DNA of 64,000 bases from Candidatus Nitrotoga sp. 1052. GTDB taxonomy: Bacteria; Pseudomonadota; Gammaproteobacteria; Burkholderiales; Gallionellaceae. The DNA lies in assembly GCF_927312905.1 (NCBI RefSeq), contig NZ_CAKMHQ010000009.1, positions 1 through 64,000 of the forward strand, read 5' to 3'. Positions 1-64,000 of the stretch are shown in pieces. The position numbers and the translations under genes are program-made. The notes beneath the pieces were generated by a model that was not told the DNA's origin, searched no databases, and saw only the letters and a program-made list of their open reading frames with translations. How positions within the stretch are numbered: position 1 is the first letter of the stretch; each line of letters opens with the position of its first letter.

Positions 1-327
1 TATCATGGTGGCGAAGTTCAGTGAAGTGCGGTGGAATAAATCAGTGTTTCCTTAGGAATGAGTTGCTATTGCCTGCTCAATTCCCGCGTGATTATCCGCA
101 ACAATGTTTTCATAGCTTGCTCACATGCAATAAATGGAGGCTTTCAAGAAAACATCAGTGCACATTTTCGCTGCAAAATATAAAGAAAAAAAACACGCAC
201 AAATCAAGCTGGAAGTGAAAGCACGTAATGACGGAGGTGGAGTGAAATACGGGGGGGGGAATCGCTGATGTCGACCAAAAGCAAAAACGTCGGTGCCGAA
301 AATAATCAAAAACATTATGTAATACAT

Positions 328-364
328 GAACGACAAGGCCAGCATTACTGCTGGCCTGTCGTTC
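328..364 (-). terminator. Hairpin terminator after small exported-protein gene
   Basis: A 17/16-nt inverted repeat with one bulged base (arms 328-344 and 349-364, core GGCCAGCA/TGCTGGCC) lies 40 nt past the stop of the minus-strand gene ending at 404. The GGCCAGC core recurs in the hairpins at 1646-1689 and 22504-22538, which follow sister genes. The T-tract is poor on the minus strand and better on the plus strand. Confidence 0.6.
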
Positions 365-403
365 AATTTTTACGTAAACATCATGGTGTTATGTTACCAA
401 GTA

Positions 404-853
404 TTACCTGGCATTATAAAAATTTCTTCCAGAACTAGTAGGGTATGCATTAAAGCAAGATCCTGATGGATTATTAGTTCCTACCATGCACCAAACATTA
501 TTGGATTCAACTTTTGGCTTTGCTACATTATGGGCTACAAGGAACGGATTAGCTGGACCATGCACTGCCCTTACCCCATGTTCACTCTCACCTACACTTG
601 GCATATCTTCAGCCATGTTATAGGGAAGACGAACTCCCTTGGCATCAACCTTAATATGTTGTGCCTGACCACTTATATCTGCTTTCGTGAAATAGTTACC
701 CGACGTATCATGAGCATGCCCATCATCAGTGCTAGGAGAAGCATGCGCATCAGCAGCTCCATGCCCATTCTTCTCCTGGGTAGAAGCTTGTGCCAATGAA
801 ATGCCAAATGCAAAACAGGAAACGATAGCTAGATTAATAACAGTTTTTTTCAT
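404..853 (-). CDS. Small exported His-rich protein, unknown function
   Basis: 149 residues. Residues 1-23 are a clear Sec signal peptide (MKKTV start, hydrophobic core, AQA before the cleavage site). The mature part is rich in His, Asp and Ala near its start (several His between residues 29 and 50) and has two Cys in the last third; I do not recognise a domain. The ATG at 853 is preceded by an AAGGAG ribosome-binding site. The signal peptide and ribosome-binding leader are almost the same as those of the genes at 1857, 22559 and 23464, while the mature part differs. A hairpin terminator follows at 328-364. A metal-binding periplasmic role is possible from the His content but is only a guess. 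Confidence 0.75.
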   Translation of the reverse strand: MKKTVINLAIVSCFAFGISLAQASTQEKNGHGAADAHASPSTDDGHAHDTSGNYFTKADISGQAQHIKVDAKGVRLPYNMAEDMPSVGESEHGVRAVHGPANPFLVAHNVAKPKVESNNVWCMVGTNNPSGSCFNAYPTSSGRNFYNAR

Positions 854-1645
854 TATAAGCTCCTTAATATCAAATATTACGAGGATAGTTGAGCGGGGGT
901 GAAATGTGCCTCACTCCTACAAGCTTTTATTGCTACTGCGTTAAGTGTGCAAATAATCATCATGGAAGTAAATCAATATTCAAGCTCTCCATAGTACCAA
1001 ACAGTATTTATTGAATTTAATTTATTTCAATATCCACATAACTCATTGATACTAAAATTAAGATTCACCGGCTACAGAAAAAAACATACGTATAAAGTAT
1101 TCTCCTGATAAATCCCTGTTCCATTTTTATTAAATGCATAATACATAACATCTTGCTTCAATTAAAATACCATGCCCATTTGATCGAATTACATTGACCA
1201 CATGGATATAAGTACATGTAGCAGCTTATAAACGGCATTTAAAAATCGCACCGTCTACAGCAACCACTGCATACAACTTCTCACGCCACAATCAACTTCA
1301 TGGAGTTTCCGGCAAGTGTCTTTAATAATAAGGCAACCAGTCGTCAACTTTAGTCCCGCTCAGTTTCACGTGCCTCACCTTTATTTATATATATTAGTGA
1401 GAGCCGCATAATAGGACGATGGCTATAAAAAGTAAATAAGCAAATCGTTTAAGCCACACGAATACCACTAGCACATGAAAATGAATGAGCAAATTCATAT
1501 TCGATAGACCGCAGAATACGTGGATACCTCAGCAGTAATGAACAACTAAAAACCATGTTTCAAAAATATCAACACAAACTGGAAATAGAATTGTTTACCG
1601 TGCATAGCAGAAATGCACATTGTTAACATCCACGTAACTGCCTTT
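854..1645. other. Intergenic, AT-rich, no gene seen
   Basis: About 790 bases. The first 80 or so are the leader of the minus-strand gene starting at 853 (AAGGAG site, and a stretch GATAGTTGA that resembles the leader of the gene at 22559). I see no convincing reading frame, tRNA or repeat in the remainder. Confidence 0.5.
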
Positions 1646-1689
1646 TGCCTAAATAAAAGGCCAGCATAAGCCGGCCTTTTATTTAGGCA
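1646..1689 (-). terminator. Rho-independent terminator, bidirectional
   Basis: Perfect 17-bp inverted repeat (TGCCTAAATAAAAGGCC and its complement) around a 10-nt loop. The arm supplies CCTTTTATTT on the minus strand. It lies about 170 nt past the stop of the EF-hand gene ending at 1857 and belongs to the same GGCC-centred hairpin group as 328-364 and 22504-22538. Confidence 0.8.
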
Positions 1690-1856
1690 TTACCCGGATC
1701 ACACAACAACCATATCGCAGACACCATTGGCCAACTTGTCAACTAAATGGTTTTGTCCAATATCGGCAACCCTTGTTAAGAGTTGATTAACACAGCCAAA
1801 GTTATAGCCACCAATCTGGCCATCATGATTGATATCCGCTTGTCAGAAGAATTTCT

Positions 1857-2165
1857 TTAATCTTTATCCATCTTCTTAGACTCGGATTTCATATCCTCTG
1901 AGGTAATTTTGCCATCACCGTTGACATCCATTTCCTTAAATTTCTTAGCGTGGTAAGCATCAAATTCGTCATTGGTGATTGCACCATCGGTATTAGCATC
2001 CATAGCCTTGAACATTTTTTCATGCATTTTTTCATGCATTTTTCCATGATGATGAGCTTCGGAATCATGCATTTTACCATGATGTGCATCGGGATCCGCG
2101 TGAGCTAATGTAGCGCCTAATGCAAAGCAAGACATAACCACAAGGTAATTAACAGTTTTTTTCAT
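1857..2165 (-). CDS. Small exported EF-hand protein
   Basis: 102 residues. Signal peptide 1-23 (MKKTV, ends AHA), then a His/Met/Lys-rich stretch with near-repeats of HEKM, then two EF-hand loops: DANTDGAITNDE and DVNGDGKITSED, both with the calcium-coordinating positions 1, 3, 5 and 12 filled and Gly at 6. The start at 2165 is preferred over the ATG at 2177 because that ATG overlaps the GGAG ribosome-binding site. The protein is likely periplasmic and binds calcium or another divalent ion; its partner is unknown. A palindrome-like site lies about 145 nt upstream (2309-2324), matching one before the other EF-hand gene at 23464. Confidence 0.85.
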   Translation of the reverse strand: MKKTVNYLVVMSCFALGATLAHADPDAHHGKMHDSEAHHHGKMHEKMHEKMFKAMDANTDGAITNDEFDAYHAKKFKEMDVNGDGKITSEDMKSESKKMDKD

Positions 2166-2308
2166 ATGTAACTCCATTTATAAACTTACAAAAGATTGTT
2201 TAGTATACTTAACTTCATATTGCTTTTAAGAGTTTTGCTGAGATCCTATTATTGGGCAAGACAGCATTCCACCCTTTTTTTATTTTACGAGACAATCTAT
2301 ATATGGTC

Positions 2309-2324
2309 TGTGCGATACCGTACA
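2309..2324. promoter_or_regulatory. Putative operator, imperfect palindrome
   Basis: TGTGCGATACCGTACA within the context GTCTGTGCGATA...ACACAT, about 145 nt upstream of the EF-hand gene starting at 2165. A perfect version, TGTGCGATATCGCACA, occurs at 24064-24079 at nearly the same distance upstream of the second EF-hand gene. The regulator is unknown. Confidence 0.45.
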
Positions 2325-2767
2325 CATTAGATAATAAGCAAGGCGATTGCTCTTATTGAGCCAACCGTAAAAACCTTTCAGTAAATACTAATAAACAGAG
2401 AATACCAAGCGCAAACTCCCCAGGGAGACATGTTTCGGCTAAAGCTGGATATCAGATACTGAATCAGCCCCATGCGCTGCACAAACTCACAAATCAAATT
2501 GACTTGTCAAAAAACGAGCTTTCAAGCCCTCTTCCGCCCGGCAGGACTTTCAATCCGGGGAAATTAAAAAGATATATTTTCTAGAGGCCGGACCCTCACT
2601 CATGGGCCGGGCTTGTCCAACAAACGGATTAGATATTTTATTTGCCCGCCACATATTTTTCATAATATACTTAAAAAATAGTCATTGATCAAAATTAAAG
2701 TAGTACAGGTTTCGACATATACCAAACAGCAATGACATTCGCTATAACTCAACTGGAGGAAACATCA
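2325..2767. other. Intergenic, no gene seen
   Basis: About 440 AT-rich bases before the orphan ClpA N-domain gene. A GC-rich patch near 2585-2615 (GGCCGG...GGGCCGGGC) could form a weak hairpin. An AGGAGG-like site at 2755-2760 belongs to the next gene. Confidence 0.4.
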
Positions 2768-3409
2768 ATGTGGAAACTCTATCGGGCAGATTTGCTTGGG
2801 AAAGATCTAGAAACTAACCTGCGCCAAATAATCGTCGAAGCGCGCGCAAAGCGTCATAAAATCCTCTCAGTGGAGCATTTGCTGCTGGCCATGTTGGATA
2901 ATTCTTCAGCGGTAGAGGTATTGCAGTCCCGCGGAGTGGATATTGAAGAGTTACGCATCTTACTGATTGATTTTGTAGATGAAAATACACCTGTCGCACC
3001 TGACAGCGACGAAATTAATACGCAACCTACACTTGCCTTCCACCGCGTAATCCAAAGCGCGATCCTGCATGTGAAATCAACTAACAAGAAAGAAGTATTC
3101 GGCAGAAACATTCTGGTTTTTCTACTTAATGAGTATGATTCCCATGCTGTATCCCTACTTAACCAACGCACCATATACACGCTGGACGACAGCACAGACA
3201 AGAACGATAGCAGCGCAGTTTCTAACGTGTATAGCAATGCAGGTATCGTTGATCCTCACGACGTGCATCGTGCTGCCAAGAATGAATCGCTACTAGCCGC
3301 CGGGCTGATGCCAAAGGTGAGTATAGATGAGACTGGCGCTAACCTGGGCTACTACAGTGCCGATTTGGGAGCCGACACGCTGGCTGCGTTGGCCAATGCA
3401 GCACGCTAA
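2768..3409 (+). CDS. Stand-alone ClpA N-terminal-domain protein
   Basis: 213 residues. Residues about 10-145 are a Clp_N repeat domain, with [14 protein letters not shown] identical to the ClpA encoded at 53562 and many further shared blocks (IEELR, TPVAP, RVIQ, AILHV, NKKEV, DSHAV). There is no AAA+ module: no Walker A or B is present. The last 50 residues (ending in ALANAAR) are unlike ClpA. The ATG at 2768 has a GGAGG site 8 nt before it, so it is preferred over the ATG at 2732. In ClpA this domain binds the adaptor ClpS. An isolated copy could compete for ClpS or deliver substrates, but that is inference. It has no operon partner and lies next to mobile DNA. Confidence 0.8.
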   Translation: MWKLYRADLLGKDLETNLRQIIVEARAKRHKILSVEHLLLAMLDNSSAVEVLQSRGVDIEELRILLIDFVDENTPVAPDSDEINTQPTLAFHRVIQSAILHVKSTNKKEVFGRNILVFLLNEYDSHAVSLLNQRTIYTLDDSTDKNDSSAVSNVYSNAGIVDPHDVHRAAKNESLLAAGLMPKVSIDETGANLGYYSADLGADTLAALANAAR

Positions 3410-3928
3410 TGATTGTATAGGATAACGAGAGAAGGTATTTGCGTTGGAATTAGTCTGACGCAAATACCCTAACATCCAAGCTACGCTCCGCCGCAATTAT
3501 TTCCGGCGCTCGCATATTATTATGCCCATCGCTATAAACCAACGCCAGCGTCTTAACCTCAATTCAAATACATCGTCCGGATACTCAGAGCAACCATAGT
3601 TTTTAATCAAGTTGCACGAGCGCCAACAAATCTGTTCAGGTATCAATGCACACTTGATCAAATCTCCCTGCGCGAAAAAATGCCACTCATGCTGAGTTGC
3701 ATGGCGTTAAGAGTAATCAACTACGCGGAAGTCATTGCGGTCACATAGTAAATTTGATGCGTTGATTGTATGCCTGTATCAAGAGCGAAGTATGCGCCAT
3801 CAGCAAAGCTGGCAGCGCATTCGACACGATCAAAATCAGAAGTGGCCATCATCGTACCATCTTCAATCACCTAAAAACCGTAAGAGAATAGACAAATGAC
3901 TACCAGGCAGGACTGAATAGATTATGGA
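3410..3928. other. Intergenic, no gene seen
   Basis: About 520 bases between the Clp_N gene and the mobile-element region. I found no supported reading frame. Sequence character changes here, and the stretch may include remains of earlier insertions. Confidence 0.4.
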
Positions 3929-3972
3929 GGGGCTACGCTTGGTCAGTAAGCTCACTGGCCACGTGTAGCCCT
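3929..3972. repeat. Two-stage hairpin upstream of mobile element
   Basis: Nested inverted repeat: GGGCTAC (3930-3936) pairs with GTAGCCC (3965-3971), and GGTCAGT (3941-3947) pairs with ACTGGCC (3954-3960) with one wobble. It lies 35 nt before the 207-bp element and about 255 nt before the transposase start, so it may belong to the original left end of that insertion sequence. Confidence 0.45.
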
Positions 3973-4006
3973 CGCATAAACTGAGAGCCTGTGAAAAAAT
4001 CAAAAG

Positions 4007-4213
4007 GCGGATTCAAGTTCGAAGTGCAACACATTGCCAATTCACCTTTATTGCATAAAGACCAAGGGGTTGATACTTCTGGCGGGGTCAAGGGCGGCTA
4101 AGCCGCGCCACGTGTGGTACTTGCCCTTGATGCCGCCAGAAGTATCGATCAAACTTAAAAAGGCCATGAGAACTCCTGTTGCAACCCGTGTTGCACTTCG
4201 AACTTGAATCCGC
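4007..4213. mobile_element. 207-bp MITE-like element, copy 1
   Basis: Bounded by a 26-bp terminal inverted repeat (4007-4032 and 4188-4213, core TTCAAGTTCGAAGTGCAAC). A second copy of exactly 207 bp is at 52528-52734 with about 10 differences, most of them near the right end. The inside holds a long near-palindrome (4069-4153, arms TTGATACTTCTGGCGG and its complement). It has no coding capacity, so it would have to be moved by a transposase encoded elsewhere. The ends look to me like IS30-type ends, an unverified impression. It stops 14 bases before the ATG of the neighbouring transposase gene. Confidence 0.8.
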
Positions 4214-4227
4214 TTTTTTCATCGATT

Positions 4228-5349
4228 ATGAAAGCGTTTCTTATGTTGTTGCCACAGTTGCTGGAAGATTTCTTTCAGAAAGTACTTGTTGCCTTAGGCG
4301 AGTACGAGATGTCCCAGGAGAAAAAATCATTCGTCTGTAAATGTTGTGGCAATGACACCAAATTTATATGGAAGACGCGGCATGGAAAGGCTACGACCAT
4401 TCTTACCTGGTTCCGCTATATCACGCTCAAACAGCTCCAGGTGGAATGCAAGGGGTGCGGCAGCAAGCAGTACATCACCCGGGCGTTGCTCGGCATGGAG
4501 CCGAGGAAGAGGATTCCCGAAGAAACCCTGCGCAAGTTGGCTCTGATGGGAGCGTTGACGTCCTACCGTGTATCGGAGAAGTTCGGCAAGATGTTCGGGT
4601 GGGCGATAGACAAGATGACGATCTGGAAGTCGGTGCAACAGGTTGGTGCCGGGATGGATTTTGTTCTGGACGAAAATGAGGAACCTCGTTGCGAGGCGGA
4701 TGGAACCGGCGTTGGGATTACCGGAATCGCCAAACGGGGCAAGGAATTGAAGGTGTTGGTGCAGTATAAGAAAAGTGGCGGAATCAGGGTGGCGGGCATC
4801 GATATCGGCAACTACAACGGTTCATGGGACAAGCTGCTTCAAAAGAGTATCGGGGTGATCAAGAAATTCAAGGAACCATTTTTGCTTACGGCCGGCGGTG
4901 ATATTTCTATCTTTGAAAGCCTGAAAGGAAAAGTGACGGTGCTTGTCCAGCGATGTTTATGGCATATCCCCTATCAGGCACAGTATGTTTTATGGTCGGA
5001 CGGCGTCAAACGGAAAAGCGGAGAATGGTTGCATATTGTGGCGGAGCTTATGGAAATATGCGCGATCCGGTCTTTGGTAGACTGCCCCGATACGATCAAA
5101 GCGATGATCGGATCCAAGAAAGCGCGGCTGGAAAAGGTTATCGTTTACTGTCGGAAAAAAGGATTCAAGCGTTGCGTAATTTATCTTGAGAATGTTCGTG
5201 GCGATATGTTCACGGCTTTGGAAAACAGGTTGGAAGGCAAAACGACAAGCAGGGTAGCGCGGCTGTTTCGGACGGTGAATATGAGGGTCAATGTACGCAA
5301 GTGGAGCACTGAAGGAGCACTCAATGTCACCAAGGTTCGACTCGCGTAA
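4228..5349 (+). CDS. DDE-type transposase, probably truncated at its C-terminus
   Basis: 373 residues from the ATG at 4228; a TTG at 4204 in the same frame lies inside the neighbouring element's repeat. An N-terminal zinc-ribbon-like part has two CxxC pairs (CKCC and CKGC). Candidate catalytic Asp residues lie in EADGTGV and in GGDIS, and a C-terminal block holds RLFRTVNMRVNV. I place it loosely with ISLre2/UPF0236-like or unclassified transposases. The frame stops at TAA 5347-5349, yet the same frame then reads YYNGFDA to a second TAA at 5371-5373. This looks like a nonsense change (TAY to TAA) eight codons from the original end. No clear terminal repeats of its own were found. Confidence 0.75.
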   Translation: MKAFLMLLPQLLEDFFQKVLVALGEYEMSQEKKSFVCKCCGNDTKFIWKTRHGKATTILTWFRYITLKQLQVECKGCGSKQYITRALLGMEPRKRIPEETLRKLALMGALTSYRVSEKFGKMFGWAIDKMTIWKSVQQVGAGMDFVLDENEEPRCEADGTGVGITGIAKRGKELKVLVQYKKSGGIRVAGIDIGNYNGSWDKLLQKSIGVIKKFKEPFLLTAGGDISIFESLKGKVTVLVQRCLWHIPYQAQYVLWSDGVKRKSGEWLHIVAELMEICAIRSLVDCPDTIKAMIGSKKARLEKVIVYCRKKGFKRCVIYLENVRGDMFTALENRLEGKTTSRVARLFRTVNMRVNVRKWSTEGALNVTKVRLA

Positions 5350-5567
5350 TACTACAACGGGTTTGATGCTTAACGGTGACACTACGACAGCAAAATTGGG
5401 AGCATTATTTCAGGTCTCCTATTGACAACGCTACCAAATCATTGACTGGACAAAATTCTGCATCTTCTTTCTGATGGCAATTTTGCTGGCAGTAGTTTCC
5501 TTTAGGATGCGCCGAATAAAAATTTGATTATTTCTCAGCCTCCGAGAAGAATTCAGAGGTACAACGT

Positions 5568-6530
5568 TTAACGATGGGTGTTGTTGCTCTCAATATTGCT
5601 CTTTATAAACTGCTGGGCAGACGGTCCGCTTTCAGCTTCCACTTGGACTGTACCTCCATCTGTGCGCACAGACTCTTCCGCCATTTTGTTCATTACAATA
5701 ATGTTGATGCGACGGTTAATCGGATTGAATGGATCTTTCCCGTCGAACAGCACAGCAGAAGACAATCCCACCACCCGTACCATTTTTTCCTCCGCCATCC
5801 CCCCTGCAATCAACTCACGGCGCGAGGCATTGGCACGATCTGCCGACAGATCCCAATTGCTGTAGCCCTTTTCTCCAAAAGAATATGGCCGAGCATCTGT
5901 ATGTCCCGATAAGCTCACCTTGTTTGGCACTTGATTCAGCATCCTGCCAATTTCACGCAGAATTACTATGGTATAGGGTTCGAGTTTTGCACTCCCACTC
6001 TGAAACATGGGACGATTTTCTTCATCCACGATTTGGATGCGCAGGCCTTCAGTGGTAATGTCAAGAAGGATCTGTTTCTTGAATTGTTGCAGTTTGGCGT
6101 CGGCGTCGATCGCTTTTTCCAGGCTGGCTTTCAACATCTTGAGCTTGTCCAGTTCGTTGCGTCTTTCAATACGCAAAGCTTCTTCAGTTGCCACCTTCAG
6201 GTTGACTGTCCTCTTTTCAGTCGGAAGCTCCCCCTGCTTCACTTGGCCTTCGCTACGCGTCAAGTCTTTACCCCCTCCCTTGATCAGGCTGGAGCTATCG
6301 CCGCTGCCAGATCCACCCAACAGTGAAACCTTGAGCGGCGTATTAAAATATTCAGATATACCTTTCAAATCACCTTTAGTAGTCGAACCCAACAACCACA
6401 TCAGCAGAAAAAAGGCCATCATTGCAGTAACAAAATCGGCGTAGGCAATTTTCCATGCGCCTCCATGATGCCCGCCCGCCACCTTCTTAATACGCTTAAC
6501 TACTATGAGTCTTTTATCATCGCTCGCCAT
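5568..6530 (-). CDS. motB: Flagellar stator protein MotB
   Basis: 320 residues. One transmembrane segment near residues 27-48 follows a basic N-terminus; the sequence AYADFVTAMMAFF places the proton-channel Asp at position 32, as in Escherichia coli MotB. Residues about 170-290 form the OmpA-like peptidoglycan-binding domain (GHTDARP, NWDLSADRANASRREL, NRRINI). It anchors the MotA/MotB proton channel to the cell wall to drive the flagellar motor. It lies 30 nt downstream of motA and is last in the order flhD-flhC-motA-motB. About 190 bases of mobile-element flank follow it, so the usual downstream neighbours (chemotaxis genes) may have been separated. Confidence 0.97.
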   Translation of the reverse strand: MASDDKRLIVVKRIKKVAGGHHGGAWKIAYADFVTAMMAFFLLMWLLGSTTKGDLKGISEYFNTPLKVSLLGGSGSGDSSSLIKGGGKDLTRSEGQVKQGELPTEKRTVNLKVATEEALRIERRNELDKLKMLKASLEKAIDADAKLQQFKKQILLDITTEGLRIQIVDEENRPMFQSGSAKLEPYTIVILREIGRMLNQVPNKVSLSGHTDARPYSFGEKGYSNWDLSADRANASRRELIAGGMAEEKMVRVVGLSSAVLFDGKDPFNPINRRINIIVMNKMAEESVRTDGGTVQVEAESGPSAQQFIKSNIESNNTHR

Positions 6531-6560
6531 GATGCAGCTCTCTCAAGGTGAATTTTCTAT

Positions 6561-7415
6561 TCAGCGCTTTTGTTTGACGTGTTCTTCCAGCTCGATGAAA
6601 CTGGGACGTTCAGTAGAATTTAGCACCTTTCGACCAAACTCTACCGCCATCGCCGGGGCGTAGCCATTCAGATTGGCCAGCAATGCAACCTTGACTGTCT
6701 GGAACATTTTGCCCGACTCTTCCGCCTTTTGTTCCAGCAGAGTCGCCAAGGGGCCGACGAAACCATAAGCCAGCAGGATACCCAGAAAGGTGCCGACCAA
6801 TGCTGCGCCGATCAGCGCGCCCAATTCGGCGGGTGGTAGTCCGACAGACCCCATGGTATGCACAACCCCCATAACTGCCGCAACTATTCCGAAAGCTGGC
6901 AAGGCATCACCAAGCTTGGCGAGCACATGCGACGGTACCATTGCCTCATGGTGATGGGTTTCTATTTCTACATCCATCAGGTTCTCGATTTCCATCGCAT
7001 TCAGGTTGCCGCTCAACATGATTCGTAGGTAATCTGCCATAAATTCAATTATATGATGATCCGCCATTATTTTTGGATACTTTGCAAAGAGAGGACTCTC
7101 ATTTGTATTCTCAATGTCGTTTTCAATGGCCATTAATCCTTCTTTTCGGATTTTTCCAAGCAACTCATAAAGCAGGGCCATTAATTCCATGTAATGGTTT
7201 TTAGTATATTTTGCCCCCTTAAATATACTAGGCAATGCTTTCAAAGTAGCCTTGATTGCCTTGCTACTATTTCCCACTAAAAAAGCACCCGAGCCAGCAC
7301 CTGCTATCATCAGTAGCTCAATTGGTTGAAGCAATGCTGCCAAATGCCCACCTGCCAATGCAAATCCACCGAACACAGAAATTAAAACTATTACATATCC
7401 GGCAATTACCAACAT
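6561..7415 (-). CDS. motA: Flagellar stator protein MotA
   Basis: 284 residues with four hydrophobic segments (about 1-22, 28-50, 165-190, 198-220) and a large cytoplasmic loop between the second and third. It forms the proton-conducting stator with MotB and contacts the rotor. The start at 7415 (MLVIAGYVIVL) has a GGGAG site 7-8 nt upstream and matches the usual MotA start; an in-frame start at 7442 would lack one and add nine extra residues. The conserved block with PAFGIVAAVMGVVHTM is present. The gene is separated from flhC by about 190 nt, which may hold its own promoter. Confidence 0.97.
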   Translation of the reverse strand: MLVIAGYVIVLISVFGGFALAGGHLAALLQPIELLMIAGAGSGAFLVGNSSKAIKATLKALPSIFKGAKYTKNHYMELMALLYELLGKIRKEGLMAIENDIENTNESPLFAKYPKIMADHHIIEFMADYLRIMLSGNLNAMEIENLMDVEIETHHHEAMVPSHVLAKLGDALPAFGIVAAVMGVVHTMGSVGLPPAELGALIGAALVGTFLGILLAYGFVGPLATLLEQKAEESGKMFQTVKVALLANLNGYAPAMAVEFGRKVLNSTERPSFIELEEHVKQKR

Positions 7416-7606
7416 GGCCCAGCTCCCTTGAATTGCGCCCAAAGCGATCTTTTGTGGCAGTGTAGTATCAACTTCTTGAAAAACTTCGGATAAAAATCGG
7501 ATAAATCGACATTATTTCGTGCATTCACACAACCGGATAGCGTAAACATCATCATGATTATTCCACATGGCCTTTTGTGACGGTAACGGCACCCGATAGT
7601 AAAACT

Positions 7607-8164
7607 TTAATTCGCCACGCTTAATGCCAACAAACTTGATGCTGCGGCGTTCCTTTTTGTTTTCCCGGCACGGGAGGGTGGGCGACAGATGCCGCACACA
7701 TAGCCGGCATACAGTCCATTGGCATGTGCTATGAAATGTCCACCACATTCGGTGCAACCTGTCAGTTGCAGCATCTGTGCATCAAAGAACCGTACTAGAA
7801 ACCATGCACGTGTAACACTCAATATCGGCTCATCGCCGCTAGCATTGATTTGCTCGAGATACAAACAATAACTTTTAATTAGTGCCTCGACGCCCGTTAA
7901 GCGGGTATGCCTCAGCAGAAATTGATGAATGTCAATAAACAGCGAAGAATGGATGTTAGGCGACCAGCTCATGAACCAGTCGGTTGAATAAGGCAGCATA
8001 CCCTTGGACGGCGAAACACCCTTTACCTCCTTGTATAGCTTAAGCAAACGTTCACGACTTAAAGCGGTTTCTTCCTGCAGCAATTGCAAACGTGCTCCTA
8101 GCTTGATTAAATCCACGGCAATCTGGATTTGGTAAGCTTCAGTGACCACACTCTTGTTTCGCAT
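7607..8164 (-). CDS. flhC: Flagellar master regulator subunit FlhC
   Basis: 185 residues, close to the usual 190. It has the four zinc-binding Cys of the family as CTEC and CGIC near residues 136-158. With FlhD it forms the FlhD4C2 activator that switches on early flagellar operons. The ATG at 8164 has a strong GGGGG site. It lies 31 nt after flhD, so the two are co-transcribed. The last 25 residues are basic and variable. Confidence 0.96.
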   Translation of the reverse strand: MRNKSVVTEAYQIQIAVDLIKLGARLQLLQEETALSRERLLKLYKEVKGVSPSKGMLPYSTDWFMSWSPNIHSSLFIDIHQFLLRHTRLTGVEALIKSYCLYLEQINASGDEPILSVTRAWFLVRFFDAQMLQLTGCTECGGHFIAHANGLYAGYVCGICRPPSRAGKTKRNAAASSLLALSVAN

Positions 8165-8195
8165 TATGATCCCCCACTAATAGTTGATTTTTAAA

Positions 8196-8516
8196 TCAAG
8201 CAGCTAAAGCCTCCAAAGTCTGCCCGGTCATCAGGATAGTGGTGTGCGCTTGCGACATCATCCTGTTCTTGTTGTAATCGGTAATCATATTGAGTAGAAG
8301 TTTTTCATCAAAGCGAAAGCGACACAACAACATATTGGATGCCGCCATTTTGAGTAATTGTGCTGAGCTTAACCCGGCGATGAGTTCAACCATTTCTTGG
8401 CTAATTCCAAGACGAAAAATGGCTGCCTCCTTATCTTCCTGAATCATCTGCCGCGCGAGCAGCATATAAGAAAGATTGGCTTCTTTAATTTCTTGATGAA
8501 GTTGATCTGTATTCAT
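8196..8516 (-). CDS. flhD: Flagellar master regulator subunit FlhD
   Basis: 106 residues. N-terminal block LHQEIKEANLSYMLLARQMI and the following FRLGIS segment are typical of FlhD. It is the partner of FlhC in the class I flagellar activator. The ATG at 8516 follows an AGGGGA site. The 630-bp upstream region is shared with a divergent NarX/NarL-like pair, which makes that pair a candidate regulator of flhDC. Confidence 0.95.
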   Translation of the reverse strand: MNTDQLHQEIKEANLSYMLLARQMIQEDKEAAIFRLGISQEMVELIAGLSSAQLLKMAASNMLLCRFRFDEKLLLNMITDYNKNRMMSQAHTTILMTGQTLEALAA

Positions 8517-9147
8517 GATTCGTCCCCTTGCAAGTTAACAACACTGTCTTTTTCGACGGTTGAATATTGCTACGCGAACGAACAGAAAGAAATCAGAAGA
8601 CTTCCGATCTCTTTGTAAGAAACTTTCCTACACGGACAGACAAGCCTCCACTTACCCGTATTAGGTTGTAAGCGGAGGATTCCATGCTTACCTGAATCTG
8701 CAAGGGGACAAATTCAAGCTTACGTTTTTGTTATCGACAGCCAATAGCAAGACTTTAGCTTTTTTTTGAAATATATTTCACTTGACGTGACAAATAGCGC
8801 AAACCATTGATATATATTGCCATACAGTTATGGACCGCATGCTTCGCCCACATTTGCATACTTGATACCTTGCCAATATTTTTCTGAATGGGTGGCATGG
8901 CAAATACTCACTGATTCCCTGAGTAGCCAAATAATTTAGCGTTAGGAATGGGCTAATGAAAGAATTTTTATACAGAGTTGACGCTGCTAGATTAAAATTT
9001 AGCCCTACTATCCTGCATCAGCAATACTTGTGAGCACGCTAAATTAGTTGATTTTTCATTCAACGATGATAACTCTTACACCATCCTGAAAACCTGATTG
9101 ATGTATCATAGTAATTAGTCTCAACCTTATGAAATAACAAATAGAAT
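8517..9147. promoter_or_regulatory. Divergent promoter region, flhDC and two-component pair
   Basis: About 630 bases without a supported gene, between the starts of flhD (minus) and the kinase (plus). It contains an 11-bp inverted repeat (8645-8655 and 8668-8678, CCTCCACTTAC against GTAAGCGGAGG, one mismatch) roughly 130 nt before flhD, which could fold in the flhDC leader or bind a regulator. Long control regions are usual for flhDC. I could not assign promoters. Confidence 0.5.
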
Positions 9148-10674
9148 ATGGTTGCCAGTAAACTTCGAGTCTTATTAGTGGAAACCTCGCTAGAGGATGC
9201 CCAACGCACGCTCACAAAACTGGAACAGAGCGGTTATGCGGTTGAACATCGACGAGTAGATAATGCGTTAGCCATGCAAGCTGCTTTGATTGAAGATGAG
9301 TGGGACGTGGTGCTATGCAGCTATGACCTATCCGGATTTTGTGGACTTGCCGCGCTCGAGCTAATGCAATCGAAAGAAGTGGATCTTCCTTTTCTATTCC
9401 TGTCGCATGACTTGCATGAAGAAACCATCATCCATACCATGCAATCCGGCGCGGATGATTATATTTTTAAGGGGAGCTTAAATAGGCTCGCTCCCTCAAT
9501 AGCGCATAATTTGCGTGCGGCGCGTGTTCGTTGCGAACACCGCCAAGCACAAACAGCCTTACAAGAAAATCAAGCGCGTCTGCAAGCCTTCATCACCAAC
9601 CTGCCGGGTATGGCCTATCAAGTATTGCTCAAACATGACGGCGACATTTCCTTTCCATATATCAGCGACGGCAGCAAAGCGCTTCTCGACTTGAACCCGC
9701 AGGATTTAGAAAAATATCCTCATTTATTCATGGATATGCTTCACCCGGATGACCGCTTCTCCTATGAGCAATCCATGCGCACTTCAGCAGATAATCTTTC
9801 CTTCTGGAACTGGGAAGGACGTATCATGATCTTGCCAGAAGGCGAGATTAAATGGATCAACCTACGCTGCAGCCCTCGAAAAGTATTGCATGGCGACATT
9901 CAGTGGGAAGGAATCATGTCCAACATCAGCCAAAGCAAACAGGCGGAAATCGAAATAAAATATTCGCAGGGGCAATTGCGTGAACTATCCTCTCACATCC
10001 AGCTCGTACGCGAACAGGAGCGACTCAACATTGCGCGTGAGGTGCATGACGACTTGGGAAGTACTCTTACTGCCATTAAGCTCAACATCGCTTGGCTGGG
10101 TGGACGCCTGAGTAAGGAAGCACCTGAACTGATTGCAAAAATTAAGGATGTTGAAAACCTGGTTGATAAATGTACCGCCGCCGCCAATGACATCTCTCAT
10201 TCCCTGCGTCCAAGCACGCTGGACTGCTTCGGAATCATCGCAGCAATGGAAATTGAAGTGGATGAATTTGAACAGCGCACCGGCATTTCTTGCGTATTCA
10301 ACCACCCAGATGAAGATATCACTCTAGGTCCAGATATCGCCATCGCGCTGTTCCGCATCCTGCAAGAAACACTCACCAATATCATGAAACATGCACATGC
10401 CAGCAAAGTAACAATTGATCTATATAATCAAGCTACCTGCGTCGAAATGACCGTTAGCGACAATGGTCTCGGCTTTACCGAATCCGACCGCATCAAACCG
10501 CGCTCTTTCGGCCTGCGTGGCATTAACGAACGAGTCGCCTATTTCGGCGGTAATGTGCATATCAACGGCACACCCGGTTCAGGAACCACAATTAAAGCAC
10601 GCATCCCGCATCAACCTGAACCAACAGCTGTTGGCGGCTTTTTTTTGCCACAGCCACAGCAAAAGCTGTTGTGA
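9148..10674 (+). CDS. NarX-type sensor kinase with degenerate receiver and PAS domains
   Basis: 508 residues, no membrane segment, so cytoplasmic. Residues about 6-125 are a receiver-like domain, but the phospho-acceptor position is Ser58 (sequence VVLCSYDLSGF, where the family has Asp). Residues about 140-275 are a PAS/PAC domain. Residues about 290-360 are a HisKA_3 dimerisation domain with the phospho-His at 300 (AREVHDDLG), and residues 365-485 are a HATPase_c domain (QETLTNIMKHA, DNGLGF, GLRGINERV). The tail past residue 487 is encoded by a palindrome and a T8 run (10621-10648). It lies 21 nt before its partner regulator, and flhDC diverges from it. The signal sensed is unknown. Confidence 0.9.
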   Translation: MVASKLRVLLVETSLEDAQRTLTKLEQSGYAVEHRRVDNALAMQAALIEDEWDVVLCSYDLSGFCGLAALELMQSKEVDLPFLFLSHDLHEETIIHTMQSGADDYIFKGSLNRLAPSIAHNLRAARVRCEHRQAQTALQENQARLQAFITNLPGMAYQVLLKHDGDISFPYISDGSKALLDLNPQDLEKYPHLFMDMLHPDDRFSYEQSMRTSADNLSFWNWEGRIMILPEGEIKWINLRCSPRKVLHGDIQWEGIMSNISQSKQAEIEIKYSQGQLRELSSHIQLVREQERLNIAREVHDDLGSTLTAIKLNIAWLGGRLSKEAPELIAKIKDVENLVDKCTAAANDISHSLRPSTLDCFGIIAAMEIEVDEFEQRTGISCVFNHPDEDITLGPDIAIALFRILQETLTNIMKHAHASKVTIDLYNQATCVEMTVSDNGLGFTESDRIKPRSFGLRGINERVAYFGGNVHINGTPGSGTTIKARIPHQPEPTAVGGFFLPQPQQKLL

Positions 10675-10695
10675 TGAACACTATTAAAATCAACC

Positions 10696-11328
10696 ATGAT
10701 TAATATATTAGTTGTGGATGATCACGCACTGATCCGCAAAGGCATGAAGCAGATCCTCAATGACACCGAGGACATACGCGTAACCGGAGAAGCTGAAAAT
10801 GGCATGCAAGCCATTAAGATGGCGCAAGAAAACGCATACGATTTGGTGTTACTAGATATCAGCATGCCTGATAAACATGGCATTGATGTACTCAAACAAC
10901 TCAAGCTCAATAAGCCGCAATTACCGGTGCTGATATTAAGTATGCATGAGGAAAACCAATATGCATTGCGTTCTATGAAGGCCGGTGCGGCAGGCTATCT
11001 CAGCAAACAAAGCGCCCCGACGCAACTGGTTACCGCTATACGCCAAGTCGCCTGCGGCAAGAAATACATTAGCAACGAACTGGCAGAAGAATTAGCCAAT
11101 GGCCTGTCACAAGGATATCAGGAACTGCTGCACCAAACCCTATCCAACCGCGAATACCAGACGCTGTGCCTGATGGCATCTGGCAAGAGTCTAAGCGAAA
11201 TGGCGGAGACTCTATCGCTCAGTGCCAAGACCGTAAGCGTTTACCGCGCACGCTTATTGGAAAAAATGAAACTGAAGAACAATGCCGAAGCGGTTCGTTA
11301 CGCAATCAAAAACCACTTGATCGAATAA
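10696..11328 (+). CDS. NarL/FixJ-family response regulator
   Basis: 210 residues. Receiver domain 1-120 with Asp54 as phospho-acceptor (LVLLDISMP), acidic pair near residues 7-9 (VDDH) and Lys near 104. C-terminal LuxR-type helix-turn-helix about 145-205 (LSNREYQTLCLMASG, AETLSLSAKTVSVYRARL). It is the expected phosphorylation target of the kinase 21 nt upstream. Being divergent from flhDC, it could control flagellar master-regulator expression, which is inferred only from position. Confidence 0.93.
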   Translation: MINILVVDDHALIRKGMKQILNDTEDIRVTGEAENGMQAIKMAQENAYDLVLLDISMPDKHGIDVLKQLKLNKPQLPVLILSMHEENQYALRSMKAGAAGYLSKQSAPTQLVTAIRQVACGKKYISNELAEELANGLSQGYQELLHQTLSNREYQTLCLMASGKSLSEMAETLSLSAKTVSVYRARLLEKMKLKNNAEAVRYAIKNHLIE

Positions 11329-11613
11329 TGCCTTTTTCATATTTATCGAAGAATAAATAAATCTAATACATTGGATGTTAGTCGCAATAGCATTCTTTTT
11401 GGCTTAGAAATTAATCATCTTATTCAGGTTAACGCTGTTTACTTGAATACATGACGAAAAATCGCAATGGGAAACTCTCAGTTTTAAGAAAATTCACGTT
11501 TATATCGACATACCCCTAGATATACAACTTTCAATTTATAATCAATTCATTATAGAACAGCCGGAGCAATATTGCCGGACCCTATTATTATAATATACAA
11601 CAATTCTTGTGTT

Positions 11614-12411
11614 CTATTTCCAGAATTGCCACCATGATTTTTTGTTCTCCGGGGATTTTTTGACGGCCGGCTTAATACCATCCTTCGCAATGTTTTTGTC
11701 TAGCACGCGCTGTGAATCGTCGCGTAAATCTTTCTGTCCCATCGCATCATAGGCCTGCACCATGATTTGCAGAGCGTCGCGTGTAGCCGGAGCCTGCGGG
11801 AATTCAATGAGTACACCATTGGCACGGTTGATAGCGGCCACATAGGCTCCGCGGCGTAAATAATAACTCGCGACTTGCGTTTCATGGCGCGCCAATGCAT
11901 TAATTAAGTATTGCATGCGTAATTTTGAATCGGCTGCATACTTACTGTTAGGAAAACGTGTAACCAGATCCTTGAATGCATCAAAAGCCTCGCGCGGCGC
12001 CTTGGGATTACGCTCGGACACGTCCGGTTGAAAGCCCTCGCCAAAGATACCGAGATCTTCGTCGAAATTGACCAATCCTTTCAAGTAATAGGCATAATCC
12101 ACGTTCGGACTGTTCGGGTATTGCTTAATAAAGCGCTCCACCGCAGAAAGTGCTGATTCAGGTTCATTTTGCTTGTAGTATGCGTATGCTATCTCCATCT
12201 GTGCCTGCTGTGCATAACGGCCGTAAGGGTATCGGGATTGCAAGGTCTCAAATAGCTTTATGGCGCCAGGGTAATTGGCATTATTCATCTGCTCCGTGGC
12301 CTGCGCGTAGATTCCCTCGGCGGAATCCGCTGCGGATTTTTCGTTCTTCGGAGAGAAAATACTGCACGCAGTTAGCATGAACAGCAGAATTAAAGTTAAA
12401 CTATGGCGCAT
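11614..12411 (-). CDS. bamD: Outer membrane assembly lipoprotein BamD
   Basis: 265 residues. A lipoprotein signal peptide ends in the lipobox LTAC near residue 16, followed by tetratricopeptide-like repeats (YPGAIKLFETLQSRYPYGRYA, SALSAVERFIKQYPNS, PREAFDAFKDLVTRFPNSKY). It is part of the BAM complex that inserts beta-barrel proteins into the outer membrane. The start at 12411 (MRHSLTL) is preferred to 12438 because it begins the signal peptide directly. Its ATG overlaps the rluD ATG on the other strand (shared CATG at 12409-12412). Confidence 0.96.
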   Translation of the reverse strand: MRHSLTLILLFMLTACSIFSPKNEKSAADSAEGIYAQATEQMNNANYPGAIKLFETLQSRYPYGRYAQQAQMEIAYAYYKQNEPESALSAVERFIKQYPNSPNVDYAYYLKGLVNFDEDLGIFGEGFQPDVSERNPKAPREAFDAFKDLVTRFPNSKYAADSKLRMQYLINALARHETQVASYYLRRGAYVAAINRANGVLIEFPQAPATRDALQIMVQAYDAMGQKDLRDDSQRVLDKNIAKDGIKPAVKKSPENKKSWWQFWK

Positions 12412-13426
12412 GGCAGAATCCAAAAAAATATTGTCCAATTATACCGCAAACCTTTCTGTACCTAGCCTGCTTACATTGAAGACTGCCCCACTTTCGTTCA
12501 AAGTTCCCGACGAATGCGCGGGGATGCGCCTTGATCAGGTATTAGCCAAGCTGCTGCCAGAGTATTCTCGCAGCCGTCTGCAAGACTGGATCACGCAGCA
12601 GCAGGTTAAACTCGATGGTGCGGCCACCACTTCCAAACAAAAGGTATGGGGCGGCGAAGCGATAGAAGTCATGCTGCAATCGAATCCTGCCGAACAACCT
12701 TATCAAGCCGAGGATATCGAGCTAAACATCTTATTTGAAGATGACAGCATACTCATCATCAACAAGCTGGCAGGACTAGTGGTGCATCCCGGAAGCGGCA
12801 ATTGGAATGGCACTCTACTCAACGCCTTGCTCCATCATGCGCCTCAACTTTCAGAAATACCGCGCGCCGGCATTGTGCATAGGCTGGATAAGGATACCAG
12901 CGGATTGCTGGTCGTTGCAAAAACACTTACCACGCAGACGGCGCTAGTGCGCCAGTTGCAAGCACGCAGCGTGCAGCGCGAATACTATGCGCTGGTGTAT
13001 GGCGAAGTGGTACGCGCCGGCACGGTAAATGCACCCATAGGCCGTCATCCAACGCTGCGTACCAAGATGGCAGTAGTGGAAGACGGCAAACCCGCAATCA
13101 CACATTACACCATAGCGGAGCGCTTCCCCGGCTGCACCCTGCTTCGCTGCAAACTGGAAACTGGACGCACCCATCAGATCCGCGTTCACCTTGCCTACAT
13201 TCGCCATCCGCTGATTGGAGACAGCGTATATATCAAGGGGGCACAGAAATGCGCGCCACATTTGCGCCAAATCTTGGCCGCTTTTCCACGTCAGGCGTTG
13301 CACGCGACTCAACTCGGTCTAGAGCATCCGATAACGGGTGAATGGTTGGAATGGCAAGCCCCAATGCCAAACGACATAATGCAGCTGCTAAAAAACATCA
13401 GGAGCGCATCGAATGAACTTGCTTGA
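12410..13426 (+). CDS. rluD: 23S rRNA pseudouridine synthase RluD
   Basis: 338 residues from the ATG at 12410 (an upstream ATG at 12377 would give 349). An S4 RNA-binding domain covers about residues 30-90 (RLDQVLAKLLPEYSRSRLQDWI), followed by the RluA-type catalytic domain with HRLDKDTSGLLVVAK containing the catalytic Asp, and GRTHQIRVH. It modifies uridines in helix 69 of 23S rRNA. It diverges from bamD with overlapping start codons and overlaps pgeF by 14 nt, so rluD and pgeF are coupled. Confidence 0.95.
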   Translation: MAESKKILSNYTANLSVPSLLTLKTAPLSFKVPDECAGMRLDQVLAKLLPEYSRSRLQDWITQQQVKLDGAATTSKQKVWGGEAIEVMLQSNPAEQPYQAEDIELNILFEDDSILIINKLAGLVVHPGSGNWNGTLLNALLHHAPQLSEIPRAGIVHRLDKDTSGLLVVAKTLTTQTALVRQLQARSVQREYYALVYGEVVRAGTVNAPIGRHPTLRTKMAVVEDGKPAITHYTIAERFPGCTLLRCKLETGRTHQIRVHLAYIRHPLIGDSVYIKGAQKCAPHLRQILAAFPRQALHATQLGLEHPITGEWLEWQAPMPNDIMQLLKNIRSASNELA

Positions 13427-14150
13427 GCATTGCCTTATCCCTGACTGGCCTGCTCCAAAAAATGTTAGGACACTACAAACTACGCGTAACGGCGGGATCA
13501 GTGCTGCTCCCTACGACACTCTCAATCTCAGCAGTAACGTAGGCGATGCGCCTTTAGCCGTGGCGCGCAATCGCATGCTGCTGGAACCAATGCTGCCAAG
13601 CGAGCCGGTGTGGCTTAAGCAAGTGCATGGTGTGGCAGTAGCTGATGCGGCACGGGCCGAATGTTGGCCCGAGGCCGACGCCTGTGTATCTACACACCCA
13701 GGCGCAGTGTGTGTAGTTATGACAGCAGATTGCCTGCCAGTGCTGCTGTGCAATGATAAAGGCAGTGTAGTCAGCGCAGTGCATGCAGGATGGCGTGGAT
13801 TGTGCGACGGTGTAATTGAACACGCCGTGCATGCCATGGGCATGTCTTCCAATACGCTTATGGCTTGGCTGGGGCCTGCAATAGGTGTGCAAGCCTTCGA
13901 AGTGGGCGATGAAGTGCGTGCAGAGTTTGTTGCCAAGGATCCGCAAGCTGTTGCAGCCTTCGTGCCTGGCACATCCGGGAAATGGTTCACCGACATCTAT
14001 CAGCTTGCAGGTCTGCGCCTGAATGCATTGGGTGTTACGCGTGTATATGGAGGCGGCCTATGTACCTATACAGACAGCGCAAACTTCTTCTCTTATCGGC
14101 GTGATAGTGTAACGGGGAGGATGGGAACATTTATCTGGCTGGATAAGTGA
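13413..14150 (+). CDS. pgeF: Peptidoglycan editing factor PgeF (YfiH/laccase-domain)
   Basis: 245 residues of the Cu-oxidase_4/YfiH family. The conserved blocks are present: WLKQVHG with the first metal His, TADCLPVLL with the Cys, HAGWRGL with the second His, and GLCTYTD...FFSYRRD at the end. The family removes mis-incorporated amino acids from peptidoglycan precursors; other members act on purine nucleosides. The start at 13413 overlaps the rluD stop, as is common for this pair. Confidence 0.94.
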   Translation: MNLLEHCLIPDWPAPKNVRTLQTTRNGGISAAPYDTLNLSSNVGDAPLAVARNRMLLEPMLPSEPVWLKQVHGVAVADAARAECWPEADACVSTHPGAVCVVMTADCLPVLLCNDKGSVVSAVHAGWRGLCDGVIEHAVHAMGMSSNTLMAWLGPAIGVQAFEVGDEVRAEFVAKDPQAVAAFVPGTSGKWFTDIYQLAGLRLNALGVTRVYGGGLCTYTDSANFFSYRRDSVTGRMGTFIWLDK

Positions 14151-14165
14151 TTCCCCATTCTTTAG

Positions 14166-14181
14166 CCCTGCGAAAGCAGGG
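14166..14181 (+). terminator. Short GNRA-loop hairpin after pgeF
   Basis: CCCTGC-GAAA-GCAGGG, a 6-bp stem with a GAAA tetraloop, 15 nt after the pgeF stop. No T-run follows, so it may be an RNA-stabilising end rather than a classical terminator. Confidence 0.45.
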
Positions 14182-14355
14182 TAAACAGATATTAACGTTG
14201 AGGATATTTATAAAATTTCCACGCATTAAGACTTCAGCCGTTAACTAAAATCGAAATAATTGCATGGGGTTGCCAGCTAAGCGCCTGGTAATAAAAAAGT
14301 CAATCGGCCGAACTAATTCACAGCAATTTTTTGACTTGATCCGTTAATCTCTGCC

Positions 14356-16248
14356 TCATCTGGATAGCTCGCCAAACAATTCTTTGATGTCCAAGATTAA
14401 TATAATCTCACCCTCGCTGGACATTGTCACGCCTGCCACACCCTTGGGCCGGAAAGTATCCAATGACTTGATCACCACATCATCGTGTCCGGCAAAACCA
14501 TCTGCCGAGAGGATGAAACTGTTTTTATCGATCTGCATCAGCACACCCACTTCAGGTTTGTCAGTCTGTTCCCAGCCAATCAGGCTGGCCAATGAAAGCA
14601 CCGGCAGTACCTCACCGCGCACCACCATGGTGGCTTTGCCGGCTATCTGTTGCAGATCATTCGGTGGAACCGATAAAATCTCCCGCACCAATGACAGTGG
14701 CACTGCAAATGATTGATTGCAGAGGCGTAACAGCAGCACTGGCAGGATCGCTAACGTGAGTGGCAATGAAATGGTGAACTCACTACCCTTACCCGGCACA
14801 GATGTAATACCGATGGTGCCGCTCAACTTCTCAATGTTGGTTTTCACCACATCCATGCCGACCCCACGACCGGAGACACTGGAAATCTCTTCTTTAGTTG
14901 AAAATCCTGGAAGCAAAATCAAACTCAAGCTCTGCTCATCATCCAGACTACTCGCGGATTCCGCACTGATTATTCCCTTCTCAATTGCCTTGTTGCGGAT
15001 CACCTCGGGACGCATGCCTTTGCCATCATCGGTTATCCTTATGATGATGTGATCCCCCTCCTGTTGAGCGCTCAAATGCACTAAGCTCTTCGCTGCTTTA
15101 CCCACCGCCGCGCGCTGTTCCGAACTTTCCACGCCGTGATCCACCGCATTACGAATCAAGTGCACTAGAGGATCGTTAAGATCCTCAATCATGGTTTTAT
15201 CGATCTCGGTCTCTTCACCGGACAACACCAACTCAACATCCTTACCAAGTTGACGCGCCAAGTCGCGAGCCAAACGAGGATATTTATTGAAAAGGCGACC
15301 GATAGGTTGCATACGCGTCTTCATCACTGCATTTTGCAGATTTACTACCAGCATATCGAGCTGACTGACTGACTCGTCTAATGCAAGCAATATGGCCGCG
15401 TCAGATCGCCCCTGCAGAATGTCGGTGCGTAGATGGGTCAAGCGATTTTTGGTCAATCCAATTTCGCCGGAAAGATTGAGCACTTGATCCAGCCGGTCAG
15501 TATCAACACGAATAGTGTTATCCTTGCCCGCCTCATTTTCGCGGCGCCCGGCAGCTGGAGCTTTATTACCTGGAGTATCGGTGCCACGTCGGCCAAACGA
15601 ACGAAGTTCTGGGGGTGACGTTTCCACGCCGCCTGCAGGCGGCAATGGTGCCTGCGTTGCGGCTGGTGAAGGAGGAGCTGCAGCAGATGACACTGATATC
15701 GCACCGGATCCGACCTGAACTTGAACGGGTGAAGTAGTCACCAAGGCCTGATACAAAACATCCCATTCTGGACTAGCTACTGATGAAGATAGAGCATTAT
15801 TAACCGCAGATTCGAGCATAACCTCCTGCGGTGCAACAGTCGAAACCACAACAACCTCTCCATTCAGGGCGGCGTGCAGCGCGGAAATCAGGTGGGGAGG
15901 AGCGGCGTCTGGCTGCCTATATTGTGCTAATGCGTCAAACATCAGCCTGACCTCTCCCGTCGCTGCAAAAATCGCGTCCATAAGATCCGCATTCAAAACT
16001 AGCTCACCGTTTCGCAGATTGTCGAACAGGTTTTCAGTGAGATGACATAACGTGACTAACTCCGTCGCATTGAGAAATCCGGCGCCACCCTTTATGGTGT
16101 GGAAACCACGAAAGATGATATTGAGCAGATCGCGATCATGTGGCTGTTTTTCCAAGTCAATCAGCTTGCTGTCGACGTCAGACAGCAAATCTGAGGCTTC
16201 CGTCAGAAAATCCTGCATTAATTCTTCCATACCTGCAAAATCATTCAT
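14356..16248 (-). CDS. cheA: Chemotaxis histidine kinase CheA
   Basis: 630 residues. An Hpt domain with phospho-His50 (FHTIKGGAGFL) is followed by an Ala/Pro/Ser-rich linker about 130-240 in which I see no clear CheY-binding P2 fold. Then come the P3 dimerisation helix pair, the P4 ATPase (DLNDPLVHLIRNAVDHG, DDGKGM, GRGVGMDVV) and the P5 CheW-like domain at the end. It phosphorylates CheY in response to receptors. It begins 1 nt after cheZ and ends the operon. No cheW, cheR or cheB is present in the window; the two CheV proteins may supply coupling. Confidence 0.96.
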   Translation of the reverse strand: MNDFAGMEELMQDFLTEASDLLSDVDSKLIDLEKQPHDRDLLNIIFRGFHTIKGGAGFLNATELVTLCHLTENLFDNLRNGELVLNADLMDAIFAATGEVRLMFDALAQYRQPDAAPPHLISALHAALNGEVVVVSTVAPQEVMLESAVNNALSSSVASPEWDVLYQALVTTSPVQVQVGSGAISVSSAAAPPSPAATQAPLPPAGGVETSPPELRSFGRRGTDTPGNKAPAAGRRENEAGKDNTIRVDTDRLDQVLNLSGEIGLTKNRLTHLRTDILQGRSDAAILLALDESVSQLDMLVVNLQNAVMKTRMQPIGRLFNKYPRLARDLARQLGKDVELVLSGEETEIDKTMIEDLNDPLVHLIRNAVDHGVESSEQRAAVGKAAKSLVHLSAQQEGDHIIIRITDDGKGMRPEVIRNKAIEKGIISAESASSLDDEQSLSLILLPGFSTKEEISSVSGRGVGMDVVKTNIEKLSGTIGITSVPGKGSEFTISLPLTLAILPVLLLRLCNQSFAVPLSLVREILSVPPNDLQQIAGKATMVVRGEVLPVLSLASLIGWEQTDKPEVGVLMQIDKNSFILSADGFAGHDDVVIKSLDTFRPKGVAGVTMSSEGEIILILDIKELFGELSR

Positions 16249-16249
16249 T

Positions 16250-17023
16250 TTAGAACCCCATGCTTTCTAGCAAGTCATCTACTTGATCCTGATTGGTTAC
16301 CACATCGGTTCGCCCTGACGCATTTATCACCGGACCATTCAGCAGCCCGGCATGAGCATCATGGTTATCCATAGGTGGAGAGCTCTCAACCAGCAACGCC
16401 ACAAGCTGCTTTTCCAGGTTTTGTGTCACATCCACAATTTTTTTGATGACCTGTCCAGTCAAATCCTGAAAGTCTTGTGCCATCATGATTTCAGTCAAGT
16501 AGGCATTAGTAGCCTTTGCCTGTTTGGGCACCTCAGTCAAAAAAGCACGGGTCTGCGTTACCAAGCTCTTAAACTTCTCAATATCGAGTTGTTTGTCAAA
16601 AAGCTGCTGCCATTCCCGTGCCAGTAGTTGAGAGTCGGCCTCAATTTTTGTCATAATAGGCTGCGCAGCCTCAGTGGCATTTAGCACCCGTTCAGCTGCT
16701 TTTTGAGTCATGGTAACTACATAACCTAGGCGATCACGAGCATCAGGAATAAAAGACGCGACTTTCTCGAGATCCTTGTCATAACCTAGTTCATGCAGGG
16801 TGTCATGAAACTTGCGCGTCATTTGTCCTAACTTGTTTACTACATTGTCCGATGGAATACCCGCATCAGCGTTTTGGTTCAACCCCTTATTATCCGAAGG
16901 CGATGCAATATTGGCAGCCTCTCCTTCACGACCATCACTTGCCGAAGCAATGCTGTCAAACAACGCTTCCAAGTCATCTGAATCTTGTCCTGCAACTGCT
17001 TTCTTAGTCATGGCATCACTCAC
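16250..17023 (-). CDS. cheZ: CheY-P phosphatase CheZ
   Basis: 257 residues, largely helical. The catalytic segment [14 protein letters not shown] holds the conserved Asp and Gln that align water for CheY-P hydrolysis. The C-terminal [12 protein letters not shown] is the CheY-binding tail. The start is a GTG at 17023 that overlaps the cheY stop as GTGA, so translation is coupled. The presence of cheZ fits the beta/gamma-proteobacterial type of chemotaxis. Confidence 0.95.
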
Positions 17024-17409
17024 TTTTGCATGGTCAGGAAAATTTTCTTCAGTTTTTCATCTAGCGTGGCGGCGGTAAACGGCTTAACAACATAGCCGCT
17101 GGCACCTGCCTGTGCCGCCTCAATAATGTTTTCGCGCTTGGCTTCAGCGGTCACCATTAATACTGGCAAGTGTTTCAGTGTTGCATCAGCACGGATGGCT
17201 CTAAGCAGTTCAATGCCGGTCATATTAGGCATATTCCAATCAGACACCACAAAATTAAAACTCTCACTATGTAACTTTTTTAACGCATCGACACCATCTT
17301 CCGCCTCTTGCACATTGACGAAACCAAGCTCCTTGAGTAGGTTACGCACAATACGACGCATTGTGGAAAAGTCGTCCACCACCAAAAATTTCATATTTGC
17401 ATCTACCAC
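17020..17409 (-). CDS. cheY: Chemotaxis response regulator CheY
   Basis: 129 residues from a GTG at 17409, chosen because GGAGG lies 6 nt upstream; the ATG at 17394 lacks a site, and a longer frame from 17472 adds unrelated residues. It is a single receiver domain with DD at 12-13, Asp57 as phospho-acceptor ([12 protein letters not shown]), Thr near 87 (MVTAEA) and Lys near 109 (VVKPF). Phospho-CheY binds the flagellar switch. It is followed directly by cheZ and cheA. Confidence 0.96.
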
Positions 17410-17539
17410 AATATACCTCCAGTTGCTTTTAGTTCTAAGGGGAACGGTGGACAGGTAGGAATGTAAAACCATTCGCTGTGTTACGTCTTTTATTATCTTT
17501 TATTCTTATTCCTTATCCCGTTAACCATGTTTAGATACA

Positions 17540-18517
17540 TCAAGTCAGCAAAGGCCGCAATGTACTGCTCAACATCACCGCATCAAATTTGGGCACGTAA
17601 TAATCCACTCCAACCCGTTTCCCCATATCACGGTTGGCATCAGACGACAGCGACGAATGCATAACCACCGGAATGCCATCGAAACGCTTGTCCGCCTTGA
17701 TATGCTGAGTCAGCACATAGCCATCCATCACCGGCATTTCTGCATCTACAAGCACCACTTGAATCTGGTCATGCAGATCCATACCACTACTCTGCGCGGT
17801 ATCCGCCAGTCCCTTCAAGCGCTCCCATCCTTCCAGCCCGTTGTTCGCGTGCAAATTTTTAACACCCATCTTATCCAACACTTCGGTTATTTTCTTACGC
17901 GCTACTGCTGAGTCATCCACGAAAAAGATGCATAATTCATGTCCATTTTCGATCTTATCTACGCTGCCCACCACATCCTCACCAAATGCGCATGCAAGAA
18001 TCTGCTCGACATCCAATATCGAAACGAGCTTGCCATCCGGCAACTCTGTGATCGCAGTAATCATGTCCTTGTTACCTGAAAACATGTCATCCGCAGGGCG
18101 CACCTTATCCCAGTCAACTCGAATAATTCGATCTACGTCATGCACTAGAAAACCAAGAATATGACGGCTATATTCGGCCACCATCATAGTGCTTTGGGCG
18201 TCCGCCGCTGATCCATCAAGCCCCATAAATTTAGCCAAGGTCAGTACGGGAAGAATATGTCCACGTAGTGACACAATGCCATCTACACCAGACGGCATGT
18301 TGGGTGTCTTGGTAATCGCCATCGCACGGCACACCTCCTTGACCTTGAATACATTGATGCCAAAGGTTTCTGGAGTGCCCAGCGAGAACAACAGTATCTC
18401 CATCTTATTAGAACCGGCCAGGCTGGTTCTAGCATCCACAGTATCGAACAGGCCACCTGTACTCTGCGACAGAGACGCATCGTCCACCAACTGTGATTGA
18501 TATTCGGCAATCGACAT
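17540..18517 (-). CDS. cheV: CheV coupling protein (CheW-receiver), first paralogue
   Basis: 325 residues. CheW-like domain about 35-175 (FGINVFKVKEVCR, GIVSLRGHILPVLTL) and a receiver domain about 195-320 with the phospho-acceptor Asp in VVLVDAEMPVMDG and Lys in VPKFD. CheV links receptors to CheA and tunes signalling by phosphorylation. It lies 2 nt downstream of a second cheV, 130 nt before cheY. Confidence 0.93.
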   Translation of the reverse strand: MSIAEYQSQLVDDASLSQSTGGLFDTVDARTSLAGSNKMEILLFSLGTPETFGINVFKVKEVCRAMAITKTPNMPSGVDGIVSLRGHILPVLTLAKFMGLDGSAADAQSTMMVAEYSRHILGFLVHDVDRIIRVDWDKVRPADDMFSGNKDMITAITELPDGKLVSILDVEQILACAFGEDVVGSVDKIENGHELCIFFVDDSAVARKKITEVLDKMGVKNLHANNGLEGWERLKGLADTAQSSGMDLHDQIQVVLVDAEMPVMDGYVLTQHIKADKRFDGIPVVMHSSLSSDANRDMGKRVGVDYYVPKFDAVMLSSTLRPLLT

Positions 18518-18519
18518 GA

Positions 18520-19476
18520 TCAGTCCTTTCTGTTTCTGGTCAGCAGCCGAGCAAGCGTCTGCGAAAGCTTCTTCGGTTCAAATTTTGGTACGTACTCATC
18601 CACCCCGACAGCCTTGCCGAGCTGCTGATTGGACTCGCTGGAGAGCGACGAATGCATCAACACCGGGATATTGTCAAAACGCCTATCTTCCTTGATCTTG
18701 CGCGTAAGCATGTAGCCGTCCATTTCCGGCATTTCTACATCGGTGAGAATGACCTGCACCATATCACTCACGGGTATCCCCGCCGATTCAGCGTAACTAG
18801 CAATCTTTTGCAATTCTTCCCACGCCTTGCGACCATTAATAGCAGAAATATGATTTACCTGCATTGCGTCTAGCGCACCGACAATCTGCTTACGCGCTAC
18901 TGCAGAATCATCGGCAAAAAAAACTGTTCGATCAGCCACACCTAAGGGCTTAACAGTCTTCAATGCAAGGTCATCATTAAAATGTCCGGTTTCAGCCAAC
19001 ACTTTTTCTACATCCATCATCATCACCAACCGCCCATCTGCCAGCTCAGTGACGGCAGTCACCAAACCACCCATTTGGGCATTAAGCATTTCCGGCGGCA
19101 CCCTCATAGAGGCCCAATCGAGACGCAGAATGGTATCCACCGCCTCGACTAAAAAGCCCTGAGTGTGGCCATTGTATTCAGTGACCACCATAATTCCTGG
19201 TTTCATGTCAGTCTGCACCCCGGTGTATTTCGCCAAATCGATCACTGGCACCAGCACTCCGCGCAGACTTACCATGCCCTCCACTGAGCCAGGCATTTCT
19301 GGCGCATGAGTAATGGGCGGCACACGCATCACTTCACGTACCTTGAACACATTGATACCAAAGGTTTCGCAGCGTCCAGTGCGACTATCCAAGCCAAGCG
19401 TGAACATCAGAATTTCCAGCTTGTTGGTACCTGCCAGCTTGGTGCGCCCATCTATATTTCTAAGCAATTCAGACAT
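18520..19476 (-). CDS. cheV: CheV coupling protein (CheW-receiver), second paralogue
   Basis: 318 residues from the ATG at 19476 (MSELLRNIDGRTKLAGTNK), which follows a GGGG site; a longer frame to 19593 adds 39 residues with no signal. It has the same CheW plus receiver layout as its neighbour, with the acceptor Asp in VILTDVEMPEMDG. The two share a strongly similar core (LAGTNKLEIL, FGINVFKV.EV, HSSLSSE), a tandem duplication that has diverged. Possibly each serves a different set of receptors. Confidence 0.93.
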   Translation of the reverse strand: MSELLRNIDGRTKLAGTNKLEILMFTLGLDSRTGRCETFGINVFKVREVMRVPPITHAPEMPGSVEGMVSLRGVLVPVIDLAKYTGVQTDMKPGIMVVTEYNGHTQGFLVEAVDTILRLDWASMRVPPEMLNAQMGGLVTAVTELADGRLVMMMDVEKVLAETGHFNDDLALKTVKPLGVADRTVFFADDSAVARKQIVGALDAMQVNHISAINGRKAWEELQKIASYAESAGIPVSDMVQVILTDVEMPEMDGYMLTRKIKEDRRFDNIPVLMHSSLSSESNQQLGKAVGVDEYVPKFEPKKLSQTLARLLTRNRKD

Positions 19477-19607
19477 GACTAACCCCGTTACTGTAAGCCC
19501 CTCTCTCCTTAACACTTCATTCCCCGTATTCACTCTCTCCACAGAAGGGAGAGGTATACAAGCTGGACAATGAAGCGCGGGAGCGCGCGGCATTATTGTT
19601 TTAGTAA

Positions 19608-21593
19608 TTACACCTTAAAGTGGGCCACAGCGGCCTCCATATCTCCAGCCAACTTCTCCAACCGTAATATGTCCTGTCCGACATGCTCGATCGCCGCATA
19701 GTTTTCCTCCGCCATTTGCGCAATACTTTCGACATGACGAGCAATTTCATGGCTGCCCTTGCTTTGCTCATCCACTGATGCGGCAATATTGCTCACTCCA
19801 CTGCTGACATCTGTTACCGAAGCTCCCGCCTGTACCAGCATGCTGGATACAGTGTTAATCTGCTGCTGAGTAGACTTTAATGACTGCAAGCCATGCTCAA
19901 TGGCTTTTTCCACATTGCCGGATTGCACATCCAGCGTGCTGGTTACCTTGTCGATTTCACGGGCCGATTGCGCAGATTTTTCAGCCAGCTTGCGAACTTC
20001 GTCCGCCACCACCGCAAAGCCTCGCCCTTGTTCACCCGCGCGAGCCGCTTCAATCGCTGCATTCAACGCCAACAGATTGGTTTGATCGGCGATATCCTTT
20101 ACCTGTTGAGTCATACTAGCAATTGTCCGCGCGCTTTGCACGAAATCACCGACCGATGCCGCAATCTGATTCACCGCTTTTTCAATGCTGGCGATTTCGA
20201 GAATCATGACTTCGGCGCTTTGATTACCTTTCTTGGTTTGTTGCAGACTTTGCTCGGAAAGCTTATGCACATCTGCAGCAGTCGCCGCCACTTCCGAAAT
20301 ACTTACCGTCATCTGCTCTACCGCTGCAGCTGTGGAAGCCGCTGCTTCATTCTGCGACTGCGAACTGTGAGTAATTTTCAGAGAGGCTGCAGAAAGCTGA
20401 GTAGTACTCTGGCGAACCTGCTTGGAACTTTCGATAACATTATTAATAATTACCTGCATACTGCCAATCAGCAGATTGAAGGATTTACCCGTCTCCGCAA
20501 TTTCATTCTCGCCTTCTACAACGATGCGGTGCGTGAGATTATTGTCACTCTGAATAAGGGCAATAGTTTCGCGCAAGGAATGCAATTCGGTAACAATACT
20601 TCTGACGATAAACAATCCCGCCATCACGGTCACCAGAATGGCCAACAAGCCGAATATCGCACTGGCCATGAAAGCCGTGCGGGCACTGGCTGCAGTAGCA
20701 GCAGAAGATGCTCGTATGCGCTCGGCAAGCAGATTCTCAACTTCTTTCATGCTATTGATCTTGGATGTAATACTGCTAAACCACTTGGTTGGCTCAATAC
20801 CAAAATCACCCACAGCCACTTTTTCTATCACTACCTTGCGCATGCCTTCCACTTCATCCACAGATGAACCAGACATCTTGCTTTTGTAAAGTGCGCGGGC
20901 CTCATCAGTCGCGTAATTAATAAAAGTATCCAGATGCGTCAGCTGCGCGGAGATGTGGCCAATAAAAGTCCGATACTGCGCTGGTTCAATTTTGCTGGCT
21001 GTAAATACCGGCACCATTAACGCACGCTCTTGTCCAGAACGTTCCTTAGCATAAAGGAAAGCAAGGTATGCCGTCATTTGTTTGGCCACTTGCAAGTCAC
21101 TGGCCTGCTCGGTGATCACCGGCATTATTTCAAGAAGAGTGGCGACGGCCTTGGTGTAATAGCCGGCAGCTTCTGGCGCGGTGATTCTGAACTGCGAGGC
21201 GGCATCGCGGTTATCTTTAAGGCCATCCAGCTTGCTTATTGCGGCATCCATCGTAGTGCGGAGGGACGTTGGCATACTGGCTGTATTCAGATGGGAATAA
21301 TTACTCTTGAGCACCCCTATTTTTAGATCCGTTTCGGCGCGATATCCCGGCAGGTCATTGGCAAATTTCTCGCCTTTGGACTGAACAAAACCCGCCGTGG
21401 CACCGCGTTCAATTTGCAGGTTATGCGTAGCGTCACCTATAGCAACAGCGACGTTCATCAATGCTTCGGTTTGCGTCAGACTTCTCCACTCCCTATAGCT
21501 TTGTTCAGCATTAAAGGCCGCGAAAATAATCAGCCCAATAAGCGGCAGAGCCAGTAACAGTATCAATTTTTTTGATATAGAAATATTTTTCAT
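19608..21593 (-). CDS. Methyl-accepting chemotaxis protein with NIT-type sensor
   Basis: 661 residues from the ATG at 21593 (an ATG at 21605 adds four). Transmembrane segments near 7-28 and 310-335 flank a helical periplasmic domain of nitrate/nitrite-sensing (NIT) character ([30 protein letters not shown]). It is followed by a HAMP domain and the cytoplasmic signalling domain with the hairpin tip [20 protein letters not shown]. The ligand is unknown; NIT domains in general are proposed to sense nitrate or nitrite. It is first in the operon mcp-cheV-cheV-cheY-cheZ-cheA. No CheB/CheR tether pentapeptide was seen at its end. Confidence 0.93.
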
Positions 21594-21605
21594 GATTTGC
21601 CACAT

Positions 21606-22503
21606 GCCTTATATAAAAAGAAACTATTTATTACACAGCAACAATTAATTCGAATTATTTTTTTATTTCAACCTGAATCGCTTAATTGTCAATGCTGCGC
21701 AATGATTAAAATTATTAGCTCCATAAGTTAAATTGGAATCTAAATTTTTAGTTTAAAAAGATATCACCCCACCACTTTTTATTGACTTCACTTCACATAT
21801 TTCAGATTGATCCACGAAATGTCATGTGGCGTTAAGTCTCGTAAAAAATATCCTTCTTACAGCTACTTGTAACGGCGGCGCAACTGGAAACTTTAGGGCG
21901 CATTTAATAAATTAGAAAAATTTCAATCCACATTTCACCGCAGCCTGCAACGTGACGTTACCTCCATTTAGCAATAATTGCGCCATGAATAATGAAGGTG
22001 GCGACTGCTAGTACAGCAAGTGTTTAATCTTCAGAAAAGAGACCATTGGACTTACGTGAATCATCAAACCTTGGCCTGCTCGAATTGCTCAATATAACCA
22101 GAAGGGTCTTGAGAATGATCGCGCCAAGGGATATTGTAAAAATATGGGTACAGCATATGCCGACTAAAAGGATTTGATCCACAGAAAAGCGACTGAAATC
22201 CATGACTTCATCAACTATTGCACCCGTACATCTGGCGGTGAAGTCGATAAAATCAGACGCAGTAAAAAGCCGGGACGAATCAAAGACCAGAGCGAGAGTC
22301 GTGCCCGTCTTTGCGGTAATCAACGATTGAAGGGTTAAACGAAAGTGCGCAATTGAGGTTTGGCCAAGAACGCCAGCCGGAAATTTACGGGCTTGATATT
22401 AGTGAACAGCGCGTCTGCCTGCTAGCAAATGATAATGGCACAGGAACGGCCACAGTGGGCTCTATGTGACTTGTTCAGCTTGCCATAGCACAAGGCCTAT
22501 TTA
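21606..22503. other. Intergenic, AT-rich, no gene supported
   Basis: About 900 bases upstream of the MCP gene. The first part must hold the promoter of the chemotaxis operon on the minus strand; I found no clear sigma-28 motif. A 99-codon frame at 22024-22323 (minus) starts only with TTG, has no ribosome-binding site and is not accepted as a gene. Confidence 0.45.
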
Positions 22504-22538
22504 AAAATTAAGGCCAGCTTAAAGCTGGCCTTAATTTT
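22504..22538 (-). terminator. Rho-independent terminator, perfect inverted repeat
   Basis: 17-bp perfect inverted repeat with a 1-nt centre (AAAATTAAGGCCAGCTT and its complement). It works in either direction, with TTAATTTT trailing the stem on both strands. It lies 20 nt after the stop of the exported-protein gene ending at 22559. It has the same GGCCAGC core as the hairpins at 328-364 and 1646-1689. Confidence 0.88.
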
Positions 22539-22558
22539 AACTTTTAAAATCGTAATAA

Positions 22559-23026
22559 TTATTTTTTAAGCCACTGCTTGAAACCTGAAGTAGGAGTGAA
22601 ATGCACTTTACCTAAAGTATCGCCACTTCCCATTGCATTGCCTGTGGTTGCAGCATCTTTTCCAGCCCCGTACATTTTAGTGTCGGTAGGTTCGTTATTT
22701 CCAACCACCGCTGATGCTAGCCTGAAATCTGGCATACGTTGACCATCATCATTTTTATGGCCAGGATCGATTGTAAAGTCCCGGGCTTGCGAAAGGTTTA
22801 TCAATGCCCCAGGTGCATGAGAGTGTCCAGGCGCATCACGCTCACCTTCAAAACCGACATACTGTTTGCAGCAGTTCCATGGGGTGTTCAGGCCTTTCCC
22901 TGTAAACGGGGTGGCTTTATCTGCTGTAAATGCCGGCTTAGGTGCCGAAATTGCTTGCGCCTGCGCTAACGAAGCGCCAAATACAAAACAGGAAGCAATA
23001 GCGAGACTAATAACATTTTTTTTCAT
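22559..23026 (-). CDS. Small exported protein, unknown function
   Basis: 155 residues. Signal peptide 1-23 (MKKNV, ends AQA), nearly the same as those at 404, 1857 and 23464. The mature part has a CC pair near residue 52 (WNCCKQYVGFEG), a short HSH stretch, and a Gly/Thr-rich C-terminal third; I do not recognise a domain. The ATG at 23026 follows AAGGAG with a leader like that of the gene at 404. The terminator is at 22504-22538. The twin Cys and His could bind metal or haem, but no CxxCH is present. Confidence 0.75.
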   Translation of the reverse strand: MKKNVISLAIASCFVFGASLAQAQAISAPKPAFTADKATPFTGKGLNTPWNCCKQYVGFEGERDAPGHSHAPGALINLSQARDFTIDPGHKNDDGQRMPDFRLASAVVGNNEPTDTKMYGAGKDAATTGNAMGSGDTLGKVHFTPTSGFKQWLKK

Positions 23027-23401
23027 GAGAAGCTCCTTATATATAAAACTTGCGAGATTAGTTGAATAGAGTCAAGGCATGCCAAGCTTCTACGCCACAG
23101 GCTTTTACGGAGCCTACCCATACTCCAAATTCGGCAGACTCAGAGTAGCATACTACGGGCCAGATTCGGAATGTGTCAAGAACTTTGAGATCACCAGGTC
23201 AAAAAAAGTTTTCATCCCTGTTTTTATGTTCCCTCCACTTTCATTACCCAGACCTGATTTAGACTAATTCCTACCTTGATCGTCAATGCCGCGTTGCTCA
23301 ACTCACAGCAGCTGAACATCATTTCAGTCCATTAATATTGATGTAATAAGGGGATTATGAGATTTCCTGAACTCGGTACTGCAATCCGCTTCATGCAGAA
23401 A

Positions 23402-23431
23402 CGATAAGACGAGTATAAAGTCGCCTTATCG
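23402..23431 (-). terminator. Probable terminator after EF-hand gene
   Basis: Inverted repeat CGATAAG-A-CGA / TCG-C-CTTATCG with an 8-nt loop, followed on the minus strand by TTTCTGC. It is 32 nt after the stop of the gene ending at 23464. Confidence 0.6.
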
Positions 23432-23463
23432 CTAAATGTTGCTTAAGACGAATCTAGCTAGAC

Positions 23464-23916
23464 TTAATGCAACATCTTGCCTTCATGATTTTTTCTCCAG
23501 TTTGCCATGAATTCTATTAATTCATCTCCTGTTATTCTGTCATCCTTCTTGATATCGATACTGCCATCGATTTCATCGAAATGTTCTTTTATCAACGGAA
23601 CAGTTGCCGCTTCATCCTGGGTTAGGTAACCGTCACGATTGGCATCTGCTAAAACAAAGTCAATAAATAGCACTTGTTCATGCGAGACTCTGCCATCGTT
23701 CTTTTTCCCTAATTGCTGGAGACGTTTATCAAAATAAGTTTTATACTCTTCATTAGTAATCGAATTTGACATGTCATCGAAGCTCTTGTCATGCTTCATT
23801 TCTATCGTTTTTTGCCCTTCTCTTTGCCACCCGGCTGGGTCCTTTATCGCATACGCCGATGTAGCAACCAATGCAAGACTGGAAACAATCGCCAGACTAA
23901 GAATAGTTTTATTCAT
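23464..23916 (-). CDS. Small exported EF-hand-like protein
   Basis: 150 residues. Signal peptide 1-23 (MNKTI, ends AYA) of the same family as three others in the window. A canonical EF-hand loop is DANRDGYLTQDE; further degenerate EF-like segments occur before it (GKKNDGRVSHEQ) and after it (DIKKDDRITGDE). It is likely a periplasmic divalent-ion-binding protein. The start at 23916 has AAGGAG. The leader contains a hairpin near 23955-23982 (GTAGAGGCG...CGCTTCTAC). The palindrome TGTGCGATATCGCACA lies about 150 nt upstream. It is more diverged than the EF-hand protein at 1857. Confidence 0.83.
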   Translation of the reverse strand: MNKTILSLAIVSSLALVATSAYAIKDPAGWQREGQKTIEMKHDKSFDDMSNSITNEEYKTYFDKRLQQLGKKNDGRVSHEQVLFIDFVLADANRDGYLTQDEAATVPLIKEHFDEIDGSIDIKKDDRITGDELIEFMANWRKNHEGKMLH

Positions 23917-24063
23917 GATAATCTCCTTAATATTAAGTTATTACATTAATGGTTGCGTAGAGGCGGAGCATACTGCGCTTCTACACATTTAAAACGAGCC
24001 TAACTATTCTTATTAACTTAGCTGACTCTGAAGCGAAAAATAACAGCAAAATAATGCAGAGTC

Positions 24064-24079
24064 TGTGCGATATCGCACA
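24064..24079. promoter_or_regulatory. Putative operator, perfect 16-bp palindrome
   Basis: TGTGCGATATCGCACA, about 150 nt upstream of the EF-hand gene at 23464-23916. A 13-of-16 match is at 2309-2324, at about the same distance before the other EF-hand gene. It lies between divergent genes, so it could also affect the RNase gene at 24290. The remaining 300 bases of this gap show no gene. Confidence 0.5.
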
Positions 24080-24289
24080 CATGCAAAAATAGTTGCGATC
24101 ACGTTCATTGCACAAAGCCAATTCGACGGGCTGTTTAATAGGCGCAATTCTCTTTGCCATTCAGAGTGCATCTATAGTCTGCTGGCTTTGGTAAGGTCAA
24201 AGCTCAATTGATATTCGTAACTGAAGTGAAATTCCAGGCCATGATCAGCGCTGGGGTATAATCTCGCTACTCTTTTCGCCACATTCCCT

Positions 24290-26149
24290 ATGAACGTTTT
24301 TTACGAAGAAGACGGCGCTTTCAAGGTCGGCTCAATACTCGCTGACAATACAACCTCACTGCAAGTGGAAAGCATGCATGGCAAGCGCAGCAAGATCAAG
24401 GCAGCCAACGTGCTGTTACGCTTTGCCCAACCGGGGCTGATTGAGTTTATGACGCAGGCGGAAGGCATCGCAGCAGACATAGATGTGGAATTTCTGTGGG
24501 AATGCAGCCCGCCGGATGATTTCGGCTTTAACGAGCTGGCCAGCGAATATTTTGGCCACGCGCCCAATCCGATCGAGGCAGCGGGCACCTTGATCCGCCT
24601 GCATTCCTCGCCAATGCACTTTTACAAAAAAGGCAAGGGGCACTACAAGGCCGCACCACCGGATGCACTCAAATCTGCGCTAGCCAGCGCCGAAAAAAAA
24701 CGTCTGCAAGCCGCCTTGCAAGCACGTTACACCAACGAGCTGATCGCTTTCACCTTGCCGCCGGAATTCACCGACAAGTTGCCGCATCTGCTATACAAAC
24801 CGGATCGCAACACCCTCGAGGTGAAAGCGCTGGAGGCCGCCTGCACCGCTACGCACTTGTCGGCCGCGCACTTGTTGCAACGCTGCGGAGCAGTTCCTTC
24901 CACGCAGGCTTATCATTTGCAGCGTTTCTTATTTGAAAATTTCCCGCATGGAACCGGTTTCGCTGAAGTCGATTTGGCTGTCTGGTCCGACCTGCCACTG
25001 GCAGTAGATACTGCATTTAGCATAGATGATGCGACCACTACAGAAATCGACGATGCCTTTTCGGTCAGAGAGCTTGCCAACGGCAACTGGCGTATCGGCG
25101 TGCACATTGCCGCCCCTTCACTGGGCATAGCGCCCGGTTCGCCAGGTGATGAAATCGCGATGCAGCGTATGTCCACGGTATATATGCCTGGAGACAAGAT
25201 CACCATGTTGCCAGACAACGTGGTGCAGGCATTTACCCTAAGTGCCGACAAGGTTTGCCCGTCGCTCTCCATGTATCTCGAAGTCGATGCCGACACCCTG
25301 GCCGTGCTCGGTACGGAAAGCCGCATTGAGCGCATCCATATCGCCGCCAATCTGCGTCATGACACACTGGAACCGCTATTCAACGAGGATACGCTGGCTG
25401 CTGGCAAGCAGGATTTTCTCTTTGCGGCAGAGCTCACGCTATTATGGAAATTAGCGCAAAAGCTGGAAGCAACGCGCGGCAAATCCGCCGACAATAGTAT
25501 CCAGCAGGTGGATTACAATTTTCACGTGGAAAACGATCGCATCAGCATCAGTACTCGGCAGCGTGGTTCACCCATCGACAAGGTGGTGGCAGAACTGATG
25601 ATTTTCGTTAACTCGGAATGGGGCAAGCTGCTCGCGACGCACGATGTAGCGGGCATCTACCGCACGCAAAGCAACGGCAAGGTGAAGATGAGCACCGTGC
25701 CGGCACCACACCAAGGATTGGGCGTGGCACAGTATATGTGGTCAAGTTCGCCGCTGCGCCGCTACATAGACTTTATCAACCAGCGCCAGATCATCAGCCT
25801 GTTACGCGAAGATCCACCCGCCTACACCAAAAACGATACAACACTGTTCGCCGTTATTCGCGACTTCGACGCTGCCTATATGGTTTACAACGAATTCCAG
25901 CGCAATATGGAACGCTACTGGTGTTTACGCTGGCTGCTGCAGGAGAATATTCAGCAGGCCGAAGCGCTGGTGCTACGTGAAAACCTGGTGAAGCTCGTGC
26001 ACATCCCACTGATAAGCCGCATCCCATCATTACCGGAATTGCCGCCTAATACGCGTGTAATCCTGGAAATAGGCGAAATTGATCTGCTCGACTTGAATTT
26101 CAATGCCCGCTTCATCTCCACGGTAGAGGAGGAGGCTACCGCTTGCTAG
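24290..26149 (+). CDS. RNase II/RNB-domain exoribonuclease-like protein
   Basis: 619 residues. The RNB catalytic domain spans about 230-520. The metal-binding segment SIDDATTTEIDDAF gives Asp246, Asp247, Asp254 and Asp255, though Glu252 replaces the usual Asp in the middle. YRTQSNGKVKMS and YMWSSSPLRRYIDFINQRQI match the catalytic Arg and RNA-binding parts. The N-terminal part is unlike the cold-shock domains of E. coli RNase II. It would degrade RNA 3' to 5'. The start at 24290 has no clear ribosome-binding site. It overlaps the next gene by 7 nt. Confidence 0.9.
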   Translation: MNVFYEEDGAFKVGSILADNTTSLQVESMHGKRSKIKAANVLLRFAQPGLIEFMTQAEGIAADIDVEFLWECSPPDDFGFNELASEYFGHAPNPIEAAGTLIRLHSSPMHFYKKGKGHYKAAPPDALKSALASAEKKRLQAALQARYTNELIAFTLPPEFTDKLPHLLYKPDRNTLEVKALEAACTATHLSAAHLLQRCGAVPSTQAYHLQRFLFENFPHGTGFAEVDLAVWSDLPLAVDTAFSIDDATTTEIDDAFSVRELANGNWRIGVHIAAPSLGIAPGSPGDEIAMQRMSTVYMPGDKITMLPDNVVQAFTLSADKVCPSLSMYLEVDADTLAVLGTESRIERIHIAANLRHDTLEPLFNEDTLAAGKQDFLFAAELTLLWKLAQKLEATRGKSADNSIQQVDYNFHVENDRISISTRQRGSPIDKVVAELMIFVNSEWGKLLATHDVAGIYRTQSNGKVKMSTVPAPHQGLGVAQYMWSSSPLRRYIDFINQRQIISLLREDPPAYTKNDTTLFAVIRDFDAAYMVYNEFQRNMERYWCLRWLLQENIQQAEALVLRENLVKLVHIPLISRIPSLPELPPNTRVILEIGEIDLLDLNFNARFISTVEEEATAC

Positions 26150-27009
26150 TACAGTTCAAACAGCCAATCGCTATTGCCCTGGCATTCTCGCTAGTGCTGC
26201 ATGCTTTTATGCTGTTTGGCATCGGCTTCGCCCTGCCCGACCCACGCAAAATTACTGATTTCATGCAACCGCTGCAAGTGGTACTGGTAAACAGCAAATC
26301 AAAATCGCGCCCTGTTAAGGCCGATGCCTTGGCGCAACACAACCTCGACGGCGGTGGTAATACACCGGAAGATCGTCGTGCAAAAAGCCCGCTGCCCACC
26401 TTGAGCGATGACAAACAATTCACGCCTGAACAATCCGCGCAGCGCGTGCAGCAGCTTGAGCAAGGAGTCAAACTCCTGCTGGCACAGGCGGCCATCAGCA
26501 CACACAGCGTACCGCAGCAAAAAACCCAGGGACAAGAACAACAACAAAAAGCCAGTGACAGTAAAAATAACATAGACATGGTGCAACGCAGGCTGGAGAT
26601 CGCACGCCTGCAAGCACAGATCAGCAAGGATTTTGACGCTTATCAAAAACTGCCACGGCGAAAGTTTATTGGTGCGCGCACTCAGGAATATCGCTTCGCA
26701 CAATATATTGAAGACTGGCGCATCAAAGTAGAACGCATAGGCAATATGAACTATCCCCAGGCTGCGCGCCAGAAAAATATTTATGGCTCATTGCAACTCA
26801 GTGTCTCTATCCGTGCAGACGGCAGCGTGGAAAATGTGGAGGTGAGTCGCTCATCCCGTCAGCCCATCCTGGATGCTGCGGCACGGCGTATCGTAAAACT
26901 GGCCGGGCCTTTCTCCCCGCTCCCGCCAGACATCCGCAAAGACACTGACATTCTTACTATCACACGCACTTGGACATTTACCTCAGCCGACACTCTGCAA
27001 AGTGAATGA
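26143..27009 (+). CDS. TonB-like energy transducer
   Basis: 288 residues from a TTG at 26143, supported by GAGGAGG just upstream within the end of the RNB gene. An N-terminal membrane segment is near 10-32, then a long Gln/Lys-rich helical region about 85-170, and a TonB C-terminal domain about 200-285 (YPQAARQKNIYGSLQLSVSIRADGS). It should span the periplasm and energise an outer-membrane receptor or act in envelope assembly. It is coupled to the RNB gene. It is distinct from the tonB at 34491, which has its own exbB-exbD. Confidence 0.87.
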   Translation: MLVQFKQPIAIALAFSLVLHAFMLFGIGFALPDPRKITDFMQPLQVVLVNSKSKSRPVKADALAQHNLDGGGNTPEDRRAKSPLPTLSDDKQFTPEQSAQRVQQLEQGVKLLLAQAAISTHSVPQQKTQGQEQQQKASDSKNNIDMVQRRLEIARLQAQISKDFDAYQKLPRRKFIGARTQEYRFAQYIEDWRIKVERIGNMNYPQAARQKNIYGSLQLSVSIRADGSVENVEVSRSSRQPILDAAARRIVKLAGPFSPLPPDIRKDTDILTITRTWTFTSADTLQSE

Positions 27010-27054
27010 CAGATTTCCCAAAAATCGAATTTGCGAGTATCCGCCTCGCGGTAT

Positions 27055-27190
27055 CCTTGCCTCCATTCTGGGCCTGCATTCTGGTTTATAGTGCAAGATT
27101 GAAAATAGCTGATATATTTTCATCCACCAAGAATAAGCAAATTACCTATTTTATTTTTATGTCTCTCGACCTATTATTGAAATTCCTGAA
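27055..27190 (+). repeat. Promoter-region repeat, copy 1
   Basis: About 135 bases resembling 34161-34300 (roughly 70 percent by eye), with shared blocks AAAATAGCTGA, CCAAGAAT, CCTATT and CCTATTAT. It includes the 19-bp operator-like site (27132-27150) and a TATTAT -10-like box at 27172. It drives the small exported protein gene and the efflux operon. Confidence 0.55.
27132..27150 (+). promoter_or_regulatory. Operator-like site 1 (metal efflux operon)
   Basis: AATAAGCAAATTACCTATT: the left arm is the same as in the perfect palindrome at 36479-36497 and the right arm has two changes. It is centred about 33 nt upstream of the TATTAT box, so it would overlap or abut the -35 region. It is 90 nt before the gene at 27241. 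Confidence 0.5.
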
Positions 27191-27240
27191 CAATGAAACT
27201 GCATTAGAGACAGCTGTTTGACATATTCAGAATTGATCAT

Positions 27241-27630
27241 ATGACGAAAAAATGGAGAAACTTAAGCTTGGTCGCGCTACTGTCGATGCTGCAATGCATC
27301 GCGCCGCTAGTGCATGCCCATGTCAGCAGCGATTCCCATTCCGGCAGCATACAATTCCACCTCAATGGCGACATACTCGATCATGGTGGTGCTGCAACTG
27401 CCAAACCAGAGTTGAGCGATGTCAAGGCAGAATTTCCGACCATTGGCATGGCGCAAGGATATAAAGATGATTTCATCCTGTTTTTGACAGATAATCAGGG
27501 ACCGTCACATACTAAATTGTCGGCTACTTTATTAAATGCAATACCTCTGGCCAATATTGGCCAAACGAAACAAACTTCTTTTCGTTTTTCGTATTGCCGC
27601 CCTCCAGCTCAGGCACCTCCGGTTTCCTAA
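27241..27630 (+). CDS. Small exported protein preceding metal efflux genes
   Basis: 129 residues. Signal peptide about 1-26 (ends VHA), then a His-containing stretch (HVSSDSHSG). No recognised domain; the C-terminus RPPAQAPPVS has the flavour of DUF2946-type proteins found beside metal transport genes. The start has only a weak ribosome-binding site. It is the first gene after the operator-like site and is separated from czcC by a 337-nt gap with a strong hairpin. It may be a periplasmic metal-binding accessory. Confidence 0.65.
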   Translation: MTKKWRNLSLVALLSMLQCIAPLVHAHVSSDSHSGSIQFHLNGDILDHGGAATAKPELSDVKAEFPTIGMAQGYKDDFILFLTDNQGPSHTKLSATLLNAIPLANIGQTKQTSFRFSYCRPPAQAPPVS

Positions 27631-27698
27631 GGGAAATAACATATAAAACCTGGGCGTTTCACATGGTTGCATAGTGGTGCGCAGAATTTTTACGAGTT

Positions 27699-27768
27699 AA
27701 GCGAGGTGCTTACAGCAGGATTTGCATGGCAAAAACTCGCAAATCGCTCATTCCTGCGAACCTCGCTT
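27699..27768. other. Strong hairpin in gap before efflux operon
   Basis: AAGCGAGGT (27699-27707) pairs with ACCTCGCTT (27760-27768) apart from the end, and inner segments GCAGGATTTGC and GCAAAT...CCTGC pair as well, making a roughly 70-nt branched or bulged hairpin. No T-run follows. It could be a leader structure, a riboswitch-like element or a small mobile repeat; I match it to no known class. The rest of 27631-27967 has no gene. Confidence 0.45.
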
Positions 27769-27967
27769 GTTTGATAGGCAACAATGTGAAGGAGTGGTGT
27801 AGTTGTTCATGCATCCGACGAAGCAAAAACTGCTTAACAAATATTTAAGGGTGAGGGATCCGTGCGCATTATGAAATATTCGGGTTAAATTGGCGGAACG
27901 TTAATTTTGCATTTAACATATTTCGATATTTCGCCGAATTTCTTACCTATTTCACCAGGAGAATTGG

Positions 27968-29251
27968 ATGAAGATACTTCTTTTATCACTTGGGTTGGCG
28001 GCGATAATTTTCAATCTCTCTTTCGCTCTTGAGACGGCAAGCCTCAGCAATTATGAGGCTGCCGGAGGCAACGTACTGCGCGTTACCGAACCAGCCGCCC
28101 CTCTTACGCTAAAATCCGCTCTCGAATTAGCTTATGGCGCCAATGCAGCCCTGTCTACCGCTAAACGGGAACTCGAAGCAGTCGCTGGATCGATCCTTCA
28201 AGCTGGCCTTCGTCCGAACCCAAGAGTTGAAGCATTAATCGAGGATCCGCGACCCGAGAATCGTCTTACCGCAATATACGTAAGTCAGTCTTTAGAACTC
28301 GGCGGCAAACGGCCCGCGCGCATTGCCGCCGCCGAGCGGCGCCGTGATGTCGCCTCGGCAGAATTGAATGCCATGCGTGCAGAAATTCGCGCAGCCGTCA
28401 TGGTGGCTTTTTTTGATGTACTTGTGGCGCAAGAACGTTTTCTTTTAACGCAAGGGTTGGTCGAACTCTCGCAACGCGCAACCACTGCTGCCTCAAAACG
28501 AGTAACGGCTGGCAAGGTGTCCCCAGTCGAAGAGACCAAGGCACGTGTTGCTGAAGCGAGCGTTCGGGTCGAACTTAGTCAAGCGGCCACCAGCCTGAAA
28601 ATGGCACGTAAACGCCTCACGGCTATATGGGGAAATGCGACGCCTCGTTTCGAGCGAGCTGAGGGTCAGGTTGAAGCGCTACCTGCACTACCCGCGCTGA
28701 ATGATTTGACTGCCCGCTTGGCAAATTCACCCGGGTTGGCTCGCGCGCAGCTTGAAGTGAACCGCCGACAGGCACTGGTGGAAGTAGAACGCAGTCTTCG
28801 CATTCCGGACGTGACACTTAGTTTGGGTGGCAGACGCAACGTAGACATCAACCAAGCGCTTCTTGGCGTGTCACTGCCAATCCCGATCTTCAATCGCAAC
28901 CAAGGAAATATATTGGAGGCGTTACGCCGCACCGACAAGGCAAGGGACGAACTGTCTGGAACCGAGATCCGTCTCAATAATGAGATCGCTCAGGCGCTCG
29001 AACGTCTTAATGTTGCCCGTCAAGAAATTGAAGTTTTACAGCAAGAGATTCTCCCTGGTGCGCAAAGTGCCTACGATGCCGCGACCAAAGGTTACATTAT
29101 GGGTAAGTTCAGTTTCCTTGAAGTGCTCGACGCTCAGCGCACGCTGTTCCAAGCCAAATCTCAATACCTGCGCGCCTTGGCAGAAGCACATCGATCTGCT
29201 GCCGAAATCGAACGTGTTCTTGGCGAAGCGCCCGATATACCAACACTCTGA
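27968..29251 (+). CDS. czcC: Outer-membrane factor of metal RND efflux (CzcC-like)
   Basis: 427 residues. Signal peptide about 1-20, then two OEP/TolC-type helical repeats (LKSALELAYGANAALSTAKREL; PGLARAQLEVNRRQALVEVERS; SLPIPIFNRNQGNI). It forms the outer-membrane channel of a tripartite pump with the following two genes. A GGAG site lies before the ATG. It is first in a three-gene operon, 43 nt before czcB. Confidence 0.9.
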   Translation: MKILLLSLGLAAIIFNLSFALETASLSNYEAAGGNVLRVTEPAAPLTLKSALELAYGANAALSTAKRELEAVAGSILQAGLRPNPRVEALIEDPRPENRLTAIYVSQSLELGGKRPARIAAAERRRDVASAELNAMRAEIRAAVMVAFFDVLVAQERFLLTQGLVELSQRATTAASKRVTAGKVSPVEETKARVAEASVRVELSQAATSLKMARKRLTAIWGNATPRFERAEGQVEALPALPALNDLTARLANSPGLARAQLEVNRRQALVEVERSLRIPDVTLSLGGRRNVDINQALLGVSLPIPIFNRNQGNILEALRRTDKARDELSGTEIRLNNEIAQALERLNVARQEIEVLQQEILPGAQSAYDAATKGYIMGKFSFLEVLDAQRTLFQAKSQYLRALAEAHRSAAEIERVLGEAPDIPTL

Positions 29252-29294
29252 TAACCGTGGAAGCCAGTCGCCACAACGTCATAGGGAAATCGAC

Positions 29295-30827
29295 ATGAAC
29301 TTCAATCTGAACAAGAAGCAAACCATTTACATTGCCGTTGTTCTGGCGATCGGCATCGTACTCGCCATCCTGATACTCATCAGCCAAGGAGGCACAAAGC
29401 AGCAGCCGCACGAGGGGGATGGAAGCGGTCACGACAGACACTCGCACGACAGCCACTCACACAATAAACACTCAGAAGATGAACCGCAGAAAGGTCAACA
29501 CGGCGGAAAGCTATTCACGCAAAACGGCTATGGTGTTGAAATAACTATCTTCGAAGAGGGCGTGGAACCTGAGTTTCGCGTCTATACCTATAAGAACGGC
29601 AAACCGCTCGATCCTGCCACCAGCAAGGTTACAATCACCCTCGAACGCCTCGGTCGCAAGCCTCAGAAAATCACCTTCGTAAAGCAAAATGATTATCTAA
29701 AAGGCAATGCAGTAATTGCGGAGCCGCACTCTTTCAAAGTAACGGTCGACGCGCAATTCGGCAATAAGCCTTACTCGTTCACCTATGAGCAGATCGAAGC
29801 ACGCGTGAGCATGACCGATCAACAGGTCGAGCAAGGCGGCATCGAAATACTGACCTCTGGACCAGCGCGCATCAAGAGCACGTTGCAACTTATTGGTCAC
29901 ATCAGTTTCAACGAAGACCGGGTGGTGTATGTTGTACCGCGACTAGCCGGAGTGGTTGAATCGGTGAACGCGAATGCCGGTGACCAAGTGCGCAAAGGGC
30001 ATATCCTGGCAGTTATTTCCAGCCAAGCGCTGGCCGACCTGCGAAGCGAACTGCTGGCGGCGCAAAAACGGTTAAGCTTGGCGCGCACCACCTTCGAGCG
30101 CGAAAAAAGGTTGTGGGAAGAAAAAATTTCCGCCGAGCAGGACTACCTGCAAGCACGCAACGTCATGCATGAAGCCGAAATCATCACCCAGAGGGTAAAA
30201 CAGAAACTGGCTTCGCTCGGCGGCGCTCTGACGACCAGCAGCAATCTCACGCGCTATGAAATTCGCGCGCCAATCGATGGCATCGTGATGAAGAAGCAAA
30301 TTTCGGTCGGCCAAGTGCTCCAGGAGGATGCCAACATCTTTGTCGTGGCTGATTTGTCCACAGTTTGGGCGGTATTGACCATCTACGCCAAGGATCTGAA
30401 TACCGTGAAAGTCGGGCAGATGGCCACCGTCAAAGCGACTGCATTTGAATACCAGAGCAGTGGCCGCGTGGACCATCTTGGCGGATTGCTGGGCGAACAG
30501 ACTCGCACAGCAGAAGCACACATCATTCTGCCCAACCCCGAAGGCATCTGGCGACCCGGCATGCCAGTCAATATCGAACTGGTGGCTGATGAGATCGAGG
30601 TGCCGGTGGCAGTCTCCGCGGACGCCATTCAGACTGTGCGCGACTGGACGGCTGTCTTCGTCCGCTATGGCACCTTCTTCGAAGCGCACCCTCTCGAACT
30701 GGGACGTAGCGACGGCAAGTTTATTGAAGTGGTCAAGGGGTTAAGTGCAGGCGAGCGGTACGCCGCGAAGAACAGTTTCCTGATCAAGGCCGACTTGGGC
30801 AAAGCCGGCGCAAGCCATGAGCACTAG
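29295..30827 (+). CDS. czcB: Periplasmic adaptor of metal RND efflux (CzcB-like)
   Basis: 510 residues from the ATG at 29295; the frame is open much further upstream inside czcC but without reason to start there. An N-terminal membrane anchor (about 12-32) is followed by a His-rich segment about 40-70 that probably binds metal. Then come the beta-barrel, lipoyl and helical-hairpin parts of a membrane-fusion protein (YVVPRLAGVVESVNANAGDQVRKG; YEIRAPIDGIVMKKQISVGQ). It joins the inner pump to the outer channel. It is 9 nt before czcA. Confidence 0.92.
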   Translation: MNFNLNKKQTIYIAVVLAIGIVLAILILISQGGTKQQPHEGDGSGHDRHSHDSHSHNKHSEDEPQKGQHGGKLFTQNGYGVEITIFEEGVEPEFRVYTYKNGKPLDPATSKVTITLERLGRKPQKITFVKQNDYLKGNAVIAEPHSFKVTVDAQFGNKPYSFTYEQIEARVSMTDQQVEQGGIEILTSGPARIKSTLQLIGHISFNEDRVVYVVPRLAGVVESVNANAGDQVRKGHILAVISSQALADLRSELLAAQKRLSLARTTFEREKRLWEEKISAEQDYLQARNVMHEAEIITQRVKQKLASLGGALTTSSNLTRYEIRAPIDGIVMKKQISVGQVLQEDANIFVVADLSTVWAVLTIYAKDLNTVKVGQMATVKATAFEYQSSGRVDHLGGLLGEQTRTAEAHIILPNPEGIWRPGMPVNIELVADEIEVPVAVSADAIQTVRDWTAVFVRYGTFFEAHPLELGRSDGKFIEVVKGLSAGERYAAKNSFLIKADLGKAGASHEH

Positions 30828-30836
30828 GGGATCCTC

Positions 30837-33800
30837 ATGTTCGAAAAAATAATACGTTTTGCCATTGATCAGCGCTGGCTGGTGCTGGTGATGACACTCG
30901 GAATGGCAGTATTGGGTATCTTTAGTTATCAGAATTTGCCGATCGATGCCGTCCCCGATATTACTAATGTGCAAGTTCAAGTAAATACTGCAGCACCTGG
31001 GTATTCGCCGCTGGAATCCGAGCAGCGCATCACGTTTCCGATAGAAATCGTCATGGCCGGCCTTCCCAACCTGCAGCAGACCCGATCACTGTCGCGCTAT
31101 GGGTTGTCGCAAGTCACCGTGATTTTCAAGGACGGTACAGACATCTACTTCGCACGCCAGCTCGTCAACGAGCGCATCCAACAGGCCAAGGGCAAATTAC
31201 CGGCAGGTATCGAACCCAGCATGGGGCCAATCTCCACTGGCCTCGGGGAAATTTTCATGTGGACGGTCGAATCCAAGGAAGGTGCGCGCAAAGCTGATGG
31301 CTCACTCTATACTTCCACCGATCTGCGCGAAATCCAGGACTGGATCATCAAACCGCAGCTGCGCCATGTGCCCGGCGTGACCGAAATCAACAGCATTGGT
31401 GGTTACGTGAAGGAGTTTCAAGTCGCGCCGCTCCCGGACAAATTGGTGGCTTACAGTCTGACGCTGCAAGACCTGATTGTGGCGCTCGAACGTAACAATA
31501 ACAACGTCGGGGCTGGTTATATCGAAAAGCGCGGCGAGCAGTATCTGATCCGCGCGCCTGGTCAGATAGCCTCCATTGAAGACATCGGCAACATAATTGT
31601 TAGCAGCCAACAGGGCGTTCCTATCCGGATTCGAGAAGTGGCCGAAGTCGGCATCGGCAAAGAATTGCGCACCGGTGCCGCGACCGAGAATGGCCGCGAG
31701 GTGGTACTCGGCACCGTGTACATGCTGATCGGGCAGAACAGTCGAACAGTCTCCCAAGCCGTCGCCAAGCGCCTGGAAGAGATCAACCGCACGCTGCCAC
31801 AAGGCGTGGTAGCCAATGAAGTCTATAACCGCACGATTCTGATCGACAAGGCCATCAATACTGTTAAAAAAAATCTTATCGAAGGAGCGCTGCTAGTGAT
31901 TGCGATCCTATTTCTATTTCTCGGCAACATCCGCGCCGCCATTATTACTGCCTTGGTAATTCCGTTGGCTATGCTGTTCACCTTCACCGGCATGGTCTCT
32001 AACAAGGTCAGCGCCAACCTGATGAGCCTGGGGGCTCTGGACTTCGGCATTATCATCGACGGTGCCGTAGTGATTGTAGAGAACTGCATACGGCGGCTCG
32101 CCCATGCGCAAACCGTGGCGGGCCGGGCATTAACTCCCGATGAGCGCTTTCATGAGGTATTTGCAGCCTCCAAGGAAGCGCGTAGACCACTTTTGTTTGG
32201 CCAGCTAATTATCATGGTGGTATATCTGCCAATATTTGCACTCTCTGGAGTGGAAGGAAAGATGTTCCACCCGATGGCGTTTACTGTGGTGGCTGCTTTG
32301 CTGGGAGCCATGATTCTATCGGTCACGTTTATTCCTGCGGCGGTATCGGTGCTGATCGGCCACAAAATTAGCGAAAAAGAAAATCGATTGATGATCCTGG
32401 CCAAACGCGGCTACCAACCGATGCTTAGTTTTGCAATGCTTAACAAGCAGTTGGTGTTAATTGTAGCGATTGTCGCAGTGATACTTAGCGGCCTGCTTGC
32501 CACGCGCATGGGAAGCGAATTCGTGCCGAGCCTAAACGAAGGCGATATCGCACTGCATGCACTGCGCGTTCCCGGAACCAGCCTGTCACAGGCGATCGAA
32601 ATGCAAGCTGAACTGGAGCGAACAATCAAGCAGTTTCCCGAGGTCGACAGAATTTTCGCCAAGATGGGAACCGCCGAAATTGCCACTGACCCCATGCCAC
32701 CTAACGTCGCCGACAATTTCGTGATGATGAAAGCGCAAACAGAGTGGCCCGATCCAGGCCGTAGCAAAGCCGACCTGATCGATGCCATGCGGCAAGCGGT
32801 AACCAAAGTACCCGGCAACAACTATGAGTTCACCCAGCCGATCCAGATGCGGTTCAATGAGCTGTTATCTGGCGTTCGCAGCGACGTGGCCGTAAAGGTG
32901 TTCGGCGATGACATGGACGCAATGAACAAAACCGCCGATGAAATTTCAAACGTGCTGGCTAAGATTTCCGGCGCAACGGATGTCAAAGTTGAGCAAACCA
33001 CGGGTTTGCCAGTACTTACCATCAAGATAGATCGTGAGAAAACCGCTCGCTATGGCGTCAGTGTTGGGGATGTGCAGGATACGATTGCAATTGCGATGGG
33101 CGGCCAGAAAGCCGGAGTATTATTTCAGGGCGACCGCCGCTTCGACATTGTCGTGCGTCTGCCTGAGAAGTTACGGAGTGATATGGAGGCGCTCAAACGA
33201 TTGCCGATTCGTTTGCCTGATAATCAAGCCAATGACCGATTTCGCTCCAACTATTTGCAACTTGGTGACGTTGAACACTTTGGGACCGTTGGTCGCCCCC
33301 CATCTAACTATATACAACTGAGTGAAGTCGCGGTCATTGAGGTGGTGCCTGGACCGAACCAGATCAGTCGCGAGAACGGCAAACGTCGCGTAGTGGTAAC
33401 AACTAACGTAAGGGAACGGGATATTGGCTCGTTCGTCACAGCAGCCGAACAGGAGATTCAGCAGAAGGTCCCCATACCTACTGGTTATTGGACAACCTGG
33501 GGTGGCACCTTCGAGCAAATGCAATCAGCGGCAAAGCGTCTGCGAATTGTGGTTCCTGTCTCACTGCTGCTAGTATTTATGCTGTTGTTTGCAATGTTTA
33601 ATAACGTGAAGGATGGACTGCTGGTGTTCACCGGCGTGCCGTTTGCCTTGACCGGCGGGATACTGGCGCTGTGGCTGCGGGATATTCCGCTTTCTATTTC
33701 GGCGGGGATAGGCTTCATTGCGTTGTCAGGCGTTGCCGTGCTCAATGGCCTGGTGATGATCTCCTACATTCGATCTTTGCGCGATGAAGGCATGCATCTT

Positions 33801-34085
33801 GATGCAGCGATCCAGGAGGGGGCGCTCACCCGCTTGCGCCCAGTGCTGATGACCGCACTGGTGGCCTCTCTGGGCTTCGTGCCCATGGCGATCGCAATCG
33901 GCACTGGTGCCGAAGTGCAACGCCCGCTCGCGACGGTTGTGATTGGAGGTATTTTGTCATCAACTGCACTGACGTTGCTGGTCCTGCCTATTCTGTATCA
34001 ACTGGCACACCAGAAAGAAAGCGTTCGGCTACGGCATGAACATGACGAACCATTCCGCCCACACGATTTCAAAGGTACCAGCTAA
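30837..34085 (+). CDS. czcA: Heavy-metal RND efflux pump (CzcA-like)
   Basis: 1082 residues, the full length for the family, with twelve expected membrane segments in two halves and large periplasmic loops. The proton-relay segment DFGIIIDGAVVIVEN gives Asp402, Asp408 and Glu415. This DFG...DGA...EN pattern is that of the Czc/Cnr-type (zinc, cobalt, cadmium, nickel) branch rather than CusA-type copper/silver pumps. It exports divalent cations with proton exchange. A GGGG site precedes the start. No metal-sensing two-component system (czcRS type) is present beside it. Confidence 0.95.
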   Translation: MFEKIIRFAIDQRWLVLVMTLGMAVLGIFSYQNLPIDAVPDITNVQVQVNTAAPGYSPLESEQRITFPIEIVMAGLPNLQQTRSLSRYGLSQVTVIFKDGTDIYFARQLVNERIQQAKGKLPAGIEPSMGPISTGLGEIFMWTVESKEGARKADGSLYTSTDLREIQDWIIKPQLRHVPGVTEINSIGGYVKEFQVAPLPDKLVAYSLTLQDLIVALERNNNNVGAGYIEKRGEQYLIRAPGQIASIEDIGNIIVSSQQGVPIRIREVAEVGIGKELRTGAATENGREVVLGTVYMLIGQNSRTVSQAVAKRLEEINRTLPQGVVANEVYNRTILIDKAINTVKKNLIEGALLVIAILFLFLGNIRAAIITALVIPLAMLFTFTGMVSNKVSANLMSLGALDFGIIIDGAVVIVENCIRRLAHAQTVAGRALTPDERFHEVFAASKEARRPLLFGQLIIMVVYLPIFALSGVEGKMFHPMAFTVVAALLGAMILSVTFIPAAVSVLIGHKISEKENRLMILAKRGYQPMLSFAMLNKQLVLIVAIVAVILSGLLATRMGSEFVPSLNEGDIALHALRVPGTSLSQAIEMQAELERTIKQFPEVDRIFAKMGTAEIATDPMPPNVADNFVMMKAQTEWPDPGRSKADLIDAMRQAVTKVPGNNYEFTQPIQMRFNELLSGVRSDVAVKVFGDDMDAMNKTADEISNVLAKISGATDVKVEQTTGLPVLTIKIDREKTARYGVSVGDVQDTIAIAMGGQKAGVLFQGDRRFDIVVRLPEKLRSDMEALKRLPIRLPDNQANDRFRSNYLQLGDVEHFGTVGRPPSNYIQLSEVAVIEVVPGPNQISRENGKRRVVVTTNVRERDIGSFVTAAEQEIQQKVPIPTGYWTTWGGTFEQMQSAAKRLRIVVPVSLLLVFMLLFAMFNNVKDGLLVFTGVPFALTGGILALWLRDIPLSISAGIGFIALSGVAVLNGLVMISYIRSLRDEGMHLDAAIQEGALTRLRPVLMTALVASLGFVPMAIAIGTGAEVQRPLATVVIGGILSSTALTLLVLPILYQLAHQKESVRLRHEHDEPFRPHDFKGTS

Positions 34086-34160
34086 GATTTACAGCGTAGC
34101 GGATGTCACAGTGGGAAAAATCACGGGTTTGCAAATGCTAATCCCTAGATCGAGGAAACC

Positions 34161-34300
34161 GCTTGCCTTCGTCACCTTTTGCTTGCATCAGGGCTAACTG
34201 CACGAGATTAAAATAGCTGACAAATTTCCGTTAGCCAAGAATTAAGCATATTGCCTATTCTAATTTTATGATTGTCATCCTATTATGCAATTTATTGAAG
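34161..34300 (+). repeat. Promoter-region repeat, copy 2
   Basis: Resembles 27055-27190, with the same order of blocks: CTTGCCT, AAAATAGCTGA, CCAAGAATT, the operator-like site, then CCTATTAT as a -10-like box. It lies upstream of tonB-exbB-exbD. It suggests duplication of a whole promoter rather than chance similarity. Confidence 0.55.
34241..34259 (+). promoter_or_regulatory. Operator-like site 2 (tonB-exbBD operon)
   Basis: ATTAAGCATATTGCCTATT, related to the perfect palindrome AATAAGCAATTTGCTTATT at 36479-36497. It lies 22 nt before a TATTAT box and about 230 nt before the tonB start. Confidence 0.5.
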
Positions 34301-34369
34301 CTCAAATAACGCGATTAAAGTTAAAGAAAAAACTTGAAACCGCACAGTACTGAAGGTCGATAATTATTA

Positions 34370-34486
34370 ATGATCATCGTGAACATCCGCCGAAAGGGCA
34401 TGAAATTGATCAATGAATACCTGATGCATCGTTTGCTACTTGACTGGCAGACTCGCAAAGCTGCACCTCACTCGGTGCGGCGGTGA
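34370..34486 (+). CDS. Possible 38-residue leader ORF before tonB
   Basis: ATG at 34370 to TGA at 34484-34486, only 4 nt before the tonB ATG, which itself has a weak ribosome-binding site. The product is basic (MIIVNIRRKG...TRKAAPHSVRR) and matches nothing I know. It may serve translational coupling, or be chance. Confidence 0.3.
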   Translation: MIIVNIRRKGMKLINEYLMHRLLLDWQTRKAAPHSVRR

Positions 34487-34490
34487 ATAA

Positions 34491-35162
34491 ATGGCAACGA
34501 AACGCAAAACCGCCTCTTTGCCGGGGGTACTGTTTGTCCTTGCGCTTCACGGTGCATTGTTTTACATCCTATGGAGCCAGAAATTGATTCCACCACCGAA
34601 ACAGGTGGTAATGTTCGTTAACGTCATCGCCACACCTAAGCCGCAAGAAGAACCCAAGCCCGAGCCACCTCGCTCTACACCCAAGCCGGAACCTGTATTC
34701 CGACTTTCATCCAAGCCGCAACCAATAAAGCAGCCAAAACAGCAGCAATTGGTAGCTGAAGCACCGGTGCTTTCCCAAAGCGAACCTGTCGCGTCACCAC
34801 CACCGCATGAACCAGAACCAGAAAGAATAGAGGGTCCGGCAGCACCATCTGGGCCGATATCACTTGCGCCAGTCATGCTATCCTCTGAACTATCGCTCAC
34901 CTGTCCTAAATTGAGTGCGCCTTCCTACCCGCAACTCTCGCGCCAGCGTGGTGAAGAGGGCAAGGTGATGCTACGGGTAGAACTGGATGAAACCGGTCGC
35001 GTAAGCTTAGCGCAGGTAATTAATAGCAGCGGTTACAAACATCTCGACGAGGCTGCCCTGAGCGCAGTAAAAACCTGGCATTGCAATCCGCCCAGACGCA
35101 ACGGCCAGCCAGTTCGGGCAATCGCCATGCAACCATTTAACTTTATACTGCCAGGAGATTGA
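34491..35162 (+). CDS. tonB: TonB energy transducer
   Basis: 223 residues. An N-terminal membrane anchor is near 12-30, followed by a long Pro/Glu/Lys-rich spacer about 45-125 and a TonB C-terminal domain about 135-220 (YPQLSRQRGEEGKVMLRVELDETG, LDEAALSAVKTWHCNPP). It transmits the proton-motive force to outer-membrane receptors. It heads tonB-exbB-exbD and is likely dedicated to the receptor gene at 37150. Confidence 0.93.
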   Translation: MATKRKTASLPGVLFVLALHGALFYILWSQKLIPPPKQVVMFVNVIATPKPQEEPKPEPPRSTPKPEPVFRLSSKPQPIKQPKQQQLVAEAPVLSQSEPVASPPPHEPEPERIEGPAAPSGPISLAPVMLSSELSLTCPKLSAPSYPQLSRQRGEEGKVMLRVELDETGRVSLAQVINSSGYKHLDEAALSAVKTWHCNPPRRNGQPVRAIAMQPFNFILPGD

Positions 35163-35166
35163 ACTA

Positions 35167-35910
35167 ATGGAAAAAGGACTCGGTTTCTCACACTTTCTCT
35201 CCCAGGTCGATGATATCGGCATTGGCGTACTTGTACTATTGCTTGCGCTGTCAATGGCGAGTTGGTATCTCATATTCACCAAAACTATTGCCAATTTTCT
35301 GGCTGCGCGCCGCGCGGAGACTTTTCTCAAGCGCTTCTGGAACGCCAATTCTTTACAAGAGGTAAATGCGACCCTGACCGTCAATGCGATTGATAACGCC
35401 TTCGCGCAGCTCGCACAACTAGCGCTGGATGCCGCCCTCGAGTCGGAAACACGCGGTTTGAAGCACCTCGCAATTACTGGTGGCGGCACAAGCGAGTTCA
35501 TTACCCGCGTACTACGCAATAGCATCGAACAAGAAGCTGCGCGCGTTGAAAGTGGCCTTACAATGTTAGCCTCAGCTGGCTCGGCTGCACCCTTTATAGG
35601 TCTGTTCGGCACGGTTTTAGGTATCTATCACGCGCTGGTGCAAATCGGCATTTCCGGCCAAGGGACGCTGGACAAAGTGGCCGGCCCAGTAGGTGAGGCA
35701 CTAATAATGACGGCGTTGGGGTTGGCAGTGGCGATACCGGCAGTGTTGGCCTACAACGCATTTGTGCGGCGCAATCGTTTATGGCTGGCGCGCCTGGATG
35801 CCTTCGCTCATGACCTCTTCGCGCTCGTCACCGTCGGCGTCAAGTCCAATAGTTCTGCGGACGATGAGCATCCGTCGCATATGGTTGAACTCACTGAAAG
35901 GAGACCGTAA
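35167..35910 (+). CDS. exbB: ExbB/TolQ-family proton channel subunit
   Basis: 247 residues with three membrane segments (about 17-37, 135-158, 170-195). The MotA/TolQ/ExbB proton-channel domain is evident from APFIGLFGTVLGIYHAL and GPVGEALIMTALGLAVAIPAVLAYN. With ExbD it uses the proton gradient to energise TonB. It begins 4 nt after tonB and overlaps exbD by one base. Confidence 0.95.
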   Translation: MEKGLGFSHFLSQVDDIGIGVLVLLLALSMASWYLIFTKTIANFLAARRAETFLKRFWNANSLQEVNATLTVNAIDNAFAQLAQLALDAALESETRGLKHLAITGGGTSEFITRVLRNSIEQEAARVESGLTMLASAGSAAPFIGLFGTVLGIYHALVQIGISGQGTLDKVAGPVGEALIMTALGLAVAIPAVLAYNAFVRRNRLWLARLDAFAHDLFALVTVGVKSNSSADDEHPSHMVELTERRP

Positions 35911-36323
35911 TGGCATTTGGCAACTTGAGCAGTAATCGTCAAACACCCTTGGCCGATATCAATGTAGTGCCGCTGGTGGACGTAATGTTAGTGCTACTGG
36001 TGATCTTCATAATTACTGCACCGTTGCTCACGAATGCAGTGAAGATCGAATTGCCTAAGGCGTCTAGCACCCCGAATATAACGCAATCGGAGCATATCGA
36101 ATTTGGCATTCGCGAAGATGCCAGTTTATTTTGGAACGGTGAGCCTGTCGCACTGGACCAATTAACACTGCGATTTGCCGCGTCGGTAACTCAGAATCCT
36201 AATACCGAGCTGCATATCCTTGCCGACAAGCATGTTCATTACGAAAATGTAGCGAAGGTAATGTCGATTGCGGCGAAAGCCGGGGTGGTGCGTATAGGAT
36301 TCATTACCGATCCATCGCCTTAG
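35910..36323 (+). CDS. exbD: ExbD/TolR-family transport protein
   Basis: 137 residues. A single N-terminal membrane segment (about 20-42) has the conserved Asp in INVVPLVDVMLVLLVIFIIT, followed by a periplasmic ExbD domain (LHILADKHVHYENVAKVMSIAAKAG). It is the partner of ExbB. The start overlaps the exbB stop (TAATG). Confidence 0.95.
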   Translation: MAFGNLSSNRQTPLADINVVPLVDVMLVLLVIFIITAPLLTNAVKIELPKASSTPNITQSEHIEFGIREDASLFWNGEPVALDQLTLRFAASVTQNPNTELHILADKHVHYENVAKVMSIAAKAGVVRIGFITDPSP

Positions 36324-36478
36324 TAACTTTTAGCGGCTCTGGTGCACACTTTGCCATGAGATATTTTTTCAGCGTACCTTAAATTCTCCATAAGTGGTTT
36401 GGACGGATCCTCACCGACCTGAACAGTATTACGTTCGATACATCGATATTGAGTTATTACGGTTTTTCCTAAAATAAA

Positions 36479-36497
36479 AATAAGCAATTTGCTTATT
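36479..36497 (+). promoter_or_regulatory. Operator-like site 3 (receptor operon), perfect palindrome
   Basis: AATAAGCAATTTGCTTATT, a perfect 9-1-9 inverted repeat. It is followed by CTACTATACG, a -10-like sequence, at about the same distance as in the two related sites at 27132 and 34241. It is the best copy of the set and so the reference for the motif. Confidence 0.6.
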
Positions 36498-36563
36498 CAC
36501 ATCATATAACGATCTCTCTACTATACGATTTACACCAGCGTATTTAAGCTCAAGGAGGCACAA

Positions 36564-37157
36564 GTGAATCCTGTAGAGACTGAAGTGGACAACCTTGATT
36601 TTATTACCGAAGACATCGCGACTTTTGTAACTAATGCGCCCGGTTCAAGAATATTTCCATTCCAAATCCAAAATCGGCCATTATTCCGTGCCATAAGAAA
36701 CAGACGTTTCATTACGCTACAGAAATCCCCCGCATCTTGCACCATCTTTCAATCTTTGTTAAGGTTGGCCGCATCATGCAATTTTCCCGTGCCCTTTTCC
36801 CGCTGCTGCTTACCTTGTTGCTGCTTTTTGCCCAGCAAGGCGGGGCTATGCATGCTCTGCGCCATGCACTTGCGGAGCATGATCAGCAGCATGACAAGCA
36901 TGCACCGCATTCATCGGCATGCGGACATTGTGCGGCTTACACACAACTGGGCGGCGTACTTAGCAGCTCTTCCCATTCCTTCGGCGTTATCGCCATTCCG
37001 AACGGAACGATACAGCTTAATACCATTCCATTCCGTTCCAACCAACCCCTTATCGTCGTTGCGCGCGGCCCGCCTGGTCTTCTCCAAGAAATTGCATAAG
37101 ACCGCCCCGTTTAACGCGGGGTTATGTCATTCATTTTTGGAGAATTGTTATGTTTAA
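36564..37157 (+). CDS. Overlapping frame with strong start signal, doubtful
   Basis: A GTG at 36564 lies 6 nt after AGGAGG, the best ribosome-binding site in this stretch, and the frame stays open for 197 codons. The first 60 residues (MNPVETEVDNLDFITEDIAT...) look protein-like; later it runs through the gene at 36776-37099 in another frame and becomes Cys/Ser/Pro/Leu-rich shadow sequence. A short real protein that has lost its stop by frameshift, or a translated leader, are both possible. Confidence 0.3.
   Translation: MNPVETEVDNLDFITEDIATFVTNAPGSRIFPFQIQNRPLFRAIRNRRFITLQKSPASCTIFQSLLRLAASCNFPVPFSRCCLPCCCFLPSKAGLCMLCAMHLRSMISSMTSMHRIHRHADIVRLTHNWAAYLAALPIPSALSPFRTERYSLIPFHSVPTNPLSSLRAARLVFSKKLHKTAPFNAGLCHSFLENCYV
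36776..37099 (+). CDS. Small exported His/Cys protein, DUF2946-like
   Basis: 107 residues from the ATG at 36776 (MQFSRALFPLLL); the frame is open from 36737. Signal peptide about 1-25, then a His-rich stretch (HDQQHDKHAPHSSACGHC) with a CGHC motif, and a C-terminus with RGPPG. Small proteins of this sort commonly sit next to TonB-dependent receptors and may bind metal. It lies 50 nt before the receptor gene and downstream of operator-like site 3. Confidence 0.7.
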   Translation: MQFSRALFPLLLTLLLLFAQQGGAMHALRHALAEHDQQHDKHAPHSSACGHCAAYTQLGGVLSSSSHSFGVIAIPNGTIQLNTIPFRSNQPLIVVARGPPGLLQEIA

Positions 37158-39663
37158 GCACGTCATACTCTGCGCGGCGCAATTCACTCATGCCGCGACC
37201 AGGAAATCAGTTTACTTAATACCCCTGCTATTGTTGGCTTTCGCGGCATCCTCTAAAGCACACGCGGCTGTTTCCATGCTGAGTGTTACTTGCAACGATG
37301 AGGACATGGGCGCCGAAGTGTTTATCAACGGCAAATTTAAGGGCAAATGCCCATTGGATTTAACCGTTCCCGCTGGCAAGTTAAAGCTGAAAGTTCAAAA
37401 GAAAGTGGATGCTTTTAGTGCTCGCGTATTCGAACAGGAAGTAAGAGTAGGCAAAGGCGTGGACAAACATGTCAAAGTGTTATTAGGTGCTGCGCAACTT
37501 AACGCCAAAGGCAAGCAGCTCCAATCCAGGCGACGGAGCTCGGAGGAAGCCGAGATGAAGAAGCCAGGGAAAGAAGGCAAGCCCGAAACTGTGGCGATTC
37601 CAGCCCCCACCTTTGTCATTACCAAACCTGTCGTTCCGCCGCCGGTCGTCGTAGCCGCCCCGGCCGCAATCACTCCTCCCGTCATTGTGTCGCCGCAGGT
37701 TGTGGTTACAGAGCAAGCTGCAAATGAACCTGTCTTACTGCCGCCGGTCGTTGTTACCGCTAACCCGTTGGGAAGCGCCCTGTTTGACCTCGTATCCCCG
37801 GTCTCTGTGCTGAGCGGAAAAGATCTATCGTTTCGACAAGAGAGCACTTTAGGTGAAACGCTTTCCAAACTTCCCGGCGTAAGTTCAACCTACTTTGGCC
37901 CGAACTCGAGCCGTCCCGTAATCCGCGGCCTGGACGGTGATCGCGTACGGATAATGCAGAACGGTGTCGGCATGCTCGATGTTTCGGCCTTGAGCCCCGA
38001 CCATGCTACGACCGTAGATCCGTTGGTGGTAGATCGGATCGAAGTGGTGCGCGGCCCTGCAGCACTGATGTATGGAGGTGCCGCAGTAGGAGGCGTAGTG
38101 AACTCGCTCGACAACCGCATTCCCCAATCGCCCATCAAAGGCTTCACGGGCCGTGTTGAACCACGGATTGGTGGTGCCGCCAACGAGCGCAGCGGTGCAG
38201 CCGTGCTGGAAGCCGGCAATGGCCTGGTCGCACTCCACGCTGACATCGCTTTACGCCGAACTGACGACCTCCGTATCCCCGGTTTTGCGCGATCAGACCG
38301 ACAACGTGCTCTGGATGACCCTACAGTCGAACAGCCCCATGGACGCCTGCCAAATAGCTCATTGAAGAGCGATAGCGGTGCTGTGGGTGCTTCCCTCACT
38401 TTGGACAAGGGATATCTCGGCCTCTCATATAGCGATATGCAATCGAATTACGGCACAGTGGCGGAACCGGACGTGCGCGTCGACATGCACAGCAAACGGT
38501 TAGGCGTGGCTGGAGAAGTGCGCGAGCTGGGCACGTTCGTTCAGGGGGTGAAGTTCAAATATGGCTACACCGATTACCTGCACAATGAGCTGGAGAACGG
38601 TGAAATTGCAACCACTTTCAAAAACAGGGGGTATGAAACACGGGTAGACGCGACTCACGCCAAGCTGGGGCCATTCACCGGCGCCTTCGGAGCGCAGCTT
38701 TCAAATACTGATTTCGCGGCGCTTGGCGAAGAAGCATTTCTGCCGAAAGTCAATACCGACGCCAAAGCGCTTTTCATTTATGAGGAAGCCGTATTCGGCG
38801 ACGTCAAGCTTACCGCAGGGGGCCGTAACGAACATACCACAGTAGCATCGGCCGGGGATAGCCCAACAACAACGCGCTTTGGCGCGGCCCAGGCGCGCAA
38901 GTTTTCGGCCAATAGCGGTGCCTTAGGCGCGCTCTACACCTTCAATCCGAATGTTACCCTGACTGCAAACTTTTCGCACACCGAGCGTGTGCCGACGTAC
39001 GCCGAGCTATTCGCGAATGGCCGACATGTAGCAACTGGACAGTTCGAGGTGGGTGACACAACGCTTTCAAAGGAGAAATCGAACGGCGCTGATTTGCAAT
39101 TGCGCTGGCGTTCGGGCCCGCATTCAGCAAGTATCAGCGGCTTCTACACCCGCTTCCAAAACTACATTGCATTGATCAGAAGCGGCCAAGAGCAGGAAGA
39201 ACTGACTGAGGTGCTATTTCGCGCGGTGAAGGCTGAATTTCATGGTTTTGAAACGGAAGGAAAATTCCGAGTATATGAGGAAAAAGGTAATCTCGATCTC
39301 AACCTGCGCGGCGACTATGTGCGGGCGAAGAACAGTGACACGGGCGAGCCATTGCCGCGCATTACTCCCATGCGTCTCGGCGCGGGACTTGATTACCAAC
39401 TTGGCAAGTTCAGTGCGAGGCTCGACGTTTCCCATTCTTTCAAGCAGGATCGAGTGGCAGCGAACGAACTATCCACCCGTGGCTACACGCTGACCAACAC
39501 CACGCTGAACTACCGCTTTAAGACGCAAGCAGTTAACTGGGACGCCTATATCAAGGGCAATAATCTTTTCAACCAGGAAGCACGAGCGCATACCTCGTTC
39601 CTGAAGGAACTCGCCCCGTTACCGGGGCGCGGTTTTCTTCTGGGCGTACGTGCCAATTTCTGA
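37150..39663 (+). CDS. TonB-dependent receptor with N-terminal PEGA-like domain
   Basis: 837 residues. Signal peptide about 1-40. Residues about 41-112 look like a PEGA domain (AEVFINGKFKGKCPLDLTVPAGK). A Pro/Val-rich linker follows to about 205 and may hold the TonB box (PVVVTAN). The plug domain is about 208-320 (RPVIRGLDGDRVRIMQNG; DRIEVVRGPAALMYGGAAVGGVVN), and the beta-barrel ends in an aromatic Phe (VRANF). The barrel resembles ZnuD-type zinc receptors, but the His-rich loop seen in ZnuD is weak here. The PEGA extension is not usual in this family. Substrate likely a metal ion or complex; zinc is a guess from similarity. Confidence 0.9.
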   Translation: MFKHVILCAAQFTHAATRKSVYLIPLLLLAFAASSKAHAAVSMLSVTCNDEDMGAEVFINGKFKGKCPLDLTVPAGKLKLKVQKKVDAFSARVFEQEVRVGKGVDKHVKVLLGAAQLNAKGKQLQSRRRSSEEAEMKKPGKEGKPETVAIPAPTFVITKPVVPPPVVVAAPAAITPPVIVSPQVVVTEQAANEPVLLPPVVVTANPLGSALFDLVSPVSVLSGKDLSFRQESTLGETLSKLPGVSSTYFGPNSSRPVIRGLDGDRVRIMQNGVGMLDVSALSPDHATTVDPLVVDRIEVVRGPAALMYGGAAVGGVVNSLDNRIPQSPIKGFTGRVEPRIGGAANERSGAAVLEAGNGLVALHADIALRRTDDLRIPGFARSDRQRALDDPTVEQPHGRLPNSSLKSDSGAVGASLTLDKGYLGLSYSDMQSNYGTVAEPDVRVDMHSKRLGVAGEVRELGTFVQGVKFKYGYTDYLHNELENGEIATTFKNRGYETRVDATHAKLGPFTGAFGAQLSNTDFAALGEEAFLPKVNTDAKALFIYEEAVFGDVKLTAGGRNEHTTVASAGDSPTTTRFGAAQARKFSANSGALGALYTFNPNVTLTANFSHTERVPTYAELFANGRHVATGQFEVGDTTLSKEKSNGADLQLRWRSGPHSASISGFYTRFQNYIALIRSGQEQEELTEVLFRAVKAEFHGFETEGKFRVYEEKGNLDLNLRGDYVRAKNSDTGEPLPRITPMRLGAGLDYQLGKFSARLDVSHSFKQDRVAANELSTRGYTLTNTTLNYRFKTQAVNWDAYIKGNNLFNQEARAHTSFLKELAPLPGRGFLLGVRANF

Positions 39664-39706
39664 GTTCCCTATAAACGGGATTCATATGAAAGGATGGGTA
39701 TGATGG

Positions 39707-39763
39707 CTTGATTGCCTCACGTTTAAATTCTGCCGTAAAAATACGACGCGGAATACGTTTCAT
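39707..39763 (-). pseudogene. IS3-family orfA N-terminal fragment
   Basis: Nineteen codons starting ATG at 39763 (MKRIPRRIFTAEFKREAIK) match the start of IS3/IS2-type OrfA proteins. The sequence then breaks off into unrelated DNA. No second orf or terminal repeats remain nearby. It marks an old insertion between the receptor gene and clsB. Confidence 0.6.
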
Positions 39764-39781
39764 GGATTCTACGGATAGCGG

Positions 39782-40951
39782 CTAAACATTATCATGTCCG
39801 CGTGCATAACCAATCACGCCAGTCAGGAAACGTACCATTGTATAACTGATGCGCATCAGCAAATGCATCCATATACCATGCTTGCGCCACGCAGAATGAG
39901 AAATCAACCGGGCGCTGTGCGCAATCTCTTGCAACAAATCGGCACGCAATGATTCAGCAAAACCTGCATCGCGAACTACCAGGTTAGCTTCGCGCGCCAA
40001 CCATAGACTGAATGGGTCTATATTGGATGAACCTACGGTTGCCCAATAGCCATCCACCACCGCAACCTTGGCGTGCATAAAACTGGCGTGATATTCGTGA
40101 ATTTCCATACCTGCTCGCAATAATTCGTCATAAAGTGCACGCGTAGCAAAGTGCTGCAGGCGATATTCCACCTGCCCTTGCAACAGCAACACAACGCGCA
40201 CTCCGCGTCGAGCCGCATTTAGCAAAGCATGGCGGAAGCGCAGTCCAGGTAGAAAATAGGCATTGGCAATGATGATTTCTCGCCGGGCACCGGCAATGGC
40301 TTTGAGATAAGCGTGTTCAATGTCGTGACGATGACGCAAGTTGTCGCGCAACACGAAAGCCACTTTGTGTTGCTCAGTATTTTTGTGCGCGGCCAGTAGT
40401 TTTACGCGCTCGCGCTGCCGCCGAAAATTTATCCACGACACCAACGTCCACAAACGCCGCATTACGAAGTGTATTTGCCCTGCCGTAGCTCCCTGCACCT
40501 CCACCGTATAATCCAAACGTGGCGCCATAATCCGACCACCCGGCACATCATTGATAATATTGATGCCGCTTACAAAAGCGATATGCTCATCCACCAGCGC
40601 CAGCTTGCGATGCAAACGGCGCAGGCGGTGGCGGCGCAAGCTGAAGCGCGCGATTTCCGGGCGATACCACAACACCTCTACGCCCGCTCCACGCAGCTCA
40701 TTCACCCACGCATCCGGCAAATCGGCCGAGCCGAAACCATCCAGCAGCAAGTGCGCCATCACGCCACGCTTGGCTGCGCGCTGCAACGCCTGCGAGACCA
40801 GACGACCGCAGGTGTCGGCGGCATAAATATAAGTTTCCAGATAAACCGTGCGGGTTGCGGCGTCTATCGCCGCAACCAGGCGCGGAAAATATTCCTCGCC
40901 GTTGCGTAACAGAGTCAGAATATGACCATCAACCAGATGCGTACTACTCAT
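39782..40951 (-). CDS. clsB: Cardiolipin synthase-type phospholipase D (ClsB-like)
   Basis: 389 residues from the ATG at 40951, which overlaps the upstream stop (ATGA). Two HKD motifs are present: HRKLALVDEHIAFVSG near 115-130 and HAKVAVVDGYWATVGSSN near 290-310. It would make cardiolipin or transfer phosphatidyl groups at the inner membrane. The C-terminus is basic and amphipathic, without clear membrane helices. It is the last gene of a minus-strand run. Confidence 0.92.
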   Translation of the reverse strand: MSSTHLVDGHILTLLRNGEEYFPRLVAAIDAATRTVYLETYIYAADTCGRLVSQALQRAAKRGVMAHLLLDGFGSADLPDAWVNELRGAGVEVLWYRPEIARFSLRRHRLRRLHRKLALVDEHIAFVSGINIINDVPGGRIMAPRLDYTVEVQGATAGQIHFVMRRLWTLVSWINFRRQRERVKLLAAHKNTEQHKVAFVLRDNLRHRHDIEHAYLKAIAGARREIIIANAYFLPGLRFRHALLNAARRGVRVVLLLQGQVEYRLQHFATRALYDELLRAGMEIHEYHASFMHAKVAVVDGYWATVGSSNIDPFSLWLAREANLVVRDAGFAESLRADLLQEIAHSARLISHSAWRKHGIWMHLLMRISYTMVRFLTGVIGYARGHDNV

Positions 40952-41700
40952 AGGGCGAGCGTTGCGGACAGCGCTACATGGTCTGAAATTTTCCTCCACG
41001 AATGCACCTCACAGCGCTGAATCTCCAGCCCCCGCACATAAATGCGATCCATGCGCAGTAGCGGTATGCCCGCCGGAAAACTGCGTGCCGGCCTGCCAAG
41101 ATTTGTTTCAAATACCTCATGCAATTGCAATTCATGGGCTAACAGACGACTGGCATTGTTGCGCCAGTCATTGAAATCACCCGCGACAATAAGTCGCGCA
41201 TCCAGTGGTACCATTTGCTTGATACGCTCAATCAGCGCATTAAATTGCACCCCGCGGCCACGTTTGAATAAACCGAAATGTACACAAATGCAATGCAGCG
41301 GCTGACTGATTTCCCTTTGATCGGTTTTTGGCAGGTCAATTACACAATGCAGCAGACCCCGACTCTCAAAGCGGTGCGCGGAAATATCCAGATTATCCCA
41401 CTCCACAATCGAGTAGCGGCTCAAGAGGGCATTTCCGTGATGCCCGCCTATATATACGGAATTCTTTCCATACGCATGATGCGGCCATATCTGGTCAGCC
41501 AAAAACTCATGTTGCGGCGAAGTGGCGTAGCCATGGAGATGCCGACCATCCCGGCTGTTCTCGCCCTGCACCTCCTGCAGGAATACGATATCGGCGTTGA
41601 GTTCACGCAAGCGCTCGCGCAATTCGTGCAGCACAATGCGCCGGTTGAAATGGGACAAACCCTTGTGAATGTTGTAGGTGACAATGTTCAGTGTGGTCAT
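40948..41700 (-). CDS. Endonuclease/exonuclease/phosphatase-family protein
   Basis: 250 residues of the EEP fold: TYNIHKGLSHFNRR, DIVFLQEVQGE with the metal-binding Glu, VAGDFNDW, and a final SDHVALSATL with the catalytic Asp-His. Members beside clsB are usually annotated as EEP-family hydrolases of unknown substrate, possibly a phospholipid or nucleic acid. No signal peptide. It is coupled to clsB by a 4-nt overlap. Confidence 0.9.
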   Translation of the reverse strand: MTTLNIVTYNIHKGLSHFNRRIVLHELRERLRELNADIVFLQEVQGENSRDGRHLHGYATSPQHEFLADQIWPHHAYGKNSVYIGGHHGNALLSRYSIVEWDNLDISAHRFESRGLLHCVIDLPKTDQREISQPLHCICVHFGLFKRGRGVQFNALIERIKQMVPLDARLIVAGDFNDWRNNASRLLAHELQLHEVFETNLGRPARSFPAGIPLLRMDRIYVRGLEIQRCEVHSWRKISDHVALSATLAL

Positions 41701-41782
41701 AAGTGGCTCATCAATACCGCATCAGCAGACCACATATCATTACAATATACGCAATGAGCGTGATATTGGCCGCAAACATCCG

Positions 41783-42880
41783 TCAGGCGTTACCTATGCC
41801 TCGGAGGGGAAGGTTGATTTGACGCGCGAAATCCAGCATGCGTTCGATAGAGACCTTGGCACGACGCCCGATTACCGGATCGACATGTATCTCATTCTTC
41901 CCACTTTCCAACGCTTGGGCCAGATTCAGCAACCCGTTCATCGCCATCCATGGACAGTGATTACAGCTAGTGCAAGTCGCGCCATCTCCAGCCGTAGGTG
42001 CTTCGAGAAACACCTTGTCTGGCGATAAAGTTTTCATTCTGTGCAGAATACCGTTATCGGTCGCCACAATAAACTTGTTCGCAGCCAAAATTTGTGTTGC
42101 CTTTATGAGCTGCGTGGTGGAGCCCACCACATCAGCAAGCTGAATCACTTCCGGGGGAGATTCCGGGTGCACCAACACCTTGGCATCCGGGTGTTGCGCC
42201 TTAAGTTCAGCCAACTCCTTGGCCTTGAACTCGTCATGCACCACACATGACCCTTGCCACAGCAACATGTCGGCGCCACTTTGTTGCTGAATGTAATTGC
42301 CAAGATGACGATCCGGTGCCCATAATATTTTCTGCCCCTGCTCTTTAAGATGCTTAACGATGGGCAACGCGATAGAACTGGTTACCACCCAGTCGGCGCG
42401 CGCCTTCACCGCCGCACTGGTATTGGCATATACCACCACGGTACGATCCGGGTGTGCGTCACAGAAAGCAGTAAACCCCTCCACCGGACAACCAAGGTCG
42501 AGCGAACAGTTGGCATCCAAATCGGGCATTAACACGCGCTTTTCCGGGTTGAGGATTTTCGCTGTCTCGCCCATGAAACGCACCCCCGCCACCACTAACG
42601 TTTGCGCCGGATGTTGATGGCCGAAATTGGCCATATCAAGGGAGTCAGATACGCAACCGCCTGTAGCATCGGCCAAGTCCTGCAAGTCCGGATGCACATA
42701 ATAGTGCGCCACCAGCACTGCATCCTGTTCTTTTAACAGTCGTTTGATGCGCTCGATCAGCATTGCTTTTTCATCGGGCTTCGGTTCGCGCGGCTTCTTC
42801 GCCCACGCTGTCGAAGTGGCGCAGCCGGGATGATCGTAGGCAACCGATATCATGCCATCCTGCCTCTCAATTTCCTTCAT
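41783..42880 (-). CDS. nadA: Quinolinate synthase NadA
   Basis: 365 residues. Conserved parts: [27 protein letters not shown], the first cluster Cys region ([13 protein letters not shown]), GSCVVHDEF, and [13 protein letters not shown] near residue 305. It condenses iminoaspartate and dihydroxyacetone phosphate to quinolinate for NAD synthesis using a 4Fe-4S cluster. nadB and nadC are not in the window. It lies 34 nt after nudB on the minus strand. Confidence 0.96.
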
Positions 42881-42914
42881 TTGACAATCTTTCGTTCACT
42901 ATGTATGGGCGGTT

Positions 42915-43364
42915 TCAGCCCCCCGCTCTTTCTCTTTCAGGCAACTGCAAAATTGCTTCGCGGTTGCTTGGCGAAAATACCAGCCCCGCAGCTTCCTGCC
43001 AAGGCAACCATTTATAACTGAGATGTTCCCGCGGTGACAATTGGACAGGAAGCACGCAGGGTAATTCCAATCCAAATACATGCTCAGTGTTGTGCCGGGT
43101 ACCGGGCGCATAGCGATGCTGCCATTTTGCATAAATTTCATAGATATTTTGGGCCTGCCAATCCACCAAGGTATAGTAATTGGCATCCAAGCCAGTTTCC
43201 TCAAACACTTCGCGCACAGCTGTCTCGCACAAAGATTCGCCTTCATCCTGGCTACCGGTGACTGATTGCCAAAAACCCGGGTGATCAGCGCGTTCCAGAA
43301 GCAACACCTCAAAATCCAAAGTATAAATCACCACTAACACCGAAACTGGTAATTTATATTGCAT
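42915..43364 (-). CDS. nudB: Dihydroneopterin triphosphate diphosphatase NudB
   Basis: 149 residues with a complete Nudix box beginning GSQDEGES and ending REVFEETGL (near residues 37-59). NudB removes pyrophosphate from dihydroneopterin triphosphate in folate synthesis. The assignment to nudB rather than another Nudix enzyme rests on overall sequence and the aspS neighbourhood. It starts 8 nt after the barstar-like gene. Confidence 0.9.
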   Translation of the reverse strand: MQYKLPVSVLVVIYTLDFEVLLLERADHPGFWQSVTGSQDEGESLCETAVREVFEETGLDANYYTLVDWQAQNIYEIYAKWQHRYAPGTRHNTEHVFGLELPCVLPVQLSPREHLSYKWLPWQEAAGLVFSPSNREAILQLPERERAGG

Positions 43365-43372
43365 GAATGGCG

Positions 43373-43768
43373 CTAGCAGAAAAAAATCCAGAATGGTTTA
43401 TCTTGCGATTTCCAGAAAGCTATCGTATCAGCAAAAATTTCCATAGCAATATTATGATCCTCAGCAGCCATCCCAAGGGTGTCATTATCGTTTCGCAACA
43501 GCAGCACATAACCGAAAGCGGGTTGCCAGGAAAGATCACTCAATGTATCGGCCAGCGCATCCCAATTGCCACCAAACCAGTCCGGCACATGGACTGCTTG
43601 AGCGATGGCAGCGATAAAATTTTCCTTGCCCTCTACCTCAGCCAGATCAACCTCGAACAAGACGCAACCTGCCTCTGCCACTGCTGCATACAACTCGTCC
43701 AAGCGGCAACCCAGCCGGTATGCACCCGCCTCTCTTACATCTTTTAAGCGTAGCGACAAATTATCCAT
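43373..43768 (-). CDS. Barstar-family RNase inhibitor
   Basis: 131 residues from the ATG at 43768 (MDNLSLRLKD). The barstar fold is shown by a helix-rich core with FGGNWDALADTLSDLSW, the hallmark segment that enters the RNase active site. No signal peptide, so it stays in the cytoplasm. It begins 1 nt after the stop of a secreted RNase gene, so the pair is an effector and its inhibitor. A longer frame to 43858 would overlap the RNase gene and adds no barstar sequence. Confidence 0.88.
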   Translation of the reverse strand: MDNLSLRLKDVREAGAYRLGCRLDELYAAVAEAGCVLFEVDLAEVEGKENFIAAIAQAVHVPDWFGGNWDALADTLSDLSWQPAFGYVLLLRNDNDTLGMAAEDHNIAMEIFADTIAFWKSQDKPFWIFFC

Positions 43769-43769
43769 G

Positions 43770-44165
43770 TTATTCCGTGATGCGCCGGAAAGTCTGGTAA
43801 TGGTCCGCGCTGTAATAACACTCAACAGGTTGGCCACAGACAATGCGCCGTGAGCCACGATTGCGTGCTCCAGGCGTTTTCACCGTAAATTCACGATAAT
43901 AACCACGCTCGCGCTTGGGCAATCGTTTTTCGAAATTACTGAATATCACACCATCACGTGGATATGGAAACGGGCCACCCTGCTTAATAAGATGCAAGGT
44001 TTCTCGCCCTTCCGGCGGCAACGCGGACACCGCGATAATCTGCATTTCACGGTCATTATTTGACCCCAACGCATAAGCATGAGTTTGTGCTGAAGCCAGT
44101 GCCAACAGCATTGCAAACAAGACAAATAAATAATGCAGGATGAACCGTGCGCTAACCATTCTCAT
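43770..44165 (-). CDS. Secreted guanyl-specific ribonuclease (RNase Sa type)
   Basis: 131 residues. Signal peptide about 1-31 (ends THA). The mature part follows RNase Sa closely: SALPPEGRETLHLI, GGPFPYPRDGVIFSN, then YYREFTVKTPGARNRGSRR and ADHYQTF. By comparison with RNase Sa these supply the catalytic Glu, Arg pair and His. It cleaves RNA after G. Two Cys lie seven residues apart (VCGQPVEC), unlike the usual end-to-end disulphide. It is coupled to a barstar-type inhibitor and placed between aspS and nudB. Confidence 0.9.
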   Translation of the reverse strand: MRMVSARFILHYLFVLFAMLLALASAQTHAYALGSNNDREMQIIAVSALPPEGRETLHLIKQGGPFPYPRDGVIFSNFEKRLPKRERGYYREFTVKTPGARNRGSRRIVCGQPVECYYSADHYQTFRRITE

Positions 44166-44288
44166 CTTACGAGTCTCCGCTACATATCCATGCAAAACGC
44201 TAAATTCATTCTAGCCATCTCACAATATTTTGATGCGAGAACGTACCCTGCAGATTCTTTCAAATTTCAATCGCATTGCACTGCCACA

Positions 44289-46091
44289 CTATTCCTTCGT
44301 CACTTCCACCGTCGTTTGCACTTTCTGACGCAAACGAATATGCAGCTCGTTCAGTTGTTTTTCGTCAACGGCACTGGGCGCTTGGGTTAACAGGCACTGC
44401 GCACGCTGGGTCTTGGGGAAAGCGATCACGTCACGAATCGACTCTGAGCCGCTCATCAGCGTAACGATGCGATCCAGGCCGAAGGCCAGCCCGCCGTGCG
44501 GTGGCGCTCCATATTGCAGTGCATCGAGCAGGAAGCCAAACTTTAGTTGCGCCTCTTCCGCACCGATGTTGAGCGCGCGGAATACTAATGACTGAGTTTC
44601 TTCCTTATGAATACGCACCGAGCCACCGCCAAGTTCCCAACCATTCAACACGATATCGTATGCCTTCGCCAGACAACGTCCGGGATCATTTTCCAAGAGG
44701 TGAAGGTGCTCGTCCTTGGGCGCAGTGAACGGGTGATGGCAGGCATCCCAACGCTTGGCCTCATCATCGTATTCAAACATGGGGAAATCCACCACCCACA
44801 GCGGGGTCCATGCTGCGCCACTGACATAATTTTTCTCGTGACCAATCTTGGTGCGTAACGCGCCGAGCGCGTCATTGACCACTTTGGCCTTGTCCGCTCC
44901 GAAGAAAATCAAGTCGCCATTCTGTGCACCAGTGCGAGCTATGATTATTTTCAGTGCGTCTTCATTCAGGTTCTTCACGATAGGCGACTGAAGGCCAGCT
45001 TCATTCAACTGGGTCACGTCATTGACTTTAATATAGGCTAAGCCGCGCGCACCGTAGATGCCAACGAATTTGGTGTATTCATCAATCTCGCCGCGCGTGA
45101 ATGAGCCGCCACCCGGCACACGCAATGCTGCCACGCGCCCATTAGCTTGATTGGCAGGAGCAGAAAATACCTTGAATGCCACATCTTTTACCGCATCTGT
45201 GACATCGGTGATTTCCAGTGTCACTCTCAAATCGGGCTTGTCTGAACCGAAACGCGCCATCGCCTCAGCGTGAGAAATACGCGGAAACGGATTTGGCAAA
45301 ACGGTACCCAACACCTCTTTGAATACGGTACGGAGCATTTCCTCCATCAGCATCATAATCTTCTCTTCGCCCAAAAATGAGGTCTCAACGTCCACCTGTG
45401 TAAATTCCGGTTGGCGGTCAGCACGCAAATCTTCGTCGCGGAAACATTTAGTAATTTGGTAGTAACGGTCGAAACCTGCCACCATGAGCAGCTGCTTGAA
45501 TAGCTGCGGCGACTGCGGCAACGCAAAGAACTCGCCTGCATGAACACGCGATGGCACCAGATAGTCGCGCGCACCTTCCGGCGTGGATTTGGTCAGCATC
45601 GGCGTTTCAATATCGATAAAACCCTTTGCATCCAGGAAACGGCGGAACGCCATTGCCGTCTTGTAGCGCAGTATCAGATTTTTCTGCATCTGCGGACGCC
45701 GCAGGTCAATCACGCGGTGTGTCAGCCGCACGTTCTCCGACAGATTTTCGTCATCCAGCTGGAACGGCGGCGTAAGCGCAGCATTCAGCACTTCGATTTC
45801 ATGGCATAGAATTTCGATCTCACCGCTACCAAGATTGCTGTTGGAACTGCCTTCCGGGCGGCGACGCACACGTCCACTAATACGAAGCACGAATTCGCTG
45901 CGCACCGATTCAGCAATTTTGAACATGTCAGCACGGTCCGGGGCACATACCACTTGCGCCAGCCCTTCGCGATCGCGAAGATCAATAAAAATCACCCCGC
46001 CGTGGTCACGGCGACGGTGTGCCCAGCCACACAAAGTAACAGCTTGACCAAGATTTGAAACGTTAAGATGTCCGCAGTAATGAGTTCGCAT
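44289..46091 (-). CDS. aspS: Aspartyl-tRNA synthetase
   Basis: 600 residues. An N-terminal OB-fold anticodon-binding domain (1-110: [22 protein letters not shown]) is followed by a class II catalytic core with motif 2 ([18 protein letters not shown]) and motif 3 ([13 protein letters not shown]), and the bacterial GAD insertion about 310-415. It charges tRNA-Asp; the family may also charge tRNA-Asn in bacteria lacking AsnRS. It is 12 nt after the DUF502 gene in the fmdB-DUF502-aspS order usual in betaproteobacteria. Confidence 0.97.
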
Positions 46092-46103
46092 ATTTTCAAT
46101 AAG

Positions 46104-46739
46104 TTAATCTAATAATTCAGGGGATTTCATTGTTTTTTTTGGGACGTAAGGCATAGCGGGGGTGGCAACTACGCCCATTGAAATAATGGATTTTAAAGCC
46201 ACATCCACGCTAATGTTGATCTCGATGGTATCAGCACGGCGCACGTAGAAATAAAACCCATTTACCGGGCTGGGTGCGGTGGGAATAAATACCCCCACAT
46301 ACTCTTCTTTAAGTTGTTGCGTCACCTCACCCGGGATAGCGGTCTGGAATGCTAACGACCATGCCTCGGGGTGCGGGTACCGCACCAGCAGCACCTTACG
46401 AAAGGCAAGTCCGTTGCTGGACAGTAGCGTATCGCTAACCTGTTTTACGCTGTGGTAAATGCTACTTACCACAGGAATGCGGCGTAGCAGACCTTCCCAG
46501 TAACGTAACAGACGCTGTCCGAGAACATTGTGCACCAGCAAACCGGTACCCAGCACGATCACTACGGTGAGAATCACGCCCAAACCGGGAATGTGAATAC
46601 CGAGCAGTTTATCTGGATACCAATTCACCGGCAGTAGCAGCAGACTCTGGTCTAGCGTACTAATCGTCAGGTCCAGAACCCAGATAGTAATGCCAAGCGG
46701 AACCCACACCAATAGTCCGGTGAGCAAATATTTCTTCAC
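46104..46739 (-). CDS. DUF502-family membrane protein
   Basis: 211 residues. Two membrane segments near 4-24 and 55-80, then a soluble domain with VSSIYHSVKQVSDTLL and VGVFIPTAPSPVNGFYFYV. The function of DUF502 is unknown. The start is a GTG that overlaps the fmdB stop (GTGA), so translation is coupled. Confidence 0.9.
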   Translation of the reverse strand: MKKYLLTGLLVWVPLGITIWVLDLTISTLDQSLLLLPVNWYPDKLLGIHIPGLGVILTVVIVLGTGLLVHNVLGQRLLRYWEGLLRRIPVVSSIYHSVKQVSDTLLSSNGLAFRKVLLVRYPHPEAWSLAFQTAIPGEVTQQLKEEYVGVFIPTAPSPVNGFYFYVRRADTIEINISVDVALKSIISMGVVATPAMPYVPKKTMKSPELLD

Positions 46740-46999
46740 CCGTTGCCACCCGCAGTCGGCGTGGCAGAACTAACGGTGTTGGCCGCTGATTCCGATTTAG
46801 CTTCTGGCTTGCTGCCCGAACTCTTAAAATCCGTGGCATACCAACCACTTCCCTTGAGTTGAAAGCCTGCAGCTGAAAGCTGTTTGCTGAATGTAGGTTT
46901 GCCACATGCAGGACATACGGTCAACGGCGTATCGCTGATCTTTTGCATGACATCTTTTTGTACACCACAACTGCTGCAACGATATTCGTAAATAGGCAT
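46736..46999 (-). CDS. FmdB-family zinc-ribbon protein
   Basis: 87 residues. Starts MPIYEYRCSSCG and has a zinc ribbon of two CxxC pairs (CSSC and CPAC). The C-terminal half is a low-complexity Ser/Ala/Lys tail. The family is thought regulatory but the role is not known. AGGAGG lies before the ATG at 46999. It heads fmdB-DUF502-aspS. Confidence 0.92.
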   Translation of the reverse strand: MPIYEYRCSSCGVQKDVMQKISDTPLTVCPACGKPTFSKQLSAAGFQLKGSGWYATDFKSSGSKPEAKSESAANTVSSATPTAGGNG

Positions 47000-47033
47000 G
47001 GCATCCTCCTGTTATGAATCAAAAAGGCGTACA

Positions 47034-47576
47034 TTATACCGCAGCCTCACGCCAGATGCCTGACTCCAACCCATCCAGTGTCCACTCGCCAATCCGGTAA
47101 CGGATCAAGCGCAAGGTAGGGTAACCCACCGCGGCTGTCATGCGGCGTACCTGACGGTTCTTGCCCTCGCGAATAATCAGTTCCAGCCAACTGGTTGGTT
47201 TATCTTTACGCTCGCGGATCGGAGGAGTACGCCGCCATAAGTTTACCGGTTCTTCCATCAATCTTGCCATAGCAGGCAAAGTAACAAAATCAGGCAATTT
47301 TACCCCACTGCGCAATTGCGCTAGTGCCGTCTCGCTTGGCTTACCTTCCACTTGCACCCAATAAATCTTGGCCAACTTGTGGAGTGGATCCGTAATGCGG
47401 TGTTGCAACACACCGTCATCGGTGAGCAACAACAAACCTTCACTGTCAGCATCCAGCCGTCCCGCTGGATACAAATCGGGAACCGCGATATAATCAGCTA
47501 GCGTTGGATGCAGACCGTCGCGGCTAAACTGACAGATCACACCATAAGGTTTGTTGAACAACAGGATGCGACTCAT
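47034..47576 (-). CDS. rluE: 23S rRNA pseudouridine synthase RluE-like
   Basis: 180 residues. RsuA/RluB/E family without the S4 domain, as in RluE: FNKPYGVICQFS at the start, PAGRLDADSEGLLLLTDDG with the catalytic Asp, and EGKNRQVRRMTAAVG near the end. It modifies a uridine of 23S rRNA. It diverges from icd with about 65 nt between the starts. Confidence 0.92.
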   Translation of the reverse strand: MSRILLFNKPYGVICQFSRDGLHPTLADYIAVPDLYPAGRLDADSEGLLLLTDDGVLQHRITDPLHKLAKIYWVQVEGKPSETALAQLRSGVKLPDFVTLPAMARLMEEPVNLWRRTPPIRERKDKPTSWLELIIREGKNRQVRRMTAAVGYPTLRLIRYRIGEWTLDGLESGIWREAAV

Positions 47577-47641
47577 CCGACTTTTCCACTCACTAAAGCG
47601 ATCAATATTACCCCAAGCTTTTCATCGGGGAGCGAAAATAC

Positions 47642-48895
47642 ATGACCCAATACATCAAGGTGCCGTCTCAAGGCCAGAAAATTACCGTTAACAAAGACTA
47701 CACACTCACCGTGCCAGATCAACCCATCATTCCCTTCATTGAGGGTGATGGTACAGGCGTGGACATAACCCCTGTTATGCGGCGCGTGGTGGATGAGGCA
47801 GTCGCCAAGGCTTACAATGGTAAACGCCAGATTGCATGGATGGAAGTATATGCTGGCGAGAAAGCGGTAAATATCTATGGCAACGATACATGGCTGCCGG
47901 ATGAGACGGTAGAAGCAGTGCGCGACCATGTTGTGTCTATTAAAGGCCCGCTCACCACCCCTACTTCCGGCGGTATGCGCTCGCTCAATGTGGCGTTGCG
48001 TCAGATCCTTGACCTATATGTATGCCTACGTCCAGTGCGCTGGTTCGAGGGCGTACCTACTCCAGTGACAGCACCAGAAAAAGTGGATATGGTAATCTTC
48101 CGTGAAAACACTGAAGATATTTATGCCGGTATCGAATGGGAAGCTGGGTCACCAGAAGCGAAAAAATTAATCCATTTTTTACAAAATGAAATGGGCGTCA
48201 CGAAAATCCGTTTTCCAGAAACCTCTGCTATCGGCATCAAGCCGGTGTCCATCGAAGGTAGTGAACGTTTAATTCGTCGCGCCATTCAGTATGCCATAGA
48301 TCATAAGCGCAAGTCTGTCACCCTGGTACATAAGGGCAACATAATGAAGTTCACTGAAGGCGGCTTCAAGAAATGGGGCTACGAACTCGCCAAGCGAGAA
48401 TTCGGTGGGGTAGAAATCGACGGCGGGCCATGGCTGAAATTGCCCGAAAAATATGGAAGCGGCGGCATCATCATTAAAGACGTAATTGCCGACGCTTTTC
48501 TACAACAAATTTTGTTGCGTCCTGCAGAATATGACGTTATCGCCACCTTGAATCTCAACGGCGACTACATATCTGATGCACTAGCGGCAGAAGTTGGCGG
48601 TATTGGTATCGCGCCGGGCGCCAATCTGTCTGATAGCATTGCAATGTTTGAAGCCACCCATGGCACCGCACCGAAATATGCTGGCAAAGATTACGTCAAT
48701 CCCGGTTCATTGATTCTCTCAGCAGAGATGATGCTGCGCCATATCGGCTGGCCGGAAGCCGCCGATCTAATTATCAAGGGCATGAACGGGGCAATCGCCG
48801 CCAAGACCGTCACCTATGATTTCGCGCGGCTGACACAAGGGGCACAACAAATATCGTGCTCTGCATTCGGCGAAGCAATAGTTAAAAACATGTAA
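47642..48895 (+). CDS. icd: NADP-dependent isocitrate dehydrogenase
   Basis: 417 residues, the usual length. Substrate- and cofactor-binding blocks are present: [67 protein letters not shown] and [16 protein letters not shown]. It converts isocitrate to 2-oxoglutarate in the TCA cycle. A GGGAG site precedes the ATG. Confidence 0.97.
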
Positions 48896-48994
48896 ACGAC
48901 AGTAAGTTGGTTGGGCAAGATCAAGAATTTATCTTATACAGTCACCCACAATCAGCTGAAAACGGTGTTTTTAACTTTAAGGCTCTAGAATAAA

Positions 48995-51900
48995 GTGCAT
49001 TCTCTTGTTTCATCCGTTCACATAGCCTCATCTTTTTCAAACGCATATCTGACGCGGGGACGTCAATATTATCGTGAGAACAAAGTCACGGCGCTAGGTA
49101 TTAGCCAAAATGGCGCCTTGGTTACCGCACTTGTCGCAGGTTCAAATAAAAACCGGTATCACGTCAATATCCTGCTGCAGGCACAACCGGGAGGTCATGT
49201 ATTGGTCAACGGGGAATGCAGTTGCCCGGTGGGCTACAACTGCAAGCATGTAGTCGCAACGCTGATCAAGGCTCAAGCGGAATCCCCACTTGAAGTTCCT
49301 GCGCCAGCTGATAAAGCATTGCCGAATGTTACGGACTTGCCATATGAAATTTCCATCTGGCTGAATGAAGTGGCGCGTGCGGCCATGCCGACACTAGGCC
49401 GCGATAGCTTGCCATTGAACGTGTTGCAGCGTGTACTGTACGTCTTAAAATTAAGCGATAGTAAACCAGCGAGAGTGGAGGTGACATTTTTCACTGCCAG
49501 ATTGCTCAAGGCCGGGGGTTTTGGCAAAAAAACGCTTCATGATTCCATAGCCAATATCTTTATCGGCGCGGCGCCACGATATTTTACCGAGCGGGACCAG
49601 GAAATCATCGCAGCATTAAACTTGATGCGTGCGACAGGAGGCTATTTAGCTGGTGCACATGGTGCCCGCTGGATGACAGAAATGATTACCACTGGCAGGT
49701 GCTTCTGGGAAATACCTGATTCCGAGCCTCTGTCCTTTGGTGAGAAATGCGTCACTCAGCCTGTTTGGACCATGGACACACATGGGAACCAGCGACTACA
49801 GATTGAAACCACACCACCGTCACAGGTGCTACCGTTTTCTCCCCCTTGGTATGTCAATGAAGTCACATCGGTCTGCGGCGAATTGGATATCGGCCTGCCA
49901 GACGAAATTGCTTACGCTCTGGTTAGCGCACCAGCGATTCCATCAGCACTGGCTGGCCGTATCGGTAAGGAATTGACACAAACGCTGCCCGGTATAAATG
50001 TTCAGTTGCCGCAGGTGCTACGTGAAAGAAAGGTAAGCGATCGGCATCCTGTTCCATGTTTACGTTTTTACACAGTAGCATTGAATCCGCCTCCTTATTT
50101 TGACTCTTTCCACTATAGAGATGATCATGACGATGAGCCGAAAACACTCGACTTGGTGCGTCTTGAATTCGACTATGGTGGCGTGCGCATTGACGCTATG
50201 TCGACCGAAAAGTCAATAGCACAGCGTAGTGGAGATGAATTATTGCGCATCGACCGCGATGTAACCGCCGAAGAGAGTTATGTCGACGAACTTGCCGGTT
50301 TGGGATTTTTCTTTGTTGATTTATCAATTTTTTCCGAATTACATAAAAAACACAAAGGTTCTTTTATTCTGGGTGGGGATGACCAAGAGTGGATCAATTT
50401 TTGCCTTGCCAACCTCCCCGATCTGCGAGCCTCTGGCTGGCAGATCGAAATGGAACCAAGCTTCAACTTTCGTTTCGCCGAGATTGAAGACTGGACCGCC
50501 ACCGTTAATGAAAACGACGGTAACAATAACTGGTTCGACTTGGAGCTGGGGATTCAGATAGATGGGCTACCCGTCAATTTGCTGCCCGTCTTGCTGGATT
50601 TAATTCGCCAGTTTCCAGAACAAATGAGCATGCAGGCGCTGGCGCAGCTTAGCGCTGAAGACATGCCGCTCGTGGCACGCCTTGCTGATGGCCGCTTGGT
50701 GACGTTACCGATTTCCCGCATACAAAACATTCTGTCAGTACTGGTGGAGCTATTCGATAAAGATGCAGTACATAATTTGCAGCGAATCGAGTTGTCCGCA
50801 GTTCAGGCGGGGCGCCTGGCAGAGCTGGAAGAGGTTGCGGGTTTGCGCTGGCTGGGCGGCGAGCGTTTACGTGAATTAGGACGCAAGCTGCGCGATTTCA
50901 ACGGGATTCAGCCGGTTGCGCCGCCAGTTGGTCTGAAGACCGATTTGCGGGGCTATCAACAAGAAGGGCTTAACTGGCTGCAATTTCTGCGCGAATATGA
51001 ACTGGCCGGCATTCTGGCTGACGACATGGGGTTAGGTAAAACCGTACAGGCCTTAGCCCATCTTCTGGTAGAAAAAGAATCCGGGCGCATGAACCATCCT
51101 AGCCTGGTGGTCGCACCCACCAGCCTGATGTTCAACTGGCTGCGGGAGGCAGAGCGTTTTGCGCCGGATTTACGCGTATTGGTATTGCAGGGACAATTGC
51201 GCAAGCAACATTTCGAATCTATCGGAGCTTATGACTTGGTGCTCACCACCTATCCCTTGCTGCCACGCGACAAAGAGGTGTTGACTGGGCAAGAGTTTCA
51301 TTTGCTAATCCTTGATGAAGGTCATATTATCAAAAATCCAAAGTCGCAAGCCACTCAAATTGTGCATCAAATCAAAGCACGCCACAGGCTTGCGCTCACT
51401 GGAACACCGCTGGAAAATCACCTTGGTGAATTGTGGTCGCTGTTTCATTTTCTGCTGCCAGGATTATTGGGCGATGACAAAAATTTTCGTAGGCTATTTC
51501 GCACACCCATCGAAAAACTAGGTGATAACACCCGGCGCGCGGTACTTTCACGCCGCATTGCCCCATTCCTGCTGCGCCGCACCAAAGCACAAGTAGCCAA
51601 AGAATTGCCACCCAAAACAGAAATCATACGCTCCTGCGAACTATCCGGCGCTCAGCGCGACTTATACGAAACTATCCGAGTAGCCATGCACGAAAAAATA
51701 CGCTTGGAAATCGACAAGAAGGGTATGAATCGCAGTCATATTATTATTCTTGACGCACTGCTTAAATTGCGTCAAACCTGTTGCGATCCACGCCTGCTTA
51801 AATTGCCTGCTGCGAAGCAGGTAACGCATTCAGCAAAACTGGATCTCCTTATGTCCTTGCTGCCGGACATGGTGGAAGAAGGACGGAGCATCCTGTTATT

Positions 51901-52348
51901 CTCCCAGTTCACCTCTATGTTGGCATTGATCGAATTAGAACTTGTCAAATTTAGCTTGCCCTATGTCAAGCTTACCGGAGACACCCGCGATCGCGCCACA
52001 CCAGTACAACGTTTTCAGAGCGGAGAAGTACCCATCTTCCTGATCAGTCTCAAAGCGGGCGGTGTAGGGCTGAATCTCACCACCGCCGACACTGTGATTC
52101 ATTACGATCCGTGGTGGAACCCTGCGGTAGAAAATCAGGCTACTGACCGCGCCCACCGCATAGGCCAGGAAAACCCAGTTTTCGTCTACAAGCTCATCAC
52201 TGAAAGCACGGTGGAAGAAAAAATTGTTGCTATGCAGGAGAAAAAACGTGACTTAGCGCGAGGCATTCTGGATGATAACGGAGAAGCTATCGCTCCTCTT
52301 TCCACAGAAGAGTTAGCCATGCTATTTGAGCCGTTGCAAACTTTATAG
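48995..52348 (+). CDS. SNF2-family helicase with SWIM zinc finger
   Basis: 1117 residues from a GTG at 48995. A SWIM zinc finger is near residue 78 (CSCPVGYNCKHVV), followed by a long middle region of bacterial SNF2-N type. The helicase core has Walker A DDMGLGKT near 675, DEGH box at 774-777, LTGTPLENHLGELWSLFHFL, and the C-terminal lobe with TADTVIHYDPWWNPAVENQATDRAHRIGQ. It would translocate on DNA or remodel nucleoprotein; the cellular role in bacteria is unclear. No methylase or nuclease lies beside it, so no defence island is evident. Confidence 0.93.
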   Translation: MHSLVSSVHIASSFSNAYLTRGRQYYRENKVTALGISQNGALVTALVAGSNKNRYHVNILLQAQPGGHVLVNGECSCPVGYNCKHVVATLIKAQAESPLEVPAPADKALPNVTDLPYEISIWLNEVARAAMPTLGRDSLPLNVLQRVLYVLKLSDSKPARVEVTFFTARLLKAGGFGKKTLHDSIANIFIGAAPRYFTERDQEIIAALNLMRATGGYLAGAHGARWMTEMITTGRCFWEIPDSEPLSFGEKCVTQPVWTMDTHGNQRLQIETTPPSQVLPFSPPWYVNEVTSVCGELDIGLPDEIAYALVSAPAIPSALAGRIGKELTQTLPGINVQLPQVLRERKVSDRHPVPCLRFYTVALNPPPYFDSFHYRDDHDDEPKTLDLVRLEFDYGGVRIDAMSTEKSIAQRSGDELLRIDRDVTAEESYVDELAGLGFFFVDLSIFSELHKKHKGSFILGGDDQEWINFCLANLPDLRASGWQIEMEPSFNFRFAEIEDWTATVNENDGNNNWFDLELGIQIDGLPVNLLPVLLDLIRQFPEQMSMQALAQLSAEDMPLVARLADGRLVTLPISRIQNILSVLVELFDKDAVHNLQRIELSAVQAGRLAELEEVAGLRWLGGERLRELGRKLRDFNGIQPVAPPVGLKTDLRGYQQEGLNWLQFLREYELAGILADDMGLGKTVQALAHLLVEKESGRMNHPSLVVAPTSLMFNWLREAERFAPDLRVLVLQGQLRKQHFESIGAYDLVLTTYPLLPRDKEVLTGQEFHLLILDEGHIIKNPKSQATQIVHQIKARHRLALTGTPLENHLGELWSLFHFLLPGLLGDDKNFRRLFRTPIEKLGDNTRRAVLSRRIAPFLLRRTKAQVAKELPPKTEIIRSCELSGAQRDLYETIRVAMHEKIRLEIDKKGMNRSHIIILDALLKLRQTCCDPRLLKLPAAKQVTHSAKLDLLMSLLPDMVEEGRSILLFSQFTSMLALIELELVKFSLPYVKLTGDTRDRATPVQRFQSGEVPIFLISLKAGGVGLNLTTADTVIHYDPWWNPAVENQATDRAHRIGQENPVFVYKLITESTVEEKIVAMQEKKRDLARGILDDNGEAIAPLSTEELAMLFEPLQTL

Positions 52349-52527
52349 AAACGGCCATCAAGCAAATTGCTCAGAACATCCGGATTCCAACCTTAGCGAG
52401 TATAACGAATCTCACTACTTGATGGCCAGCTCTATAAGTGAGGTATAAGCAGGGTTAGGATTGGTTCTGCGATTGATAAACTCCTGCTAAAACTCTGTGT
52501 TTCACATCGAAAATTTTATTTGACGAG

Positions 52528-52734
52528 GTGGATTCAAGTTCGAAGTGCAACACATTGCCAATCCACCTTTATTGCATAAAGACCAAGGGGTTGATACTTC
52601 TGGCGGGGTCAAGGGCGGCTAAGCCGCGCCACGTGTGGTGCTTGCCCTTGATGCCGCCAGAAGTATCGATCAAACTCAAAAATGCAATGAGAACACCTGA
52701 TGAAACCAGTGTTGCACTTCGAACTTGAATCCGC
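52528..52734. mobile_element. 207-bp MITE-like element, copy 2
   Basis: Same length and about 95 percent identical to 4007-4213, with 26-bp terminal inverted repeats (52528-52553 and 52709-52734, one mismatch at the second base). It sits between the SNF2 gene and the cspA terminator, in non-coding DNA. No certain target duplication could be read at its edges. Confidence 0.82.
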
Positions 52735-52759
52735 CCGATCTTAAATTAATAAAAAAAAT

Positions 52760-52787
52760 AAAAAAGCCCGCTTAAGCGGGCTTTTTT
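52760..52787 (-). terminator. Bidirectional terminator of cspA
   Basis: Perfect 14-bp palindrome, AAAAAAGCCCGCTT followed directly by its complement, giving a GC stem with T6 on both strands. It lies 16 nt past the cspA stop. Confidence 0.93.
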
Positions 52788-52802
52788 AAACCAAGAACCT
52801 AT

Positions 52803-53006
52803 TTAAGGGGCCTGAATATTGGCAGCTTGTTTACCTTTAGGACCTTGAACAATATCAAAAGTAACTTTTTGGCCCTCTTTAAGAGACTTAAAGCCACTCA
52901 TAGTAATTGCGGAAAAATGCGCGAATAGATCTTCGCTACCGTCATCCGGAGTAATAAAACCATAACCTTTTGCATCATTGAACCATTTAACTGTACCGTT
53001 TGCCAT
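52803..53006 (-). CDS. cspA: Cold-shock protein CspA family
   Basis: 67 residues forming one cold-shock domain, with RNP1 (KGYGFITP) and RNP2 (LFAHFSAI) motifs. It binds single-stranded RNA or DNA as a chaperone. GGAAG precedes the ATG at 53006. The 240 bases to clpS hold the leader and both promoters. Such genes often precede clpS-clpA on the opposite strand in proteobacteria. Confidence 0.96.
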
Positions 53007-53250
53007 GTTTCACTTCCTTAACTAAAAAACCGGGTGGATTCCCGTTAAACTGTTTGAATTCCAAGAGCGTACATGGCAAAACCAGTACTGCAGGTAACTT
53101 GCATTCAAACACCCATGCACTTTTTACTCCTGTTTGAGCGATTTCGTCAAGACTTATGCACTTTATTTTCAGAATAATTTTCAAAAGTACTTGAAAAAAC
53201 CTCATGAATCATTGAACATACTGTCATACATAAATGTAACAATAGCAACT

Positions 53251-53559
53251 ATGGCAACAAAATATGAAAGCACATCCCTGCTGAAAGCAGAACGGAGCAA
53301 AATCAAACCACCCAAACTATATAAAGTGATACTGTTTAACGACGAGTTCACCACGATGGATTTTGTAATAGAAGTTTTGCAAACTTTTTTTTCGATGAAC
53401 CGTGAACGCGCCATTCAATTGATGCTCAAAGTACACCATGAAGGGTTGGCAATATGCGGAGTCTATACTAAGGATATCGCAGAAACGAAGGTGGAACAGG
53501 TATCGGCATTTGCCAAACAGCACGGACATCCGCTACGATGCGAATTAGAGGAAACATAA
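53251..53559 (+). CDS. clpS: Clp protease adaptor ClpS
   Basis: 102 residues from the ATG at 53251 (MATKYES); the frame is open from 53134 but the extra residues are not ClpS-like. The core PPKLYKVILFNDEFTTMDFVIEVL carries the N-degron-binding residues, and MLKVHHEGLAICGVYTKDIAETK the conserved His pair. It delivers N-end-rule substrates to ClpA. It ends 2 nt before clpA. Confidence 0.96.
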   Translation: MATKYESTSLLKAERSKIKPPKLYKVILFNDEFTTMDFVIEVLQTFFSMNRERAIQLMLKVHHEGLAICGVYTKDIAETKVEQVSAFAKQHGHPLRCELEET

Positions 53560-53561
53560 TT

Positions 53562-55814
53562 ATGATCGCGCAAGAACTTGAAATCAGCCTACACTTGGCG
53601 TTCGTCGAAGCACGCCAAAAACGCTTCCAATTTATCACGGTTGAGCACCTGCTACTTGCCATGCTGGATAACTCTTCTGCGGCGCATGTATTGCGCGCCT
53701 GCGGAGCAGATATTGAAGAATTGCGCGCGGTATTGACCGATTTTATTAATACTCATACGCCAGTAGCGCCCGGTAGTAGCGAAGTAGACACGCAGCCCAC
53801 TGTCGGCTTCCAACGAGTCATCCAGCGCGCCATTTTACACGTGCAATCATCTAACAAAAAAGAAGTTTCCGGCGCCAACATCCTGGTTGCCCTGTTTAGC
53901 GAAAAAGATTCTCATGCCGTGTTTTTCCTAAACCAGCGTGCTATCACCCGGCTGGATGTAGCAAACTATATTGCACATGGAATCGATAAAGCGGCTCAAT
54001 CAAGTACCCAGAAATCAGCAGATGCCGAAATAGAACAAGAACCGAGCCAGAAGAGTGCCCTGTACGACTACACGCTTGACCTCAACGCACAAGCTTTAGC
54101 TGGCAAAATCGACCCGCTAATCGGACGCGAAACCGAGCTGACGCGAGTTATTCAAACCTTGTGTCGCCGTCGCAAGAACAACCCGCTACTGGTCGGTGAG
54201 GCTGGTGTGGGTAAGACCGCTATCGCCGAAGGCTTGGCGCGCCGAATCAAGGAAAACAACGTGCCAGAAATTCTCAAAAACGCTCAGATCTATGCATTAG
54301 ACATGGGCGCACTGCTGGCCGGCACTAAATATCGCGGCGACTTTGAACAACGCCTGAAGGCTGTACTCAAAGAATTAGCCGATGAACCTCATGCCATTCT
54401 ATTCATCGACGAAATACATACTCTCATAGGCGCAGGCGCAGCCTCGGGCGGCACCATGGATGCTTCCAACTTACTCAAACCCGCACTTTCAAATGGCACA
54501 CTTAAGTGCATCGGTGCTACTACTTATCAAGAATATCGCGGCATTTTCGAGAAAGATCATGCGCTATCGCGCCGTTTCCAAAAAGTAGATGTGCCAGAAC
54601 CCTCAGTTGAGCAGACCATTGAGATTCTAAAAGGGTTGAAGTCTCGCTTCGAGACTCATCACGGTATCAAATACAGCGCCGCTGCACTAACCAGTGCGGC
54701 CGAGCTTTCATCGCGTTTTATCAATGACAGACACCTTCCTGACAAAGCAATTGACGTGATAGATGAAGCGGGTGCGGCACAACGCATACTGCCAAAATCA
54801 AAGCAGAAAAAACTTATCGGCAAGCATGAAATCGAGGACATCATCGCCAAGATTGCGCGCGTACCCTCACGCACCGTTTCTTCCGATGATCGCAATCTGT
54901 TGAAAACGCTGGATCGCGATCTCAAGACCGTAGTGTTCGGCCAGAATGCCGCCATTGACGTGTTGGCACGCGCCATAAAAATGTCCCGGAGTGGCTTGGG
55001 CAACCCGCAAAAACCCATCGGCAGCTTCTTATTCTCTGGCCCAACCGGAGTGGGAAAAACCGAAGTAGCGCGTCAACTTGCCTTTGCAATGGGCATGCCG
55101 CTACACCGCTTTGACATGTCTGAATATATGGAACGTCACGCCGTGTCGCGCCTCATTGGAGCGCCACCCGGCTATGTCGGTTTCGATCAGGGTGGTCTAC
55201 TCACTGAAGCAATCAACAAGCAGCCTCATTGCGTGTTACTACTAGACGAAATCGAGAAAGCACACCCGGACATTTTTAATATTCTGTTACAAGTGATGGA
55301 TCACGGTACTCTCACCGACAACAACGGACGCAAGGCAGATTTCCGTAATGTGGTTATTATTATGACAACCAATGCGGGGGCCGATGCATTAAGCAAGGCA
55401 CAGATAGGCTTCACCAAGAGCGGAGTGAGCGGTGACGAAACGGCCGAAATCAAGCGGCTATTCACACCGGAATTCCGTAACCGATTGGATGCTACCATTT
55501 CCTTCGCCGCACTGGATAAAGAAGTGATCCTGCGCGTAGTAGACAAATTCCTGATGCAGCTTGAGGAACAACTACATGAGAAGAAAGTGGAAGTCATCTT
55601 CACCGATGCGCTCAAAGACTACCTCGCCAAGACTGGCTTCGACCCACTAATGGGCGCACGCCCGATGGCACGTTTGATTCAGGACACCATACGTAGCGCG
55701 CTGGCAGACGAATTATTGTTCGGCAAGCTATCCAACGGCGGCAAGGTGATCGTCACGGTGGACAAGGACGAGAAAGTGCAACTGGAGTTTACGGACGAAG
55801 TTGTTGTTGTCTAA
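53562..55814 (+). CDS. clpA: ATP-dependent Clp protease ATPase subunit ClpA
   Basis: 750 residues. Clp_N domain 1-140, a variable acidic linker to about 175, the first AAA+ module ([28 protein letters not shown]) and the second ([27 protein letters not shown]; a TNAGAD sensor segment), then a C-terminal D2-small domain. It unfolds substrates for ClpP, which is not in the window. The start at 53562 follows AGAGGAAA. Its N-domain is duplicated as the orphan gene at 2768. Confidence 0.97.
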
Positions 55815-55888
55815 TTTATTACCTTGCTTACTCCACCTTAATAATTCATAAACTCACCAACCAGCCTCACATTATATTGATTAATATT

Positions 55889-55939
55889 AAATTTGTTGAG
55901 TGACGGTGTAGCTATCCGTACATACCACTCAACAAATTT
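55889..55939 (+). terminator. Long hairpin after clpA
   Basis: 14-bp perfect inverted repeat AAATTTGTTGAGTG / CACTCAACAAATTT around a 23-nt loop that itself can pair (ACGG...CCGT). It ends in TTTT and lies 75 nt after the clpA stop. It is likely a terminator, though the stem is AT-rich. The rest of 55815-56160 has no supported gene. Confidence 0.5.
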
Positions 55940-56160
55940 TAGTGAGTGCACGCGTCACAAATTAAATATTTCTGTTCAGACTCACGGAGCAGAATCAGCA
56001 AGAAAACCTTTATATGCAATTATGCAGATTGGAAAATCTGGATATATGAACTGTCGCTGCCTTGAAAATTCAATCAATACTATGTTCGCATAACTACGGA
56101 GGCTAGCAATTATCATTACCACTTTTGTGCGCAATTTTTCACAGAAACCGGGGAATAAAA

Positions 56161-58068
56161 TTAATTCCCAACAGTACGGTTACGCCCAAGTTTTTTACCT
56201 ATATACAGCCGCTTATCGGCAAGTTGCAGTAACATTTCAGCATTTAACAATGTTGGTTCTTTAGTAGACACCCCGATGCTAATAGTGACTACTAAATTCA
56301 TATGAATATTTCCCGCAGCTACCTTCTGACGCAACCTTTCCGCGTACTGATAGACCTGCTCCGCATCTGCATCCGGGCATATCACTAAGAATTCCTCGCC
56401 GCCATAACGGCAAACCAAATCCTGCTTGCGTGCGGATGAGCGTAAAATTTGCGCCACCCGTTTCAGCACTTCGTCCCCCACCTTGTGGCCATAAGTATCG
56501 TTAACATTCTTAAAGGAATCCACATCTATCATCATGCAAGATAACGGACGCCCACCGCGATCCGCCATCGCCCACTGCTGCTCCAGATACTCATTTGCAT
56601 GACGGCGATTGGGCAACTCGGTGAGCACATCGGTAAGCGCCATTTGCTCTAATCGATGGTTCGAAGCCGCCAACTCTGCGGCAATAATACGTAACTGCTT
56701 ATGTTCAAGATTCAACTCTTCCTGCAACTGAACCATACGCTGTGCTGAAAATAATTTCGCGCCTAGCACTTTTGAATTAATCGGCTTGGTCAAGTAATCG
56801 GTGGCTCCAGCCTCAAATACCCCTTCCAAATTATCCGTACTTTCTTGTGCCATCATGACAAATAAATGGATATTGCGCCATAGCTGGTTTCTTCTAAGCT
56901 CCCTGCAAAATTCGATGCCATCCATCTCAGGCATATGCCAGTCTGTTATGATAAGTTGCGGCATAAATTTACCGATCATGCTTAATGCTTCCACCCCATT
57001 ACCAGCAGTAGCTACCTCATGCCCGGCCTTTGTCAGCAAGAGTCTCAACATCAATGACGTAGCATAATCATCATCCACCAACAGGATGCGTAATGCATAG
57101 CTTGTCTCCAAGCCAATCTCCGAAACACCGGCATCAAGTATTTCGAACTCAGTTGGTGCCGAGGCTTGTAGGATCTGTTTGAGGGGGGACATCTCTGCCG
57201 AGTGGATACCGAATAACTTACTCCATTCACGCCATTCCTGTACCGCCTTATCGCCCAACTCAGTAAGCTTATTCACCTCCAAGCCGAGTCTGGTGGAAAT
57301 CACAATCAATTTCTGCACCATTTTGTGCCGTTGATGTTCATGCGATAAGCACATCCAGGAAAAATGATTTGCTACATGTAATACATTTAAGAGATACCAG
57401 TTCCGATTGCCCTCGGCAAATTCAGACAGCGCTGGATTTTCTTGATGTAAAGCGACCATCTGGAATACTTGTGGCAGTCCCCAGTCTGCCAGCATCTCTT
57501 TTGTCAATTGATTATGATCAAGCCCGAATTCAGTGCGTTCGAGATCAATTAATTCGATATCTGTGTGTGTTGCCGCGGCCTTTGAAAGAATTGATGAATA
57601 TTCTTCCGGGTATGCCGTCGCTAGCCCTAAGGAGCCAATTTGCCCCAGCAAGCCGAGAATAAATATTTCTTCAGGTGCTCCCATTCCACTACCTATCACC
57701 ATGTTTTTCGCAGCAATTGCCGTCAACAATGATCGCGACCAAAAATTTTGATAATCGAATTTTCGGCAGGCGCCCTCGCGGCTACCCTCCACTAGCGACA
57801 AACCCAACACCACATTACGCACAGTGCGCAACCCTAATGTCATGACCGCGTCTGTTATGGATGCAATAGGTCTTGTCTGATAGGACATGAGCACATTGGC
57901 CATCTTAAGTATGCGACCGGACAATGCTGGATCAGTCTTTATCGCTTGTGCAATTTCATGATTTGTTACATCTTCTCTTAAGGTAAGCTGAATTATCTTT
58001 AGTGCCACACCTTTGGGGGAGGGCAAATGATCTTTCGCCTTGAGTGCCTCAAACTTGGTATTAACCAT
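56161..58068 (-). CDS. HDOD, receiver and GGDEF signalling protein
   Basis: 635 residues. HDOD domain about 10-210 (LPSPKGVALKIIQLT; SLGLATAYPEEY). Receiver domain about 325-450 with acceptor Asp in LIITDWHMPEMDG and Lys in LTKPIN. Then a coiled segment and a diguanylate cyclase domain about 470-635 with an intact GGEEF (CRYGGEEFLVI). No membrane segment. It probably makes cyclic di-GMP under phosphorylation control; no dedicated kinase is adjacent. It lies 54 nt downstream of dedA, which is on the same strand. Confidence 0.93.
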   Translation of the reverse strand: MVNTKFEALKAKDHLPSPKGVALKIIQLTLREDVTNHEIAQAIKTDPALSGRILKMANVLMSYQTRPIASITDAVMTLGLRTVRNVVLGLSLVEGSREGACRKFDYQNFWSRSLLTAIAAKNMVIGSGMGAPEEIFILGLLGQIGSLGLATAYPEEYSSILSKAAATHTDIELIDLERTEFGLDHNQLTKEMLADWGLPQVFQMVALHQENPALSEFAEGNRNWYLLNVLHVANHFSWMCLSHEHQRHKMVQKLIVISTRLGLEVNKLTELGDKAVQEWREWSKLFGIHSAEMSPLKQILQASAPTEFEILDAGVSEIGLETSYALRILLVDDDYATSLMLRLLLTKAGHEVATAGNGVEALSMIGKFMPQLIITDWHMPEMDGIEFCRELRRNQLWRNIHLFVMMAQESTDNLEGVFEAGATDYLTKPINSKVLGAKLFSAQRMVQLQEELNLEHKQLRIIAAELAASNHRLEQMALTDVLTELPNRRHANEYLEQQWAMADRGGRPLSCMMIDVDSFKNVNDTYGHKVGDEVLKRVAQILRSSARKQDLVCRYGGEEFLVICPDADAEQVYQYAERLRQKVAAGNIHMNLVVTISIGVSTKEPTLLNAEMLLQLADKRLYIGKKLGRNRTVGN

Positions 58069-58122
58069 AATTCAATTTACCATCAATACGGCCAAATACT
58101 ACTTCGATACAATATAGTTAAT

Positions 58123-58767
58123 TTATGCACTATACGTACGGCGATGCCGAATGAACTCGCGCAATGCTGGCAGAAATGAAATAACAATGACAATGACTAC
58201 CATCAGGGTCAGATTATTTTTTACCACTGGGATATTGCCTAAAAAATAGCCTCCCAGGGTGAAAAGACTAATCCACGCAACACTCCCTAATGCGCTGAAC
58301 AACATGAACAGACGATAGCGCATCAAACCAATGCCGGCTACGAACGGCGCAAAGGTTCGCACGATGGGCAAAAAGCGAGCAAACAGGATGGCCTTGCCTC
58401 CGTGCTTCTTGTAAAACGCATGCGTCTTTTCCAAATGCTCATGTTTAAGAAAACGCGAGTTGGCACGCTTAACTAAGCGCATGCCTACCAACCGACCGAT
58501 CCAGTAGTTGGTGCTATCACCTGAAAACGATGCAGCCATCAGCAACGGTAAAACCAGCTTGATTTCCAGTGCGCCAACCCCGCACAGCGCACCTACCACG
58601 AACAACAGCGAATCTCCCGGTAGAAAAGGCATTACCACCAGCCCGGTTTCGCAGAAAATAATCAGGAACAGGATGGCATAAATCCACATGCCATATGCCT
58701 GCATGATTGCTAATAGATGAACGTCCAGATGCAGGGCAATATCTATAAAGGAAGCGAGCAGTTCCAC
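58123..58767 (-). CDS. DedA-family membrane protein
   Basis: 214 residues with several membrane segments. The SNARE-associated/DedA core is present: FCETGLVVMPFLPGDSLLFV, GDSTNYWIGR and the basic FARFLPIVRTFAPFVAGIG. DedA proteins act in membrane homeostasis, some as undecaprenyl-phosphate or lipid translocases. It starts 3 nt after secF and so belongs to the same transcript. Confidence 0.93.
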   Translation of the reverse strand: MELLASFIDIALHLDVHLLAIMQAYGMWIYAILFLIIFCETGLVVMPFLPGDSLLFVVGALCGVGALEIKLVLPLLMAASFSGDSTNYWIGRLVGMRLVKRANSRFLKHEHLEKTHAFYKKHGGKAILFARFLPIVRTFAPFVAGIGLMRYRLFMLFSALGSVAWISLFTLGGYFLGNIPVVKNNLTLMVVIVIVISFLPALREFIRHRRTYSA

Positions 58768-58770
58768 AGT

Positions 58771-59700
58771 CTAGGGTAAAACTTCTTCAGCTACTTTTTC
58801 CGTCTTGATGAAATCCTCGCGCGAAACACCCATCAGCATAAGCAATGGGCTGGCCACCAGCACAGAGGAATAAATACTAAACAGAATGCCAATGGTCAAC
58901 GCCAACGCAAAATAATGCAATGTCTCCCCGCCCAAGAACAGCATCGCTGTCACCATCATCTGGGTGCAAAGGTGGGTAATGATGGTACGCGACATAGTGC
59001 GTGTAATCGCGTTGTCGATTATTTCGGCAACCTCCGTCTTGCGCATCTTACGGAAGTTTTCCCGGATACGATCGAACACTACCACTGATTCATTTACCGA
59101 GTAGCCCAGTACGGCTAGCAGTGCCGCCAGCACGGTGAGCGAAAAATCCCACTGAAAGAATGCAAAAAAGCCAATAATAATAATTACGTCATGTAAATTG
59201 GCGATTATCGCGGCAAGGCCAAACTTCCACTCGAATCGCACCCACAGGTAGCATGCGATGCCAATGGACACCAGCAACAACGCAAGCGCACCATTCTCCA
59301 CCAAATCTTTGCCCACTTGCGGGCCGACAAATTCGACGCGGCGCATTTCCACACTGGCATCCTGCTGACGCAACTTGTCGAGAATCTGCTCGCTCAGTTT
59401 CGCGCCCACTACATTCTGCTTAAGCGATACCTGCAGCAGTACATCATGGCTAGAGCCAAAGTTTTGCACCAACACATCATGTAGCCCCATGTCAGTCAGT
59501 TGCCCACGCACCTTGTTCAGGTCAGCAGTCTGAGAGTAATGCACTTCCATCACCGTTCCGCCGGTGAAATCCACACCGAAATTCAACCCTTTGGTTGCGA
59601 TAAAAAATACCGCCAAAATGAATGTCACCAAAGAAATTGTGGTGGTATACCGTCCATAGCTCATGAACGGAATGTTGCGATTAATCTTGAAAAATTCCAT
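58771..59700 (-). CDS. secF: Protein translocase subunit SecF
   Basis: 309 residues, six membrane segments. GLNFGVDFTGGTVMEV at the start of the periplasmic domain and SVNESVVVFDRIRENFR are signature segments. It works with SecD to pull exported proteins through SecYEG using the proton gradient. It lies 17 nt after secD. Confidence 0.96.
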   Translation of the reverse strand: MEFFKINRNIPFMSYGRYTTTISLVTFILAVFFIATKGLNFGVDFTGGTVMEVHYSQTADLNKVRGQLTDMGLHDVLVQNFGSSHDVLLQVSLKQNVVGAKLSEQILDKLRQQDASVEMRRVEFVGPQVGKDLVENGALALLLVSIGIACYLWVRFEWKFGLAAIIANLHDVIIIIGFFAFFQWDFSLTVLAALLAVLGYSVNESVVVFDRIRENFRKMRKTEVAEIIDNAITRTMSRTIITHLCTQMMVTAMLFLGGETLHYFALALTIGILFSIYSSVLVASPLLMLMGVSREDFIKTEKVAEEVLP

Positions 59701-59717
59701 TTATTGCCTCTTTATAC

Positions 59718-61529
59718 TTAACCGATGGAGATATTGGTCAACCGCAGCTTACGCCCGTAAATCAGGTTAACCAGTGCACGTGATATCAACACCGCACTGA
59801 ACATCGAAGTAAGAATACCCAAACACAATACAACAGCAAAACCTCGTACTGCACCAGAGCCAAACATGAATAGCGCTATACCCGCGATCAAAGTGGTAAT
59901 GTTGGAATCAAGTATGGTACGGAACGCATGCTCATATCCGGCATGGATGGATGCTTGTGGCGTGTTGCCATTACGCAGCTCCTCCCGAATGCGCTCATTG
60001 ATCAAAACGTTAGCATCAATCGCCATGCCCAGCGTCAGCGCGATGCCGGCCATACCAGGCAAAGTCAGCGTGGCTTGCAGCATGGACAACAATGCTACCA
60101 GCAACAATAAGTTAGCGCCCAGTGCCAGAACGGAAACCACGCCAAACATCAGGTAATAGGCAATCATAAAAATCGCAATGGCGACAAAACCGATCTGAGT
60201 GGAACGAAAGCCACGCACAATATTGTCCGCGCCGAGACTAGGACCGACAGTGCGCTCCTCAATGATTTCCATCGGCGCTGCCAGCGCACCAGCGCGCAGC
60301 AACAAGGATATATCGTTTGCTTCTTTGGTATTCATCTGGCCGCTAATTTGCACGCGCCCGCCGCCAATTTCCTCACGGATCACTGGAGCAGTAACCACTT
60401 CGCCTTTACCCTTTTCAAATAGCACTATAGCCATACGCTTGCCGACATTCTCGCGCGTCGCTTCTTTAAATTTACGCGTACCCGCGCTATCCAGATTGAT
60501 ATGCACTGCTGGCTCGTTGCTGCGGCTGTCAAAACCGGGTTGCGCATCATTGATGCGCTCGCCGGTGAGCAGCACACTTTTCTTCACCAACAGCATAGTG
60601 CCGTCCCGATCCTTGAACATCTCGGTACCAAACGGTGCGGCGGAGCCCTCGGTAAACTTATGCTCATCATCCACCAGACGCACTTCCAGTGTCGCGGTGC
60701 GGCCAAGAATATCTTTTGCGTGTGCCGTATCCAGCACACCGGGGAGTTGCACTACAATACGATCTACACCTTGCTGCTGAATTATCGGCTCGGCCACGCC
60801 TAATTCATTGACACGGTTGCGCAAAGTAACCAGATTCTGCTGCACAGCGGATTCCTGAATGCGTTTTTCTTCTTCCGGTTTTAAGGTGGCAAGCAAGAGA
60901 ATCTCGTTGCCTTCATTCTTATCGTTGAAGGCCAAACCGCCGAAACGTTGTTTGAGTTCTACCGCACCTTTGCTGCGCGTTTCCGCATCGCGGAACTTAA
61001 CCGTCACCACTCTGCCATCACGGCTGACACCAGAATAAGCAATATTCTGATCACGGAGGATGCTCCGCATGTCGCCAGAAGCGGCTTCCATTGCTTTATC
61101 CAGCGCACCCTTCATATCGATCTGTAACAAAAAATGCACCCCGCCGCGCAAGTCCAATCCAAGATACATAGGCCGTGCATTCATAGCGGTTAACCACTGC
61201 GGCGAGCGTGACTGAAGATTGAGAGCAACCATGTAATCATCGCCCAGCTTTGCCTGAAGAATATCCTTGGCCTTAAGTTGACTATCGGCACTATTAAAGC
61301 GCACTTTAACGCTAGTAGGATCCAGCGCGGCCCCTTCCGCATTCAGATTTGCCGCTTTAAGCGCATCATCCACCCGCTGCAGCAATGCATTATCCGCCTT
61401 TAGATTGGCGCGTAGGGGCAACACCTGCACAGCAGGAGATTCACCATAAAAATTAGGCAAGGTATAAACTAGGCCCAAAATAAATACGACGAGAACAAGC
61501 AGATATTTCCACAGCGGATAACGGTTCAT
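59718..61529 (-). CDS. secD: Protein translocase subunit SecD
   Basis: 603 residues. An N-terminal membrane segment is near 8-25, followed by the large periplasmic P1 domain (GLDLRGGVHFLLQID; AVQQNLVTLRNRVNELGVAEP) and five C-terminal membrane helices with AMIDANVLINERIREELR-type sequence (here GMAIDANVLINERIRE). It is the SecF partner. It is 9 nt after yajC in the tgt-yajC-secD-secF order. Confidence 0.96.
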   Translation of the reverse strand: MNRYPLWKYLLVLVVFILGLVYTLPNFYGESPAVQVLPLRANLKADNALLQRVDDALKAANLNAEGAALDPTSVKVRFNSADSQLKAKDILQAKLGDDYMVALNLQSRSPQWLTAMNARPMYLGLDLRGGVHFLLQIDMKGALDKAMEAASGDMRSILRDQNIAYSGVSRDGRVVTVKFRDAETRSKGAVELKQRFGGLAFNDKNEGNEILLLATLKPEEEKRIQESAVQQNLVTLRNRVNELGVAEPIIQQQGVDRIVVQLPGVLDTAHAKDILGRTATLEVRLVDDEHKFTEGSAAPFGTEMFKDRDGTMLLVKKSVLLTGERINDAQPGFDSRSNEPAVHINLDSAGTRKFKEATRENVGKRMAIVLFEKGKGEVVTAPVIREEIGGGRVQISGQMNTKEANDISLLLRAGALAAPMEIIEERTVGPSLGADNIVRGFRSTQIGFVAIAIFMIAYYLMFGVVSVLALGANLLLLVALLSMLQATLTLPGMAGIALTLGMAIDANVLINERIREELRNGNTPQASIHAGYEHAFRTILDSNITTLIAGIALFMFGSGAVRGFAVVLCLGILTSMFSAVLISRALVNLIYGRKLRLTNISIG

Positions 61530-61538
61530 TGCAGTACC

Positions 61539-61862
61539 TTAAATCGATTTGATAGTTCCCTTGGGCAGCACGGTTTGAACCGCACTTTTCTGAATCTGAA
61601 CCGTAACGTTTTCAGCGATTTCCAAGCTGATATAGTTTTCCCCCACCTTGGACACTCGACCCAATTCTCCGCCGATTGTGATGATTTCATCACCTTTTTG
61701 CAGGGCAGCCAGCATGGCCTTTTGTTCCTTGGCACGTTTCTGTTGCGGACGCAGTAGAAGAAAATAAAACACTGCACAGACTGCGACCACAGGCAGAAAT
61801 TCCATAAATCCAGAACCGGACGCAAGCGCAGAGGTTTGAGCATAAGCGTTGCTAATCAACAT
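61539..61862 (-). CDS. yajC: Preprotein translocase subunit YajC
   Basis: 107 residues. One membrane segment (about 18-38, FLPVVAVCAVFYFLLLRPQQ) and the YajC domain (GDEIITIGGELGRVSKVGENYISLEI). It associates with SecDF. It is 36 nt after tgt. Confidence 0.95.
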   Translation of the reverse strand: MLISNAYAQTSALASGSGFMEFLPVVAVCAVFYFLLLRPQQKRAKEQKAMLAALQKGDEIITIGGELGRVSKVGENYISLEIAENVTVQIQKSAVQTVLPKGTIKSI

Positions 61863-61898
61863 GACACTTCTCCCAGTTAAAATTTGAAGCGGCGAATT

Positions 61899-63047
<1,149 letters not shown>

Positions 63048-63116
63048 TCAGGAATTTCAAATAACTCGTATAGCCCATATATCATCCAGCGACCATTTCC
63101 ACGGCGAACAGAATCT

Positions 63117-64000
63117 CTACTTCTGCGTCTTAACAATGCTCATCGCCGCCGCTACCATAGTCCCCATGTCTGCCAAGTTGCCCGGCAGAATCAGAGTATT
63201 GCCTTGTTTGGCGACATTGCCGAAAGCTTCCACATATTTTTCCGCTACCTTGAGGTTAACTGCTTCCATTCCTCCGGGATACTGGATGGCTAGTGCGACC
63301 TGCTGAATAGCCAAGGCGGTAGCTGTGGCGACGGCCATGATGGCTGCTGCTTCGCCTTGAGCAGCATTAATCACCGCCTGTTTCTCGCCTTCGGAACGCT
63401 GGATAAAGGCTTCGCGCTCGCCCGTGGCAATATTGATCTGCTCTTGTTTGCGTCCTTCGGAGGCCGCAATCAATGCACGCTTTTCCCGTTCCGCAGTAAT
63501 CTGCGCCTGCATGGCAAGCAGAATTTCCTTGGGGGGCACCAAATCCTTAATTTCATAACGCAATACCTTCACTCCCCAACTGGCTGCAGCTTCATCCAGA
63601 GCCGCAACGACAGCACGGTTGATATCATCCCGCTCCTCGAAAGTCTTATCCAATTCCATCTTGCCAATTGCCGAGCGTAAGGTGGTCTGTGCAAGCTGAG
63701 TGATAGCGCTGAGATAATCGCTAGAGCCATAAGAAGCCAGCTTCGGGTCTGTAACCTGAAAATAAAGGACACCATCCACTTGTAGCTGCGTATTGTCCTT
63801 GGTTATACAAATCTGGCTGGGGACGTCCAACGGGACTTCCTTGAGCATATGGCGGTATGCGATACGATCGACAAATGGAACCACAATGTTCAAGCCAGGT
63901 GCCAGCACAGCATGAAACTTCCCCAAGCGCTCAACCACCCAGGCATGCTGTTGCGGCACAACATTGAGAGCCTTGACGACAAAAACAACAGCGGCTACAA
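63117..64000 (-). CDS. SPFH/Band 7 (stomatin-like) protein, 5' end beyond window
   Basis: At least 294 residues visible; the frame runs open to the window edge. The first visible residues (VAAVVFVVKALNVVPQQHAW) are the end of a membrane helix, so the true start lies outside and the internal GTG at 63959 is not it. The Band 7 domain covers about 15-180 (VVERLGKFHAVLAPGLNIVVPF; RSAIGKMELDKTFEERDDINRAV), followed by a Glu/Ala-rich coiled coil (QAQITAEREKRALIAASEG). Likely QmcA/YbbK type, membrane-anchored and oligomeric. In many bacteria it pairs with an NfeD protein, which would lie past the edge. Confidence 0.9.
   Translation of the reverse strand, partial: VAAVVFVVKALNVVPQQHAWVVERLGKFHAVLAPGLNIVVPFVDRIAYRHMLKEVPLDVPSQICITKDNTQLQVDGVLYFQVTDPKLASYGSSDYLSAITQLAQTTLRSAIGKMELDKTFEERDDINRAVVAALDEAAASWGVKVLRYEIKDLVPPKEILLAMQAQITAEREKRALIAASEGRKQEQINIATGEREAFIQRSEGEKQAVINAAQGEAAAIMAVATATALAIQQVALAIQYPGGMEAVNLKVAEKYVEAFGNVAKQGNTLILPGNLADMGTMVAAAMSIVKTQK

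Follow-up and report, generated by a model that had tools for sequence, protein, structure and literature searches.

A TonB-dependent receptor of Candidatus Nitrotoga sp. 1052 carries a PEGA domain ahead of its TonB box, and comparisons of its sequence identify it as the product of a gene fusion in which the domain came from a secreted PEGA-FGE (sulfatase-modifying-factor-like) protein. The same comparisons reveal a single origin of the fused gene, a trace of the beginning of the FGE domain within its linker, purifying selection on the domain and conservation of the zinc ligands of ZnuD. We put at roughly 55% the probability that the domain, obtained from a PEGA-FGE gene by this fusion, is a periplasmic docking domain that serves receptor biogenesis or the choice of a partner, a reading that draws on analogy with other receptors as well as on sequence. 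Small domains before the TonB box are already known, namely STN and the N-terminal extension of SusC; a PEGA domain in that place was met nowhere else in the literature and genomes searched.

Layout of the receptor and fold of its PEGA domain

The receptor gene occupies 37150..39663 on the forward strand of the window, that is, of the whole 64,000-nucleotide stretch that was analysed, and encodes 837 aa. The open reading frame call, Pfam, NCBIfam and a structure match to ZnuD together describe a ZnuD-like TonB-dependent receptor with an N-terminal PEGA domain, all parts of which lie on the same strand. A putative signal peptide (residues 1-40, 37270 being the first nucleotide after its span of 37150..37269) is evident from the sequence and from alignment with the signal peptides of PEGA-less receptors and of PEGA-FGE proteins. 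It is followed by the PEGA domain (residues 41-112, 37270..37485), which holds C48 and C67, and by a linker (residues 113-184, 37486..37701) that contains the FGE-start remnant at about residues 144-160 (PETVAIPAPTFVITK) and is then Pro/Val-rich. The original prediction had placed a Pro/Val-rich linker of roughly 90 residues before the plug; such a linker is present, but its length is about 72 residues. A TonB-box-like LLPPVVVTA (residues 196-204, 37735..37761), named by position and pattern, precedes the plug (residues 213-316, 37786..38097) and the beta-barrel (residues 426-806, 38425..39567), for which Pfam gives 76.7 and 139.3 bits, respectively, both above the cut-offs. The PEGA domain must be periplasmic, as had been proposed, because it stands N-terminal to the TonB box and the plug. 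The origin of this segment by fusion with a PEGA-FGE paralogue, and the ZnuD type of the receptor with its DUF2946 frame upstream, go beyond the original prediction.

In the Pfam scan of the receptor, PEGA (PF08308) scores 22.8 bits (E = 8.9e-5) at residues 53-84, slightly above its cut-off of 20.8. The match is partial, covering profile positions 11-43 of 71. In the whole-genome search the same domain scores 26.2 bits (E = 2.2e-5). Among five orthologues scanned with PF08308, one passes (21.7 bits) and four stay below the cut-off (17.5-18.9 bits), all at the same place. We consider the domain real on the strength of close paralogues in its own genome and of the confident model obtained for the isolated domain, so that the predicted PEGA domain ahead of the plug is borne out by the Pfam score, the paralogues and the model. 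The domain search proposed for the N-terminal region thus returned PEGA and no STN signalling domain: neither STN (PF07660) nor the SusC-extension family PF13715 matches the receptor in Pfam at E up to 1.

Modelled in isolation from a five-row alignment, residues 38-125 reach a mean pLDDT of 83.5 and a pTM of 0.72. In a full-length receptor model from a six-row alignment (mean pLDDT 34), only the PEGA part is confident, with block means of 69-85 over residues 41-110. The modelled domain is all beta except for a short helical turn and is a predicted transthyretin-like sandwich. Its top structural match is 6hif chain Y (Z 9.2), a small chain of the anammox hydrazine dehydrogenase complex. Further matches are the transthyretin-like domain of carboxypeptidase D (5aq0; Z 8.1, rmsd 2.3 over 71 residues), the RtkS-PpkA complex (Z 7.6) and the SusCdex N-terminal extension (9hfj), at Z 7.4 and with an rmsd of 2.5 over 71 residues. 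Since the Z scores are middling (7-9) and the fold is common, these matches show no function. In agreement with them, PF13715 also matches 23 of 50 and 8 of 50 PEGA-bearing open reading frames, and in one PEGA-bearing frame listed its stretch overlaps PEGA. A search of PDB sequences with the PEGA profile gave chance matches only, the best (E = 0.083) being a designed protein.

It is also evident that the two cysteines of the domain are strictly kept. C48 and C67 are invariant in all 13 receptors aligned, and the same two residues recur in every one of the 11 aligned PEGA rows, those of FGE proteins among them. Such invariance, in a metal-related locus, might suggest that an imported ion passes from the plug to the two cysteines of the domain. 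However, their presence throughout the PEGA alignment indicates that the cysteines predate the receptor, the domain is without conserved histidines, and a C48-C67 disulfide is likelier, so that we regard a part in metal handling as quite improbable.

Origin of the PEGA segment

Three other secreted proteins with this PEGA segment are encoded in the same genome, two of them adjacent (325 and 328 aa) and a third of 509 aa with two PEGA copies. Pfam finds an FGE-sulfatase domain in all three, and one of them scores 33.6 bits for PEGA in two stretches. Over residues 19-112 the receptor shares 61-66% identity with these three paralogues. The likeness continues beyond the domain: the receptor linker PETVAIPAPTFVITK corresponds to PEMVPIPGTNFAMAK where the FGE domain of the FGE proteins begins. 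When 38 linker residues were scored against FGE2 with 1000 shuffles, 12 of the 13 receptors scored better than their shuffles (P = 0.001-0.025), the remaining one being that of the genome that we label G005 (P = 0.53). The secreted PEGA-FGE proteins of Nitrotoga and its family, the source of the receptor's PEGA segment, differ from the receptor in carrying an FGE-sulfatase domain instead of plug and barrel.

PEGA-less twins of the receptor share DNA with the fused genes only from codon 185 (nucleotide 555) onward and carry a short leader of their own. Together with the FGE remnant in the linker, this shows that a PEGA-FGE gene contributed its 5′ part, which entered the receptor gene after the signal peptide and ahead of the TonB box. 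The fused gene of G014 keeps AAMKSVYV at the point where PEGA-FGE genes begin with MKSVYV. The 3′ junction falls in codons 160-185 and the 5′ junction within codons 17-47; the latter is given no more finely because the signal peptides of PEGA receptors, PEGA-less receptors and PEGA-FGE proteins are alike. The Pro/Val part of the linker (residues 160-184) is without clear source.

A tree built from 24 PEGA domains sets the 13 receptor PEGAs on one side of a branch with support of 99/98. The PEGA domain of G005 forms a very long branch in this tree, is very divergent (43%) and comes without the FGE remnant. These sequences are most simply explained by a single fusion event ancestral to the genus. 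An assembly error as the source of the fused genes is unlikely, since seven independent assemblies agree. On this account, the fusion took place in the line leading to Candidatus Nitrotoga and joined a PEGA-FGE 5′ part, comprising PEGA, the linker and the first FGE strand, to a copy of a ZnuD-type receptor gene.

Distribution and selection

The whole-receptor search covered 61 genomes, 19 of them of the genus Candidatus Nitrotoga, its own included, and its matches (16 named loci) include Nitrotoga sp. BS, CP45, SPKER, MKT, LAW and M5. The PEGA receptor is present in 13 of the 19 genomes of the genus, complete in seven (open frames of 854-915 aa) and cut by contig ends in six, and a PEGA-less copy is present in 7 of the 19. 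Only the fused receptor was found in G006 and G008, which consist of one contig each. All seven full-length PEGA receptors are open; among the three PEGA-less copies seen end to end, two are broken (G001 and G007) and one is open (G013). In one genome the plain twin is 87% identical to the receptor. We also considered an invertible receptor locus in G007, where N-termini lie in opposite orientation, and dropped it, since each piece stops at the end of a contig and two distinct loci account for them.

Purifying selection on the PEGA domain is observed, the constraint being below that of the plug and above that of the linker. Across 12 receptors, a set that leaves out G005, dN/dS is 0.19 for PEGA (bootstrap 0.12-0.31) and 0.50 for the linker (0.35-0.67); the signal peptide gives 0.37, and TonB box plus plug 0.13. 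With the six full-length receptors alone, the values are 0.29 for PEGA and 0.53 for the linker. These ratios bear on the idea that the fusion merely provided a working signal peptide and leader, the PEGA domain itself being inert. In favour of it, both fused families are rich in paralogues and the linker evolves fast, but the dN/dS of PEGA lies well below that of the linker, both cysteines are invariant across the 13 sequences, the distance from the PEGA start to the TonB box is constant at 152-153 residues in the nine receptor sequences in which it is measurable, and the fused copy is the one kept in seven of seven full-length cases. We regard an inert passenger as unlikely.

Elsewhere in the family, this type of PEGA domain is found in short frames only, which speaks for a move from PEGA-FGE genes into the receptor. 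Among 150 genomes of the family it occurs in 24, 15 of the genus and nine others; the latter hold ten matches, all in open reading frames of 128-398 aa and none of receptor length, and an FGE domain is matched in the frame of one of them (G023). Wider searches for the PEGA type of the receptor matched 3 of 399 genomes in the order, two being Nitrotoga, and 6 of 340 in the class. For PF08308 in general, the matches listed fall in at least 96 of the 369 class genomes searched and at least 103 of the 398 from the phylum. Those matches go down to E of about 2.5e-6 (class) and 1.4e-8 (phylum), so that a PEGA domain as weak as that of the window (E = 2.2e-5) would not be listable.

From the matches listed we sampled 100 PEGA places in open frames of at least 600 aa. 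A plug profile built from 22 receptor sequences matched none of these 100 frames and found three receptors in a control set, and Pfam gave no Plug among the 25 of 88 and 25 of 42 families listed. A plasmid search with receptor residues 1-217 returned no match. No paper in the literature searched brings "PEGA domain" together with "TonB-dependent". There, the pairing of Nitrotoga with TonB came up in a compost metagenome study only. Within the order, class, phylum and family surveys, a PEGA domain ahead of a TonB box was found in no other lineage.

The same sample speaks to whether the domain could bind peptidoglycan and so fix the receptor, or a cluster of receptors, to the cell wall. Its periplasmic position would allow this, and PEGA was described from cell-surface proteins (PMC2447325). 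However, the commonest partners in the 100 frames, among the families listed, are FGE-sulfatase (64) and protein kinase (37), which do not suggest a wall binder, and peptidoglycan binding is not reported in the portions of the PEGA-domain literature examined, PMC2447325 included. We consider a wall anchor improbable; no support emerged for binding of peptidoglycan or of an S-layer, nor for the proposed holding of TonB by the domain.

Putative ion, regulation and role

The closest solved relative of the receptor is ZnuD (4RDR; E = 2.4e-60), and ZnuD of Neisseria resembles it in plug, barrel and four zinc ligands. The ligands D99, H100, E340 and H499 of ZnuD (PMC4557270) align to receptor D284 and H285 in the plug and E480 and H626 in the barrel, which are invariant in the six receptors of one alignment. 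ZnuD differs in being without a PEGA domain. The receptor scores 373.5 bits with the NCBIfam ZnuD equivalog NF038289, far below the cut-off of 950, and the alignment contains no counterpart in it of the two His/Asp-rich clusters of ZnuD loop 3. In Nitrotoga sp. SPKER (G007), the PEGA-less twin lies within a zinc gene cluster of DUF2946, DUF3299, an ABC transporter, ZrgA, DUF1826, ZigA (689.8 bits, cut-off 600), ZIP and a Fur-family regulator. The conserved ligands and this location of the twin make zinc the likelier ligand of the receptor.

In the window, the receptor stands downstream of a CzcA-type efflux set of outer-membrane, adaptor and RND genes, assigned by domain matches (27968-34085). 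On the forward strand follow genes for TonB (34491..35162; Pfam TonB_C, 81.9 bits), ExbB (35167..35910; Pfam MotA_ExbB, with NCBIfam tolQ best at 164.8 and exbB at 104.1, both under the cut-off) and ExbD (35910..36323; Pfam ExbD, 104.8 bits). A DUF2946, or CruR-type, upstream open reading frame of 107 aa (36776..37099, forward strand; Pfam DUF2946, 24.8 bits, cut-off 23.7) ends 50 nt before the receptor start and contains CGHC, then after 44 residues RGPP, then seven residues to its end. It resembles cruR of the cruR-bfrG operon of Bordetella pertussis (PMC9426467), in which a DUF2946 frame with CxxC and, 44-45 residues on, R(A/G)PP likewise heads a gene for a TonB receptor. The operon in Bordetella has RAPP and 162 intergenic nt, whereas the Nitrotoga window has RGPP, 50 nt, a ZnuD-type receptor and no PepSY gene. 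The upstream frame is of a copper-sensing type, which would suit uptake of copper better than uptake of zinc and speaks for copper.

The neighbourhood also bears on signalling, in which the PEGA domain would report substrate binding to an inner-membrane regulator as STN does in FecA. The receptor is like FecA, FpvA and FoxA in having an extra periplasmic domain before the TonB box, the position that STN occupies (PMC11658791). STN, however, is of another fold and family and is without a match here, no FecR- or sigma-type gene is found among the receptor neighbours scanned, and regulation through the DUF2946 upstream frame is more likely. Signalling by the domain is very improbable, and we regard PEGA as probably neither a wall anchor nor an ECF-type signalling domain.

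For the docking role, the nearest analogy is SusC with its N-terminal extension. Deletion of the extension of Bt1763 abolished growth on levan with the protein still at 25-50%, and its authors propose that the extension serves biogenesis or the choice among TonB proteins (PMC7782687). Bt1763 has a small transthyretin/Ig-like domain before the TonB box, as is predicted for the receptor; it differs in its Pfam family (PF13715), its barrel type, its glycan rather than metal substrate and its origin in Bacteroidota. Another protein matched by the model, RtkS, is periplasmic and binds and stabilises the kinase PpkA (PMC6082577). In the fused receptor, a disulfide-ready PEGA domain would stand in the periplasm before the TonB box, tethered by a flexible linker some 72 residues long. 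There it may act as a protein-docking module in place of the SusC extension, helping receptor biogenesis or the choice of TonB or another partner. The choice of TonB is a concrete possibility because the window encodes two TonB proteins (at 26143 and 34491). More tentatively, a docking domain gained by one traceable fusion might act as the SusC extension does, by convergence, and the fused receptor might then have taken the place of the plain zinc receptor across most of the genus.

The receptor bears on the question of where domains before the TonB box come from and what the SusC extension does. The role of such an extension is testable here since both parents of the fusion survive, as plain receptor twins and as PEGA-FGE proteins in the same genomes, which allows a direct comparison of receptors that have the domain with receptors that lack it. 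Nitrite oxidisers rely on metal enzymes, and in these organisms the locus would join putative DUF2946 control to a ZnuD-type receptor.

Receptor copies in other Nitrotoga genomes

Nitrotoga sp. BS carries a broken receptor gene copy that lacks the PEGA domain (L036:5975-8183) and, 9 kb away, a copy of the fused gene, which encodes the ZnuD-like TonB-dependent receptor with an N-terminal PEGA domain (L036:16503-19013). The broken copy shares 95-96% DNA identity with this fused copy, whereas other PEGA-less copies share only 81-82% with it. These identities indicate gene conversion between the twin genes. In the most divergent fused receptor (L043:3588-6293 in the relative G005), the linker is rich in His (HLHDPHALDAHASTQHD) rather than in Pro and Val. 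Downstream of the fused receptor, other Nitrotoga genomes (L041:8164-15023) encode another TonB receptor of 779 aa, then a protein with BNR repeats and a small one that looks thioredoxin-like but has no NCBIfam match.

PEGA-FGE proteins

Three secreted proteins combining PEGA and FGE-sulfatase domains are encoded elsewhere in the same genome (L034:3791-4768, L034:4977-5963 and L035:5466-6995), one with two PEGA copies. The catalytic cysteine pair of FGE enzymes lies in the C-terminal part, and in all three proteins this region is without cysteine, which makes it unlikely that they are FGE enzymes.

Metal-related neighbors

A CzcCBA-type heavy-metal efflux operon (27968-34085; CzcA family, 1691 bits) adjoins tonB-exbB-exbD in the window. 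Its adaptor ORF, listed as 654 aa from a TTG start, overlaps the TolC-type gene, and therefore the real start is probably more internal. In Nitrotoga sp. SPKER, a zinc cluster (L037:8504-18631) comprises genes for a Fur-family regulator, ZIP, ZigA, DUF1826, ZrgA, an ABC transporter, DUF3299 and DUF2946, together with a frameshifted ZnuD-like receptor. The DUF2946 (CruR-type) ORF preceding the ZnuD-like receptor in the window (36776-37099) has RGPP replacing RAPP. This arrangement would couple a copper-type switch to a zinc-type receptor.
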